From Verrucomicrobiota bacterium (lineage in GTDB: Bacteria > Verrucomicrobiota > Verrucomicrobiia > Palsa-1439): a stretch of DNA of 43,562 bases. The notes under the pieces were generated by a model that saw only the letters and a program-made list of their open reading frames with translations, had not been told where the DNA came from and did not search any database. The DNA lies in contig PLZV01000026.1 of the NCBI GenBank assembly GCA_003152315.1, forward strand, positions 55,562-99,123. The letters run 5' to 3'. A program made the translations under genes and the position numbers. Positions 1-43,562 of the stretch are shown one piece after another; within the stretch, counting starts at the first letter, position 1; every line of letters begins with the position of its first letter.

Positions 1-747
1 GAAGGCGACGTCACCGGTGAGCCGCGAACCGCCGGCATCATCCGTGACACGATTGATGCCGACGTCGATCACGATGGCGCCGGGTTTGATCCATTCGCCA
101 CGGATCATCTCGCGCCGGCCCACCGCAGCCACCAATATATCCGCGGTCCGCACCAGAGCCGGGAGGTCCCGGGTTTTTGAATGGGCGACGGTGACGGTGC
201 AGCCTTCCTTGAGCAGCAGTTGAGCCATCGGCTTGCCCACGATATTCGAGCGGCCGACGATGACGGCGTGCAATCCCGACAGCTCGGCGCGAACGGATCT
301 CAGCAACATCATCGAGCCAAGCGGCGTGCACGGCACGATGCCGCCCGTTCCGGTAGCGACAAGGCCGACATTGATCGGGTGAAAGCCATCAACGTCCTTT
401 GCGGGATCGATGGCGCGGAGCACTCTGTCAGCGTTGATCTGGGGAGGGAGCGGCAGCTGGATCAGTATGCCATCGACGGCATCGTCATGATTGAGCGCAG
501 CCACCAGCGTGAGGAGTTCCGCTTCCGTGGTATCGAGCGAGAGGCGATGCTCAAAGGACGCCATGCCGGCCTCCAGGGTCTGCTTGGCCTTGGAGCGGAC
601 ATAGACCTGGCTTGCGGGATCGTTGCCGACGAGAACAACCGCGAGTCCCGGTTTGATGCCGCGGCCAGCGAGTTTCGCGACGTCGCCGGCAATGATTGCC
701 CTCAATCGTGCCGCCTGAGCCTTGCCATCGATGATGTGCGCTACCAT
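1..747 (-). CDS. folD: FolD, methylenetetrahydrofolate dehydrogenase/cyclohydrolase (3' end cut by window edge)
   Basis: FolD interconverts 5,10-methylene-THF, 5,10-methenyl-THF and 10-formyl-THF using NADP in the cytoplasm. Reading the minus strand from the ATG at 747 gives [12 protein letters not shown], then [19 protein letters not shown] followed by SKAK (substrate-binding YVxxK region), then [28 protein letters not shown], and the Rossmann segment [18 protein letters not shown]. All are hallmark FolD segments in the right order. The frame stays open to the window edge, so about 248 residues are visible and the C-terminus is missing. The start lies 3 bp after the purU stop, so the two genes almost certainly form an operon. 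Identity is confident; only the end is unknown. Confidence 0.93.
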
Positions 748-750
748 GTG

Positions 751-1608
751 CTAGTCCCGGAACACGACAGCCTTATGCGCGTTCGCGAATGCGCGGCCGC
801 CCAGATGCATGGATACCGCGCGGGCGAGCACGCGGCGTTCGATGTCCCGACCCTTGCGAACCAGATCTTCCGGACTGTCCTGGTGGCTGATGCGCTCAAC
901 GTCCTGCTCGATGATGGGGCCTTCATCCAGCGCTTCCGTCACGTAGTGACTCGTCGCGCCAATCAGCTTCACACCGCGCTCGAATGCCCGGTGATAGGGT
1001 CGGGCCCCGCTGAACGCGGGCAGAAAGGAATGATGCACATTCACGATCCGCTGCGAATATTGCGCGACAAACTCGGGCGACAGGATCTGCATGTAGCGCG
1101 CGAGCACCACGAGGTCAATGGAATGCTTCTTCAGGAGCGCGAGCTGCTGCCGCTCCGCTTCGGCCTTATTGCCATCCTCAACCACGATAAAATGAAAGGC
1201 AATCTTGTGGAACTCCGCCAGCCGTTCGGCTCCCCGATGGTTGCTGATGATGATCGGTACCTCACAAGCCAGCTCGCCGCTCTCATGCCGATACAATAAA
1301 TCCGCCAGACAGTGGTCATACTGCGACACAAAAATAGCCACTCGCTGCCGTCGGGATGAAAGTTCCAATCGCCACCGCATTTGGAAGCGCTCCGCAATCG
1401 GTGCGAACGCCTTCTCGAAATCCGCCGTCGGCAACTTGAAATCACTCAGGTCCCACTCCACACGGGTGAGGAACAGCCCCAGGTCACCATCCTGATGTTG
1501 ATCGGCGTGCAGGATGTTGGCGTTATGATGGTAGAGAAACTCCGAGATGGTGGCCACAATCCCCTTCTGGTCGGGACAATCGACAAGCAAGGTGGCGGTG
1601 TTTTTCAT
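751..1608 (-). CDS. purU: Formyltetrahydrofolate deformylase PurU
   Basis: PurU hydrolyses 10-formyl-THF to formate and THF, which balances the one-carbon pool and feeds formate to purine synthesis. The 285 residues match the usual family length. Residues about 8-90 form an ACT-type regulatory domain beginning DCPDQKGIVATISEFLYHH. The formyltransferase-fold catalytic half contains SNHRGAERLAEFH, LVVLARYMQILSPEF, NVHHSFLPAFSGARPYHRA and HYVTEALDEGPIIEQD, which hold the conserved His and Asp of the family. The ATG has a distant GGTGAT upstream as a weak ribosome site. folD follows 3 bp downstream. Confidence 0.95.
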   Translation of the reverse strand: MKNTATLLVDCPDQKGIVATISEFLYHHNANILHADQHQDGDLGLFLTRVEWDLSDFKLPTADFEKAFAPIAERFQMRWRLELSSRRQRVAIFVSQYDHCLADLLYRHESGELACEVPIIISNHRGAERLAEFHKIAFHFIVVEDGNKAEAERQQLALLKKHSIDLVVLARYMQILSPEFVAQYSQRIVNVHHSFLPAFSGARPYHRAFERGVKLIGATSHYVTEALDEGPIIEQDVERISHQDSPEDLVRKGRDIERRVLARAVSMHLGGRAFANAHKAVVFRD

Positions 1609-1707
1609 GCAGCCGTATCACCACTCTTTCATCCCCAGCCATTCCCCGCAAGAAAATCCTTCTTCTAACCATATCACGCGTGTGTCACACTCGGAACTCG
1701 TCGGCGA

Positions 1708-2685
1708 ATGAAGAATATCGTCAAAGTCGATCCCCATGCACCCGAGCGCCGCACCATCGAACGCGCCGCGGAGATTCTTCGCGCCGGGGGTCTCGTCGCC
1801 TTCCCCACCGAGACTGTTTACGGACTCGGCGCGCTCGCTCTCAACCCGCACGCTGTCCGCAAGATTTTCACCGCAAAGGATCGGCCGGATTGGGACCCGC
1901 TGATTGTCCATGTCCACGACCTGGCGATGGCGCATGCGCTCATGAAGCGCCTCTTGCCGCAATTCGAACTGCTCGTCAGCCGCTTCTGGCCGGGGCCACT
2001 GACGCTCGTCGTCGAGAAGGCCCCGCAAGTCCCCGACGAAGTGACCGCCCGCCGGGCCACTGTCGCTTTGCGGATGTCGTGGCATCCTGTCGCCGCCGCC
2101 CTGCTGGAAGCCACGGTCGCCCCCATTGCCGCCCCGAGCGCCAATCGCTTTGGCCGACCCAGCCCGACGCGCGCCGAGCACGTCGCCGAAGACCTGGGCG
2201 ATCGTGTGGACTTGATTCTGGATGCCGGCCCAACGCCGATGGGTGTCGAGTCCACCGTCCTCGACCTGACGCAATCGCCCCCGGCGATCCTGCGACCCGG
2301 CGGCGTGAGCCGCGAACAACTCGAGAAGGTCCTCGGTGCCGTGCAACTGGCGACCGGCGTCGCCGACGAAGTGGCGCGAGCGGGTCTGGCTGGCCCCGGC
2401 ATGACGCTCAAGCATTACGCACCTCGTGCACAAGTTGAATTGGTTGAGAACAGGGAAGAACTTCTGGCGCGCGCGGACAAGCTGCGCCACGAAGGCAAAC
2501 GGGTTGGCGTCCTGGACACCGCCACCACCATCGAGCGGCTGGCCCAAACCGTCTTCGCCCAGTTGCGCGATTTGGACGCGCAAGGTGTGGACCTGATCTT
2601 GTGCGTGCTGCCGCCACCGCAGGGACTCGGCCTTGCCGTCCGCGACCGATTGCTGCGCGCCGCCGGCAAGGGAACGCCAACATGA
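1708..2685 (+). CDS. sua5: Threonylcarbamoyl-AMP synthase, Sua5/YrdC type
   Basis: This enzyme makes threonylcarbamoyl-AMP from threonine, bicarbonate and ATP, the first step of t6A modification at tRNA position 37. The YrdC domain occupies about residues 12-200 and shows GGLVAFPTETVYGLGALAL, the KDRPDWDPLIVHV substrate loop, FWPGPLTLV, and SANRFGRPSPT. It is followed by LDAGPTPMGVESTVLDL and ILRPGGVS. The linker GPGMTLKHYAP and the last 110 residues correspond to the Sua5 C-terminal domain, so this is the long two-domain form (325 aa). Its stop overlaps the start of the next small ORF (ATGA). Confidence 0.94.
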   Translation: MKNIVKVDPHAPERRTIERAAEILRAGGLVAFPTETVYGLGALALNPHAVRKIFTAKDRPDWDPLIVHVHDLAMAHALMKRLLPQFELLVSRFWPGPLTLVVEKAPQVPDEVTARRATVALRMSWHPVAAALLEATVAPIAAPSANRFGRPSPTRAEHVAEDLGDRVDLILDAGPTPMGVESTVLDLTQSPPAILRPGGVSREQLEKVLGAVQLATGVADEVARAGLAGPGMTLKHYAPRAQVELVENREELLARADKLRHEGKRVGVLDTATTIERLAQTVFAQLRDLDAQGVDLILCVLPPPQGLGLAVRDRLLRAAGKGTPT

Positions 2686-2864
2686 AAAAGGCCGACGCCG
2701 AGAAACGCGCCCGGGCGCTGGACTGGTTGAATATCCTGCTCAAAGAAACTCCCGGCATCACCAAGCTCGACGCCCTCGAACAAACCGCGCTCCACTTCGA
2801 CCTCAGCCCGCTCGAGGAAGAGTGGCTGCTCCAGCAGTTGACGCTGCCGCCCCCCTCGGAGTAA
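2682..2864 (+). CDS. Small conserved-looking hypothetical protein, 60 aa
   Basis: The ATG at 2682 overlaps the stop of the threonylcarbamoyl-AMP synthase gene (ATGA), which is why this start is preferred over an upstream in-frame codon. The product begins MKKADAEKRARALDWLNILL and continues with TPGITKLDALEQTALHFDLS and PLEEEWLLQQL. It looks like two or three short helices with no membrane segment. I do not recognise a family. Translational coupling supports it being real. It ends 23 bp before tRNA-Ser. Confidence 0.6.
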   Translation: MKKADAEKRARALDWLNILLKETPGITKLDALEQTALHFDLSPLEEEWLLQQLTLPPPSE

Positions 2865-2887
2865 AGTTCGTCGCTTTCCAAACTCCC

Positions 2888-2977
2888 GGAGGGGTGGCAG
2901 AGTGGTCTAATGCGCACGCCTGGAAAGCGTGTGGAGTCGAAAGGCTCTCGCGAGTTCGAATCTCGCCCCCTCCGCCA
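2888..2977 (+). tRNA. tRNA-Ser (anticodon GGA)
   Basis: The acceptor arm GGAGGGG (2888-2894) pairs with CCCCTCC (2967-2973), and CCA is encoded at 2975-2977. The anticodon stem CACGC/GCGTG encloses the loop CTGGAAA, giving anticodon GGA for serine UCC/UCU codons. A long variable arm follows (GTGGAGTCGAAAGGCTCTC), as expected for a class II tRNA. The T arm is GCGAG-TTCGAAT-CTCGC. Confidence 0.97.
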
Positions 2978-3000
2978 ATTTTCGCTCGGAGCGAAAATTG
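2976..3000 (+). other. 11-bp perfect hairpin starting in the tRNA CCA end
   Basis: CAATTTTCGCT and AGCGAAAATTG are perfect inverted copies around CGG. The left arm begins with the last two bases of the encoded CCA. There is no T-run after it, so a canonical intrinsic terminator is doubtful. It could help 3' processing of the tRNA precursor or be part of the repeat that follows. Confidence 0.5.
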
Positions 3001-3080
3001 CCGCGTCGTAGCAAAGCGAAGACGGGCTGCCGCGCAGTTTGGCAGTTTCCCGAAAGCGAAAGACGGACGAAGACGGGCAA
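3001..3080 (+). repeat. Dispersed GTAGC-GAAGACGG type repeat between tRNA and GIY-YIG gene
   Basis: This stretch contains CGTAGCAAAGCGAAGACGGG and then partial reiterations (GCGAAAGACGGACGAAGACGGG). A related sequence in the opposite orientation lies at 35340-35386, where the minus strand reads CGTAGCGGCTTCGCGAAGGC and then GCCTTGGCGAAGGCGG. The similarity is by eye. No gene is seen here. Confidence 0.5.
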
Positions 3081-3106
3081 GAACGCCGTAGGAAAAGTGT
3101 ACCCCC

Positions 3107-3352
3107 ATGAAATTCTGCTACGTCTACATCCTCGCCAGCGAAAAAGACCCGAACCGCTTCTACGCGGGGTTCACAGAAAACTTCAAAGAACGACTTGCCG
3201 AGCATAACTCCGGAAAATCCATTCATACCCGAGACTTCCGTCCCTGGCGTATCAAGACCTGCATAGCATTCACCAATCGCCATTCAGCCACCCAATTCGA
3301 GCGTTATCTAAAGACCTCATCCGGCCGATCGTTCGCAAAGAAGCGCCTCTAG
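3107..3352 (+). CDS. GIY-YIG family nuclease-like small protein, 81 aa
   Basis: The product starts MKFCYVYILASEKDPNRFYA and continues GFTENFKERLAEHN, which is the two-strand GIY-YIG core in its YVYIL...FYAGFT form with the conserved Arg of the first helix. Then come HTRDFRPWRIKTCIAF and a C-terminal ATQFERYLKTSSGRSFAKKR, matching the short stand-alone UvrC-like family often mislabelled as excinuclease subunit C. These consist of one catalytic domain only. Their cellular role is not established. The gene lies 130 bp after tRNA-Ser. Confidence 0.88.
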   Translation: MKFCYVYILASEKDPNRFYAGFTENFKERLAEHNSGKSIHTRDFRPWRIKTCIAFTNRHSATQFERYLKTSSGRSFAKKRL

Positions 3353-3364
3353 CGAACTCAGTCC

Positions 3365-3379
3365 AAACGAACCCGAATT
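3365..3379 (+). repeat. Left arm of a REPIN-like palindrome
   Basis: AAACGAACCCGAATT here is the exact inverted copy of 6008-6022. If the IS and one target copy are removed, the two arms lie about 85 bp apart. The same AAACGAACCC core occurs three times at 35538-35654. Confidence 0.65.
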
Positions 3380-3445
3380 CCCTATTCACTTTTTTAAAGC
3401 CCATCTAATTGCCCCGTAATCACTTAGCCCCTGTTTTTAGCCTTA

Positions 3446-3453
3446 CAAAATTC
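3446..3453. repeat. 8-bp target site duplication, left copy
   Basis: CAAAATTC directly abuts the left terminal repeat of the IS and is identical to 6005-6012. Eight base pairs is the usual duplication length for IS1595-family insertions. Confidence 0.85.
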
Positions 3454-3475
3454 GGTGATTATATACTTGACTTAG
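3454..3475 (+). repeat. Left terminal inverted repeat of the IS
   Basis: It begins GGTGATTATATACTTGACTT and aligns with the complement of 5983-6004, which begins GGGGACTATATATTTGCTTT. There are 17 matches in 22 positions. Confidence 0.8.
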
Positions 3476-3495
3476 TTTGCCATCGGGCATAGTGT
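3467..3495 (+). promoter_or_regulatory. Candidate transposase promoter embedded in the left terminal repeat
   Basis: TTGACT (3467-3472), a 17-bp spacer and TAGTGT (3490-3495) precede the ATG at 3502 by only 6 bp. The -35 box lies within the terminal repeat. The mRNA would be leaderless or nearly so. Confidence 0.5.
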
Positions 3496-3501
3496 CCTCG
3501 C

Positions 3502-4545
3502 ATGAAAGCAGACATTGAGTTTCCTGAGACGTTGACTGAGGCAATCCACTACTTTGCTGACACTGAGAGAGCAACGCAATTCATGGCGTCTATCGTTTGG
3601 CCTGACGGCAAGGTGTGTTGTCCTAAATGCCACTCGCAAGCTGTGAAGTATATGCCTTCGTGTAAGCGATGGAATTGCCGGGGGTGCAAGGGGCAATTCT
3701 CCGCGAAGGTTGGCACCATCTTTGAGGATTCGCCCTTGGGATTCGATAAGTGGCTGCCTGCGGTGTGGATGATAATCAACGCCAAGAATGGGGTTTCGTC
3801 TTGTGAGCTTGCTCGCTCTCTGGGCGTCACCCAAAAGACTGCTTGGTTCATGCTCCACCGGATTCGTTTGGGGCTTCAGGATGGCTCGCTGTGCAAGTTT
3901 GCGGGCAATGTAGAAGTCGATGAGACTTGGATTGGCGGTAAGGCTCGGAACATGCACAAAGAGCGGCACAAGAAAATGACCAGAGGGACTAGAAACGCCG
4001 CCCTTCAGCCTGTCATGGGATTGCTGGAACGTGGCACGGCTGGCAAGGCGTCCCGCGTGAAACTGAAGGTGATTGAGACTACAAAACGCGGGGAGCTTCA
4101 GCACCATGTCAAAGAGTACGTCTTGAAAGGGTCGGAGATTCACACCGATGCTCTTAAGTCCTATAACGGTCTGGCTGATGAGTACACGCACAACGTCATT
4201 GACCATGCGGTGTGTTATGCGAAGGGGCACGTTCACACAAACGGGCTTGAAAACTTCTGGTCGTTGCTGAAGCGTGCCATTCGTGGCACGTATGTATCTG
4301 TCGAACCTTTTCACTTGTTCCGATACTTGGATGAGCAGGCGTTCCGATTCAATGAGCGTAAGAACACCGATGCGGGACGGTTCCTTCTGGGGATCGTTGG
4401 CGTTGTTGGCAAGCGGTTGACGTATGCGAAGCTCATTGGCGTGGGTAGCAGCAGCCAAGAGGCAAGGCCGTGGGAAACGGAAGAAAATAAACGGCGGAGA
4501 ATGAGACGCAAGCCATTTGGCGGACTTGGTTTCCAACCGGCATAA
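3502..4545 (+). CDS. IS1595 family transposase (ISXO2-like DDE)
   Basis: This protein would catalyse cut-and-paste transposition of the surrounding element. The 347 residues start with a zinc ribbon (CCPKCHS near residue 34 and CRGC about 18 residues later), followed by the conserved LGFDKWLPAVWMI and GVTQKTAWFMLHRIRLGLQD helical region. The catalytic domain shows VEVDETWIGGK (first Asp), EIHTDALKSY (second Asp) and HTNGLENFWSLLKRAIRGTY, the signature around the last acidic residue. The length is typical and no frameshift is seen, so it should be active. The next ORF begins 9 bp downstream. Confidence 0.95.
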   Translation: MKADIEFPETLTEAIHYFADTERATQFMASIVWPDGKVCCPKCHSQAVKYMPSCKRWNCRGCKGQFSAKVGTIFEDSPLGFDKWLPAVWMIINAKNGVSSCELARSLGVTQKTAWFMLHRIRLGLQDGSLCKFAGNVEVDETWIGGKARNMHKERHKKMTRGTRNAALQPVMGLLERGTAGKASRVKLKVIETTKRGELQHHVKEYVLKGSEIHTDALKSYNGLADEYTHNVIDHAVCYAKGHVHTNGLENFWSLLKRAIRGTYVSVEPFHLFRYLDEQAFRFNERKNTDAGRFLLGIVGVVGKRLTYAKLIGVGSSSQEARPWETEENKRRRMRRKPFGGLGFQPA

Positions 4546-4554
4546 AGGTACGCA

Positions 4555-4866
4555 ATGGCTCAAGATAGAAAAAAACAGTTGCAAGACACTATTGACCATC
4601 TGACGACCGGGTTGTTAATGGACGGGGCAAGAATCCAAACGCTTGAAGACGTTGTGCTACGACTATGCGCGAAAGCAGGTCTGGACGCGATTGACGGCAT
4701 TCCGATTGGGAAATGGATGGCGGAACAGAATCGGGAGCGGTTGAACAAGGTGACTTTCTTTGTGGAAGACCTGTCCCCGGAGGAGGCCGCCCGGATTCAG
4801 GCGGTTTTGAATCGCGGCGTGGAAACCGCTCTGCAAATGAAGAAGAAAGACCAAGACGTTTCTTAA
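4555..4866 (+). CDS. Cargo hypothetical protein of the IS, 103 aa
   Basis: The ORF starts 9 bp after the transposase stop with the same orientation, so it is probably cotranscribed. It begins MAQDRKKQLQDTIDHLTTGL and contains ARIQTLEDVVLRLCAKAGLD and LSPEEAARIQAVLNRGVETA. It looks helical and possibly coiled-coil, rich in charged residues and without membrane segments. I recognise no family. Its 3' end overlaps the end of the convergent 47-aa ORF by 4 bp, which shows how compact the element is. A transposition accessory role is possible but unproven. Confidence 0.65.
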   Translation: MAQDRKKQLQDTIDHLTTGLLMDGARIQTLEDVVLRLCAKAGLDAIDGIPIGKWMAEQNRERLNKVTFFVEDLSPEEAARIQAVLNRGVETALQMKKKDQDVS

Positions 4867-5006
4867 GTGGTTTTCCCACGCCTCTTGCTCCGTTTCCTTG
4901 CCTCTTTGTATTCCTTCTCACGGCGCACTATCTCCGTCTTGGGGACTGACACAAGCTTGCGAAGCCCGGCCTCAAATTTCTCGCGTGCTGTTGGTTCAGT
5001 TGGCAC
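4863..5006 (-). CDS. Small basic cargo protein, 47 aa
   Basis: The preferred start is the GTG at 5006, which overlaps the end of the DUF3800 gene by 11 bp and has AAAGGAAAC just upstream as a ribosome site; a longer version from 5051 is less likely. The product contains TAREKFEAGLRKLVSVPKTE and IVRREKEYKEARKRSKRRGK. The pattern EKFExxLRxxVxVPKxEI followed by a basic helix resembles small proteins often encoded next to other genes on mobile elements. The function is unknown; it could act as a partner or antitoxin of the DUF3800 protein, but that is inference. Confidence 0.65.
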   Translation of the reverse strand: MPTEPTAREKFEAGLRKLVSVPKTEIVRREKEYKEARKRSKRRGKTT

Positions 5007-5817
5007 AGTTTCCTTTCCGGTGTTTCTTCTCGATGCGAGCCATAAAATCAAGCGAGTCTTGTTCGGTGATGTGAGACACCAGCAAATTACCCTTTGCTTT
5101 CAATTCCCATTCTGGTGTGCCCCTCTCAATTTCTTTCCCGCTGGTTTCTGACTGGTAGATTCTAAATGCTTTATGCGCCAATAGGTCAGCCGCTTGTAAT
5201 GGCAACGTGGCCTTGACCATCGTACCGTTCTTTAGCTCGGTGTCCTTGGGATTGGCGAAAACTACGTTGCCGTAGCGATCATTGGCGTCTTTGCAATCTT
5301 TCAGGATTTTAAACGCCCGGTGCGCAGCCTCCTCGTGCGGGCCTTGTGCAAAAACCGGGTGGCAAACTTCATCCATGGCGATTCCGTGGTTGAATTTGGA
5401 CTTCCCGTTCAAGACCTTGAGCAGTTCTTCAAAGTACAACTGGAAAGCAAAAACGTAGGAAGACGAATAGTCTGCACCGGGGGCACGGAAGTCCGGGTGC
5501 AATGACTTGTAGCCGGTAATATCCACGGCGCAGATAAGACCAAAAACCGCGTTGTCACGCACAATGGGTATCATTGCCCGGACAAATTTATCAACGCGCT
5601 TGTTATTCCACTTGCGGAATTTGCAGCGGTCACGTTTTCTTTCTTCGGGGTCAAGCTCTCTCATGTGCAGATAAGGAGCGTGTCTCTCGTTTAGCTGATG
5701 CTGCCACTGTTTGCAAAACCTGCCCCACTTCTTGCGAGTGGAAACCCACCCGGCGATTATCACGACGTTGGAGCTGCCGTGCGTCCCGCTTTCGTCTGCA
5801 AATGCTTTCACGCTCAT
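4996..5817 (-). CDS. DUF3800 domain protein (IS cargo)
   Basis: The 273 residues open with MSVKAFADESGTHGSSNVVI, the conserved acidic DESG motif of DUF3800, and later have VFGLICAVDITGYKS, IAMDEVC and the family-defining LQAADLLAHKAFR, where the Asp is thought to complete a metal-binding site of an RNase H-like fold. DUF3800 proteins are widespread on mobile elements and near defence genes, but their biochemical role is not settled. The gene runs opposite to the transposase and is coupled to the 47-aa ORF. Its upstream region holds the right end of the IS. Confidence 0.88.
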   Translation of the reverse strand: MSVKAFADESGTHGSSNVVIIAGWVSTRKKWGRFCKQWQHQLNERHAPYLHMRELDPEERKRDRCKFRKWNNKRVDKFVRAMIPIVRDNAVFGLICAVDITGYKSLHPDFRAPGADYSSSYVFAFQLYFEELLKVLNGKSKFNHGIAMDEVCHPVFAQGPHEEAAHRAFKILKDCKDANDRYGNVVFANPKDTELKNGTMVKATLPLQAADLLAHKAFRIYQSETSGKEIERGTPEWELKAKGNLLVSHITEQDSLDFMARIEKKHRKGNCAN

Positions 5818-5970
5818 AATCAGTCCGGGCCCAAGCAGCGATGCTAAGTCCTCAAAAAAGCTCTCGCGGGCCTGATCTGGCGTTACTATATCGCGCCGCG
5901 TGTTAGCGACAAGTCCGGTAATCTGTCATCCACTGCCTCTCTATGCCAGAAGCCGTCCCTACAATGACTT

Positions 5971-6003
5971 GGGACTTATCTGCTAAAGCAAATATATAGT
6001 CCC
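5971..6003 (+). other. Imperfect hairpin at the right end of the IS
   Basis: GGGACT pairs with AGTCCC, and TATCTGC pairs with GCAAATA through one G-U, around a TAAA loop with a 3-nt bulge. It overlaps the right terminal repeat and may be a transposase binding structure or simply a result of the repeat sequence. Confidence 0.5.
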
Positions 6004-6004
6004 C
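5983..6004 (-). repeat. Right terminal inverted repeat of the IS
   Basis: Read on the minus strand it begins GGGGACTATATATTTGCTTT and matches the left end in 17 of 22 positions. CAAAATTC follows immediately outside. Confidence 0.8.
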
Positions 6005-6012
6005 CAAAATTC
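6005..6012. repeat. 8-bp target site duplication, right copy
   Basis: CAAAATTC is identical to 3446-3453 and directly flanks the right terminal repeat. Confidence 0.85.
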
Positions 6013-6022
6013 GGGTTCGTTT
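6008..6022 (-). repeat. Right arm of a REPIN-like palindrome
   Basis: AATTCGGGTTCGTTT is the exact complement of 3365-3379. The adjoining CGCAGAAACACATGTTT (6023-6039) also resembles, on the minus strand, the flank of the repeat at 35522-35537 (AACATGTGTTTTTGCG). Confidence 0.65.
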
Positions 6023-6093
6023 CGCAGAAACACATGTTTTTCGTTACCACTCTTTCCAGCAATAACTCGGAACCAACGCACCCAAGGCGGTAG

Positions 6094-6114
6094 GGACGGC
6101 TGGCCCAGCCGTCC
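6094..6114. repeat. Short perfect palindrome (REP-like)
   Basis: GGACGGCTGG and CCAGCCGTCC form 10-bp arms around a single C. A 12-bp part (GTAGGGACGGCT, 6090-6101) is inverted at 5951-5962 just inside the IS end. No gene is visible between 6040 and 6259. Confidence 0.55.
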
Positions 6115-6225
6115 GTGCTTGTAGGCCAGCCGAATACCATGCCCGCACTATACCAGTATCGTAATACGATGTCTAGAAGAAATATTAATACCCGATTCTG
6201 CCCATGTCACAGCCTGGGTTGTAGC

Positions 6226-6245
6226 CACGCCGCTCTGTCGGCGTG
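6226..6245. repeat. Short hairpin CACGCCG/CGGCGTG
   Basis: Seven-bp perfect arms enclose CTCTGT. It lies just downstream of the decayed SRAP gene end (minus strand) and could be a terminator remnant or a dispersed palindrome. Confidence 0.4.
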
Positions 6246-6259
6246 TTTCGCTCTGAGGG

Positions 6260-6442
6260 TCAGTTCTTTGTGGGGCGAGCGGCCCGCGATACCGGGTAAA
6301 ACTCCATCTCGTCAGTCGGATACTGCTTCAATAGCGGCAATAGCTTCTCAGGCCCCTGCGTCTTCGGATTCAACCACGCTGTCTCAGCGTCGCACCGGCG
6401 CTCCGTGGATGTAGACAGACTGGAAGTTTTCGGGGTCACATC
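6260..6442 (-). pseudogene. Remnant of an SOS response-associated peptidase (SRAP/YedK/HMCES) gene
   Basis: A 60-codon open stretch on the minus strand ends at the TGA at 6260. Its last 38 residues read WLNPKTQGPEKLLPLLKQYP, then TDEMEFYPVSRAARPTKN. This matches the C-terminal region of SRAP proteins, where a WLD-P segment is followed by LLxxYPxxEMxxYPVS and then N-x-x-x-N-D. The N-terminal catalytic Cys region is absent and the end VNxxxND is replaced by RPTKN, so the fragment is non-functional. It probably marks old rearrangement beside the IS insertion site. Confidence 0.6.
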
Positions 6443-6536
6443 TCAACATTGTAACATTTGGCAACCGCCCGCTTCCCTCCTTGCCACCCTCAGTTATGGA
6501 CAGTGCTATCCATCACTTTCCTACCCTTGCTGCCTG

Positions 6537-7271
6537 TCACGGCGGCGGCGGCGGCAAAATCGGGTGCACAGCCTCGCCGATGTAAACCCAACGGGGAATC
6601 GGTTCGCCGTCCGTTTCCTGCACGCCGTCACGGTAGGCGCGACACGATATCGTGGCCCCCACGGCCAACGCCGCCGGGCGAGGATGCCCAACCAGCAAGA
6701 CGTACTCGATCTCGCTTTGCGTCGCACGCGTAACGGATGCTTCAGCCGCCGGCACACCCGGCGGTTGCGGCACAGGGACGCCATCAACCCGGGTGCGCAC
6801 GATCAGCCCTCGGGGATCCGCCGCGACAATCTTGCAGTGGAAATCCACCGCCGTTGCCTTCGCCCGACTCACTCGATCCCCTTCGGCCTGCTGTTGCTGC
6901 GCCCGTTGGATGCGATCCCGTGTGGCCTGCTCCCACGCGGCAATCGCTTTGGCTTCCCCTACCCGATACTGCTGCGCCTTCATCGGGTTATAACCGAACT
7001 TCACCTGCAACTCCGGCGGCAGGCGCCCCAGCGGGATCGCCGCAACACCCGTCTTGTGGAAAATCGTAACGGTCGCCGGCGTCACCCGGCCCCAACGAAA
7101 TTCTTCATACGTTGTGCCGTCGATGGTGATGCTGCCACCAGCTGCGTTATTAGAGATGCTGACGGCTGTGACGTTGGTAAGAGAGTTCGCAGGCGCGGCC
7201 GGGTTGGTTTCTTGTCCAAACGCATTCGCCGCCACGAGCAAGAGGACGAAGAAACGGAAAGCATTGTTCAC
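6537..7271 (-). CDS. Exported hypothetical protein, about 244 aa
   Basis: I place the start at the GTG at 7271 because it leads straight into a signal peptide (VNNAFRFFVLLLVAANAFG followed by QETN); a longer upstream reading lacks sense. The mature part has TSVSI-like beta segments (GSITIDGTTYEEFRWGRVTP, TVTIFHKTGVAAIPLGRLPP) then ELQVKFGYNPMKAQQYR, a pattern I associate with exported verrucomicrobial proteins that sense or bind something through a small beta domain followed by a helical linker. A Gln-rich stretch follows and the protein ends in PILPPPPP. Function unknown. Confidence 0.65.
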   Translation of the reverse strand: MNNAFRFFVLLLVAANAFGQETNPAAPANSLTNVTAVSISNNAAGGSITIDGTTYEEFRWGRVTPATVTIFHKTGVAAIPLGRLPPELQVKFGYNPMKAQQYRVGEAKAIAAWEQATRDRIQRAQQQQAEGDRVSRAKATAVDFHCKIVAADPRGLIVRTRVDGVPVPQPPGVPAAEASVTRATQSEIEYVLLVGHPRPAALAVGATISCRAYRDGVQETDGEPIPRWVYIGEAVHPILPPPPP

Positions 7272-7354
7272 AAGAGCGCCGTCTTTCAAGCGCCTAATAC
7301 TAACACCACGGGAACCGGGGTCAAGGATTCGGGCCGCATGGTAGTGTCCTAATA

Positions 7355-7411
7355 TGGAGGGCCACGCTCCGTCGTGGCCGCATTGAACGAACGGACGCGA
7401 CACGAGCGCGG
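7355..7411. repeat. Dispersed repeat GGAGGGCCACG...ACGGACGCG, copy 1
   Basis: GGCCACG-CTCCGT-CGTGGCC forms a hairpin and is followed by ACGGACGCGACACGAGCGCG. In reverse it matches the repeats at 29190-29266 and 35820-35915. Confidence 0.7.
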
Positions 7412-8128
7412 CTAATTCAGATTAAACCACACGTTCCCAGTCTGGGTGTTGCAGCCGACGTCATGGTTGGTAATTGCCGTAGCGGAGACAAACTCCACGT
7501 GAAAATCTCCGAACAGGCAATTCACCGCTCCACCACCATGACGAGCGATGGCTGGTAGTGGATCGACGTTAATTCCTACAGCTGGGTTTGACACCTTACT
7601 TACCAACTCCCCGCAGTGGATCGTGTTATAGCCCTCAATCATCAGCAGATACTGACCAGGCTGGGGCACCCACTTTAGATTCGGCCAATACGGTGCGCTG
7701 GCGTTCCCGTAGAAAGGGCTCCCGGACACATCTGCATTATGATATCCAAGGCCCTTACGATACTGGCCGACCGGCATCTGGTAGCCCAGCAGAGGGTATT
7801 GCCCTACGCGAGCGGGACAGGCCCTTATCGTACGCAATGTTGTCGTGCCGGCGGAAGGACCCCCAAGATATCGCTGAAGCGGACTACCGGAATCCGCGAA
7901 ATTCGCTGCATTCACTTCATAGTAAAAAGTCCCGTTGTAATCATCCGCATACATGCTGAACGCCATCCCCCACTGTTTCATGTTGGCCGCGCACGCTTGC
8001 TGGAGAAGTTTCGCGCGAGTCTGGTTCAGGTCAGCCACAAGCACGCTCGCCAGCATCGCCCCCACCGCCATTAACACCGACAGTTCCGTCAGTGTGAATC
8101 CGTCTTTGGGTTTTGAAAGGTTGCGCAT
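7412..8128 (-). CDS. Pseudopilin-like protein with type IV prepilin N-terminus
   Basis: The 238 residues begin MRNLSKPKDGFTLTELSVLM, a prepilin peptidase site after Gly followed by a hydrophobic helix (residues about 11-32) with the +5 Glu. This N-terminal helix would anchor the protein in the inner membrane before pilus or secretion assembly. The C-terminal part contains IARHGGGAVNCLFGDFHVEF, the H-x-G-G...F-x-D-G/H-like signature typical of planctomycete and verrucomicrobial pseudopilins of the DUF1559/H-X9-DG class. GAGGAGCG precedes the ATG. It lies 15 bp downstream of the exported beta-repeat gene and is probably in the same operon. Confidence 0.85.
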   Translation of the reverse strand: MRNLSKPKDGFTLTELSVLMAVGAMLASVLVADLNQTRAKLLQQACAANMKQWGMAFSMYADDYNGTFYYEVNAANFADSGSPLQRYLGGPSAGTTTLRTIRACPARVGQYPLLGYQMPVGQYRKGLGYHNADVSGSPFYGNASAPYWPNLKWVPQPGQYLLMIEGYNTIHCGELVSKVSNPAVGINVDPLPAIARHGGGAVNCLFGDFHVEFVSATAITNHDVGCNTQTGNVWFNLN

Positions 8129-8143
8129 CTCGTTTCTCGCTCC

Positions 8144-9859
8144 TCAGGGTACTAGGCGACCGCGGTAATAGCGGGCCGGCGAGTTCGTGGCGGCCCCGAC
8201 GTCGAGGTAGTTGGTCAGGGAGCCAATGACACCATTATTCGTCACCACAAAAATGTCGGTGAAACCGTTAGTGCTGTAGCTGCCATTGCTGCCCGCGGCA
8301 ACCTGCAGGGCGTTGGTTATTCCCGGGGCCATCTGCCATGTGATGAGGATGTCGTTTCCTTGCCGCGTGAGAGAGACAATGCGGAAAGTATTGGTGTCGA
8401 AGACTACGTTCCCAGCGGCAAGCGTGCCCCCGGTGTGAAGGAAACTGCCGCAACTATTCGTCAACACCAGCTTGTCGACTTGCACGGTTCCACCGGCAAG
8501 AGTCATTTGACCGCTACGCACATCAATGAACGCGTTGTGCGCTGCGTTGGTCACATACAAATTACCGCCCGCCACGTTTAATACGCCGATGCCACCCGTC
8601 GGGCAATTACCAAGGACCAACTTCGTGTACAACGTCAGCGATCCCCCATTCAGGGTAACGGCACCGTAACTCGTCTGCCCTGTCGTCGTAATAGAGCCAA
8701 GGTTGTTCGTGATCGATGCGAAGCCGTGTACGCCCACCAGCATCGTGCCTCCCACCCAGCTACCGTTGGACACTGTGGCGACTCCGAAGCCCCACGACGC
8801 AATGCAAGTCGCTAAGTTCGTCGCAATGAGTTGCCCGCCCGTCAGCCACACCGCCCCGGTCGCGCCAAGACTGGAACCGACATAGAGCCCACTCTGCAAT
8901 GTATTGACGCCTCCCGCCACGCTCAAGGTGCCCTGCGAGCCGGAATCTCCACCGACCTCCATCGCGCCGAAGATATTCGTTCCGCCCAACAGATTGAGCT
9001 GCCCGGAGCCATCCCCGCCAACCAGCGTCATCAAAGAATTGGTCATGATCAGGTTCCCACCAGTCACCGACACCACGCCCACCGCCCCGGTTTCCATGCC
9101 GATCACTAACCGGGCGTTTGGCGACGCGACGAAACTTCCTCCCGCCAACGACAGTGTCCCTTGCGAACCAATGCCGGAACCCACAAACAGAAAATTCGCC
9201 GCGGTTTGCACCTTGCCGCTGGATATATCCATCTCGCCAAAGCCGTTGACACCGATGGCGGAGGGCAGTGTGTTCGTCAAGAGCAACTGCCCGCCCGTAA
9301 GAAGAATTAGGCCGTCCGCGTTCGTGTCCAGACCCGCATAGAGCCCCGTATCCGCGACCAGGATGCCGTTGTTATTGAGCTGCAGCGTCCCGTCCACATT
9401 CAAGACACCGTTGCTCAGGACGGCGTAAGTCGCATTGGTCAGGGCCGCGTTCGTGTTGCTTTCCATCCACAAGCCCGAACCGGTCAGCCGCAGCATCCCA
9501 CCGCTTGTAATAATAAAGTTATTCAGCACGTTTAACGGCGTACTGGTGCCAGCGTTGGACAAATCCAGAATGTTCAACGCACCGCTGGGAGCGGAAAGAA
9601 TCACATCGGCAATGGTCAATGTCTTGGGAAAACCAGCGGAAGTTGTGGAATTGATCGTTACCGTCTTGGAAACGTCGTTGGTGATGACCAGCGATTGCGT
9701 GTTGGTGGGAGCCAAGGATAGGAACCAGTTCGCCGGATTCTGCCACGCGCCATCGCCCGACTGAATCCAACTATTGGTCTGCGCCTGGCTCACCACCGGA
9801 ACTCCAAAGGTGATGATTGTCAGAATACTGCAAACCAAGATGTTTGCTCTTGTCCTCAT
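8144..9859 (-). CDS. Large exported beta-repeat protein with C-terminal YYRxR-VP module
   Basis: I chose the ATG at 9859 because it begins a good signal peptide (MRTRANILVCSILTIITFGV...SQAQTNS); an upstream TTG is possible. After SWIQSGDGAWQNPANW, a start typical of autotransporter-like repeat proteins, the body consists of imperfect 35-45 residue repeats built on GTLSLAGGSF, GVVSVTGGNLIMTNS, GTLSVAGGVNTL and GAVWLTGGQLIATN. These predict a right-handed beta helix. The last 80 residues, from ILITWQMAPGITNALQV to TNYLDVGAATNSPARYYRGR, are shared with the cupredoxin protein at 19581. It is probably surface-located. Function unknown. Confidence 0.8.
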   Translation of the reverse strand: MRTRANILVCSILTIITFGVPVVSQAQTNSWIQSGDGAWQNPANWFLSLAPTNTQSLVITNDVSKTVTINSTTSAGFPKTLTIADVILSAPSGALNILDLSNAGTSTPLNVLNNFIITSGGMLRLTGSGLWMESNTNAALTNATYAVLSNGVLNVDGTLQLNNNGILVADTGLYAGLDTNADGLILLTGGQLLLTNTLPSAIGVNGFGEMDISSGKVQTAANFLFVGSGIGSQGTLSLAGGSFVASPNARLVIGMETGAVGVVSVTGGNLIMTNSLMTLVGGDGSGQLNLLGGTNIFGAMEVGGDSGSQGTLSVAGGVNTLQSGLYVGSSLGATGAVWLTGGQLIATNLATCIASWGFGVATVSNGSWVGGTMLVGVHGFASITNNLGSITTTGQTSYGAVTLNGGSLTLYTKLVLGNCPTGGIGVLNVAGGNLYVTNAAHNAFIDVRSGQMTLAGGTVQVDKLVLTNSCGSFLHTGGTLAAGNVVFDTNTFRIVSLTRQGNDILITWQMAPGITNALQVAAGSNGSYSTNGFTDIFVVTNNGVIGSLTNYLDVGAATNSPARYYRGRLVP

Positions 9860-9959
9860 CGGCTCACAAACTACCAGGCTTCGCAAGCAACCCTAATACC
9901 ACACAAAATACAGGGTTTGTCGAGAATCAAACCTGCTCCTCTCGCCAGATAATAGTAGC

Positions 9960-11783
9960 CTAAACCACCGTCTGCCGCGGTGTCGTCCCCGTAGCGCGAA
10001 TAAACTGCCGGTACAACTCCGCGTAAGTGCCATCGGCCTCCAGCAGTTGGGTGTGCGTCCCGCGTTCCACGATCTTCCCCTGGCGGAGCACGAGCACCAG
10101 GTCCGCGTGGCGAATCGTGCTGAGGCGGTGGGCGACGACGAAACTGGTGCGGCCTTGCAACAAGGTCACGAGCGCCTTCTGGATGCGCGCCTCGGTCATG
10201 GCGTCCACGGAACTCGTCGCCTCGTCGAGAATCAGGATGCGCGGGTCAGCCAGCATCGCGCGGGCAAAGCAGATTAGCTGCCGCTGGCCGAGCGAGAGAT
10301 TCGCGCCGCGTTCCCCCACCGCCGTCGCAAACCCCGCCGAGAGCGAACCGATCACATCAAGAAAATCCAGTTTGCGAACCGCATCCACAACTTCTTCGTC
10401 GGTCGCCGTGGGCCGGGCAAAACGGATGTTGTCCATCACGCTTCCGGTAAAGAGGAAGTTCTGCTGGCTGACGATGCCCATTTGACGATGCAGCGAGTCA
10501 CCCTGGATGTCGCGCGTGTCGAACCCATCGATCAACACCGCTCCCTCCCCCGGCAGATAAAACTTCGTGATGAGATTAACCATGGAACTCTTGCCGCTGC
10601 CCGTGTGGCCGACGAGCGCGATGGTCTGTCCGGGTTCGGCGACAAAACTCATGCCGTCGAGCGCCAGGCGATCGGGGATGTAACCAAAGCTGACATCGCG
10701 AAACTCGACGCGGCCCTGGATGCGCGGCAACTCGCGCACTGTCGGCGGTTCCTCCCAATCGGGCTGCGTATCGAGCAAGCGGAAAATACGTTCCGCCCCC
10801 GCCATCGCCGCGAGCGCCTGGTTGTACATATTGCCCAGCGGCTGGATCGAACTGAAGAACAGGTTCGCAAGGAAGAAAAACTGGATCAGGTTGCCAACGT
10901 CCATGTGAATGGCCGGGCTCAGCACCCGATAGCCGCCCACCATCAACAACACCGCGGTGAACGTCTGGCTGTTCAATTCCAGCATCGGCAGAAACACGCC
11001 CGTGGCCCGCGCCACGCCGAGATTGTACACCGAATGGTCCATGAGCAGGTCGGTGAACAGGCCCGCGTTCACGTCCTGCCGCACGAATCCCTGCGTCACG
11101 CGAATTCCCGTGACCGATTCCGCAATGGTCGCCGTCACGCGGCTCCAGCTCTCCTGCACCTTGCGGTTCGCGTTGCTGAGCGTGCGGCGGAAACGGTAAT
11201 TCATCACCCCCAACACAGGCGCCATCGCCAGCACGACGAGAAACAACACGCGGTCGTACCACAACATCAGCAGCGCCGAAAAAAACATCTGCCCGGCCTG
11301 GACGGCCGTGACGAAAAACACATCCTGCCAGCCGACCCGCATCGCCTCGGCATCGGACGTGTAACGGCTGATGATGCGCCCGATCTTCGTCCGGTTGTAA
11401 AAACTCATCGGCATCCGCAGCAGGTGCTTGAAAATGTCCCGCCGCAAATCCTGGAGGACCGACTCGCCCATCTCCAGCGCCAGCCGCTGGCGGAAGTGAA
11501 AGCAGAACTGCGTCACCGCCGCGAACGCCAGGAATCCCACCGCGCCCCACATCACGCCGCGCGGGTCGTGGCGCGTGATCGGCCCGTTGATGACTGCGCC
11601 GATGGCCCAGGCCAGCAAGGGCAGTTGCATCGCCCGGATCAACACGAGCGCGAACAGCCAATTGCGTTTGCGGGCATGCGCCTGCGTGTACCGGAGCATG
11701 CGCCAGATCAACCCCATCTCCAGCGGACGCAGGTTCAGCTCATCCAGGTCTTCCTTCCGTACTTGTGTCAGGCCCGCTTTCAT
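9960..11783 (-). CDS. ABC exporter half-transporter, subunit 2 of a heterodimer
   Basis: The 607 residues have an N-terminal six-helix ABC exporter membrane domain (about 40-330) and a nucleotide-binding domain with Walker A GHTGSGKSS near residue 391, a deviating signature LSLGQRQ near 497, Walker B ILILDEATSSVD with an intact catalytic Glu, and the switch His in VVAHRLSTIRHAD. The gene start overlaps the stop of the partner gene by 4 bp. Together the pair fits heterodimeric exporters of the TM287/288 type, which export lipids or drugs. The substrate cannot be told from sequence. Confidence 0.9.
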   Translation of the reverse strand: MKAGLTQVRKEDLDELNLRPLEMGLIWRMLRYTQAHARKRNWLFALVLIRAMQLPLLAWAIGAVINGPITRHDPRGVMWGAVGFLAFAAVTQFCFHFRQRLALEMGESVLQDLRRDIFKHLLRMPMSFYNRTKIGRIISRYTSDAEAMRVGWQDVFFVTAVQAGQMFFSALLMLWYDRVLFLVVLAMAPVLGVMNYRFRRTLSNANRKVQESWSRVTATIAESVTGIRVTQGFVRQDVNAGLFTDLLMDHSVYNLGVARATGVFLPMLELNSQTFTAVLLMVGGYRVLSPAIHMDVGNLIQFFFLANLFFSSIQPLGNMYNQALAAMAGAERIFRLLDTQPDWEEPPTVRELPRIQGRVEFRDVSFGYIPDRLALDGMSFVAEPGQTIALVGHTGSGKSSMVNLITKFYLPGEGAVLIDGFDTRDIQGDSLHRQMGIVSQQNFLFTGSVMDNIRFARPTATDEEVVDAVRKLDFLDVIGSLSAGFATAVGERGANLSLGQRQLICFARAMLADPRILILDEATSSVDAMTEARIQKALVTLLQGRTSFVVAHRLSTIRHADLVLVLRQGKIVERGTHTQLLEADGTYAELYRQFIRATGTTPRQTVV

Positions 11784-13615
11784 GAGGTGGCAAACTGCAA
11801 TTCCGCCGTGCGGCGGTAGGGCCCGTCGACGCGAACCAGTTCCTCGTGGGTGCCGACCTGCACGATCCGTCCGTCCTCCAACACAATGATACGGTCGGCG
11901 CGACGCAACGAACTGATCCGGTTGGCCACCATGAATGTGGTACGGCCGCGCATGGCATTCTCAATCGCTTCCAGGATTTCCTTTTCCGTCTCGGGATCAA
12001 CCGCCGCCGTCGGGTCGTCGAGCAAGAGAATCGTGGGATCGAGCAACAGCGCGCGCGCGATGGCGAGCCGTTGCCGCTGGCCGCCCGACAAATCCTTCCC
12101 ACCTTCGCCGAGCAACGTGTCGTAGCCTTTGGGCAGGTTCACGATGAATTCGTGTGCCGCAGCAATCTTCGCCGCCCGTTCAATCTCTTCCCGCGTCGCA
12201 TCCGGATGCCCGAACGCGATGTTGGCCGCGACGGTGTTGCTAAAGAGGAAACTCTCCTGGAACACCAGCCCCACGTTGCGGCGAAGATCGTCGAGGTCAA
12301 GCCGCCGCACGTCGGTGCCGTCAACGAGCACGCGACCCCGCTGCGGATCGTAGAAGCGCGTAATCAAGCTTAACAAGGTTGTCTTACCCGACCCGGTCGC
12401 GCCGAGAATGGCGATGCTCTCGCCGGGCCGCACCTCGAAGGTGATGTCCCGCAACTCGGGATCATCGCCGGCGTTGTACCCGAAGCTGACGTTCTCAAAT
12501 CGCACGGCCCCCGTGGCGCGGGGAAGCCGGGTCGCGTTGGGCGGGTTGACAATCTCAATCGGCGCGTCGAGCACCTCGAACACGCGCCGCGCTCCCGTGA
12601 GGCTCTGCTGGATGGTGTTGGCAACCTGTGCGACATTCGCGATCTGCGCCGCGAACTGTTGCAGGAGCCCCGCGAACACGACCATGCCCGTGCCCAGCGG
12701 CAATTCGCCCACAATGACCAGGTGCCCACCGTAAATCAGCAGCACAAACAGGCTCACCTGCGTCAGCATCCCGATCGACGGCACAAACAGGCTCACGCGC
12801 CAGAAGATCATCTGCTGTTGCACGCGCACGGCTTCGTTGCTGGCTTCAAAGATGGCGAGCTGCTCCCGTTCGCGGGCGAAACCCTTGATCGTCTGGATGC
12901 CCTGTGCGGTCTCGGCAACGTGGAGAATCATCCGGTCCACCAACTCGCGGTTGCGGATATACTCGGGCTGCACGAGCCGCGAGAAGATGGCGGCGATCAC
13001 CCACAACACCGGGATCACCGCCAGGCACGCCAGCGTGAGCTTCGCATGGATGGTCAGCATGTACGCCAGGTACACGAACAACGACAGCAACATGATGATG
13101 CTCTGGATCAGGACGTTGTTGACGAAGTTCGCGACCGCGCGCGAGTCGCCGGTGACGCGGTTGATGATCGAGCCGGTCTCGTTGGCATCGTAGAATCGAA
13201 AGCTGAGTCGTTGGAGCTTCTCATAGACGCGTGACCGCATCTCGACCACAATGTACCGCTCCACCAACACGGCCACCGCAATACTGTAAACATAATTCAG
13301 CACGGCCCGCAGGATCGCGAACGTGAACATGATCGCCGCCAGCAACACGAGCACTCTCATGGGCGGCCAGGCCGCCGGCGGCGCCAGCCCGAACGGCCAG
13401 TGCGGCGGTGTCGCCGTTGTTTGGATCTGCCACCGAACGAAATCAATGCCCAATCCCGTCAGCCCCAACCCCGCCAAACCCATCGCGAGCAGAATCAACT
13501 GGTAGAGGAACACCTTGATGCAGCCCATGCGATAACGCCAACTCAACCCCAGGAGACGGCGAATCACCGTCCAATCGGATTGCGTATTCGCTTGCATGGT
13601 CGCGGGAGCTGGCAT
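11780..13615 (-). CDS. ABC exporter half-transporter, subunit 1 of a heterodimer
   Basis: The membrane domain (about residues 35-340) begins with RRLLGLSWRYRMGCIKVFLY and carries coupling-helix text such as RFYDANETGSIINRVTGDSR. The ATPase domain has Walker A GATGSGKTT near residue 405, a canonical LSGGQRQRLAIARALL signature, and Walker B ILLLDDPTAAVDPETE in which the usual catalytic Glu is Asp. The switch segment reads MVANRISSLRRAD, with Asn in place of the usual His. These changes indicate a degenerate ATP site, as in TM287. Starts at 13652 (TTG), 13615 and 13597 are all possible, and none has a clear ribosome site. Confidence 0.88.
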   Translation of the reverse strand: MPAPATMQANTQSDWTVIRRLLGLSWRYRMGCIKVFLYQLILLAMGLAGLGLTGLGIDFVRWQIQTTATPPHWPFGLAPPAAWPPMRVLVLLAAIMFTFAILRAVLNYVYSIAVAVLVERYIVVEMRSRVYEKLQRLSFRFYDANETGSIINRVTGDSRAVANFVNNVLIQSIIMLLSLFVYLAYMLTIHAKLTLACLAVIPVLWVIAAIFSRLVQPEYIRNRELVDRMILHVAETAQGIQTIKGFAREREQLAIFEASNEAVRVQQQMIFWRVSLFVPSIGMLTQVSLFVLLIYGGHLVIVGELPLGTGMVVFAGLLQQFAAQIANVAQVANTIQQSLTGARRVFEVLDAPIEIVNPPNATRLPRATGAVRFENVSFGYNAGDDPELRDITFEVRPGESIAILGATGSGKTTLLSLITRFYDPQRGRVLVDGTDVRRLDLDDLRRNVGLVFQESFLFSNTVAANIAFGHPDATREEIERAAKIAAAHEFIVNLPKGYDTLLGEGGKDLSGGQRQRLAIARALLLDPTILLLDDPTAAVDPETEKEILEAIENAMRGRTTFMVANRISSLRRADRIIVLEDGRIVQVGTHEELVRVDGPYRRTAELQFATS

Positions 13616-13695
13616 CGCGAAAAGCAAACCACGTTGCAGCGGCGCGAACAAGAGAGAACTCGCTTACGGGTGTTTTGTCGCGCTCATCAACGCGC

Positions 13696-13723
13696 TTGGT
13701 TTGGCCGGGCCGGTCGCTATAAT
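13696..13723 (+). promoter_or_regulatory. Candidate promoter of the BtpA gene, leaderless
   Basis: TTGGTT (13696-13701), a 16-bp spacer and a consensus TATAAT (13718-13723) stand 9 bp before the ATG. Transcription would start within a few bases of the start codon. Confidence 0.65.
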
Positions 13724-13732
13724 CCATTCACT

Positions 13733-14542
13733 ATGCCCGCAAAGAATCCGCTCTTTTCATCGCTTAAACCAGTCGTTGGCATGATTCACCTGGAGGCCCT
13801 GCCCGGTACGCCCGCCAGCCGGCGAAGCGTGCGCGAGATCGAGGCGCAGGCGTTGCGCGAGGCCAGGATTTACCGCGAGGAAGGCGTGCACGGCATCATG
13901 ATCGAGAACATGCACGATGCGCCGTACCTGCGCGGCGAAGTCGGCCCGGAAGTCATTGCGGTAATGGCCATCGTCGCTGCGGCGGTAAAAGAAACGGCCA
14001 AACTGCCGTGCGGTGTCCAGATCCTGGCTGGCGCAAACACGGAAGCGATGGCGGTCGCGCACGCGGCGAACCTGGATTTCACCCGCGTCGAAGGATTCGC
14101 CTTCGCCCACGTTGCCGACGAGGGCCTCATCCAGGCGTCCGCGGCGCCCCTCCTCCGCTACCGCAAGCAGATCGGCGCCGACCGCGTGCAAGTCTGGGCC
14201 GATGTGAAGAAGAAGCACAGTTCGCACGCGATCACGGCGGACATCGGGATCGGCGAAACGGCGGAAGCCGTCGAGTTCATGCGCGGCGACGCGGTGATCA
14301 TCACCGGAACGGTCACGGGCGATCCACCGAAGCTCGCAGACATCCGCTCGGCCAAAGAACATTGCCACCTACCGATTTATCTCGGCTCCGGCGTGACGGC
14401 ACAGAACCTGGCGAAGTACTACACGCTCGCGGATGGGTTCATTGTGGGATCGCACTTCAAAGCGGACGGCCTGTGGTCGAACGCTGTGGATGTGAAGCGC
14501 ATTGCCCGTTTCATGAAGAGGCACGGGCAACTCGGAAAGTAG
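13733..14542 (+). CDS. btpA: BtpA family protein
   Basis: The 269 residues begin MPAKNPLFSSLKPVVGMIHL, and continue EALPGTPASRR and ARIYREEGVHGIMIENMHDA. Further conserved blocks are CGVQILAGANTEAMAVAHAA, FTRVEGFAFAHVADEG, VQVWADVKKKHSSHAIT and IYLGSGVTAQNLAKYYTLAD. This is a TIM-barrel protein of the BtpA family, first linked to photosystem I assembly in cyanobacteria. Outside photosynthetic organisms it is thought to have a metabolic role, possibly in sugar or nucleoside metabolism. Transcribed divergently from the ABC genes. Confidence 0.92.
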   Translation: MPAKNPLFSSLKPVVGMIHLEALPGTPASRRSVREIEAQALREARIYREEGVHGIMIENMHDAPYLRGEVGPEVIAVMAIVAAAVKETAKLPCGVQILAGANTEAMAVAHAANLDFTRVEGFAFAHVADEGLIQASAAPLLRYRKQIGADRVQVWADVKKKHSSHAITADIGIGETAEAVEFMRGDAVIITGTVTGDPPKLADIRSAKEHCHLPIYLGSGVTAQNLAKYYTLADGFIVGSHFKADGLWSNAVDVKRIARFMKRHGQLGK

Positions 14543-14589
14543 TATTACGCTGGTCGCCCGCCTGCGGCTGTTTTTCTTCCATCGAGCGG

Positions 14590-14817
14590 CTAGTACATCG
14601 CCGTACGGACGAGATCGATGATGGATCTTGAACTGGCTTTGCCTCGCGGAACCGCCGGCGGCTCCAACTCGGCGAGTTTGCGGACCGGCAATTGCCTCAA
14701 CTCGTATTCCGCCTGTAGCCAATCATCGAAATCGTGCCCGTTGGTGCGTCCCCGTTCGAGATAAAGCTGGTAGGCACGAGCGGCAATTTGCTCGGGCGTT
14801 AAATCTTTCTGCGTCAT
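14590..14817 (-). CDS. DUF2934 domain small protein
   Basis: The 75 residues include EQIAARAYQLYLERGRTNGH and DFDDWLQAEYEL, the core of DUF2934 (I-x-x-R-AY-x-xYxxRG followed by DWLxAExEL). A strong AGGGGGAT ribosome site precedes the ATG at 14817. The remaining 40 residues are basic and Pro-rich. DUF2934 proteins are short soluble proteins of unknown function, common in nitrogen-fixing and soil bacteria. The gene is convergent with btpA and divergent from the ClC gene. Confidence 0.85.
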   Translation of the reverse strand: MTQKDLTPEQIAARAYQLYLERGRTNGHDFDDWLQAEYELRQLPVRKLAELEPPAVPRGKASSRSIIDLVRTAMY

Positions 14818-15004
14818 GCCTAAATCCCCCTTTCCTCTTGCTGAACGTTGCAGCCAGCCATCCTTTGCTTCTGCGGCACGTCAGAACTCCTTGTTACGTC
14901 AGACACGCCGCATTCCATAATCGCTCATTTTTTTTCGATTGCAAGACTTTCCGGCAGGGCTTGGTTTGACCCACCGCCCCGGATTTGTTAGTAGAGTGTC
15001 ACGG

Positions 15005-17113
15005 ATGCAACTGCTGCCCCAATGGGTTCGGTCAATTGGCAATAAGTCCCGGACCTTGATCTGGGCGCAACTGGCCAAACGCACTTACGGCGAGAATGTC
15101 TTTCTGTTGCTCCTGCCGTTGGTCGGTCTGGCAGTTGGGCTCACCTCCGTGGTGACCGCGCATATCATTTCCTTCCTCCAGAACCAGTTCTGGGGTAGCG
15201 GTCAGAATCTGCTTGGCGCTGCATCCGAAAACCCCTGGCCGCTCCGCATCATCATCCCTCTTGTCGGCGGCCTTTTGGTGGGCGTGATCGGCTGGTTCTT
15301 TCGCGTGCAGACCCGCGGCGGGGGCATCACCACCATCATGCAGGCCGTGTCCCTGAAAGGCGGGGCAATTTCCGTGCGCCAGACCGTACCGCGCGATTGG
15401 GCGGCCATTGTGACGATTTCCACGGGCGGTTCCCTCGGTCGCGAAGGCGCCATGGCGCTGCTGGCCAGCGCCATCGGTTCCTATACGGGACGCCATTTCA
15501 AACTTTCGACGCAACAAATTCGCGTACTGGTCTGCGCCTCGGCGGCGGCGGCCCTGGCGGCCGTGTACAACGCGCCGATTGGCGGCTCGCTGTTCGCGCT
15601 GGAAATCCTCATGGGCAACTTCGCGCTCGAAGTGCTCGGGCCCGTTGTCGTGGTGTCGGTGATTTCCACACTGGTGTTCCGTAGTGCCATGGGTAACCTC
15701 CCACGCTTCGTGGTGCCGCATTATGAACTTGTGTCGGCGTGGGAACTCCTGCCGTACCTCGGGCTGGGATTGCTTTCGGGGCTGATCTCCTTGCTGTTCA
15801 TGAGCTCGCTGTTTACGTCGCAAAATGTGTTTGAAAAACTTCCGGGACCGAAGTGGATCAAACCGGCGATCGGGATGACGCTGGTCGGCGTCATCGGCGT
15901 CTGGTTTCCCCACGTGTACGGCAACGGCTTCGAAACGGTGAACCTGACGCTCCAGGGTGCAAAGGAGCTAACGCTGACGCTGTTGCTCCTCTTGATACCG
16001 ATGAAAATCCTCGCCTCTTCGTTGACGTTCGGCTCGGGTGGTGCCGGCGGACTCTTCACACCCTCACTCATGCTGGGCGCATTGGTCGGGGGCGCGTTCG
16101 GCTACGAAGTTCACCACTTGTTTCCCTCTACGACGGCCGAGCAGGGCGCCTACGCGCTGGTGGGCATGGGCGGTCTCCTCGCCGGAATGACACACGCGCC
16201 ACTCACGGCGATCATGATGATTTTCGAACAGACCAACAACTATCAGATCGTGCTGCCGCTCATGCTCGTGTGCATCGTTAGCCATTTCACGACGCGCCTC
16301 TTCAGGGCGCGCTCGATGGAGGAAGAATCGCTGCACCGGCGCGGCGTAACGCTGCCCACGGGTCTCGAAGCGGGCGTCATGCAATCACTACGGGTCGAGG
16401 ACATCATGCACGATGACGTCCCCGCCATCAGCCATTCGGTTCCCTTCTCCATGATCGTCGAGCAGTTCCTGAAGGAGCCGTACAGTAATATTTACGTGGT
16501 GAACAGTACCGGGAAATTCCTGGGCGCGATTCGCCTTCATTCCATGAAGGAAATGCTGCACCAGGGTGAGTCCCTGTCGTCCGTCATCGCCGACGATCTC
16601 GTGGACGACTCGTTCCAATTCGTGACCCCGCGCCAGACTCTGTCCGACGTCATGGACATTTTCTGGCGCGAGAACGCCGAACGCCTGCCCGTGATTGACA
16701 ATCCCACGGACCGCAAGCTGATTGGCTGGATTTCCAAACGCGACCTGTTGGGCGTGTACAGCCAGGAGATTATGCACAAGCGGCAGCTCCTCGGACACTT
16801 TGTCGTTCGCGAAGGCGACGAGAAGCGCGATGTCTTCGTAGAACTGCCCGAAGGCTTCGAAGTGCGCACCCTTGAGCTGCCGGTACACCTTAACGGACGC
16901 ACGCTGGCGGAGTTGGCGCCGCGTTCCAGTTACAGCGTCCATATCCTCGTCATCAAGCGGCGCGACCCCGTCACGGGACGCAATGTCACAGAAATGCCCG
17001 AACCCACCACCCGGCTGTTCGCGGGTGACGACCTGGTGGTCATTGGCAAAGACGGCGGTCTCGAACAATTCGTAGCTGCGCTCGCGCCGACCGTTGAAAA
17101 TTCGACGGAGTGA
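15005..17113 (+). CDS. ClC family chloride channel/antiporter with CBS pair and C-terminal TrkA-C-like domain
   Basis: From the ATG at 15005 the protein has 702 residues (a TTG at 14939 would add 22). The ClC membrane domain (about 30-450) includes STGGSLGREGAMALLASAIG, with the gating Glu of the GREGP motif, and GSGGAGGLFTPSLMLGA, the GxFxP motif. Two CBS domains follow (VEDIMHDDVPAISHSVPFSM and DDSFQFVTPRQTLSDVMDIF), and the last 90 residues resemble an RCK/TrkA C-terminal ligand domain ending FAGDDLVVIGKDGGLEQF. The CBS domains suggest nucleotide control of anion flux. The ClpX-like gene starts 16 bp later. Confidence 0.92.
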   Translation: MQLLPQWVRSIGNKSRTLIWAQLAKRTYGENVFLLLLPLVGLAVGLTSVVTAHIISFLQNQFWGSGQNLLGAASENPWPLRIIIPLVGGLLVGVIGWFFRVQTRGGGITTIMQAVSLKGGAISVRQTVPRDWAAIVTISTGGSLGREGAMALLASAIGSYTGRHFKLSTQQIRVLVCASAAAALAAVYNAPIGGSLFALEILMGNFALEVLGPVVVVSVISTLVFRSAMGNLPRFVVPHYELVSAWELLPYLGLGLLSGLISLLFMSSLFTSQNVFEKLPGPKWIKPAIGMTLVGVIGVWFPHVYGNGFETVNLTLQGAKELTLTLLLLLIPMKILASSLTFGSGGAGGLFTPSLMLGALVGGAFGYEVHHLFPSTTAEQGAYALVGMGGLLAGMTHAPLTAIMMIFEQTNNYQIVLPLMLVCIVSHFTTRLFRARSMEEESLHRRGVTLPTGLEAGVMQSLRVEDIMHDDVPAISHSVPFSMIVEQFLKEPYSNIYVVNSTGKFLGAIRLHSMKEMLHQGESLSSVIADDLVDDSFQFVTPRQTLSDVMDIFWRENAERLPVIDNPTDRKLIGWISKRDLLGVYSQEIMHKRQLLGHFVVREGDEKRDVFVELPEGFEVRTLELPVHLNGRTLAELAPRSSYSVHILVIKRRDPVTGRNVTEMPEPTTRLFAGDDLVVIGKDGGLEQFVAALAPTVENSTE

Positions 17114-17121
17114 GCTACAGT
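17094..17121 (+). promoter_or_regulatory. Candidate internal promoter for the ClpX-like gene
   Basis: TTGAAA (17094-17099), a 16-bp spacer and TACAGT (17116-17121) overlap the end of the ClC gene. The ATG at 17130 is 8 bp beyond the -10 box, so this mRNA too would be leaderless. Confidence 0.5.
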
Positions 17122-17129
17122 GTTCAGCC

Positions 17130-18695
17130 ATGAGCTCTGACCAACCATTGCCATCGCCGGAAGAAATCCAGAAGAAGCTCTCTGAATTCATGAAGCAGGA
17201 GTTTGGCGACCGCGTCGTCTTCGCCTCGCCCCAGACCGAGACGGTGGAAACCACGCCCCCAACCGAGGAACCGAAACGCAAAGAGATCGAGTTTAATTTC
17301 CATCTCAAGCCCAAGGAAGTCAAAGCGCATCTCGACCGTTTCGTCATCCAGCAGGAAGACGCCAAGAAGGCCCTCGCCATCGCCGTCTGCGACCATTACA
17401 ACCACGTCAAGGCCGCCGAGCGCGGCGAGGAACTTCGCGATTATGTGAAGCAGAACGTGTTGCTCATCGGCCCCACGGGCGTGGGCAAGACGTATCTCAT
17501 CAAGACGATCGCCGACCTCATCGGCGTGCCGTTTGTGAAGGCGGACGCCACCAAGTTCAGCGAAACCGGTTACGTGGGGGGCGACGTGGAAGACCTCGTG
17601 CGCGAGCTGATCCACCGCGCGGACGGCGACGTGAACCTCGCAAGTTACGGCATCGTTTATCTCGACGAGATCGATAAGATTGCCACACCCGCCCATGTCA
17701 TCGGTCGTGATGTCAGCGGTCGTGGTGTGCAGACCAATCTCTTGAAACTCATGGAGGAAACGGAAGTCCCCCTGCGCTCGCCCACGGATATTCAGGCTCA
17801 ATTGCAAGCCGCTTTCGAATACCAGCGGCGCGGCGGCAAGGTCAAACGCGAGACGATCAACACCAAGCACATCCTGTTCATCGTCAGCGGCGCTTTCGAC
17901 CAGATGCTGGAGATCATTCGTAAACGCGTCCGCCAGGCAGACATTGGTTTTGGAGGACACCTTGCGGAATCCGTTAGCGAAGCGGAACTCCAACGCCGCG
18001 CGCAGACGGAGGACTTCGTGAAGTACGGTTTTGAACCCGAGTTCATCGGGCGCCTGCCTGTCCGCGTCGTCCTCGACAAACTCACCGTTGCCGACTTGTA
18101 CCATATCCTCAAGCAGAGCGAAGGCTCGGTCATCAAGCAATATGAGTCGAGCTTTCACGCCTTCGGCATCGACGTGATGTTTTCGGATGAGGGTCTGCAC
18201 GCCGTCGCCGAGAAAGCCGCGCTCGAAAACACCGGCGCGCGCGGACTGCTCACCGTTTGCGAGCGTGGGTTGCGCGAGTTCAAGTTCGAGCTGCCTTCCT
18301 CGACGGTGCGGCAATTCGTCGTCACGCGGTCGCTCGTGGAGAATCCCGAAGCGGAACTACAGCGCATCCTCAACGAACCGGCCTACGCGCAGCGCGAGTT
18401 GATGCGCCAACTCGTTCGCGATTTCGAGCGCCGGTTCGAGGGGAAACACAAGTTGCGGATGCGCCTGGAGCCCGACGCGGTCGAAGAGATCATCGAACGC
18501 GCCCAACATGCCAACAAATCCGTTACCGATCTCTGCCGTGAACTTTTCAAGGACTACCAGTTCGGCCTGAATCTCGTGAAGAGCAACGCCGGCCAATCCG
18601 AATTCGTCATCCCCAGGTCCGCCCTGGCCGACCCCGACAAATTCCTCAGCGACTGGGTTGTCTCCAGCTATCGGAAAGAGGAACCGTCAGCGTAG
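17130..18695 (+). CDS. ClpX-like AAA+ unfoldase without zinc domain, with extra C-terminal domain
   Basis: The protein should unfold substrates with ATP and pass them to ClpP. Of 521 residues, 1-60 are a charged lead without the four-Cys zinc domain of ClpX. The AAA+ core has Walker A GPTGVGKT (114-121), the pore motif GYVGGDVE (147-154), Walker B IVYLDEIDK (175-183), the ClpP-docking IGFG loop (272-275), the FIGRLP arginine finger and the sensor-2 motif GARGL (369-373). After the normal small domain, residues about 443-515 look like a second, degenerate copy of that small domain: AVEEIIERA parallels LHAVAEKA, and FVIPRSALADPDKFL parallels FVVTRSLVENPEAEL. The start at 17130 was chosen for its position after the ClC stop. 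Confidence 0.88.
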   Translation: MSSDQPLPSPEEIQKKLSEFMKQEFGDRVVFASPQTETVETTPPTEEPKRKEIEFNFHLKPKEVKAHLDRFVIQQEDAKKALAIAVCDHYNHVKAAERGEELRDYVKQNVLLIGPTGVGKTYLIKTIADLIGVPFVKADATKFSETGYVGGDVEDLVRELIHRADGDVNLASYGIVYLDEIDKIATPAHVIGRDVSGRGVQTNLLKLMEETEVPLRSPTDIQAQLQAAFEYQRRGGKVKRETINTKHILFIVSGAFDQMLEIIRKRVRQADIGFGGHLAESVSEAELQRRAQTEDFVKYGFEPEFIGRLPVRVVLDKLTVADLYHILKQSEGSVIKQYESSFHAFGIDVMFSDEGLHAVAEKAALENTGARGLLTVCERGLREFKFELPSSTVRQFVVTRSLVENPEAELQRILNEPAYAQRELMRQLVRDFERRFEGKHKLRMRLEPDAVEEIIERAQHANKSVTDLCRELFKDYQFGLNLVKSNAGQSEFVIPRSALADPDKFLSDWVVSSYRKEEPSA

Positions 18696-18762
18696 TTGTC
18701 CCGGTAGCGGCGTTGGGAAAACTCAATCGCCTTTTCGCCCGGGTTTGAATAAGCTTCTTCGC

Positions 18763-19389
18763 ATGAGCCCGCAGAAGATCGCCGCCGCGCTGAAGGACAT
18801 CGGCAACGAGCGCGACCCCAACCTGAAATCGCAGAAGCTCGCCTCGCTCGTCAGCGCGCTTTTCCGCGCGCGAGGCATTGAGTTGGTTGTCGTCGGCGGC
18901 TCCGCCATCGAGTTCTATACCGACGGCGCCTACCTGTCAGGCGACATCGATTTGTGCCAGATCAAACCGGGCACGCCCATTCCCCTTCGCTTGCGACAGG
19001 AGATCATGGGCCGGCTTGGCGCCAAGGGCGGTCCGCGGAGCTGGGAAGTCGCCGGGATATTCGTGGATTTGCTCGGCCTCGTCGAAACTGAATCCAGAAG
19101 TAGCTTCCGCAAACTCAAAGCTCCTTATGGCATCGTCACGTTGATGAATCCGGAGGAGCTGCTCGTCGAACGGATTCTCGTCTCCGTCTATCCGCAGTCA
19201 AATCGGGACGCGGCGAACTGCGCCCGCAAATTTATCGCCGCCGCTCTGACTAGTGGATTTGAAATTGACTGGCGCGAAGTCACCCGACTTGCCAAGTCCA
19301 GCCAATATCGTATTCTTAACGAGTGCCAAGCACTGGTCGGAAAGGTCGCCCGTGAACTTAAAGCGAAAAATCCCTTCGATTCCCGCTGA
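18763..19389 (+). CDS. Nucleotidyltransferase-fold protein (DUF6036/AbiEii-like)
   Basis: The 208 residues contain ELVVVGGSAIEFYTDGAYLS followed by GDIDL, the G-G-S...D-x-D pattern of minimal nucleotidyltransferases, with a later Asp candidate in WEVAGIFVDLLG. RLRQEIMGRLGAKGG and LMNPEELLVERILVSVYP resemble the UbpA/AbiEii-like family in which such proteins transfer nucleotides or act as toxins. The start at 18763 gives the sensible MSPQKIAAALKDIGNERDPN. It sits 67 bp after the ClpX-like gene and overlaps the next small ORF by 38 bp. Role unproven. Confidence 0.7.
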   Translation: MSPQKIAAALKDIGNERDPNLKSQKLASLVSALFRARGIELVVVGGSAIEFYTDGAYLSGDIDLCQIKPGTPIPLRLRQEIMGRLGAKGGPRSWEVAGIFVDLLGLVETESRSSFRKLKAPYGIVTLMNPEELLVERILVSVYPQSNRDAANCARKFIAAALTSGFEIDWREVTRLAKSSQYRILNECQALVGKVARELKAKNPFDSR

Positions 19390-19561
19390 CAAGCCCATTT
19401 CGTGGGAGGATTGGCTGGCCGGACGCAAGGCCCGTCGCCAGGCTGGAAACCGTGTCGCACCGGCAATAATCCGCCGCAAGAAAAGCTCCAGTGACCGCCG
19501 CCTTAAGAAGCTCTTCAAAGGCAAACGCGGCCTCCCCTTCCGACCCACGTCGGAGCTTTGA
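19352..19561 (+). CDS. Small highly basic hypothetical protein, 69 aa
   Basis: A GTG start at 19352 has GGAAAGG upstream and overlaps the end of the nucleotidyltransferase gene by 38 bp. The product contains IPADKPISWEDWLAGRKARR and later IIRRKKSSSDRRLKKLFKGK, so the second half is strongly basic and could bind nucleic acid. I know no family. The overlap with a nucleotidyltransferase-fold gene suggests a functional pair, but the coding status is less certain than for the larger genes. Confidence 0.5.
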   Translation: MNLKRKIPSIPADKPISWEDWLAGRKARRQAGNRVAPAIIRRKKSSSDRRLKKLFKGKRGLPFRPTSEL

Positions 19562-19580
19562 GGCCAGACACCCGCCGGGT

Positions 19581-20201
19581 TCATGGCACGCGCATGCGGT
19601 AGTAACAGAACGGGAAGTTGGTGGCCGCGCCGACGTCCAGGTAATTGGTGGCATTGCCCGTGGTGCTGAGTACCGTGAAAACATCGGTGAAACTGTTGGT
19701 GTAGCTGCCGTCAGCGGCACCCGTAGTGCGCTGCAGGATATTGGTCTGGCAAATACCGCCCGTCACCCAGGAGACAAGAATGTCACTGCCTTGCATCGTA
19801 ATTCCGGTGACCTGATAGGGTGGCGAGCCGGTGAGTACCACGGTGATAATTCCCGACATTGCGCCGACGCCCCGGCAGCCCGTACTGGTACCGTGAACCA
19901 TACAGTAGTAGTTGAAGGTACCCAGTTGGCTAAACGTATGGCTGAAGGTAAATGGCGTGTTCTGTACACCGGAATCCCAGCTTTCGAGTTGGCCGGGTGC
20001 CGCGGTGGTGCTGTGATGACCATTCGTCCAGACCCACGTAACCGTGTCGCCGAGTGTGATGATCGGATCGATGTGGGTTGACGGAAGCGCGCCGAAATTG
20101 AAGTTGAAAATTTGGAGCGTATTTGTCGCGGCCAGCGCCTTCGCCAGACAACAAGACAGGAAACATGCCGAGACAAGAAGTGATTTCAACGCAGTTTTCA
20201 T
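19581..20201 (-). CDS. Exported cupredoxin-like protein with C-terminal YYRxR-VP module
   Basis: The ATG at 20201 begins a signal peptide (MKTALKSLLVSACFLSCCLA then KALAATN). Residues about 27-122 are a plastocyanin-like domain: GDTVTWVWTNGHHSTTA supplies His, and FNYYCMVHG supplies Cys100 and His103. The Met ligand may be Met115 in GAMSGIITV, farther from His than in usual C-x2-H-x4-M sites because of a short insertion. Residues 125-206 (DILVSWVTGGICQTNILQR to TNYLDVGAATNFPFCYYRMR) match the C-terminus of the protein at 8144. It may carry electrons or bind copper outside the cytoplasm. Transcribed alone. Confidence 0.82.
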   Translation of the reverse strand: MKTALKSLLVSACFLSCCLAKALAATNTLQIFNFNFGALPSTHIDPIITLGDTVTWVWTNGHHSTTAAPGQLESWDSGVQNTPFTFSHTFSQLGTFNYYCMVHGTSTGCRGVGAMSGIITVVLTGSPPYQVTGITMQGSDILVSWVTGGICQTNILQRTTGAADGSYTNSFTDVFTVLSTTGNATNYLDVGAATNFPFCYYRMRVP

Positions 20202-20353
20202 TCCCTCGCTCCCATGCAGCGGATTTTTATTGATGAACACACGCCTTCTGCAACCAAGAGTAAGAGACCCGGGGGAAGAGATTTGTTCCGGAAGAGCCCC
20301 GCCTTTCTGTTCCACCTCACCGGCACCCGTACCGGCTGCGACCAACCCGATCG

Positions 20354-20770
20354 CTACCTCACCGGCTCGAACACTTCTTCGGTGTGACTGGGTTGCTCGG
20401 TGGCGCGGCGGAGGAAGCCCTTGGCAATGAGGGCGCGGAGGATGCGGCCGGCGGTGGGTTGATCCACGCGCATGTCATGGACGATTTCGGACTCGGTGAC
20501 GCCGCGGCCGCGTTCGTGGATGAGTTCCAGAGCTTCTTCGAGCGGGAGTTTGTAGCCATGGTAGAGGAAAAGGATTCCAAACAGGATCAACACGGTCCCC
20601 GCGAAGATCGCACCGGTGCCTTTCAGCGGTTCTTCGGGTAGTTCGCCCATCATATTCAGGAGCACGAACACGCCCGTCAGCACGAGCACGAGGCCGATGA
20701 CTTTGAACAGTTTGCGGCGTCGGTGGAAGATGCGGTGATCGAAGTTCGCGGGCATAAGCGCGGGCCTCAT
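20354..20770 (-). CDS. Membrane protein with two helices and a C-terminal winged-helix-like region, 138 aa
   Basis: The ATG at 20770 overlaps the stop of the SPFH gene (ATGA), which fixes the start. Two hydrophobic helices (about 22-40, LFKVIGLVLVLTGVFVLL; and 49-68, GAIFAGTVLILFGILFLYHG) are joined by a short loop. The cytoplasmic tail has EEALELIHERGRGVTESEIV, then DQPTAGRILRALIAKGFLRR, which reads as a winged-helix or MarR-like fold. I recognise no named family. Coupling to the SPFH genes suggests it works with that complex, perhaps as an adaptor or sensor. Confidence 0.75.
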   Translation of the reverse strand: MRPALMPANFDHRIFHRRRKLFKVIGLVLVLTGVFVLLNMMGELPEEPLKGTGAIFAGTVLILFGILFLYHGYKLPLEEALELIHERGRGVTESEIVHDMRVDQPTAGRILRALIAKGFLRRATEQPSHTEEVFEPVR

Positions 20771-22386
20771 TTGCTGGCGGGCGGAGGACCTTGTTGCAAC
20801 TCCTGTAACACGCCCAGCGGCGCAATTTTCATCGCTTTGTCCAGGTCCGTCCACAAGGTGCCGGCACCGGCGTAGATCAACATGAGCTTCACCTGATCGG
20901 GCAGTTGCTGGGCGAACTGGTAGAACGCGTAGTCCGCCGGCGTGCCGACCGCTTTCACCTGCAAGGCGTAGCCGTCGCCTTCTGCTTTGCCCTTCAGCTC
21001 CACCACTTTCGCCTCGGCTCCGCCGAGTTTGCGTTTGATATCCGCGCGAATCGCGGCGGTCTGCCGCGCCAACTCCGCGACGAGCAACCGCGTCTGCGCG
21101 GCGGTTTCGTTCACCTGTTTTTCCTGCTCGGCGTGAATGTTGCCTTCCAGCCGCTGCGTCTCGTATTCGACAACCTGCTCGATCTGGCGAATCTTGCCGA
21201 CGTTCTCGTCGAGTTCCGCCTTGTTGGCTTCGGTCTTCGTCTTCTCCACGTTGGTAATGTTCCACTCGGCGGCGATGCGCGCGTCCTGGATCGGCCCCGA
21301 AATGTTGTCGGGTACCAGCGTGTCCTGCACGAGCGCGAGATCCACCTGCAGTTTCTTCTCCTGCAGCGTCGTCTCGATGGTTTCCTGGAAGGCCCGCTGG
21401 AATTCCTCGCGTTTGTCGCCGACGATGAAGTCCACCGCGCCAAACGTCGATCCCTTGATGCGGGCCGTGGAGTTGATCTGGGGGATCAGGATATTCTCCT
21501 CGATCTTCTTGATGTTACCGTAGCGCGCCACGACCGACGGTGCATCCTCGGGCAGCAACTGCCAGAGCAACGTCACGTCGATGGTGATCTCAAACCCGTC
21601 GCTCGACGGGAACGTGACCGCGGGCAGGACGGGAATACCGTACTGGCCGGAAGGAACCTGGGCCCGCTGCGCCGCCTCACCAATCGCTACCGCCTGTTTC
21701 TCCTTGCCGGCAAACTGGCCCGAGGTTTGCGACTGCGGCAGCTTGCCCGCATGGGCCATCGTGATTTGATTGTAGCCGATTTCAATGCGCTCGACGGAAA
21801 ACGCCTCGGGATTGAGTGGATACAGGCCGGGTTGCAGGACAACTTTTTGCACGCCGCGCTCACCGGGACCGGCGAGTTGCGTTTGCGCGGGCTTGCCCGA
21901 ACGCGCCGTGACGACACCCACGTAGCCGGGATCGATCTCAATCATTTTCAACACGCGGATTTCGTAGGCGTACGGATTGAGGCGGTAGGTGCCGGGCAAG
22001 AGCACCTCGCGCTGGATGCCGCGTTCGCCGGGGCCGGCCAGGAATTCGCCCGCGGGAAGTTCCTTGCCGAACTTGGTGATCACCACGCCGACTTCGCCGC
22101 CGGACACGACAACCTGGTCTTTCAATTGCCGCTCGTACAGGAAGGGATTAACGAAATGACGGCCCGGGCCGAGGGGTTCGAGGAGCACGCCTTTTTGTCC
22201 GGGTTCCGCGATAATTTGGCCGGGTGGCATTTCCCGGCCGGTCTTGGCAATCACGATGAGCATCTTGTTCGACGGCACCACCGTATTTTCCACCACCCAA
22301 ACCCAAAAACCTTCATAGACGAACACGTACACCAGCAGCACCACCAGCGCCGCGGCGATCCCCATCGTGAGAGTGCGGTTCTTCAT
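20767..22386 (-). CDS. SPFH/Band 7 protein with three N-terminal beta repeats (second of a pair)
   Basis: The 539 residues start with a membrane helix (about 8-30, MGIAAALVVLLVYVFVYEGF). Three repeats follow at about 42-90, 98-148 and 155-203, each ending in a common core: GPGRHFVNPFLYE, LPGTYRLNPYAYE and QPGLYPLNPEAFS, with GERGIQ or GERGVQ before the core in the last two. An SPFH region (about 240-380; FEITIDVTLLWQLLPEDAPS) and a long Glu/Lys/Gln-rich coiled coil (about 380-480) come next, ending ADYAFYQFAQQLPDQVKLML. Flotillin/HflK/HflC-like proteins form membrane cages or microdomains; three repeats before the SPFH domain are unusual for them. Coupled on both sides by ATGA overlaps. Confidence 0.85.
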   Translation of the reverse strand: MKNRTLTMGIAAALVVLLVYVFVYEGFWVWVVENTVVPSNKMLIVIAKTGREMPPGQIIAEPGQKGVLLEPLGPGRHFVNPFLYERQLKDQVVVSGGEVGVVITKFGKELPAGEFLAGPGERGIQREVLLPGTYRLNPYAYEIRVLKMIEIDPGYVGVVTARSGKPAQTQLAGPGERGVQKVVLQPGLYPLNPEAFSVERIEIGYNQITMAHAGKLPQSQTSGQFAGKEKQAVAIGEAAQRAQVPSGQYGIPVLPAVTFPSSDGFEITIDVTLLWQLLPEDAPSVVARYGNIKKIEENILIPQINSTARIKGSTFGAVDFIVGDKREEFQRAFQETIETTLQEKKLQVDLALVQDTLVPDNISGPIQDARIAAEWNITNVEKTKTEANKAELDENVGKIRQIEQVVEYETQRLEGNIHAEQEKQVNETAAQTRLLVAELARQTAAIRADIKRKLGGAEAKVVELKGKAEGDGYALQVKAVGTPADYAFYQFAQQLPDQVKLMLIYAGAGTLWTDLDKAMKIAPLGVLQELQQGPPPASK

Positions 22387-22889
22387 TGCCCGCCTCCCTT
22401 CGACGAATTCAACTCTGAACGTCCAACGTTGAACTTCGAACGTCCAACTGGGGACGGGCGACCATTTTTCGCGGCGGCGGTGCGGACGCCGGCCACGAAG
22501 ATTTTGACCAAAGCCTCCGTTTCCGCTAGAAGCGCATCAACTTGCGATGGCGGCTGCAAAAGCGGCACGCGCTTCATGAGCTTCAACCAGCGGAGCGACT
22601 CCCGCAGTTCCTTGAGGCAAATCTTCAACTTGTGGATGAAGTCGTTGCGGGACTCAGCGGCCTGTGCCTCGGCGTGGTTGGGCAGTGGCGAAGTTCCGGA
22701 CCTCAACAACTGTGCCGCGATATGATTGCCTGCACGCATCGCAGGCAATCTCTCCACCAGACGGATAATGCTGGCAGCGTACTCCAAAAGTCTCTCTTCC
22801 AGGTCGTAAATCCGATAGGTCGTGCCTTCCTCTTTCAACGTGGGAAGTTCAACGTTCAGCGTTCGACGTTCCCGCCGTTGACCGATCAC
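22383..22889 (-). CDS. Four-helix-bundle protein (S23/23S rRNA intervening-sequence family)
   Basis: The core from YDLEERLLEYAASIIRLVER through AAQLLRSGTSPLPNHAEAQA and FIHKLKICLKELRESLRWLK matches the S23 or four-helix-bundle family, about 120 residues. These proteins form pentameric bundles of unknown role and often sit at variable genomic positions. The first 25 and last 25 residues are encoded by repeat-like DNA (TLNVELPTLKEE; SKFNVGRSELNSS). The GTG start overlaps the upstream SPFH stop (GTGA) and its stop overlaps the next SPFH start (ATGA). Flanking inverted repeats at 22425 and 22844 suggest the gene was inserted into the operon. Confidence 0.85.
   Translation of the reverse strand: MIGQRRERRTLNVELPTLKEEGTTYRIYDLEERLLEYAASIIRLVERLPAMRAGNHIAAQLLRSGTSPLPNHAEAQAAESRNDFIHKLKICLKELRESLRWLKLMKRVPLLQPPSQVDALLAETEALVKIFVAGVRTAAAKNGRPSPVGRSKFNVGRSELNSSKGGGQ
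22425..22437. repeat. 13-bp inverted repeat, left copy, beside the four-helix-bundle gene
   Basis: AACGTTGAACTTC is exactly complementary to 22844-22856. Surrounding units such as GAACGTCCAACG and GAACGTCCAACT are related imperfect reiterations. Confidence 0.65.
22844..22856. repeat. 13-bp inverted repeat, right copy, beside the four-helix-bundle gene
   Basis: GAAGTTCAACGTT matches the complement of 22425-22437, followed by CAGCGTTCGACGTTCC of the same reiterated style. Confidence 0.65.
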
Positions 22890-24409
22890 TTGGCACCGCC
22901 TTTCGGCGACTTCGATAGATCCCGGAAGGGTTCCGCAAGCGGGCCGTCCGAATTGGCGAGGATCGAATCGATGTTCGGCGCGATCTTCTTCAAATACAGG
23001 TACCGTGCGTACGCCTCCCCGCTGCCGAACGGCAGGACGATCGACCGTAGCGCGTTCGCCTCGGCCGTCCGCGTGTAGGAAATCACGTCCGCGTCGCCCT
23101 GTCCCGTGGAAATGATCGCCTGGGACTGGTTCTCCGCCGTCTCCAGGTCTTTCCGGGTGACTTCGAGGTCGCGCTGCGCGGCGATGACCTGCACCTGTTG
23201 CTCCTTCGTGGCTTTTTGAATCTCGTTGGTGCGCGTGGTCTCCGCCGTCACGAAACGGACCCGCTGATCCTGCATCTTCCGCTGCTGGGCAACATTCGCA
23301 TCCGATTTGGCCCGCTCGATTTCGCTTTGGTACTTCGCGCGGGTCTGGATGGCGATCTCGCGTTCGCGAATTGGCTCGGCGATTTTTTGCGACGGCTCAA
23401 TTTCACTGATTAGCGCCGCCTTCACCAAAACGTTCTTCTTCGCCGACTCGGAAGTGATGTGCTTGCTGAATTCATCCTGAAACGCCTTGCGCACCGTGCC
23501 GCTGATGACATCGGCGGAACTGTACTTCGATCCCTGGATGCGGCTCATCGAAAGCGCCGAGCGCAGGATCACCTTGTTGACGATGTCCTCCTCGTCGCCG
23601 ATCTTCACGAACACCTCGGGCGCCTTCGCCTCCTCCACCGCCCACTCGACCGCGCCCTTGACGGGAAAGCGGAAGCCGTCCCTCGAAAGGAAGTTGATCT
23701 CGAATTCCGTCTTATGGCTCTGCACACCGACCACGTCCACGCGATAGATGTACGGGTTGAGGTAATACGTGCCCGGCCGCAACGGCGTTTCCTGCACACC
23801 GCGCTCACCCTCCTTCACAAGAATCGTGTTCGCCTCCGCCGGATCGCGTCCGTAACGGAGCGTTACCACGCCGACCTCGCCGGGTTCGATCTTCACCGCG
23901 GGCCGTTTCTCGACGTGGTAGGCGTTGGGATTGATTCGGTACGTGCCTGGCCGCAAAGGTTCCTCGATCACGCCGCGATACTGTGTGCCGTCCGGCTCCT
24001 TGTTCTTCACGATGAACTGGCCCGCCGGCGCGGTCTTGCCAAACTGCCGGACCAGCACGCCGACTTCGCTCTGCTGGATCTGGACCAACGGCACAATCTC
24101 CCAGTGCCAATACACCGGGTTGCGGAAATAGCGTCCCTCGCTCAGCGGATCCAACTGGATGCCCTTCTGGTCGGGCGAGGTGGCGATGATTTCGTTGGCA
24201 GGGATATCCTTGCCGTCGAGCCGGGTCAGGATCGCGCAGGTTCCGGTGGGTGGCTCGATGCGGCAGAAGAACCACGCGAACACGAGCCCGCAGACAATCG
24301 CAGCGGCGAGAATCACCCCGCCGATGAGACCAAACCGCATCGGGTCAAAACCATAACGCGCCCCGCCGGTGTCTTCATGCCGGGGCGGAACTGCATTGAA
24401 AGCAGCCAC
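22886..24409 (-). CDS. SPFH/Band 7 protein with three N-terminal beta repeats (first of a pair)
   Basis: The GTG start at 24409 has a strong GGAGGTGAT ribosome site, and an ATG is not needed. A membrane helix lies at about 27-48. Three repeats occupy about 57-106, 116-168 and 179-228, with cores SEGRYFRNPVYW, RPGTYRINPNAYH and RPGTYYLNPYIYR, and GERGVQETPL in the third. The SPFH region follows (FEINFLSRDGFRFPVKGAVE), then a coiled coil (about 330-450) rich in REIAIQTRAKYQSEIERAKS-like text, and SGEAYARYLYLKKIAPNID, typical of band-7 C-termini. It differs enough from the second SPFH protein to suggest a hetero-oligomer like HflK/HflC. Confidence 0.86.
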   Translation of the reverse strand: MAAFNAVPPRHEDTGGARYGFDPMRFGLIGGVILAAAIVCGLVFAWFFCRIEPPTGTCAILTRLDGKDIPANEIIATSPDQKGIQLDPLSEGRYFRNPVYWHWEIVPLVQIQQSEVGVLVRQFGKTAPAGQFIVKNKEPDGTQYRGVIEEPLRPGTYRINPNAYHVEKRPAVKIEPGEVGVVTLRYGRDPAEANTILVKEGERGVQETPLRPGTYYLNPYIYRVDVVGVQSHKTEFEINFLSRDGFRFPVKGAVEWAVEEAKAPEVFVKIGDEEDIVNKVILRSALSMSRIQGSKYSSADVISGTVRKAFQDEFSKHITSESAKKNVLVKAALISEIEPSQKIAEPIREREIAIQTRAKYQSEIERAKSDANVAQQRKMQDQRVRFVTAETTRTNEIQKATKEQQVQVIAAQRDLEVTRKDLETAENQSQAIISTGQGDADVISYTRTAEANALRSIVLPFGSGEAYARYLYLKKIAPNIDSILANSDGPLAEPFRDLSKSPKGGAK

Positions 24410-24544
24410 GTGCCATCACCTCCCAGACTGGGCCTCTCCATCTCCACGTCCCGTCCTCGGGATCCCGCCAGCGCGGGACTTGGTCCGCTAAATACTCCCG
24501 CCCATCCCAAAGTGCAAGCTTGGAATCAGGCTCGCGCCAAGGGC

Positions 24545-24573
24545 TTGCTTTGAGGTTCGCCACTCTCTACTCT
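24545..24573 (+). promoter_or_regulatory. Candidate promoter of the ECF sigma factor gene, leaderless
   Basis: TTGCTT (24545-24550), a 17-bp spacer and TACTCT (24568-24573) precede the GTG at 24582 by 8 bp. Confidence 0.5.
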
Positions 24574-24581
24574 GAAACGCT

Positions 24582-25355
24582 GTGAGCACGTCGACCAACG
24601 GCGCACCCGGATTCAGCGACTCGGCGGCCGGTGAATATCAACATCCGGTTTTCGCCACGACACATTGGTCGGTAGTGCTCAAGGCCGGGCAGAGCGACAC
24701 GACCCACGCCCGGGATGCTTTGGCGAGGCTCTGTCAGACCTACTGGTATCCCCTGTACGCCTATGTGCGCCGCCGCGATCACTCGGTGCACGATGCCCAG
24801 GATCTCACCCAGGCATTCTTCGCGCGGTTGCTCGAACGCCATTGGGTAAGTGACGCCAAACAGGAGCGCGGACGCTTCCGAACATTCCTGCTCACGGCCA
24901 TGAGCCGGTTTCTCTCGGACGAATGGGACAAACTGCGCGCCCAAAAGCGCGGAGGCGGGATCCCGCTGCTACCCTTGCAACTGGACACGGGAGAAACCCG
25001 CTATGGACACGAGCCAGCGGACAACAGCACGCCCGAGCAATACTTCGAGCGACGCTGGGCGTTGACCTTGCTCGACACGGTGTTGCAGCGCCTGCGAGGT
25101 GAATATGACCGTGAGGGAAAAGGCGCCTTGTTCGCCGCGTTGCATCCAACCCTGGTCGGCGATCGCGAACTGCAGCCCTATGCGAAACTGGCCGACGGCC
25201 TGGGCATGCAAGAGGGTGCAGTCAAGGTGGCGGTGCATCGCCTGCGCAAACGCTACCGACAATTACTCCGTGAAGAGATTGGCGAGACAATGGCTGAGTC
25301 TGAGGACATTGATGAGGAATTGCGCCACCTCTTTGCCGTGCTGGCCCGACGGTAG
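24582..25355 (+). CDS. ECF-type RNA polymerase sigma factor, 257 aa
   Basis: The GTG at 24582 is the start. Region 2 is seen in ARLCQTYWYPLYAYVRRRDH, then HDAQDLTQAFFARLLERHWV, the latter being the sigma-2.2 core, followed by GRFRTFLLTAMSRFLSDEWD. Region 4 is represented by LFAALHPTLVG and by LADGLGMQEGAVKVAVHRLR plus KRYRQLLREEI, the DNA-binding helix-turn-helix. The long linker between the regions and the acidic tail fit the ECF groups that occur with Ser/Thr kinases in planctomycetes and verrucomicrobia. The kinase gene starts 62 bp later and is its likely controller. Confidence 0.9.
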   Translation: MSTSTNGAPGFSDSAAGEYQHPVFATTHWSVVLKAGQSDTTHARDALARLCQTYWYPLYAYVRRRDHSVHDAQDLTQAFFARLLERHWVSDAKQERGRFRTFLLTAMSRFLSDEWDKLRAQKRGGGIPLLPLQLDTGETRYGHEPADNSTPEQYFERRWALTLLDTVLQRLRGEYDREGKGALFAALHPTLVGDRELQPYAKLADGLGMQEGAVKVAVHRLRKRYRQLLREEIGETMAESEDIDEELRHLFAVLARR

Positions 25356-25417
25356 TTTGCACCAGCCTGTAACCTTTCCCCCGCAATTCCTAAGAACTGG
25401 GTAGAAGCGACGATCAT

Positions 25418-27619
25418 ATGGATACCGAACGCATTTGCCCAAGTTGCCAGAAGCCGCTGGCCCCGGATGTGCCGTTGGGCCTTTGCCCGGAATGCCTCAT
25501 AAAGTCCGGTTTTCCCACCGGCGAGGAATCGGCCGGTGCCAAGCGTCCCCCTTTCACTCCGCCCACGGTGGAAGAGCTGGCCAAACTCTTCCCGCAACTT
25601 GAAATCCTTGAACTCATCGGTAAGGGTGGCATGGGGGCCGTTTACAAGGCCCGCCAACCAAGGCTGAATCGTTTCGTGGCGCTCAAAATCCTCCCGCCCA
25701 GCATCGGCAGCGACCCGGCCTTCGCCGAACGTTTTGCTCGCGAAGCCCAGGCGCTCGCGCAGCTCAACCACCCCGGTATCGTCATCCTCTACGAGTTCGG
25801 CCAGGCGGGCGGCCTGCACTTCTTCATGATGGAGTTTGTGGACGGCATAAATCTGCGGCAGCTGCTCGTCAACGGCCGCATCGCTCCCCGCGAAGCGCTG
25901 GCCATCGTGCCGCAAATCTGCGATGCGCTTCAGTTCGCCCACGACCATGGCATCGTTCATCGCGACATCAAGCCGGAGAATATCCTACTCGACCGTCGCG
26001 GACGCGTGAAGGTCGCGGACTTCGGCCTGGCCAAAATCATCGGCGGTGCAAATGAACCAGTGGCCGTTGGTCGCCCGGCCGGCGCACCTTTGCTAACCGA
26101 GACGGGCAAAATCATCGGCACGCCACAATACATGTCTCCCGAGCAGATTGCCCATCCCGCCAACGTGGACCATCGCGCGGATATCTACGCGCTGGGCGTG
26201 GTGTTTTACCAGATGCTCACCGGCGAACTGCCCGGTAAAACCATCGAACCGCCGTCGAAGAAAGTTCACATTGACGTGCGGCTCGACGAGGTGGTGTTGC
26301 GCGCATTGGAGAAGAAGCCTGAACTCCGCTACCAGCAAGTCAGCGAAGTGAAGACCATGGTGGAGACGATTGTGAATTCCGAGAGTACCACCGCGCCAGT
26401 TGCCGCTCCGTCAACTAGAACGAGGGCCGATCAATCGCCGCTTGTACACATCATAGAAACCCTGTTTGGTATCACATTTACGTCACCGGGGGCTATCACG
26501 CTGATCAAAGTCTCCGCGCTTGGCTTTCTCGCCTTCCTGTCTTTTCTCGGCGACATACCACTACCAGGAATGCACCATTTTTTTGGCTTCTCCGGATTTT
26601 CCGGCTTCTTCGGGCTGATCGGATTCGCGTTTCTTGTTGAATTCGTGGAACGACGCAAAGTGAAGACAAAAAGTTCATATCCCCTTCCCGTTGTGGAATC
26701 CTGGCTGGCAATTATGGATGCCGGTAATTACGCGCAAAGCTGGGACACGGCCGCGAAGTATTTTCAAAAGGCGATTACAAAAGTGGAATGGATTGAACGG
26801 TCGCAAAGCGCGCGCCAACCACAAGGCAAAGTCATTTCGCGACAATTGAGAACGGCACGGCGTTTCGGCTCGCGCTTCATAGTAACGTTCGACACGGCCT
26901 TCGCCGGCTTGAAAGCGGCGGTGGAGACCGTAACGTTTTCACGGGAACACGACGGCCAATGGCGCGCCATCGGTTATTTGATTCTTCCGGCTTATGCAGA
27001 ACGCGCACAGTTGGGGTGGCTTGGGAAGCAAGCGTTGTTTTTTGCCGGCTTGGCGGGGGTTTTGGGGATTTTGACGATCTGTCTTTCTCCAAATCCCCCG
27101 GCGCTTTTGGTCTGGTCGATTTTGGCGGCGGCCTTGTTTGGCATTATCTTGGGAATCTGTGCGCGCCGGAATCCGTTCGGCAAGAGAGCAATCAAAGTCG
27201 GCAGCATCAACGCCGCGATCTGGCTGATTGTCCTGATAGCCGCGAATTTGCATCAGAGTACGACTTTTTATATTGGCCAAACGTCGTTTCCAAATGGCGA
27301 TTCCATCGTCATCACTTCCGTGAGGCGAACCAAAGAACAAATGGTCGTCAAGGGCCACTACAATCTGGTCAGTACAGACCGTGCACGTCTGGCCCTCTAT
27401 ATTACCACCAGTTCGACGAACAGTACTCACCCCGATTCAAGACAATGGGTGCAGATTTCGAAAGGACAAGGCGATTTTGAACTGACGCATCCGCACGTTG
27501 TTCCGGGATTGCCACACCTGAACATGTATCCGGTGGGTGGCGGCGGACCATTTGCGGAGCTGTATTTTGGAACTCAGGCTGAAGCCGCCGAAGAGGGCAG
27601 ACTTGGTCTTGGCTATTAA
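25418..27619 (+). CDS. Membrane Ser/Thr protein kinase with zinc ribbon and DUF4019-like domain
   Basis: A short zinc-ribbon (CPSCQKPL...LCPEC, residues about 5-26) precedes a PknB-type kinase domain: glycine loop LIGKGGMGAVYKAR near 65, VALKIL, catalytic HRDIKPEN near 180, DFGLAK near 202, and GTPQYMSPEQ. A transmembrane pair lies at about 360-420. Residues about 425-525 (VVESWLAIMDAGNYAQSWDT to ETVTFSREHDGQWRAIGYLI) match DUF4019, seen as the sensor part of such kinases. More membrane helices (about 525-610) and a beta-rich C-terminal part follow. It probably phosphorylates or controls the adjacent sigma factor. Confidence 0.93.
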   Translation: MDTERICPSCQKPLAPDVPLGLCPECLIKSGFPTGEESAGAKRPPFTPPTVEELAKLFPQLEILELIGKGGMGAVYKARQPRLNRFVALKILPPSIGSDPAFAERFAREAQALAQLNHPGIVILYEFGQAGGLHFFMMEFVDGINLRQLLVNGRIAPREALAIVPQICDALQFAHDHGIVHRDIKPENILLDRRGRVKVADFGLAKIIGGANEPVAVGRPAGAPLLTETGKIIGTPQYMSPEQIAHPANVDHRADIYALGVVFYQMLTGELPGKTIEPPSKKVHIDVRLDEVVLRALEKKPELRYQQVSEVKTMVETIVNSESTTAPVAAPSTRTRADQSPLVHIIETLFGITFTSPGAITLIKVSALGFLAFLSFLGDIPLPGMHHFFGFSGFSGFFGLIGFAFLVEFVERRKVKTKSSYPLPVVESWLAIMDAGNYAQSWDTAAKYFQKAITKVEWIERSQSARQPQGKVISRQLRTARRFGSRFIVTFDTAFAGLKAAVETVTFSREHDGQWRAIGYLILPAYAERAQLGWLGKQALFFAGLAGVLGILTICLSPNPPALLVWSILAAALFGIILGICARRNPFGKRAIKVGSINAAIWLIVLIAANLHQSTTFYIGQTSFPNGDSIVITSVRRTKEQMVVKGHYNLVSTDRARLALYITTSSTNSTHPDSRQWVQISKGQGDFELTHPHVVPGLPHLNMYPVGGGGPFAELYFGTQAEAAEEGRLGLGY

Positions 27620-27680
27620 CGGTCGACAAATTGGGCCTCATTGCCAACTTCCCACTTGTTACGGATGCCACGCAAGCACG

Positions 27681-27708
27681 TTGACACGCAACCCGCCCGC
27701 GTTCTAAG
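27681..27708 (+). promoter_or_regulatory. Promoter candidate for the exported protein at 27736
   Basis: TTGACA (27681-27686), a 16-bp spacer and TCTAAG (27703-27708) are followed by a 27-bp leader with the strong ribosome site AGGAGG before the ATG. Confidence 0.6.
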
Positions 27709-27735
27709 GTCGCGTCGGTACAAGGAGGAAGGCTT

Positions 27736-29160
27736 ATGAAAAGATTATCGGTCTGGCTCAGGTATTTCATTTTCGGAATTGCGTGGGGATGGACTTCACT
27801 GGTCGTTGCTCAGAATCAGACCGATACGCTGAGCCCGATCCTTTCCAGCAACGCCGTGCCGTTTCAGATCCAGATTGAACAGGCGCCCTTTTCTTTGCCA
27901 AGCGGCCTGCAATCCTACGTCCTGGGAACACACGGCGGTAAGTGGTTGTTGTTGTCAGGCCGGATCAACGGCCTACACGGGTTCAATAGTGGGAACAATA
28001 ATTTCCCGCCAGACACGCAGAACACGACGGTCTTTGTCGTCGATCCCAACTTGCAAACGGTCACAACGCGTTCGCTCACCAACTCCGGTTCAGGCCTGAC
28101 GACGAATCAAATCGATCTCCTATCGGTAACCGCCGCGCAGTCGTACCAGTCGGGAAATACGCTCTACATGTCGGGCGGCTTTGGCATTGACACTTCCACG
28201 AGCAACTTCACCACCAAGGCCGCCTTGACCGCCATCGACGTTCCCGGCCTGATGCACTGGGTAACGAGTCCTTCCACCAACGAAACCGCCGCGCAACATA
28301 TCCGCCAGATCTTCGACCCGATCTTTCAGATCACCGGCGGGGTCATGACCGAGGCCCGCCCCCACCACGCGCTTCTTGTGTTTGGGCAGGACTTTGAAGG
28401 GGCCGACATTACAGCCGACGGCACCTACTCCGAACAGGTTCGGCGATTCCACATCGTGGACCATGGAACGAATCTTTCTTTTGTCGCCCAGAAGGCAATG
28501 CCCAAGACCCCGGATCCCAACTACCGACGTGCGAACCTGAACGTCGTGCCGATCATCGAGCGCGGTCGCCAGAATTTTGTGGCCTTTTCCGGCACGTTTA
28601 CCCCGACGGATGGAATCTGGACAGTCCCGGTTGAGATCAGTCGGAATGGCATCTCCAAGATGGCCAATCCCGCCGGTGCCACCACGTTCAAGCAAGGAAT
28701 GAACAATTGGATTTGTCCCACGCTGGAACTCTACTCACGTAAAGAGCGCAACTCGTACACGGTCCTGATGGGTGGTATCAGTTTCGGCTTTTTCGCCAGC
28801 AGCGCGTTTCAGACCGACTCCGAATTACCGTTCATCAACCAGGTAACGGCCATCAAATGCGATCGACACGGGGTGTTCTCGCAGTGCCTGATAAACTCTG
28901 AGTATCCCGTAATTCTGTCCAACGGATCCAATCCGGGCAACCAACTTCTCTTCGGAGCCAATGCCACCCTGATTCCCGCGGATGGATTGCCCGCTTATCG
29001 GAATGGCGTACTAAAGTACGATGCGCTGGGAAGTGGCCCCATTGTGGTCGGTTACATCGTCGGGGGAATCCAAAGCACGGTGCCCAATACCAATGTCAGC
29101 ACGGACAGCGCCGCGTCACCTTACATCTTCACGGTGACTCTCGTACCTGCGCATCCCTAG
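27736..29160 (+). CDS. Exported hypothetical protein, probable beta-propeller, 474 aa
   Basis: AGGAGGAAGG stands just before the ATG. A signal peptide (MKRLSVWLRYFIFGIAWGWT followed by SLVVAQNQ) precedes repeats that alternate text like GGKWLLLSGRINGLHGF, NTLYMSGGFGIDTST, HHALLVFGQDFEGAD, RQNFVAFSGTFTPTDGI and YTVLMGGISFGFF. This resembles Kelch-like blades. The protein ends IVVGYIVGGIQS...YIFTVTLVPAHP. No catalytic motif is evident. It stands alone, with its own promoter, and is followed by a dispersed repeat. Confidence 0.75.
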   Translation: MKRLSVWLRYFIFGIAWGWTSLVVAQNQTDTLSPILSSNAVPFQIQIEQAPFSLPSGLQSYVLGTHGGKWLLLSGRINGLHGFNSGNNNFPPDTQNTTVFVVDPNLQTVTTRSLTNSGSGLTTNQIDLLSVTAAQSYQSGNTLYMSGGFGIDTSTSNFTTKAALTAIDVPGLMHWVTSPSTNETAAQHIRQIFDPIFQITGGVMTEARPHHALLVFGQDFEGADITADGTYSEQVRRFHIVDHGTNLSFVAQKAMPKTPDPNYRRANLNVVPIIERGRQNFVAFSGTFTPTDGIWTVPVEISRNGISKMANPAGATTFKQGMNNWICPTLELYSRKERNSYTVLMGGISFGFFASSAFQTDSELPFINQVTAIKCDRHGVFSQCLINSEYPVILSNGSNPGNQLLFGANATLIPADGLPAYRNGVLKYDALGSGPIVVGYIVGGIQSTVPNTNVSTDSAASPYIFTVTLVPAHP

Positions 29161-29189
29161 TGCTGCGACACACTTGATCTGAAGGGTTA

Positions 29190-29266
29190 TGGAGGGACGC
29201 GAAACGTCGCGTCCGTTGCTTCTGCAATGCTTGAGAAGCGGCCACGACGGAGCGTGGCCCTCCAAA
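29190..29266. repeat. Dispersed repeat GGAGGGACGCG...GGCCACGACGG, copy 2
   Basis: GGAGGGACGCGAAACGTCGC and GTCC, a spacer, then GCGGCCACGACGGAGCGTGG and CCCTCCAAAT. It is related to 7355-7411 (inverted) and 35820-35915. It lies between the convergent genes at 27736 and 29303 and could serve as a bidirectional terminator. Confidence 0.7.
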
Positions 29267-29302
29267 TGAAGCGTGTCGTTGCAATAGACGGCTTCGCCTG
29301 AC

Positions 29303-30259
29303 TTATTTCCCGTAGAGATCGTTGAGTAGCGCGGCGAGGCGATAGCCGGCGACGACGAGCTGATGGCGCGCGGTGTTTGTCGCTTGTTTGACGTATTCTT
29401 CCTTCAGCACGATGTTCTTGGCCCCGTAAGGTTCGCCGAGCGTGCCGTAGACCTGGGTGCAGGCGATTTCGTGCGACTCCATGATCCACTTCTTCACGTC
29501 ATAACTCGTATCAACCTTTCCCGTCGCATCGAGAGGGAGCTTCTTGAGCCACTCTTTCAATGGCGGGCTGTCCGGGGCGAGCGCATGGTCGAGCGGATCC
29601 AGGGTCTTGACTTGACCGTTCTCGTAGTAACGCCGATAAGCCTCGTCCCAGAACGAGTGCAGATTCTTCCCATAAACTTCGTCACCAAGATTGGCCACAC
29701 TCACACCGTTGCCGCCGGCGTCATCCTTGAATTTGTCGCCAGGCTTCGCGTCCGGATTATAGCGCGCGGTCGTGTGCAGCGGCTGGTGGATGTCGCCGAC
29801 GAAGTGCATGACCATGGCGAGCGCGACGGACTCGTTCGTGACCAACGCATCGGTCTGCTTGTTCCGGATGAGATCGACGCAATGAGTCAGCGCGACGAGG
29901 ACGTTGCCGTTGGTCGGGGTCAAAGCAGGAGGATTGGCGAATTGATCCGGGTCGTTGGCGTTGCAGCCGATGTCGATGTAGTGCCACGGTTTGTATAAGC
30001 CGCGGAACTGCGGATCGCCCGCCGGCCCTTTGATGTCGTCGGCCCAGCAGGCGATGTTGATGGCGTTATACGGTGCATCGCCCTTGTGGAGCTTGGCGGC
30101 CAATTCGTCCACGTGCGCGCGGGCTTTGTCGTTGAGACGGTCGTACGCGACCTGCGCGACGAGCATATGCCCCATGCCATCCCAGGCGCGGACGTTGGGT
30201 GTGGCGGCGAGCGCCATCAGTAAAGCAAACGCGACGCATTTCAAATTCTTGACTTTCAT
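29303..30259 (-). CDS. S1/P1 family nuclease
   Basis: The 318 residues begin with a signal peptide cleaved after NVRA, which leaves a mature N-terminal Trp26 (WDGMGH), the zinc ligand typical of S1/P1 nucleases. Other ligands are His31 (MGHMLVAQVAYDRL), Asp in ACWADDIK, His in PWHYIDIG, HFVGDIHQPLHTT (His, Asp and His) and NLHSFWDEAYRR (His, Asp). These form the three-zinc active site that cuts single-stranded DNA and RNA and removes 3'-phosphates. GGAGGAT precedes the ATG. It probably acts in the periplasm to scavenge nucleotides or phosphate. Confidence 0.93.
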   Translation of the reverse strand: MKVKNLKCVAFALLMALAATPNVRAWDGMGHMLVAQVAYDRLNDKARAHVDELAAKLHKGDAPYNAINIACWADDIKGPAGDPQFRGLYKPWHYIDIGCNANDPDQFANPPALTPTNGNVLVALTHCVDLIRNKQTDALVTNESVALAMVMHFVGDIHQPLHTTARYNPDAKPGDKFKDDAGGNGVSVANLGDEVYGKNLHSFWDEAYRRYYENGQVKTLDPLDHALAPDSPPLKEWLKKLPLDATGKVDTSYDVKKWIMESHEIACTQVYGTLGEPYGAKNIVLKEEYVKQATNTARHQLVVAGYRLAALLNDLYGK

Positions 30260-30393
30260 GAGCCTATCCTCCGTTTCGCGAGTTCCGGATCAGTAGCCGT
30301 AACCAACGTGTGAACGCAGTATTAGGCGTAAGCGCACAATGCGCAAGCTCATATCCGTGGCGATCCCGGCAGGCATTCCTGTTTCAACATGAG

Positions 30394-30423
30394 CGGAGCG
30401 GAACTCGTGAGAGTTCCGCTCCG
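30394..30423. terminator. Perfect 13-bp hairpin between the anti-sigma and S1/P1 nuclease genes
   Basis: CGGAGCGGAACTC and GAGTTCCGCTCCG are perfect inverted arms around GTGA. It lies 33 bp after the anti-sigma stop. It lacks a T-run, so it may instead be a dispersed palindrome or a factor-assisted stop. Confidence 0.45.
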
Positions 30424-30456
30424 ACTTGGGTTGAGGGTGGTGGATGGGCCAGCGGA

Positions 30457-31791
30457 TCAGATTCCGCCGTCCACGTACCAACGGCTGGTCCTTCCGTCTT
30501 TCTTCAGCGCGAGATTCCACTTCTTGACCTCGCCGTTCTTGAGCTTGATTTCGTAAGGGACGAAACGTGCGCCACTAATCAACGAGAGCGAGGAAGTGAA
30601 GGAATCGCCGATGTTGATGACTTCGAGGCCGCCCAGGTAGTCCTTGATCGTGCCGGTCATCGTGCAGAATTTCCCTGCCTCATTCCAGTCCTCCCGGCCA
30701 CAGGCCTCGAAGAACGCCCGCGCCGCTTGTTCTGACGTCATCGCGGCATACTTTGCATTGTCGGGCAACATTTGCATTTCCTGCTGCCAGGCCACGGTCG
30801 CGGGCACTTGCAGTTGAAACACGCCGGCCTCAATCGGCTGGTTATAGTCAATCTGATCCAGTTCGAAGACCAGTTTCTCGCCCGAGTCGGCATGGAGATA
30901 AATTTTGACCGACTCCAACAGTTGGCTCTGGTCATCAAAAACGTAAACCCGACGCGTATCCGCGGTGCTGAAGAACTTGTTCTTCAGGTAATCGCCGGTC
31001 AGCACCCCCGTACTGGCTTCGACGGTAACGACAGACTTTGGCTTTCCATCTGTGCCTTGCTCCTGGGCAAGCGTCACGGGCCAGCCATGGGTCTTGCTGG
31101 CGCTCAGTTCGTTATTGAGCGTCTGACTCACATCCGCCATCTCGTGCAACCATTGCGTGTCGAACGCGCTCGATGACCGCCCCACTTTGGTCGCGAAGTC
31201 GGGCTTGATGAAGAGCACGGTGGACTGGCCGTCCATGACCGCCAGCCGTCCGGGCTTGTCGACCCGCCATTTCAGTTCCGGCCCGAATTGTTTCCACAAC
31301 TCCACGGGGACAAAGTCGAGGTCGGGATCGATGTAGCTGAAGTTCTCATTCGGCGCCGTGCGCAATTGGCCACGGATGTGGATGGTCGTGAGTTTGGCCG
31401 CTGCTTCGGCGCCCTTGGTCATGACCTCGACGGCTGCGGCTTGTATCTTTGGTGCAGTGAAGAGAGCGGCTACAATAATAATAGCAACTGCCCCCGCGGT
31501 GGCGCCCAAACCCAATCCCCAACGATGCTTCAATAGTATACTCATGATGGTGTTCCTTTGCGGTTCCCCAGGGACTGCGCGAACCCGGCGCATGACCGGC
31601 TCAACGATGGACACGTCGGCGGCCGCCTGGCCGCGCGCGACCAACTGCTGTTGCAGTTTGGCAAAGGACGCGTATTCCGCGCGGCAAGCCGCGCACGTTT
31701 CGAGGTGTGCCTGGCACTGGGAAGATTCCTCATCGCCGAGCAACCCTTCAATGCAGGCAATCAGATTGTCCCGGCATTCGATGCAGTTCAT
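30457..31791 (-). CDS. Anti-sigma factor with zinc-binding N-terminus and large extracytoplasmic domain
   Basis: The 444 residues start MNCIECRDNLIACIEGLLGD and then CQAHLETCAACRAEYASFAK, the His-Cys-Cys zinc anti-sigma domain (zf-HC2) that binds ECF sigma factors. A single membrane helix (about 97-117, GATAGAVAIIIVAALF) is followed by about 325 residues outside, including LTTIHIRGQLRTAPNENFSY and text like GRLAVMDGQSTVLFIKPD, resembling outer-membrane lipoprotein-sorting folds, and a helical tail with EQAARAFFEACGREDWNEAG. The ATG overlaps the sigma factor stop (ATGA), which shows the pair is coupled. Confidence 0.88.
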   Translation of the reverse strand: MNCIECRDNLIACIEGLLGDEESSQCQAHLETCAACRAEYASFAKLQQQLVARGQAAADVSIVEPVMRRVRAVPGEPQRNTIMSILLKHRWGLGLGATAGAVAIIIVAALFTAPKIQAAAVEVMTKGAEAAAKLTTIHIRGQLRTAPNENFSYIDPDLDFVPVELWKQFGPELKWRVDKPGRLAVMDGQSTVLFIKPDFATKVGRSSSAFDTQWLHEMADVSQTLNNELSASKTHGWPVTLAQEQGTDGKPKSVVTVEASTGVLTGDYLKNKFFSTADTRRVYVFDDQSQLLESVKIYLHADSGEKLVFELDQIDYNQPIEAGVFQLQVPATVAWQQEMQMLPDNAKYAAMTSEQAARAFFEACGREDWNEAGKFCTMTGTIKDYLGGLEVINIGDSFTSSLSLISGARFVPYEIKLKNGEVKKWNLALKKDGRTSRWYVDGGI

Positions 31792-32342
31792 GGGTGCTCC
31801 TTTTGATTGATGGTTCGATCCGCGCCTGCGCGCGCTTGAAGCTCCTGCCGAAGCAGGGCGTAAGCTCGCGAAAGCGTTTTGGTGACCGTGCCGAGCGGCA
31901 TTTCGAGTCGCTGGGCCACTTCCTGGCAGGACAGCTCTTCGTAATACCGAAGCAAGATCACCTGGCGATAGGTTTCGGGCAGAACGGCAATGGCTTCATC
32001 CAACGAATAGTCTGCGTCACTGTCGGGACTGTCGGCCATCATGGTTTCCGCGATTTCACGATCCTGCTGGCGACGTTTCAGGGAGCGGAACTGTTCCAGG
32101 GCCACCCGTCTCGCAATGCCCAGAAGCCAGGAATAAAAGAATTCCGGTTTCCGCAGCTTGCTCAACGACTGAAAAGCCCTGACGAACGATTCCTGCGCCG
32201 CGTCCTCGGCCCGCGACCGGTCCCTCAACCGGCCCGTCAGGTACGAGAACAACGGCCCCTGATAGCGATGCACCAACAGGCGGAAGTCATCGGGATGCCC
32301 GTCGCGACAGCGTTGCACGTATTCCTTGTCGGTTAGATCCAT
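31788..32342 (-). CDS. ECF RNA polymerase sigma factor (sigma-70 family), 184 aa
   Basis: The protein contains the region-2 segments VHRYQGPLFSYLTGRLRDRS, RAEDAAQESFVRAFQSLSKL and FYSWLLGIARRVALEQFRSL, and the region-4 helix-turn-helix in LPETYRQVILLRYYEELSCQ, EVAQRLEMPLGTVTKTLSRA. The length is standard for ECF factors. AAGGATAAG precedes the ATG. The downstream zinc anti-sigma gene overlaps it by 4 bp and should sequester it at the membrane. The shared upstream region with the S41 gene contains a 26-bp palindrome. Confidence 0.95.
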   Translation of the reverse strand: MDLTDKEYVQRCRDGHPDDFRLLVHRYQGPLFSYLTGRLRDRSRAEDAAQESFVRAFQSLSKLRKPEFFYSWLLGIARRVALEQFRSLKRRQQDREIAETMMADSPDSDADYSLDEAIAVLPETYRQVILLRYYEELSCQEVAQRLEMPLGTVTKTLSRAYALLRQELQARAGADRTINQKEHP

Positions 32343-32436
32343 GTCTTATCCTTCTCCAGCGAATTGCTACCGTCATCTTATAGTGACGACCAAAGCGCTT
32401 TTGCGACAAGAGAATGCGGGCCCACTTCGTAGAATC

Positions 32437-32462
32437 TGGTGTGCGCGAATTCGCGCACACCA
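32437..32462. promoter_or_regulatory. 26-bp perfect palindrome in the divergent sigma/S41 region
   Basis: The core GTGCGCGAATTCGCGCAC extends with TGGT on the left and ACCA on the right, perfectly symmetric around GAATTC with no loop. It lies between the start of the sigma gene (95 bp away) and the ATG of the S41 gene (81 bp away). A dimeric regulator binding here could control both genes. A dispersed REP element is an alternative. Confidence 0.5.
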
Positions 32463-32542
32463 CTTCACAACCGGACGTTCACGCCACGATTTTTGAATCC
32501 AAAACTTTCAGTCGATGCGTCATAGTGAGGGAGGATACCTGT

Positions 32543-34570
32543 ATGAAGCGATTATTAGCCATCATCGGTTTTCCCTTGGCACTCACGATCACCGTGAGTT
32601 GCTTCTCACAAACGCCCCAAGACCCCGCCGCTCTGCCGTTGAGCATCAATGCATGCCTTGGTAACAACACAAATGTGGTGATTATATTACCCACCGGTGA
32701 AGCCACGAAAGAGGCCTGCGATCGCATCGGCAACTATGCGAAACGCGTGTTCAAGAACCGTGGACTGTTCTTGGATGATACGGCAGCCCTGGAAACAGAT
32801 CTGTCCCGATACACCGTTGTTACGTATGGAACTGCCTCGGGCAATTTGTGGATTAGGCGGAATCTGAAAGCGTTACCGGTTGCAATTACAAAGGATAAAA
32901 TTGTCGTGGCCGACCGTGAATTCAAGGGCACCAACCTCCGGTTTATCACCCTTTGGTTCAATCCGGCCAACACGGCGAAAGCGTGGGTTATTTACACGGC
33001 CCAGGATGAAAAGGATGTAGTCGGGATCAACGGTGTGTTCCACGGATGGACTCAGTTTCACGTGGCGAGGGAAACGGAACTGCTGCAAAGTGGATACTAT
33101 TTGCACAAAAACGGCGCCTGGGTCGTCAGCGAGCTGCCGGACTTCGGATTCCCTGCTTTGACACGGCAGCAGATGTATGAGGACTACGACACGTTCACAA
33201 ATATCGTGGAACAGGTGTTTCCGCTTATGGAAGTGAACCGGCAGATTTACGGCGTGGACATTCGCAAATTACTGTCCGACAACCGAAGTCAGATCGGAAC
33301 GATCACGCAAACGGAACAGTTCGCAGATTTAATCAACCGAACGATTGTAGCCTGCCGCGGAAGCCACTTTTGGATTGGTTGCCAGCGAAACAAAGCCGCC
33401 CAGGGGTTTGTGGATGAGGAGGCCTACAAGCTTGTTGATAAATACCAGCTTTATTTGAGTTCTGCCAACAAAGGAAACGACATCGCGATTCCCCTGCTGT
33501 ACTTTAAGGGCAACTACTACACGTTGTGCGATGGTGTCTGTGAGGGCATCACCTATCCGAAAGGCCTGAGGGTGCTGACCTGCGACGGAAAGTCGCCGGA
33601 CGCGATTGTTAACGCCCTCGCCCAATCCGGCGTTTCTCCAAGCTGGGATTCTCTAAGCTGGGACTACGACCTGAACAAGTATTATACGACACACTTTAAT
33701 CCCTCCCCCAAAAACAATTCCCCTCTCGTCATGCAATTGGCGCAAGCGGACGGAAAACTCCTGACACTAAAGGTGAGCGCCGATAAAAGGGGAAGCTGGC
33801 GAATGCCACAGCCAGATCGCAAACCGCTGGTCGCTTTGGCGAATAGCAACATCCTTTACATCAAACTTCCGGCCATGGACAAAAACTTAATCGCCTTTTA
33901 CCGAAAGGAACTGCAGAAGTATAAGGGCGAACCCATTCACAAGGTGGTCGTTGATATCAGGAATAATGGAGGAGGAAGCGACGACACCTGGTCCGAGATC
34001 TTGTCTCTCCTTCTGAAACAGAAATTGGTCTTGACCCCCAAATGGGCCATCAAGAACTCGGAGATAATCCACCGATACACGGCGCGGAATCCAAACCCGT
34101 ACTACGAGTCCGCCAAGGTGGAAAAAATCGCCTTCTTGAACAATGAAGAATTCAAAGTGATCGAATTCTCCCGGGTGATTTCACCGGATCCGGAATCGCT
34201 AAACCTGACATGCAGGATTTTCGTTTTGTCGGAAAACGTTTATTCCTCCGCAGGCGGCTTCATGAATGTTTGCAAAGACAGCGATCAGTTGGTCTCCGTC
34301 GGGCTTTCGAACGGTCAGATACTGGGACAAGGGAGTGATCCGTTGGCATTTTCACTGCCCAACTCGAAACTCACCTTCTCCATCGAGGCGATTCTCGATT
34401 TGACCGATTGCAAGACGGCCAGGGATACCCATCACACTGATGTCGAAGTGAGGATCACACCGACGCTCGAACAATTGCTTGATTATTACAACACGGGAAG
34501 TGACGTGCCGCTTGAAAAGCGGCTCAACGAACATGATCCATTTTTTAAGAAGGCGCTGGAGACGGATTAA
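32543..34570 (+). CDS. S41-like peptidase (C-terminal processing peptidase family), exported
   Basis: GGGAGGAT lies before the ATG at 32543, giving 675 residues. The N-terminus (MKRLLAIIGFPLALTITVSC) is a signal peptide; the Cys could be a lipobox, though TVSC is imperfect. The C-terminal half carries the S41 hallmark VVDIRNNGGGSDDTWSEIL, then FVLSENVYSSAGGFMNVCKD, in which the second Ser is the likely nucleophile, and LGQGSDPLAFSLPNSKLTFS. The usual general-base Lys is not evident at its normal place. The N-terminal 300 residues are not recognised. It may be a membrane-associated proteolysis or cell-envelope maintenance protein. Confidence 0.8.
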   Translation: MKRLLAIIGFPLALTITVSCFSQTPQDPAALPLSINACLGNNTNVVIILPTGEATKEACDRIGNYAKRVFKNRGLFLDDTAALETDLSRYTVVTYGTASGNLWIRRNLKALPVAITKDKIVVADREFKGTNLRFITLWFNPANTAKAWVIYTAQDEKDVVGINGVFHGWTQFHVARETELLQSGYYLHKNGAWVVSELPDFGFPALTRQQMYEDYDTFTNIVEQVFPLMEVNRQIYGVDIRKLLSDNRSQIGTITQTEQFADLINRTIVACRGSHFWIGCQRNKAAQGFVDEEAYKLVDKYQLYLSSANKGNDIAIPLLYFKGNYYTLCDGVCEGITYPKGLRVLTCDGKSPDAIVNALAQSGVSPSWDSLSWDYDLNKYYTTHFNPSPKNNSPLVMQLAQADGKLLTLKVSADKRGSWRMPQPDRKPLVALANSNILYIKLPAMDKNLIAFYRKELQKYKGEPIHKVVVDIRNNGGGSDDTWSEILSLLLKQKLVLTPKWAIKNSEIIHRYTARNPNPYYESAKVEKIAFLNNEEFKVIEFSRVISPDPESLNLTCRIFVLSENVYSSAGGFMNVCKDSDQLVSVGLSNGQILGQGSDPLAFSLPNSKLTFSIEAILDLTDCKTARDTHHTDVEVRITPTLEQLLDYYNTGSDVPLEKRLNEHDPFFKKALETD

Positions 34571-34815
34571 AGCGGCGAGAGTGGCCTCGAGAAATGGATC
34601 GATCTGGTTCACCCCGACGAATTCTCGCTTGGAAATTTCCACGCGAATTTGCAGAAGAAGATGGCGTGTGGGTAGGGCTTGGTATGCAGCTCGCAAAGCT
34701 GTTGAACTCCGACCGCAAAGCTCTTTGCCCCGCTCACGAGCGCTTTGGCGTTGCCGTTCGATTTTGCTGCTCGACGAAACCACGACGTGACCCAAATCCT
34801 TTCCGACTGATTTTT
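34571..34815. other. Region of uncertain content after the S41 gene
   Basis: No gene is convincing. On the plus strand, in frame after the S41 stop, the sequence reads SGESGLEKWIDLVHPDEFSL then GNFHANLQKKMACG before a stop. This looks protein-like and may be the 3' remnant of a lost gene. The minus strand is open too but reads less naturally. Confidence 0.3.
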
Positions 34816-35148
34816 TCACGACCGCGAAGGTGGCCCGAACTTGCCGTGAATGAGGTAGGACTTGAGCTTTCGTCTCGGAAAGGGCACCGGTAAGAGTTGT
34901 TCTCCTTTGGGGCAGGAGTCGACAAAGGCCCGGTACGTGTCGTCGACCTCGCGTGTCCATTCCCACGTGTCGGTGAAGGCGTGGAACTGCGCCTGGCTCG
35001 ATTGGCCGGACGCTTCCTTGAACAAGACGTTATAGTTGGCGTTGGAGTTGAACAGCGGATCGAGATAGACGAGGTCAACGCTGGCGTCCGGGAAGACTTT
35101 TGTGTCGCGCAGCCATTTGAGGTTGTCGCCAAAGAGCAGCCGGTTCAT
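34816..35148 (-). pseudogene. Truncated site-specific DNA methyltransferase
   Basis: The start is MNRLLFGDNLKWLRDTKVFP, then DASVDLVYLDPLFNSNANYN, a motif-IV region of N6-adenine/N4-cytosine methyltransferases with DPLF in place of the usual DPPF. FHAFTDTWEWTREVDDTYRA follows, as in intact relatives, but the frame ends at about 110 residues where a working enzyme needs 300-500. The methyl-donor motif is therefore missing. The gene is a broken relic bounded by dispersed repeats on its upstream side. Confidence 0.75.
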
Positions 35149-35339
35149 GTGGGCTTTGTATCACGGCGGGATTGGTCGTCGCAATCCGAAACCCGGCAGG
35201 CCGACGGCAACGAAAACGCTTCGCGGCGACAATCTGGTGGCAGGGCAGGCGTGCTCCTGCGTCGTGAATCGTTAATTGATAATTTGGCTGGACACGGTGT
35301 GGTGGCTCGAGTATGATCGACTCGTGAATCACGAATTGA

Positions 35340-35386
35340 ATCCGCCTTCGCCAAGGCTATCCGCCTTCGCGAAGCCGCTACGGCGC
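35340..35386 (-). repeat. Dispersed CGTAGC-GAAGGCGG repeat, second copy
   Basis: The minus strand reads CGTAGCGGCTTCGCGAAGGC, then GGATAGCCTTGGCGAAGGCG. It resembles the stretch after tRNA-Ser at 3001-3080. Confidence 0.5.
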
Positions 35387-35463
35387 GACAAGCTGGCGCG
35401 ACTCGCCGCTGTACGCAGCTCGGCGGCGAGCGGACGGCGAAGGAGTACAGGCGGTCGATGGGG

Positions 35464-35488
35464 GTGCGCGGTCGGGAGACCGGCGCAC
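35464..35488. repeat. Hairpin GTGCGCGGTC-GGGA-GACCGGCGCAC
   Basis: Arms of 10 bp pair across a GGGA loop, with one extra G on the right. It is one of several palindromes in this gene-poor stretch. Confidence 0.5.
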
Positions 35489-35537
35489 AACGTCGGTAGC
35501 ATCGCCAAGGATGTTCGCACAAACATGTGTTTTTGCG

Positions 35538-35654
35538 AAACGAACCCACCGTTCCGCACATGAAAACGCACTTTGATATATTTGGGCGGCAATGGGTTGC
35601 GCAGCGGCAGAGTGAGGTTTTTCGGTGGGTTCGTTTTGAAAAACGAACCCACCG
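35538..35654. repeat. REPIN-like element: three copies of AAACGAACCCACCG in alternating orientation
   Basis: AAACGAACCCACCG occurs at 35538-35551, inverted at 35623-35636, and again direct at 35641-35654. The last two form a 32-bp perfect hairpin (15-bp arms, GA centre). The AAACGAACCC core is shared with the palindrome interrupted by the IS at 3365/6008. No gene is seen between 35149 and 35819. Confidence 0.7.
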
Positions 35655-35819
35655 GGAGGGAGTATTTGAGGCCTACTAATGACATTTCGGCCTCTTTTGG
35701 GAGCCATTTGGGAAGGAAATGGAGGCGGCAAATGGGCACGTCGCACGTCCGTAGGTGTCAGATCCCACAGGCGGGACGCTTGTTCAACGCGGCATCTGGC
35801 AGTGTCTTGATTTCCGAGT

Positions 35820-35915
35820 TGGAGGGACGCGCTCCGTCGCGTCCGCTGTCGTCAAAGACCCCGAACGGCCACGACGGAGCCCCGAAAAGGATTCGGGGTA
35901 AACGTGGCCCTCCAA
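35820..35915. repeat. Dispersed repeat copy 3 with a nested hairpin insertion
   Basis: GGAGGGACGCGCTCCGTCGC and GTCC, then CGGCCACGACGGAGC and ACGTGGCCCTCC. Compared with copy 2, about 22 extra bases interrupt it, containing CCCCGAA and TTCGGGG as hairpin arms. Confidence 0.7.
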
Positions 35916-35945
35916 ATTAAGACAGTACGCGGCAATCTGGAAGCT

Positions 35946-35975
35946 TTGATTTTCTGCGAGGGGTTATGGTATACT
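35946..35975 (+). promoter_or_regulatory. Promoter of the SYLF gene
   Basis: TTGATT (35946-35951), an 18-bp spacer and TATACT (35970-35975) precede a 43-bp leader with GGAGGGGGAA just before the ATG at 36019. Confidence 0.6.
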
Positions 35976-36018
35976 TAAAACAGTCGCCACCAATGGCGAT
36001 CACAATGGAGGGGGAACC

Positions 36019-36558
36019 ATGAGAAAGTTACGATTGACCGGTCTGATTGCAGTGGTTGTACTCGCGGGCGCCATGGCGGCGTCGGCAGACGAAGAGAAAA
36101 CCTTCGACGCTCAAGTCAAGGACGCCATCCAGCTCTTCAAGAAAACCGACTCGAAGATCCAGAAGCTTTTTGATTCGGCCTACGGTTATGTGGTGTTTCC
36201 GAGCATCGGCAAAGGCGCGGTTGGCATCGGCGCCGCGGCCGGCACGGGCGAGGTTTTCGAGAAGGGAACCTCGATCGGGACCGCGAACATGACACAGCTC
36301 ACCATCGGCGCGCAGTTGGGCGGCCAGAACTTCGCCGAAGTGATCTTCTTTGAAGACAAGACCGCTCTGGACAACTTCAAGGGCAGCGAATGGGCGATGA
36401 GCGCCGGGGTCAGTGCCGTGGCCTCCGCCGAGAGCGCCTCTGCGGATGCGAAGTACACGCACGGGGTGGTGGTGTTTACCATCGCCAAGGGCGGCTTGAT
36501 GTTTGAAGCCAGCATCGGTGGACAGAAATTCCATTTCCTGCCACCCGAGAAAAAATAG
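36019..36558 (+). CDS. Exported SYLF domain (YSC84/DUF500) lipid-binding protein
   Basis: The 179 residues have a signal peptide (MRKLRLTGLIAVVVLAGAMA then ASADEE). The remainder is a SYLF domain: FDSAYGYVVFPSIGKGAVGI, GIGAAAGTGEVFEKG, TQLTIGAQLGGQNFAEVIFF and GLMFEASIGGQKFHFLP are its conserved glycine-rich beta segments. SYLF domains bind phosphoinositides or other lipids in eukaryotes; in bacteria small exported versions have unknown roles in the envelope. It has a clear promoter of its own and an 85-bp gap to the radical SAM gene. Confidence 0.92.
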   Translation: MRKLRLTGLIAVVVLAGAMAASADEEKTFDAQVKDAIQLFKKTDSKIQKLFDSAYGYVVFPSIGKGAVGIGAAAGTGEVFEKGTSIGTANMTQLTIGAQLGGQNFAEVIFFEDKTALDNFKGSEWAMSAGVSAVASAESASADAKYTHGVVVFTIAKGGLMFEASIGGQKFHFLPPEKK

Positions 36559-36603
36559 CGCGACGGCTCGTGCCGAAATTTACCGTGGGGGATGATTCGG
36601 GCA

Positions 36604-36632
36604 TTGCTCCGGGCGCTGGGTGTGTAGATAAT
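36604..36632 (+). promoter_or_regulatory. Candidate promoter of the radical SAM gene
   Basis: TTGCTC (36604-36609), a 17-bp spacer and GATAAT (36627-36632) are 11 bp before the ATG at 36644, leaving a leader of only about 5 nt. Confidence 0.45.
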
Positions 36633-36643
36633 TCGTCGTCAGC

Positions 36644-38125
36644 ATGCCGGACATCATCCTCACCACGCTGAACGCGAAGTACGTGCATTGCGCGTTCGGG
36701 CTGCGGTACTTGATGGCGAACCTGGGCGAACTGCAAGCGCAGGCGCGGATCCTCGAATTCGACATCAATCAGCGACCCATCGACGTCGTTGAGGTGATTC
36801 TCCGCCATGAGCCGAAGATCGTCGGCATCGGTGTGTACATCTGGAACGCAACCCAGTCGCTGCAGGTGGTGGCGGACTTGAAACGGTTGCGGCCGGAATT
36901 GATCGTCATCCTCGGCGGCCCGGAGGTCAGCTACGAATGCGACCGGCAGGAGATCATCCGGCTGGCCGATCACGTCATCACCGGTGAGGCTGATCTCGCG
37001 TTTGCGGAATTGTGCGGGCAAACACTCAGGGGAAACCCTCCGCAGATGAAAATCATTCCCGCTCCCCTGCCCGATTTTGATCGTCTGGCGTTGCCGTATG
37101 AACTGTACACGGACATCGACATCAAGCAGCGCGTCATCTATGTGGAAGCGTCTCGTGGCTGTCCGTTCGAATGCGAGTTTTGCCTTTCGTCGCTCGACAT
37201 CCCGGTACGCAACGCGGCGCTCGAGAAGTTTTTGGCGGCGATGCAGCGGCTACTCGACCGCGGCGTGCGACAGTTCAAGTTCGTCGATCGCACGTTCAAT
37301 CTCAATCTGAAGACCAGTTCGGCCATCCTGGAGTTCTTTCTCGAACGCCAGCGGCCGGGGTTGTTCGTGCACTTTGAGATGATTCCCGACCGCTTGCCGG
37401 AAGCGCTGCGTGAACCGATCCGGAAGTTCCCGCCCGGAGCGCTGCAGTTCGAGGTCGGCGTCCAGACGTTCAACGAGGAAGTCACCAAACTTATCAGTCG
37501 CCGCCAGGACAACGCGAAGGTCGAGGAGAACTTGCGCTGGCTCCGCGATGAGACGGGCGTACACGTCCATGCGGATCTGATCGTCGGCTTGCCCGGCGAG
37601 GACGTGGATGGTTTTGCGGCGGGATTCGACCGGCTGGTTGCGCTCGGTCCGCAAGAAATTCAAGTAGGGCTGCTGAAGCGGTTGCGCGGGACACCGATCG
37701 TGCGTCACGACCGCGAATGGAGCATGGTGTACAGTCCCGAGCCGCCCTACGAGATCCTGCAGACGAAGTTGATCGATTTTTTCACCATGCAACGCCTGCG
37801 CCGCTTCGCGCGCTACTGGGACCTCGTTGGCAACAGCGGGAATTTTGTGGAGACGACTCCCCTGCTCTGGCGTGAGGGCTCACCGTTTCGGGGCTTCTTC
37901 CGTTTCAGCGACTGGCTCTACGCACAAACCAGGCAAACACACAGCATCGCCTTGCAACGACTCCGCGATCTGGTCGTAAGGTATCTCACAGAGGAAATCG
38001 ACTTGCCGCAGGTGAAAGTTGAGTGCGCGCGGCAACGTGACACCGACCGCACACGCGGCGTCGCCGTACCCGATGTGCCGCCGCGGCAAGCGCGTCACCT
38101 GGCGAAGTCCCAGCAGCCGGACTGA
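36644..38125 (+). CDS. B12-binding domain radical SAM protein (DUF4080-like)
   Basis: The N-terminal 150 residues form a cobalamin-binding-like domain ([48 protein letters not shown]). The radical SAM core begins [18 protein letters not shown], with Cys172, Cys176 and Cys179 for the 4Fe-4S cluster, followed by [30 protein letters not shown] and [16 protein letters not shown]. The last 100 residues ([19 protein letters not shown]) correspond to the DUF4080 tail. Its substrate is unknown; relatives are anaerobic-type enzymes that methylate or rearrange small molecules. The stop abuts the convergent malic enzyme stop with no gap. Confidence 0.92.
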
Positions 38126-39544
38126 TTAGGTCCTCGGCCTCTTCCCCACATTACCAGCGTAGGCGGCCTGCTCGACGGCGCGGGCGACGCGGCGCACGAC
38201 CTGTTTATTGAACACGCTGGGGATGATGTATTCCTCGCTGAGTTCATCGGCGGTGATGCAGCCGGCGATGGCTTTGGCGGCGGCAAGCTTCATCGACTCG
38301 GTAATGGCGGTGGCGCGGGCATCGAGCGCGCCGCGGAAGATGCCGGGGAACGCAAGGACGTTGTTGATCTGGTTCGAGTAGTCACTGCGGCCCGTGGCGA
38401 TGATCCGCGCGTATGGCTCGGCGTCTTCCGGCATGATTTCGGGCGTCGGGTTGGCGAGCGCGAACACAATGGCGTCCTTCGCCATCTTCTTCAGCGCCTT
38501 AACGGTGAAGACGCCCGGGCCACTGACGCCAATGAACAGGTGGGCTCCGCGCGCCGCATCCTCGACGGTGCCGCTGACATTGCGCGCGTTCGTGTGCTCA
38601 GCGAGCCACGTCTTGCTGAAGTCGAGGTCGGGAAGACGTTTGCGGCAGATGACGCCTTTGCGGTCACAACAAATGATGTGGCGAGCGCCGGCGGCCTGCA
38701 GCATCTTGGTGACGGCGACACCTGCCGCCCCCGCACCAACGATGAGGATTTTGATTTCGCTCATCTTTTTCTTGAGCAGCTTCAGCGCGTTCAGCGCGGC
38801 GGCGAGAACGACAACGGCCGTGCCGTGCTGGTCGTCGTGGAACACGGGAATGTCGAGTTCCTCCTTGAGCCGGTCTTCGATCTCGAAACAGCGCGGCGCG
38901 CTGATGTCTTCGAGGTTTATGCCGCCGAACCCGGTGGCGATCCATTTCACGGCTTTGATGATTTCCTCCGTGTCCTGCGTTTGGAGACAGATCGGATAGG
39001 CATCGATGTCGCCGAATTCCTTGAAGAGCATCGCCTTGCCTTCCATGACGGGCATGGCGGCTTCGGGGCCGATGTTTCCCAGGCCGAGCACAGCAGAACC
39101 GTCGCTGACGACGGCGACGGAGTTGTGCTTGATCGTGAGGGTGTTGGCTTTCTGTTTGTCCTCGGCAATGGCGAGGCACACGCGCGCGACGCCGGGCGTG
39201 TAAGCCATCGAGAGTGCGTCGCGTGTGGTGAGCGGAATTTTGTTCTGGATGCGGATCTTGCCACCCAGATGCATCAGGAATACCCGGTCGGAGACGTTGA
39301 TGACCGTGACGCCCTTGATGCGTTTGATCGAATCGACGATGGCGCGGGCGTGCTCATCATCGCGGGCGCTGACCGTGAGATCGCGCACCTTGAAATTGCG
39401 GTCCGCGCGCACCACGTCCACCGCGCCCGGATCACCCTGTAGCCGCGCAATCACGTGCAAGACCTTCGCGAACATCCCCAGGTTATTCACGATGCGCAGG
39501 CGCATCGTGAAACTGTAACTGACACTTGTAGCAATCCGGGCCAT
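38126..39544 (-). CDS. NAD-dependent malic enzyme with N-terminal ACT domain
   Basis: The enzyme decarboxylates malate to pyruvate with reduction of NAD(P). Of 472 residues, the first 90 are an ACT-like regulatory domain ([20 protein letters not shown]). The catalytic part has [32 protein letters not shown], the metal site [20 protein letters not shown], and the NAD-binding [17 protein letters not shown]. The cofactor region is followed by [11 protein letters not shown] and [19 protein letters not shown] precedes the ATG. The ACT domain suggests amino-acid regulation. The gene is convergent with the radical SAM gene with no spacing. Confidence 0.94.
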
Positions 39545-39568
39545 GGGTCCCTATCCTTTTACCGCAAT

Positions 39569-39769
39569 CTACTTTTGTTTTCGATGACGAAAATGCTGCC
39601 AGCCGAGCCACCCCACGGCGACGAAGGGCAGCACCAGCGCCAGCACCACGAAGAAGTATCCCGCCGCGCCTTCGCCGACGCGGCGCTCCAGGAAGATGAA
39701 GCCGATGACGAGGGGCAAGACGCCATACACCATGTAACGCAACAATAAGCCCCATTGGAATAGCTTCAT
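39569..39769 (-). CDS. Small membrane protein with two helices, 66 aa
   Basis: The ATG at 39769 is preferred over an upstream in-frame ATG because it begins MKLFQWGLLLRYMVYGVLPL. Two hydrophobic segments (about 7-28 and 36-56, GYFFVVLALVLPFVAVGWLG) and a basic end (HFRHRKQK) suggest a small inner-membrane protein. No family recognised. It lies just upstream of the malic enzyme gene in the same orientation and could be cotranscribed. Confidence 0.6.
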   Translation of the reverse strand: MKLFQWGLLLRYMVYGVLPLVIGFIFLERRVGEGAAGYFFVVLALVLPFVAVGWLGWQHFRHRKQK

Positions 39770-39856
39770 CTTCGCCGGGGAATATAGGGAGGCAGTGCGG
39801 CGTTTGCCAGAGAAACCCGCGAGCACAGGAGTCAGACGAAGTCCAGACGAGAGGTA

Positions 39857-40519
39857 CTACGGCAGGCGTAACGTGATTTCGTGGCCGTTGAAGTCGAGTT
39901 TCACGCGGCGGTTTTCAATCGTGACCACGCGAGCGCCTTCGATATCGTCGCCTTCGCGAACCGTCTGGTTGTTGATCATCGCGTCGCTGCCATCCTTCGC
40001 GTAGGTGATCCCCTGCAGTACGAGCTTCGGCAGATCGGCGGACGTGGTCTTGGGGGCACCAGCTTGCTCCGCCTTGATCCGCTCCATAAGTTTGGTGACG
40101 ATTTGGTCCTCGGCAACCTTTGCATCGGCGGTCGGCGTTACGGCGGTTGTCGCGGGTGCGAGCGGCGAAGCTATTCCAATCTTGGGTGATACTTCCGGCA
40201 TGGGTGCTGGCTCCGTCACCGGCTCAACCACTGGTCGGCTCGGCTTCGTTTTCACCACGGGAGTATCTGTCACGGAATCATCCGTACCCGAAACGAAACC
40301 GTCCTGCACGTTTTGAACGCGTTTGGCGATGCGCGATCCGAGCACTATGATGCCCACGAGAACCACGCCCGCGATCAGGATCGTGATGAGGAAATTGCCT
40401 TTGGTGCCACTCGACTCAACTTTGCTCTGGATGCGATAGCTCGCGACCGCCGGCGGCGGAGCGCCCGCGTTTGCCGAGGCGTCGCGGGTTCGTTTCAGGG
40501 CTTCGTTAATCAAGCTCAC
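39857..40519 (-). CDS. gspB: GspB-like general secretion protein
   Basis: The GTG start overlaps the stop of the ExeA-type ATPase gene (GTGA). The N-terminus MSLINEALKRTRDASANAGA is typical of GspB-like proteins in this group, and a membrane helix follows (about 43-60, FLITILIAGVVLVGIIVL). A Pro/Thr-rich linker (about 80-150) leads to a C-terminal domain with LVLQGITYAKDGSDAMINNQ, then GDDIEGARVVTIENRRVKLD, which fits the GspB/PilP-like C-domain that binds the outer-membrane secretin or pilot. Works with the ATPase upstream. Confidence 0.82.
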   Translation of the reverse strand: MSLINEALKRTRDASANAGAPPPAVASYRIQSKVESSGTKGNFLITILIAGVVLVGIIVLGSRIAKRVQNVQDGFVSGTDDSVTDTPVVKTKPSRPVVEPVTEPAPMPEVSPKIGIASPLAPATTAVTPTADAKVAEDQIVTKLMERIKAEQAGAPKTTSADLPKLVLQGITYAKDGSDAMINNQTVREGDDIEGARVVTIENRRVKLDFNGHEITLRLP

Positions 40520-41328
40520 GCCGGCACTCCTTGAAGTTCTTCGATGGCCAGATCCACCAGTTTCCGGGTCATCAAGCCCGTCTGCATCACAAAACCCGCC
40601 AGCAGCGTCTTGTCACAGACGGCATTGATCAGTCGCGGGATGCCTTCCGAATATTTAAAGACCAACCGGACCGCGCCTTCATCGAAACGTGGCGTGCCGT
40701 TGGCGCCGGCAAGCGTGAGGCGGTGGTCGATGTAAGCGGCCGTCTCGGTTGCATCGAGCGGTCGGAGGTGATAGCGCACGGTGATGCGCTGGCGGAGTTG
40801 CCGCAGTTTCGGCTGCTGCAGTTTTTCGCGAAGTTCGGGTTGCCCCATCAGGACGATCTGCATCAGTTTCTGGCGATCGGTCTCGAGATTGGAAAGCAAA
40901 CGAACCTGTTCGAGCAATTCGTCGCTCAGGTCCTGCGCTTCGTCGATGACGAGGACCACATCGTGGCCTTGATTGACCTCGGCGAGCACGAAATCGTTGA
41001 TCGCTTGCAGATAGGCCACGCGATCGATCCCCCGCGCCTTGAGGCCGAACTCGAGCGCGATGGTCTTGATGAGTTGATGGCTGCTCAGGCACGGATTGAG
41101 AATGAGCGCGGTCTTGTAGGTTGGGCCAAGCTCTTCGAGCAGCTTGCGGCAAATCGTCGTCTTGCCGGCGCCGACTTCGCCGGTAAGCTCAATGAAGCCT
41201 TTCCGCTCGCGAATGCCGAACAGGAGATGATTGAACGCCTCCTGATGCTTCGAGCTAAAGAAAAGAAAACGCGGGTCCGGCGTGATATTAAACGGCGCTT
41301 CCCGCAAGTTATAGTACTGCAAGTACAC
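40516..41328 (-). CDS. gspA: GspA/ExeA family AAA ATPase
   Basis: The 270 residues begin with GTG; GGGGGAT precedes it. MYLQYYNLREAPFNITPDPR and FLFFSSKHQEAFNHLLFGIR are the standard ExeA opening. Walker A is GEVGAGKTTICRKLLEEL (residues about 49-60), Walker B is VVLVIDEAQDLSDELLEQVR, and QIVLMGQPELREKL and RITVRYHLRPLDATETAAYI complete the AAA signature. ExeA/GspA with GspB helps assemble the secretin for type II secretion or pilus biogenesis. A divergent region of 134 bp separates it from the TonB-like gene. Confidence 0.92.
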   Translation of the reverse strand: MYLQYYNLREAPFNITPDPRFLFFSSKHQEAFNHLLFGIRERKGFIELTGEVGAGKTTICRKLLEELGPTYKTALILNPCLSSHQLIKTIALEFGLKARGIDRVAYLQAINDFVLAEVNQGHDVVLVIDEAQDLSDELLEQVRLLSNLETDRQKLMQIVLMGQPELREKLQQPKLRQLRQRITVRYHLRPLDATETAAYIDHRLTLAGANGTPRFDEGAVRLVFKYSEGIPRLINAVCDKTLLAGFVMQTGLMTRKLVDLAIEELQGVPA

Positions 41329-41425
41329 TTACTTAATCCCCCAACTTGTTACCATCCGTACTAAAACAAGCACTTCGCGTGCCTTGAAAACCCGTTCAAC
41401 TACCTGAGCGGCAATGTCTTTTGCC

Positions 41426-41454
41426 TTGCGCACTGCCAATCGCCATCGTATAAG
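41426..41454 (+). promoter_or_regulatory. Candidate promoter of the TonB-like gene, leaderless
   Basis: TTGCGC (41426-41431), a 17-bp spacer and TATAAG (41449-41454) precede the ATG at 41463 by 8 bp. Confidence 0.55.
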
Positions 41455-41462
41455 GCAAATTC

Positions 41463-41876
41463 ATGACGCGTAAGACCGTGCGGATATTTGTCGTCAGTTG
41501 TTCTTTGTGGTGGTCACTTTTAATGGGCTTTGGGTGTGCAACAAAATCGGCTTTCTTTAAGAGAACTTCCCCTGATAATCCCTTCCGCTCTTACGATACG
41601 GTCCTAGTCAAAAAGATACAAACTTGCTGGTACCGGATGCTTTCACGAGACAAGGAATCTCGGACCTTGCGGGGTGAGGTCACAATATCCGTTAATCTTC
41701 AGCCGGATGGAACAATTTCGGAACTTCGGGTGACCAAGAACACAGGCGGCGAGAAACAGGCAAATCTTGTGCTCAAAGCCATTAGCGATTCCGCGCCATT
41801 CAAACCCCTGCCACAGGCCCTGAGTGCGTTAATAACCAATGAAGCGCGCAACGCACATTTCGACTTCTACTACTAA
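41463..41876 (+). CDS. TonB C-terminal-like lipoprotein
   Basis: The 137 residues begin with a signal sequence whose hydrophobic part ends in LLMGFGCATK, a plausible though imperfect lipobox Cys. The rest contains VKKIQTCWYRMLSRDKESRT then EVTISVNLQPDGTISELRV and LVLKAISDSAPFKPLP, the beta-alpha-beta core of TonB C-terminal-like (TolA/TonB) domains. It could be an energy-transducer-like or envelope-linking lipoprotein. The M29 aminopeptidase ATG lies 31 bp after its stop. Confidence 0.75.
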   Translation: MTRKTVRIFVVSCSLWWSLLMGFGCATKSAFFKRTSPDNPFRSYDTVLVKKIQTCWYRMLSRDKESRTLRGEVTISVNLQPDGTISELRVTKNTGGEKQANLVLKAISDSAPFKPLPQALSALITNEARNAHFDFYY

Positions 41877-41907
41877 GCAAAGCGCCCGTGTACGCGAAAG
41901 ACTGCCT

Positions 41908-43029
41908 ATGAAAGACCCACGCCACGAAAAACTTGCCCGCTTGTTGACGGAATACTCCGTCGCGTTGAAACCCGGCGACGTCGTCGCCATCCAGGGCGAT
42001 GCGTCCACCGCGCCACTGATCCGGGAATGTTACCGAGCGGCACTGCGTCGCGGTGCCTATGTCTATGTGGATGCACGAATCGACAGTTTGGCGGAAATTT
42101 TCTTTGCGGAAGCCAACGCGAATCAAATGAAGTGGGTTTCGCCGTTTGCCAAATTCAAGTTCATGAAAGCCGACGCGCTGATTAGCTTTTGGGGTGAAGA
42201 AAACACCAAGGCGCTGACCAACGTCGACCCGAAACGACTGGCGGCGGCTTCTACCGCGCGCAAAGCGATTAATAAAATCTTCATGGATCGCAGTGCCAGC
42301 GGTGCGTTGCGGTGGGTTGGCACCCAGTGGCCATGTAACGCCAGTGCACAGGACGCCGAGATGTCGCTAACGGAATACGAAGAGTTCGTATTCGGCGCGG
42401 GCCATCTCGATGACCGCGATCCCATCACCGCGTGGAAGCGCATCTCGAAGAACCAGCAAGCCCTCACCGATTTCCTCAATAGGTCGCGAGAGGTTCGCAT
42501 CGTCGCGGAAGACACGGATATCCGTTACTCCTGCAAAGGCCGCAAGTGGATCAACTGTGACGGTCACTACAATTTCCCCGACGGCGAAGTCTTTACCGGG
42601 CCGGTCGAGAACAGCGTCGAAGGCCACGTAAAGTTCAGTTTCCCGGCGGTCCACGGCGGACGCGAGGTGCATGGCGCGCGGCTGACCTTCAAACGGGGGA
42701 AGGTCGTGAAAGCCGAAGCCGAAAAGGGGCAGGATTTCCTGCGGGCGATGATCAATATGGACGGCGGCTCGTGTTGCCTCGGCGAAGGCGCCATCGGGAC
42801 GAATTACAATGTGACGCGCTACACGAAGAACACGTTATTCGATGAAAAGATCGGCGGCACGATCCACCTCGCGCTCGGCGCAGGTTACACGGAGACCGGC
42901 AACAAGAACCGCAGCGGCCTGCACTGGGACATGGTCTGCGACCTGCGTAAAGGCGGCGAGTTGTACGTCGACGGGGCGCTGATCCAAAAGAACGGCCGTT
43001 TCCTCAACAAGAAGTTCCCGCAGCCGTAA
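41908..43029 (+). CDS. M29 family aminopeptidase (AmpS-like)
   Basis: The ATG at 41908 gives 373 residues (MKDPRHEKLARLLTEYSVAL), with ALKPGDVVAIQGDASTAPLI as the typical N-terminal domain. The two-metal active site is visible as PDGEVFTGPVE (first Glu), GSCCLGEGAIGTN (Glu), IHLALGAGYTET (His, Tyr) and SGLHWDMVCDL (His, Asp), in the family order. Such enzymes remove N-terminal residues from peptides in the cytoplasm. The gene follows the TonB-like gene and could share its promoter. Confidence 0.92.
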   Translation: MKDPRHEKLARLLTEYSVALKPGDVVAIQGDASTAPLIRECYRAALRRGAYVYVDARIDSLAEIFFAEANANQMKWVSPFAKFKFMKADALISFWGEENTKALTNVDPKRLAAASTARKAINKIFMDRSASGALRWVGTQWPCNASAQDAEMSLTEYEEFVFGAGHLDDRDPITAWKRISKNQQALTDFLNRSREVRIVAEDTDIRYSCKGRKWINCDGHYNFPDGEVFTGPVENSVEGHVKFSFPAVHGGREVHGARLTFKRGKVVKAEAEKGQDFLRAMINMDGGSCCLGEGAIGTNYNVTRYTKNTLFDEKIGGTIHLALGAGYTETGNKNRSGLHWDMVCDLRKGGELYVDGALIQKNGRFLNKKFPQP

Positions 43030-43096
43030 TAACTCAAGATGAGCTACCGCAAACCGTACGTCACGGTCTGCTCAAGTGAGTTGTCAGGCCTCGGAG

Positions 43097-43447
43097 TTAA
43101 ATTAACCTACCGAACTGCCGCTTGATGAGAGATCTCGCCGCCAACAGATGGGCAACCCAAGAACATAGGAAAATGTGAATCAGTAGGTGGCCTGAATGGA
43201 AACAAACAAACAGCAGACTCCATGGCATCGCCCCCCAGAATGCTTTGTTGAATACAAAAGGGAACACGACAAAGACTTCTCCCCAATACAACTCTCCGAC
43301 GAACAACCAACGCGCCTCCGTCGCCCCAGGAAATACGGCATGGTCCAGTGGGAAACAAAGGGTGGTAAGCCAGATTAGTAGAGTAAGTTTCCAATGCTCG
43401 TTCAAGTAGGAGCCTTTGCTTGCTAGTACTCCGTTCATGGTGAACAT
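43097..43447 (-). CDS. Small integral membrane protein, about 116 aa
   Basis: The start is uncertain; ATGs at 43447 and 43438 are both in frame, and a TTG at 43480 would extend it. The product has three or four hydrophobic stretches: WKLTLLIWLTTLCFPLDHAV, FVGELYWGEVFVVFPFVFNK, WSLLFVCFHSGHLLIHIFLC and SWVAHLLAARSL. I recognise no family. Coding status is plausible because of the hydrophobic pattern and lack of any better frame. Confidence 0.5.
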   Translation of the reverse strand: MFTMNGVLASKGSYLNEHWKLTLLIWLTTLCFPLDHAVFPGATEARWLFVGELYWGEVFVVFPFVFNKAFWGAMPWSLLFVCFHSGHLLIHIFLCSWVAHLLAARSLIKRQFGRLI

Positions 43448-43498
43448 GGTAAGGTGCAGTCTTGCTTGCAACAAGATCAAACCTCCAAACGTGTCACC

Positions 43499-43561
43499 CT
43501 GAGCTTGTCGAAGGGTCTCTGTCGTTCCGAGAGAAGGCAGAGATTCCTCGACAAGCTCGGA
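43499..43561. repeat. Dispersed palindrome with CTTGTCGA cores
   Basis: CTGAGCTTGTCGAAGGGTCT on the left and the complement of CTCGACAAGCTCGG on the right form long imperfect arms, each with CAGAG-type ends, around a TCGTTCCGAGAGAAGG loop. This CTTGTCGA palindrome style is common in many bacterial genomes. It lies upstream of the membrane protein gene. Confidence 0.6.
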
Positions 43562-43562
43562 A

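What the first reader, a model, noticed from the sequence alone, without database searches (positions are those of the whole stretch)
20354..24409. Paired SPFH proteins with three tandem beta repeats, in a vault-like order
Both SPFH proteins (22886-24409 and 20767-22386) show TM helix, then three repeats of about 55 residues, then SPFH region, then coiled coil. Repeat cores align within and between the proteins (RPGTYRINPNAYH, RPGTYYLNPYIYR, LPGTYRLNPYAYE, QPGLYPLNPEAFS). Major vault protein also has tandem beta repeats, an SPFH-like shoulder and a cap helix, and HflK/HflC form membrane cages. The pair could build a membrane-anchored hetero-oligomeric cage with an extended wall. The repeats are seen; the cage and vault link are inference.
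Basis: partly seen in the sequence, partly recalled or inferred. Interest (0 to 1): 0.8.

Follow-up and report, generated by a model that had tools for sequence, protein, structure and literature searches.

The report
Membrane-anchored bacterial SPFH pair, vault-like wall
Two neighbouring bacterial genes, found as a tight pair in many Verrucomicrobiota and in very large phage contigs, encode membrane proteins predicted to fold like the upper part of the eukaryotic vault cage (three wall repeats, shoulder, cap helix), an architecture that recent literature calls unique to vaults.

Summary
Genes A (22886-24409, -) and B (20767-22386, -) each carry an N-terminal TM helix, three tandem ~50-63-residue beta repeats, an SPFH core and a long helix. 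Each protein's repeats find the other's (46-56 bits best, at most 5.7 bits in 1,000 shuffles). One correction: the third repeat is itself the start of Pfam Band_7 (the SPFH1 hairpin), so there are two extra copies. AlphaFold2 models (repeats mostly pLDDT 80-94) match canonical SPFH structures only from repeat 3 onward. They match major vault protein (MVP) from repeat 1: A 50-384 onto MVP 323-691, 278 residues at 3.8 A; B 33-430 onto MVP 322-717, 306 residues at 5.4 A. That is vault repeats R7-R9, shoulder and cap helix in one alignment. No sequence search detects MVP. A and B form two well-supported clades, remain adjacent across many families (usually overlapping by 4 nt) and also occur on 355-527 kb viral contigs. 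A related single-gene class carries 4-7 repeats. [quoted passage not shown] Best reading: a hetero-oligomeric, membrane-anchored dome with a taller wall, a vault-like variant of the HflK/C or prohibitin cage. Assembly and function are inferred. MVP membership is not shown.

The parts
22886..24409 (-). Gene A: membrane-anchored SPFH protein with three beta repeats (507 aa)
   Evidence: ORF; Band_7 3e-23; AF2 model m44f3eaa072e4
24266..24343 (-). A: N-terminal transmembrane helix (residues 23-48)
   Evidence: AF2 helix 23-48; hydropathy
24068..24241 (-). A repeat 1 (residues 57-114)
   Evidence: repeat HMM 91.3 bits
23879..24067 (-). A repeat 2 (residues 115-177)
   Evidence: repeat HMM 88.1 bits
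23714..23878 (-). A repeat 3 (residues 178-232), also the SPFH1 hairpin
   Evidence: repeat HMM 81.5 bits; lies inside Band_7 173-371
23297..23893 (-). A: Band_7/SPFH domain (residues 173-371)
   Evidence: Pfam PF01145
23129..23389 (-). A: long helix (residues 341-427), aligned with the MVP cap helix
   Evidence: AF2 helix 341-427, pLDDT falling from about 75 to 44 along it; VIA alignment to MVP up to residue 691-737
20767..22386 (-). Gene B: partner SPFH protein with three beta repeats (539 aa)
   Evidence: ORF; Band_7 6.7e-22; AF2 model m3618195bc24f
22291..22383 (-). B: N-terminal transmembrane helix (residues 2-32)
   Evidence: AF2 helix 2-32; hydropathy
22096..22266 (-). B repeat 1 (residues 41-97)
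   Evidence: repeat HMM 88.8 bits
21925..22095 (-). B repeat 2 (residues 98-154)
   Evidence: repeat HMM 95.9 bits; matches Band_7 2-37 on its own
21772..21924 (-). B repeat 3 (residues 155-205), also the SPFH1 hairpin
   Evidence: repeat HMM 71.7 bits; inside Band_7 150-387
21226..21939 (-). B: Band_7/SPFH domain (residues 150-387), with a low-confidence insertion around 215-251
   Evidence: Pfam PF01145; AF2 pLDDT under 50 at 215-251
21037..21309 (-). B: long helix (residues 360-450), aligned with the MVP cap helix
   Evidence: AF2 helix 360-450, low confidence beyond 428; VIA
20842..20862 (-). B: conserved C-terminal motif GTLWTDL (residues 509-515)
   Evidence: alignment A4/A5: G-TLWTDL invariant in the 11 full-length C-terminal halves
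22383..22889 (-). TIGR02436 four-helix-bundle gene lying between A and B; a lineage-specific insertion, not part of the system
   Evidence: NCBIfam 2.3e-22; absent in G002 and L036, where the genes overlap
20354..20755 (-). Small membrane + winged-helix ORF downstream of B (P0003); a similar ORF follows B in L036, no homologue near the pair in the other class
   Evidence: Pfam MarR 2.8e-6; no match in distant loci

Best explanation
A and B are two ancient paralogous SPFH proteins. Each is anchored by one N-terminal helix, most likely N-in with the rest in the periplasm as in HflK/HflC. They most likely co-assemble into a membrane-standing dome. Two extra copies of the SPFH1 beta hairpin sit between the membrane anchor and the canonical SPFH core, so the wall would be taller than in HflK/C or prohibitin and built from the same kind of units as the vault wall. 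The long helices and the conserved C-terminal segment of B would form the roof. The dome would enclose a membrane patch and its proteins (microdomain, quality control or partner sequestration), at a greater standoff from the membrane. Shown here: the repeats, conservation of the pair, two clades, predicted folds and their match to MVP R7-R9 + shoulder + cap helix. Inferred: topology, oligomer, enclosure and physiological role.
For: Repeats real and shared by A and B. Both Band_7. AF2 models with three units of similar strand pattern, repeat region mostly pLDDT 80-94. Foldseek: prohibitin 2.6e-13 and MVP 4.5e-12 for A; prohibitin 8.7e-12 and MVP 5.6e-11 for B. VIA: A 50-384 to MVP 323-691, Z 10.7, 278 residues, 3.8 A; B 33-430 to MVP 322-717, Z 10.7, 306 residues, 5.4 A. 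The prohibitin, HflK/C, erlin, QmcA and flotillin rows start only at A 169-172 or B 146-148. A and B are separate clades (support 0.999 and 0.991). In 19 fetched pair loci of the other class, 18 overlap by 4 nt and one by 1 nt, and in the loci where both ORFs were called each carries exactly three repeats. No other conserved neighbour. The pair is also on viral contigs. The host genome has FtsH but no hflK over cut-off.
Against: No oligomer was modelled or seen. The AF2 alignments were shallow (16 rows), pTM is about 0.5, and the distal helix is at low confidence. MVP is undetectable by sequence. Z near 10-11 is in the range where repeats can match by common arrangement (note), and part of every MVP score is the already known SPFH/shoulder similarity. 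Positive-inside bias over the family is modest (44 of 86 more K/R before the helix, 19 after).
Confidence: 0.62

Rival explanations
1. The pair is functionally an HflK/HflC equivalent: an FtsH-modulating dome in which the extra repeats only lengthen the linker to the membrane.
For: Two-gene paralogous pair with N-terminal TM like hflK-hflC; host genome has FtsH and no HflK over cut-off, only a slipin with an NfeD-like protease gene, FloA and a weak Band_7; HflK/C structures are among the fold matches.
Against: No NCBIfam HflK or HflC match for A or B at E up to 1; no linkage with ftsH or hflX in the loci examined; presence in viral contigs argues for something beyond a housekeeping role.
Confidence: 0.2
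2. The pair is a phage-related membrane-guarding device (for example superinfection exclusion, membrane repair or shielding of an infection site), exchanged between very large phages and bacteria.
For: The A-B pair is on 355,825, 430,229 and 527,112 bp IMG/VR contigs, two of which have a terminase match; the window lineage groups with the viral pairs in both clades, though support in A is weak (0.905 in B, 0.173 in A); single-gene relatives occur in a 642-kb phage record and Vibrio phages.
Against: Most members are in bacterial genomes without phage neighbours and across many families of another class, as expected of a cellular function; no phenotype known.
Confidence: 0.13
3. The repeats are a lipid-, ligand- or peptidoglycan-binding beta array and the proteins form small complexes rather than a cage.
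For: Repeats are short beta units with conserved glycines and PG-Y-NP loops; oligomerisation untested.
Against: The repeats continue directly into SPFH1, whose lateral packing makes rings in every solved SPFH complex (established knowledge; PMC12624060); MVP uses units of this kind as a wall.
Confidence: 0.05

Closest known systems
Prohibitin PHB1/PHB2 and HflK/HflC (heteromeric SPFH domes)
   Same: Two paralogous subunits, N-terminal TM helix, SPFH1 + SPFH2 + long helix; top fold matches
   Different: They have one SPFH1 unit; A and B have two further tandem copies between the anchor and SPFH1, and no HflK/C family model matches
Major vault protein (MVP), repeats R7-R9 + shoulder + cap helix
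   Same: Same order of tandem beta repeats, SPFH-like shoulder and long helix; one continuous structural alignment of 278-306 residues at 3.8-5.4 A
   Different: Three repeats instead of nine; N-terminal TM helix instead of the N-terminal dimer interface; two different subunits; no sequence-level match to Vault or MVP_shoulder models
Flotillin, erlin, stomatin, QmcA complexes
   Same: SPFH core and helix, membrane-standing cages in solved structures
   Different: Structural match begins at repeat 3 (A) for all; no tandem wall repeats known
Single-gene multi-repeat SPFH proteins (L041 838-aa ORF, L011, L047-L049, LR756502.1, Vibrio phage Kuja, S. clavuligerus, P. phymatum)
   Same: Same repeat unit before an SPFH core, N-terminal TM
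   Different: Unpaired in the loci examined; up to 7 repeats of about 74 residues with an insertion (FQD...FL..GG.KG motif); separate clade

Membership tests
SPFH / Band_7 superfamily | Band_7 (SPFH) domain | tested here: met
   PF01145 3e-23 and 6.7e-22, over the curated cut-off; in all 29 members of A3 and A4
SPFH / Band_7 superfamily | Membrane anchor before, long helix after the SPFH domain | tested here: met
   AF2 helices A 23-48 and 341-427; B 2-32 and 360-450; hydropathy
SPFH / Band_7 superfamily | Ring or dome oligomer | not testable with these tools
   No complex prediction available; inferred from family
Major vault protein | Tandem beta repeats directly before an SPFH-like shoulder, then cap helix | tested here: met
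   Predicted structures only: alignment from MVP residue 322-323 to 691-737
Major vault protein | Sequence match to Vault / MVP_shoulder models | tested here: not met
   No vault family in Pfam scans at E up to 10; no MVP chain in PDB sequence searches; MVP_shoulder not over cut-off in 388 genomes of the phylum
Major vault protein | Nine repeats | tested here: not met
   Three per protein; 4-7 in the single-gene relatives
Major vault protein | Closed barrel of two halves joined by N-termini | not testable with these tools
   N-terminal TM helix in A and B makes it unlikely (inference)
HflK/HflC | Match to hflK (TIGR01933) or hflC (TIGR01932) models | tested here: not met
   No such hit for A or B at E up to 1
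HflK/HflC | Adjacent paralogous pair with N-terminal TM | tested here: met
HflK/HflC | Binding to FtsH | not testable with these tools
   FtsH is encoded elsewhere in the genome

The most novel reading that the evidence does not exclude
A and B form a prokaryotic, membrane-anchored half-vault: a heteromeric cage whose wall uses the same repeat as the eukaryotic vault. Duplication of the SPFH1 hairpin in such proteins is the route by which vaults arose from SPFH domes, with very large phages as carriers of the pair.
Probability: 0.3. Interest if true: 0.92.

Novelty: new variant of a known kind. Interest (0 to 1): 0.78.

Why it matters
The vault is a large, widely conserved eukaryotic particle of unknown function and origin. 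[quoted passage not shown] Here are bacterial and viral proteins that carry both a transmembrane anchor and tandem MVP-like repeats in front of an SPFH core. If the predictions hold, the vault repeat is a duplicated SPFH1 hairpin and intermediates with 3 to 7 repeats exist, so the origin and mechanics of vault-type walls become testable in simple bacterial systems.

Tried and rejected
Rejected: chance repeats (shuffles); HflK/HflC membership; MVP membership by sequence; an MVP orthologue in the phylum (one sub-threshold 54-residue match); a larger conserved operon (only A and B recur). A direct profile-profile comparison with MVP was not possible, because no MVP sequences could be fetched. Other canonical SPFH proteins of the same genome give no repeat-HMM score above background.
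Full report
Observation. Each has three tandem repeats: A at 57-114, 115-177 and 178-232; B at 41-97, 98-154 and 155-205. An HMM built from A's repeats alone finds B's three at 55.8, 36.3 and 26.1 bits; the best score in 1,000 shuffles of B is 5.1. The reverse test gives 46.0, 43.8 and 33.2 against 5.7. The three other Band_7 proteins of the genome score at background with the same repeat HMM.

What the repeat is. The third repeat coincides with the N-terminus of the Pfam Band_7 match (A 173, B 150), and B repeat 2 matches Band_7 positions 2-37 on its own (E 0.0011). So the unit is the SPFH1 hairpin, and A and B each have two additional copies in front of it.

Predicted structure. Mean pLDDT is 76.9 for A and 73.5 for B, with the repeats mostly 80-94 and the distal helix low. 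Strand patterns recur from repeat to repeat. In the PDB, prohibitin ranks first and human MVP fourth for A (2.6e-13 and 4.5e-12); for B the same holds (8.7e-12 and 5.6e-11). The range of the alignment is more telling than the score. Full-length canonical SPFH chains (prohibitin, erlin, HflK/C, flotillin, QmcA) start at A 169-172 and B 146-148, which is repeat 3. One stomatin chain starts at B 112. Most MVP chains start at A 39-51 and B 32-34, MVP residue 315-324, and run through shoulder and cap helix. The best fit is 7pkz: 278 residues at 3.8 A, A 50-384 to MVP 323-691, Z 10.7. For B, 9r86 gives 306 residues at 5.4 A, 33-430 to 322-717, Z 10.7. MVP is described as nine three-stranded beta repeats R1-R9, an SPFH-homologous shoulder and a cap helix (PMC13347060); the aligned start corresponds to R7 (residue boundaries of R7 from my own knowledge). 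Repeat 3 therefore corresponds to R9 and to canonical SPFH1. These are comparisons of predicted models, at 9-16% identity, and Z of 10-11 for repeats is not proof of homology. No sequence method finds MVP.

Conservation. A two-repeat profile hits 98 of 388 genomes of the phylum, widely in another class and only in a few families of the window's class. I fetched 19 loci of the other class with two matches about 1.5 kb apart. In 18 of them the stop of A and the start of B overlap by 4 nt (ATGA, GTGA or TTGA) and in one by 1 nt; in the loci where both ORFs were called, each carries exactly three repeats. These loci were picked because two matches were visible, so they show how the pair is arranged, not how often it occurs. 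No other neighbour is conserved. In a tree of 90 proteins A and B are separate clades (support 0.999 and 0.991), and a third clade (1.0) holds single-gene proteins with more repeats; rooting is by midpoint. The A/B duplication therefore precedes the split of all these lineages, and the pair has been kept together. This is what obligate hetero-oligomers look like, but it is an inference.

Viral members. Five IMG/VR contigs encode A followed by B (L095-L097, L099, L104), including contigs of 355,825, 430,229 and 527,112 bp; of the five, three give a terminase match. In both clades they group with the window's lineage, with weak support in A. A 642,428-bp phage record (LR756502.1) and Vibrio phages (Kuja, 207E48.1) carry the single-gene type. 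The phage genes are annotated as hypothetical or membrane protein at best, one as SPFH.

The single-gene class. Proteins of about 600-840 residues with 4 to 7 repeats exist: an 838-residue ORF in L041 has seven, and the G046, G053, G026, G002, S. clavuligerus plasmid and P. phymatum plasmid proteins have four or five. Many of their repeats are about 74 residues because of an insertion. The number of wall units varies, as expected if each unit adds a tier.

Mechanism. In solved SPFH complexes the SPFH1 and SPFH2 domains pack side by side and the helices close the roof over a membrane patch (PMC12624060). With A and B the simplest reading is a heteromeric dome with two more tiers of wall between membrane and SPFH core. 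The N-terminal flank is more often the positive side (44 versus 19 of 86), consistent with N-in and a periplasmic body, though the bias is modest. The genome encodes FtsH but nothing over the hflK cut-off; its other Band_7 proteins are FloA, a slipin beside an NfeD-like gene and a weak Band_7 protein. So the pair may be this organism's main heteromeric SPFH dome. What the dome encloses is unknown.

Known or new. A 2009 classification of prokaryotic SPFH proteins into 12 subfamilies does not mention tandem repeats (PMC2636767). [quoted passage not shown] I found no paper in the held library on prokaryotic vault-like SPFH repeats; subscription journals and bioRxiv preprints are mostly not held. 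I file the pair in the SPFH superfamily as a new variant, not as MVP: the order of domains is met, the sequence match and the nine repeats are not.

The insertion between A and B. In the window a four-helix-bundle gene (TIGR02436) sits between A and B. Genus-mate G002 and L036 lack it and have the usual overlap. Its ends are rich in ACGTT/AACGT words and its flanks look like imperfect copies of the A-stop/B-start stretch. It is best seen as a recent passenger.

Noticed in passing
window 22383-22889 (-): Four-helix-bundle (TIGR02436, 23S rRNA IVP-like) gene inserted between A and B; ends rich in ACGTT/AACGT words (4 per 60-80 bp, against 96 in the whole 43.5 kb) and flanks resembling a duplicated stop/RBS stretch. 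Empty sites in L039 and L036. Three further family members elsewhere in the genome lack these words.
   Followed up: partly
window 20354-20755 (-): Small protein with two predicted TM segments followed by a MarR-like winged helix directly downstream of B; a similar ORF follows B in L036. A possible membrane-tethered regulator.
   Followed up: partly
L109 1708-5710: Streptomyces clavuligerus megaplasmid: a 649-residue four-repeat SPFH protein directly follows two TIR-domain genes, a possible defence context.
   Followed up: no
L095, L096, L097, L099, L104: The A-B pair on IMG/VR contigs of 48-527 kb, in each the only Band_7 matches of the contig; role in infection unknown.
   Followed up: partly
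LR756502.1 343.8-345.7 kb (L106 4761-6656) and L107 3704-5347: Single-gene multi-repeat SPFH proteins in a 642-kb uncultured phage record and in Vibrio phage Kuja (Ackermannviridae), the latter annotated only as putative membrane protein.
   Followed up: partly
BFVD matches of model A: Giant-virus SPFH proteins (Harvfovirus, 507 and 802 residues) align over about 500 columns and may also carry wall repeats.
   Followed up: no
window 24582-27619 (+): ECF-type sigma factor and a Ser/Thr kinase with DUF4019, divergent from gene A; the same neighbours occur in G002 (L039).
   Followed up: no
A4 column block around B residues 505-515: Near-invariant AGxGTLWTDL motif near the C-terminus of B, also in the viral B proteins (GT[LM]WTD); no match found to a known motif.
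   Followed up: no
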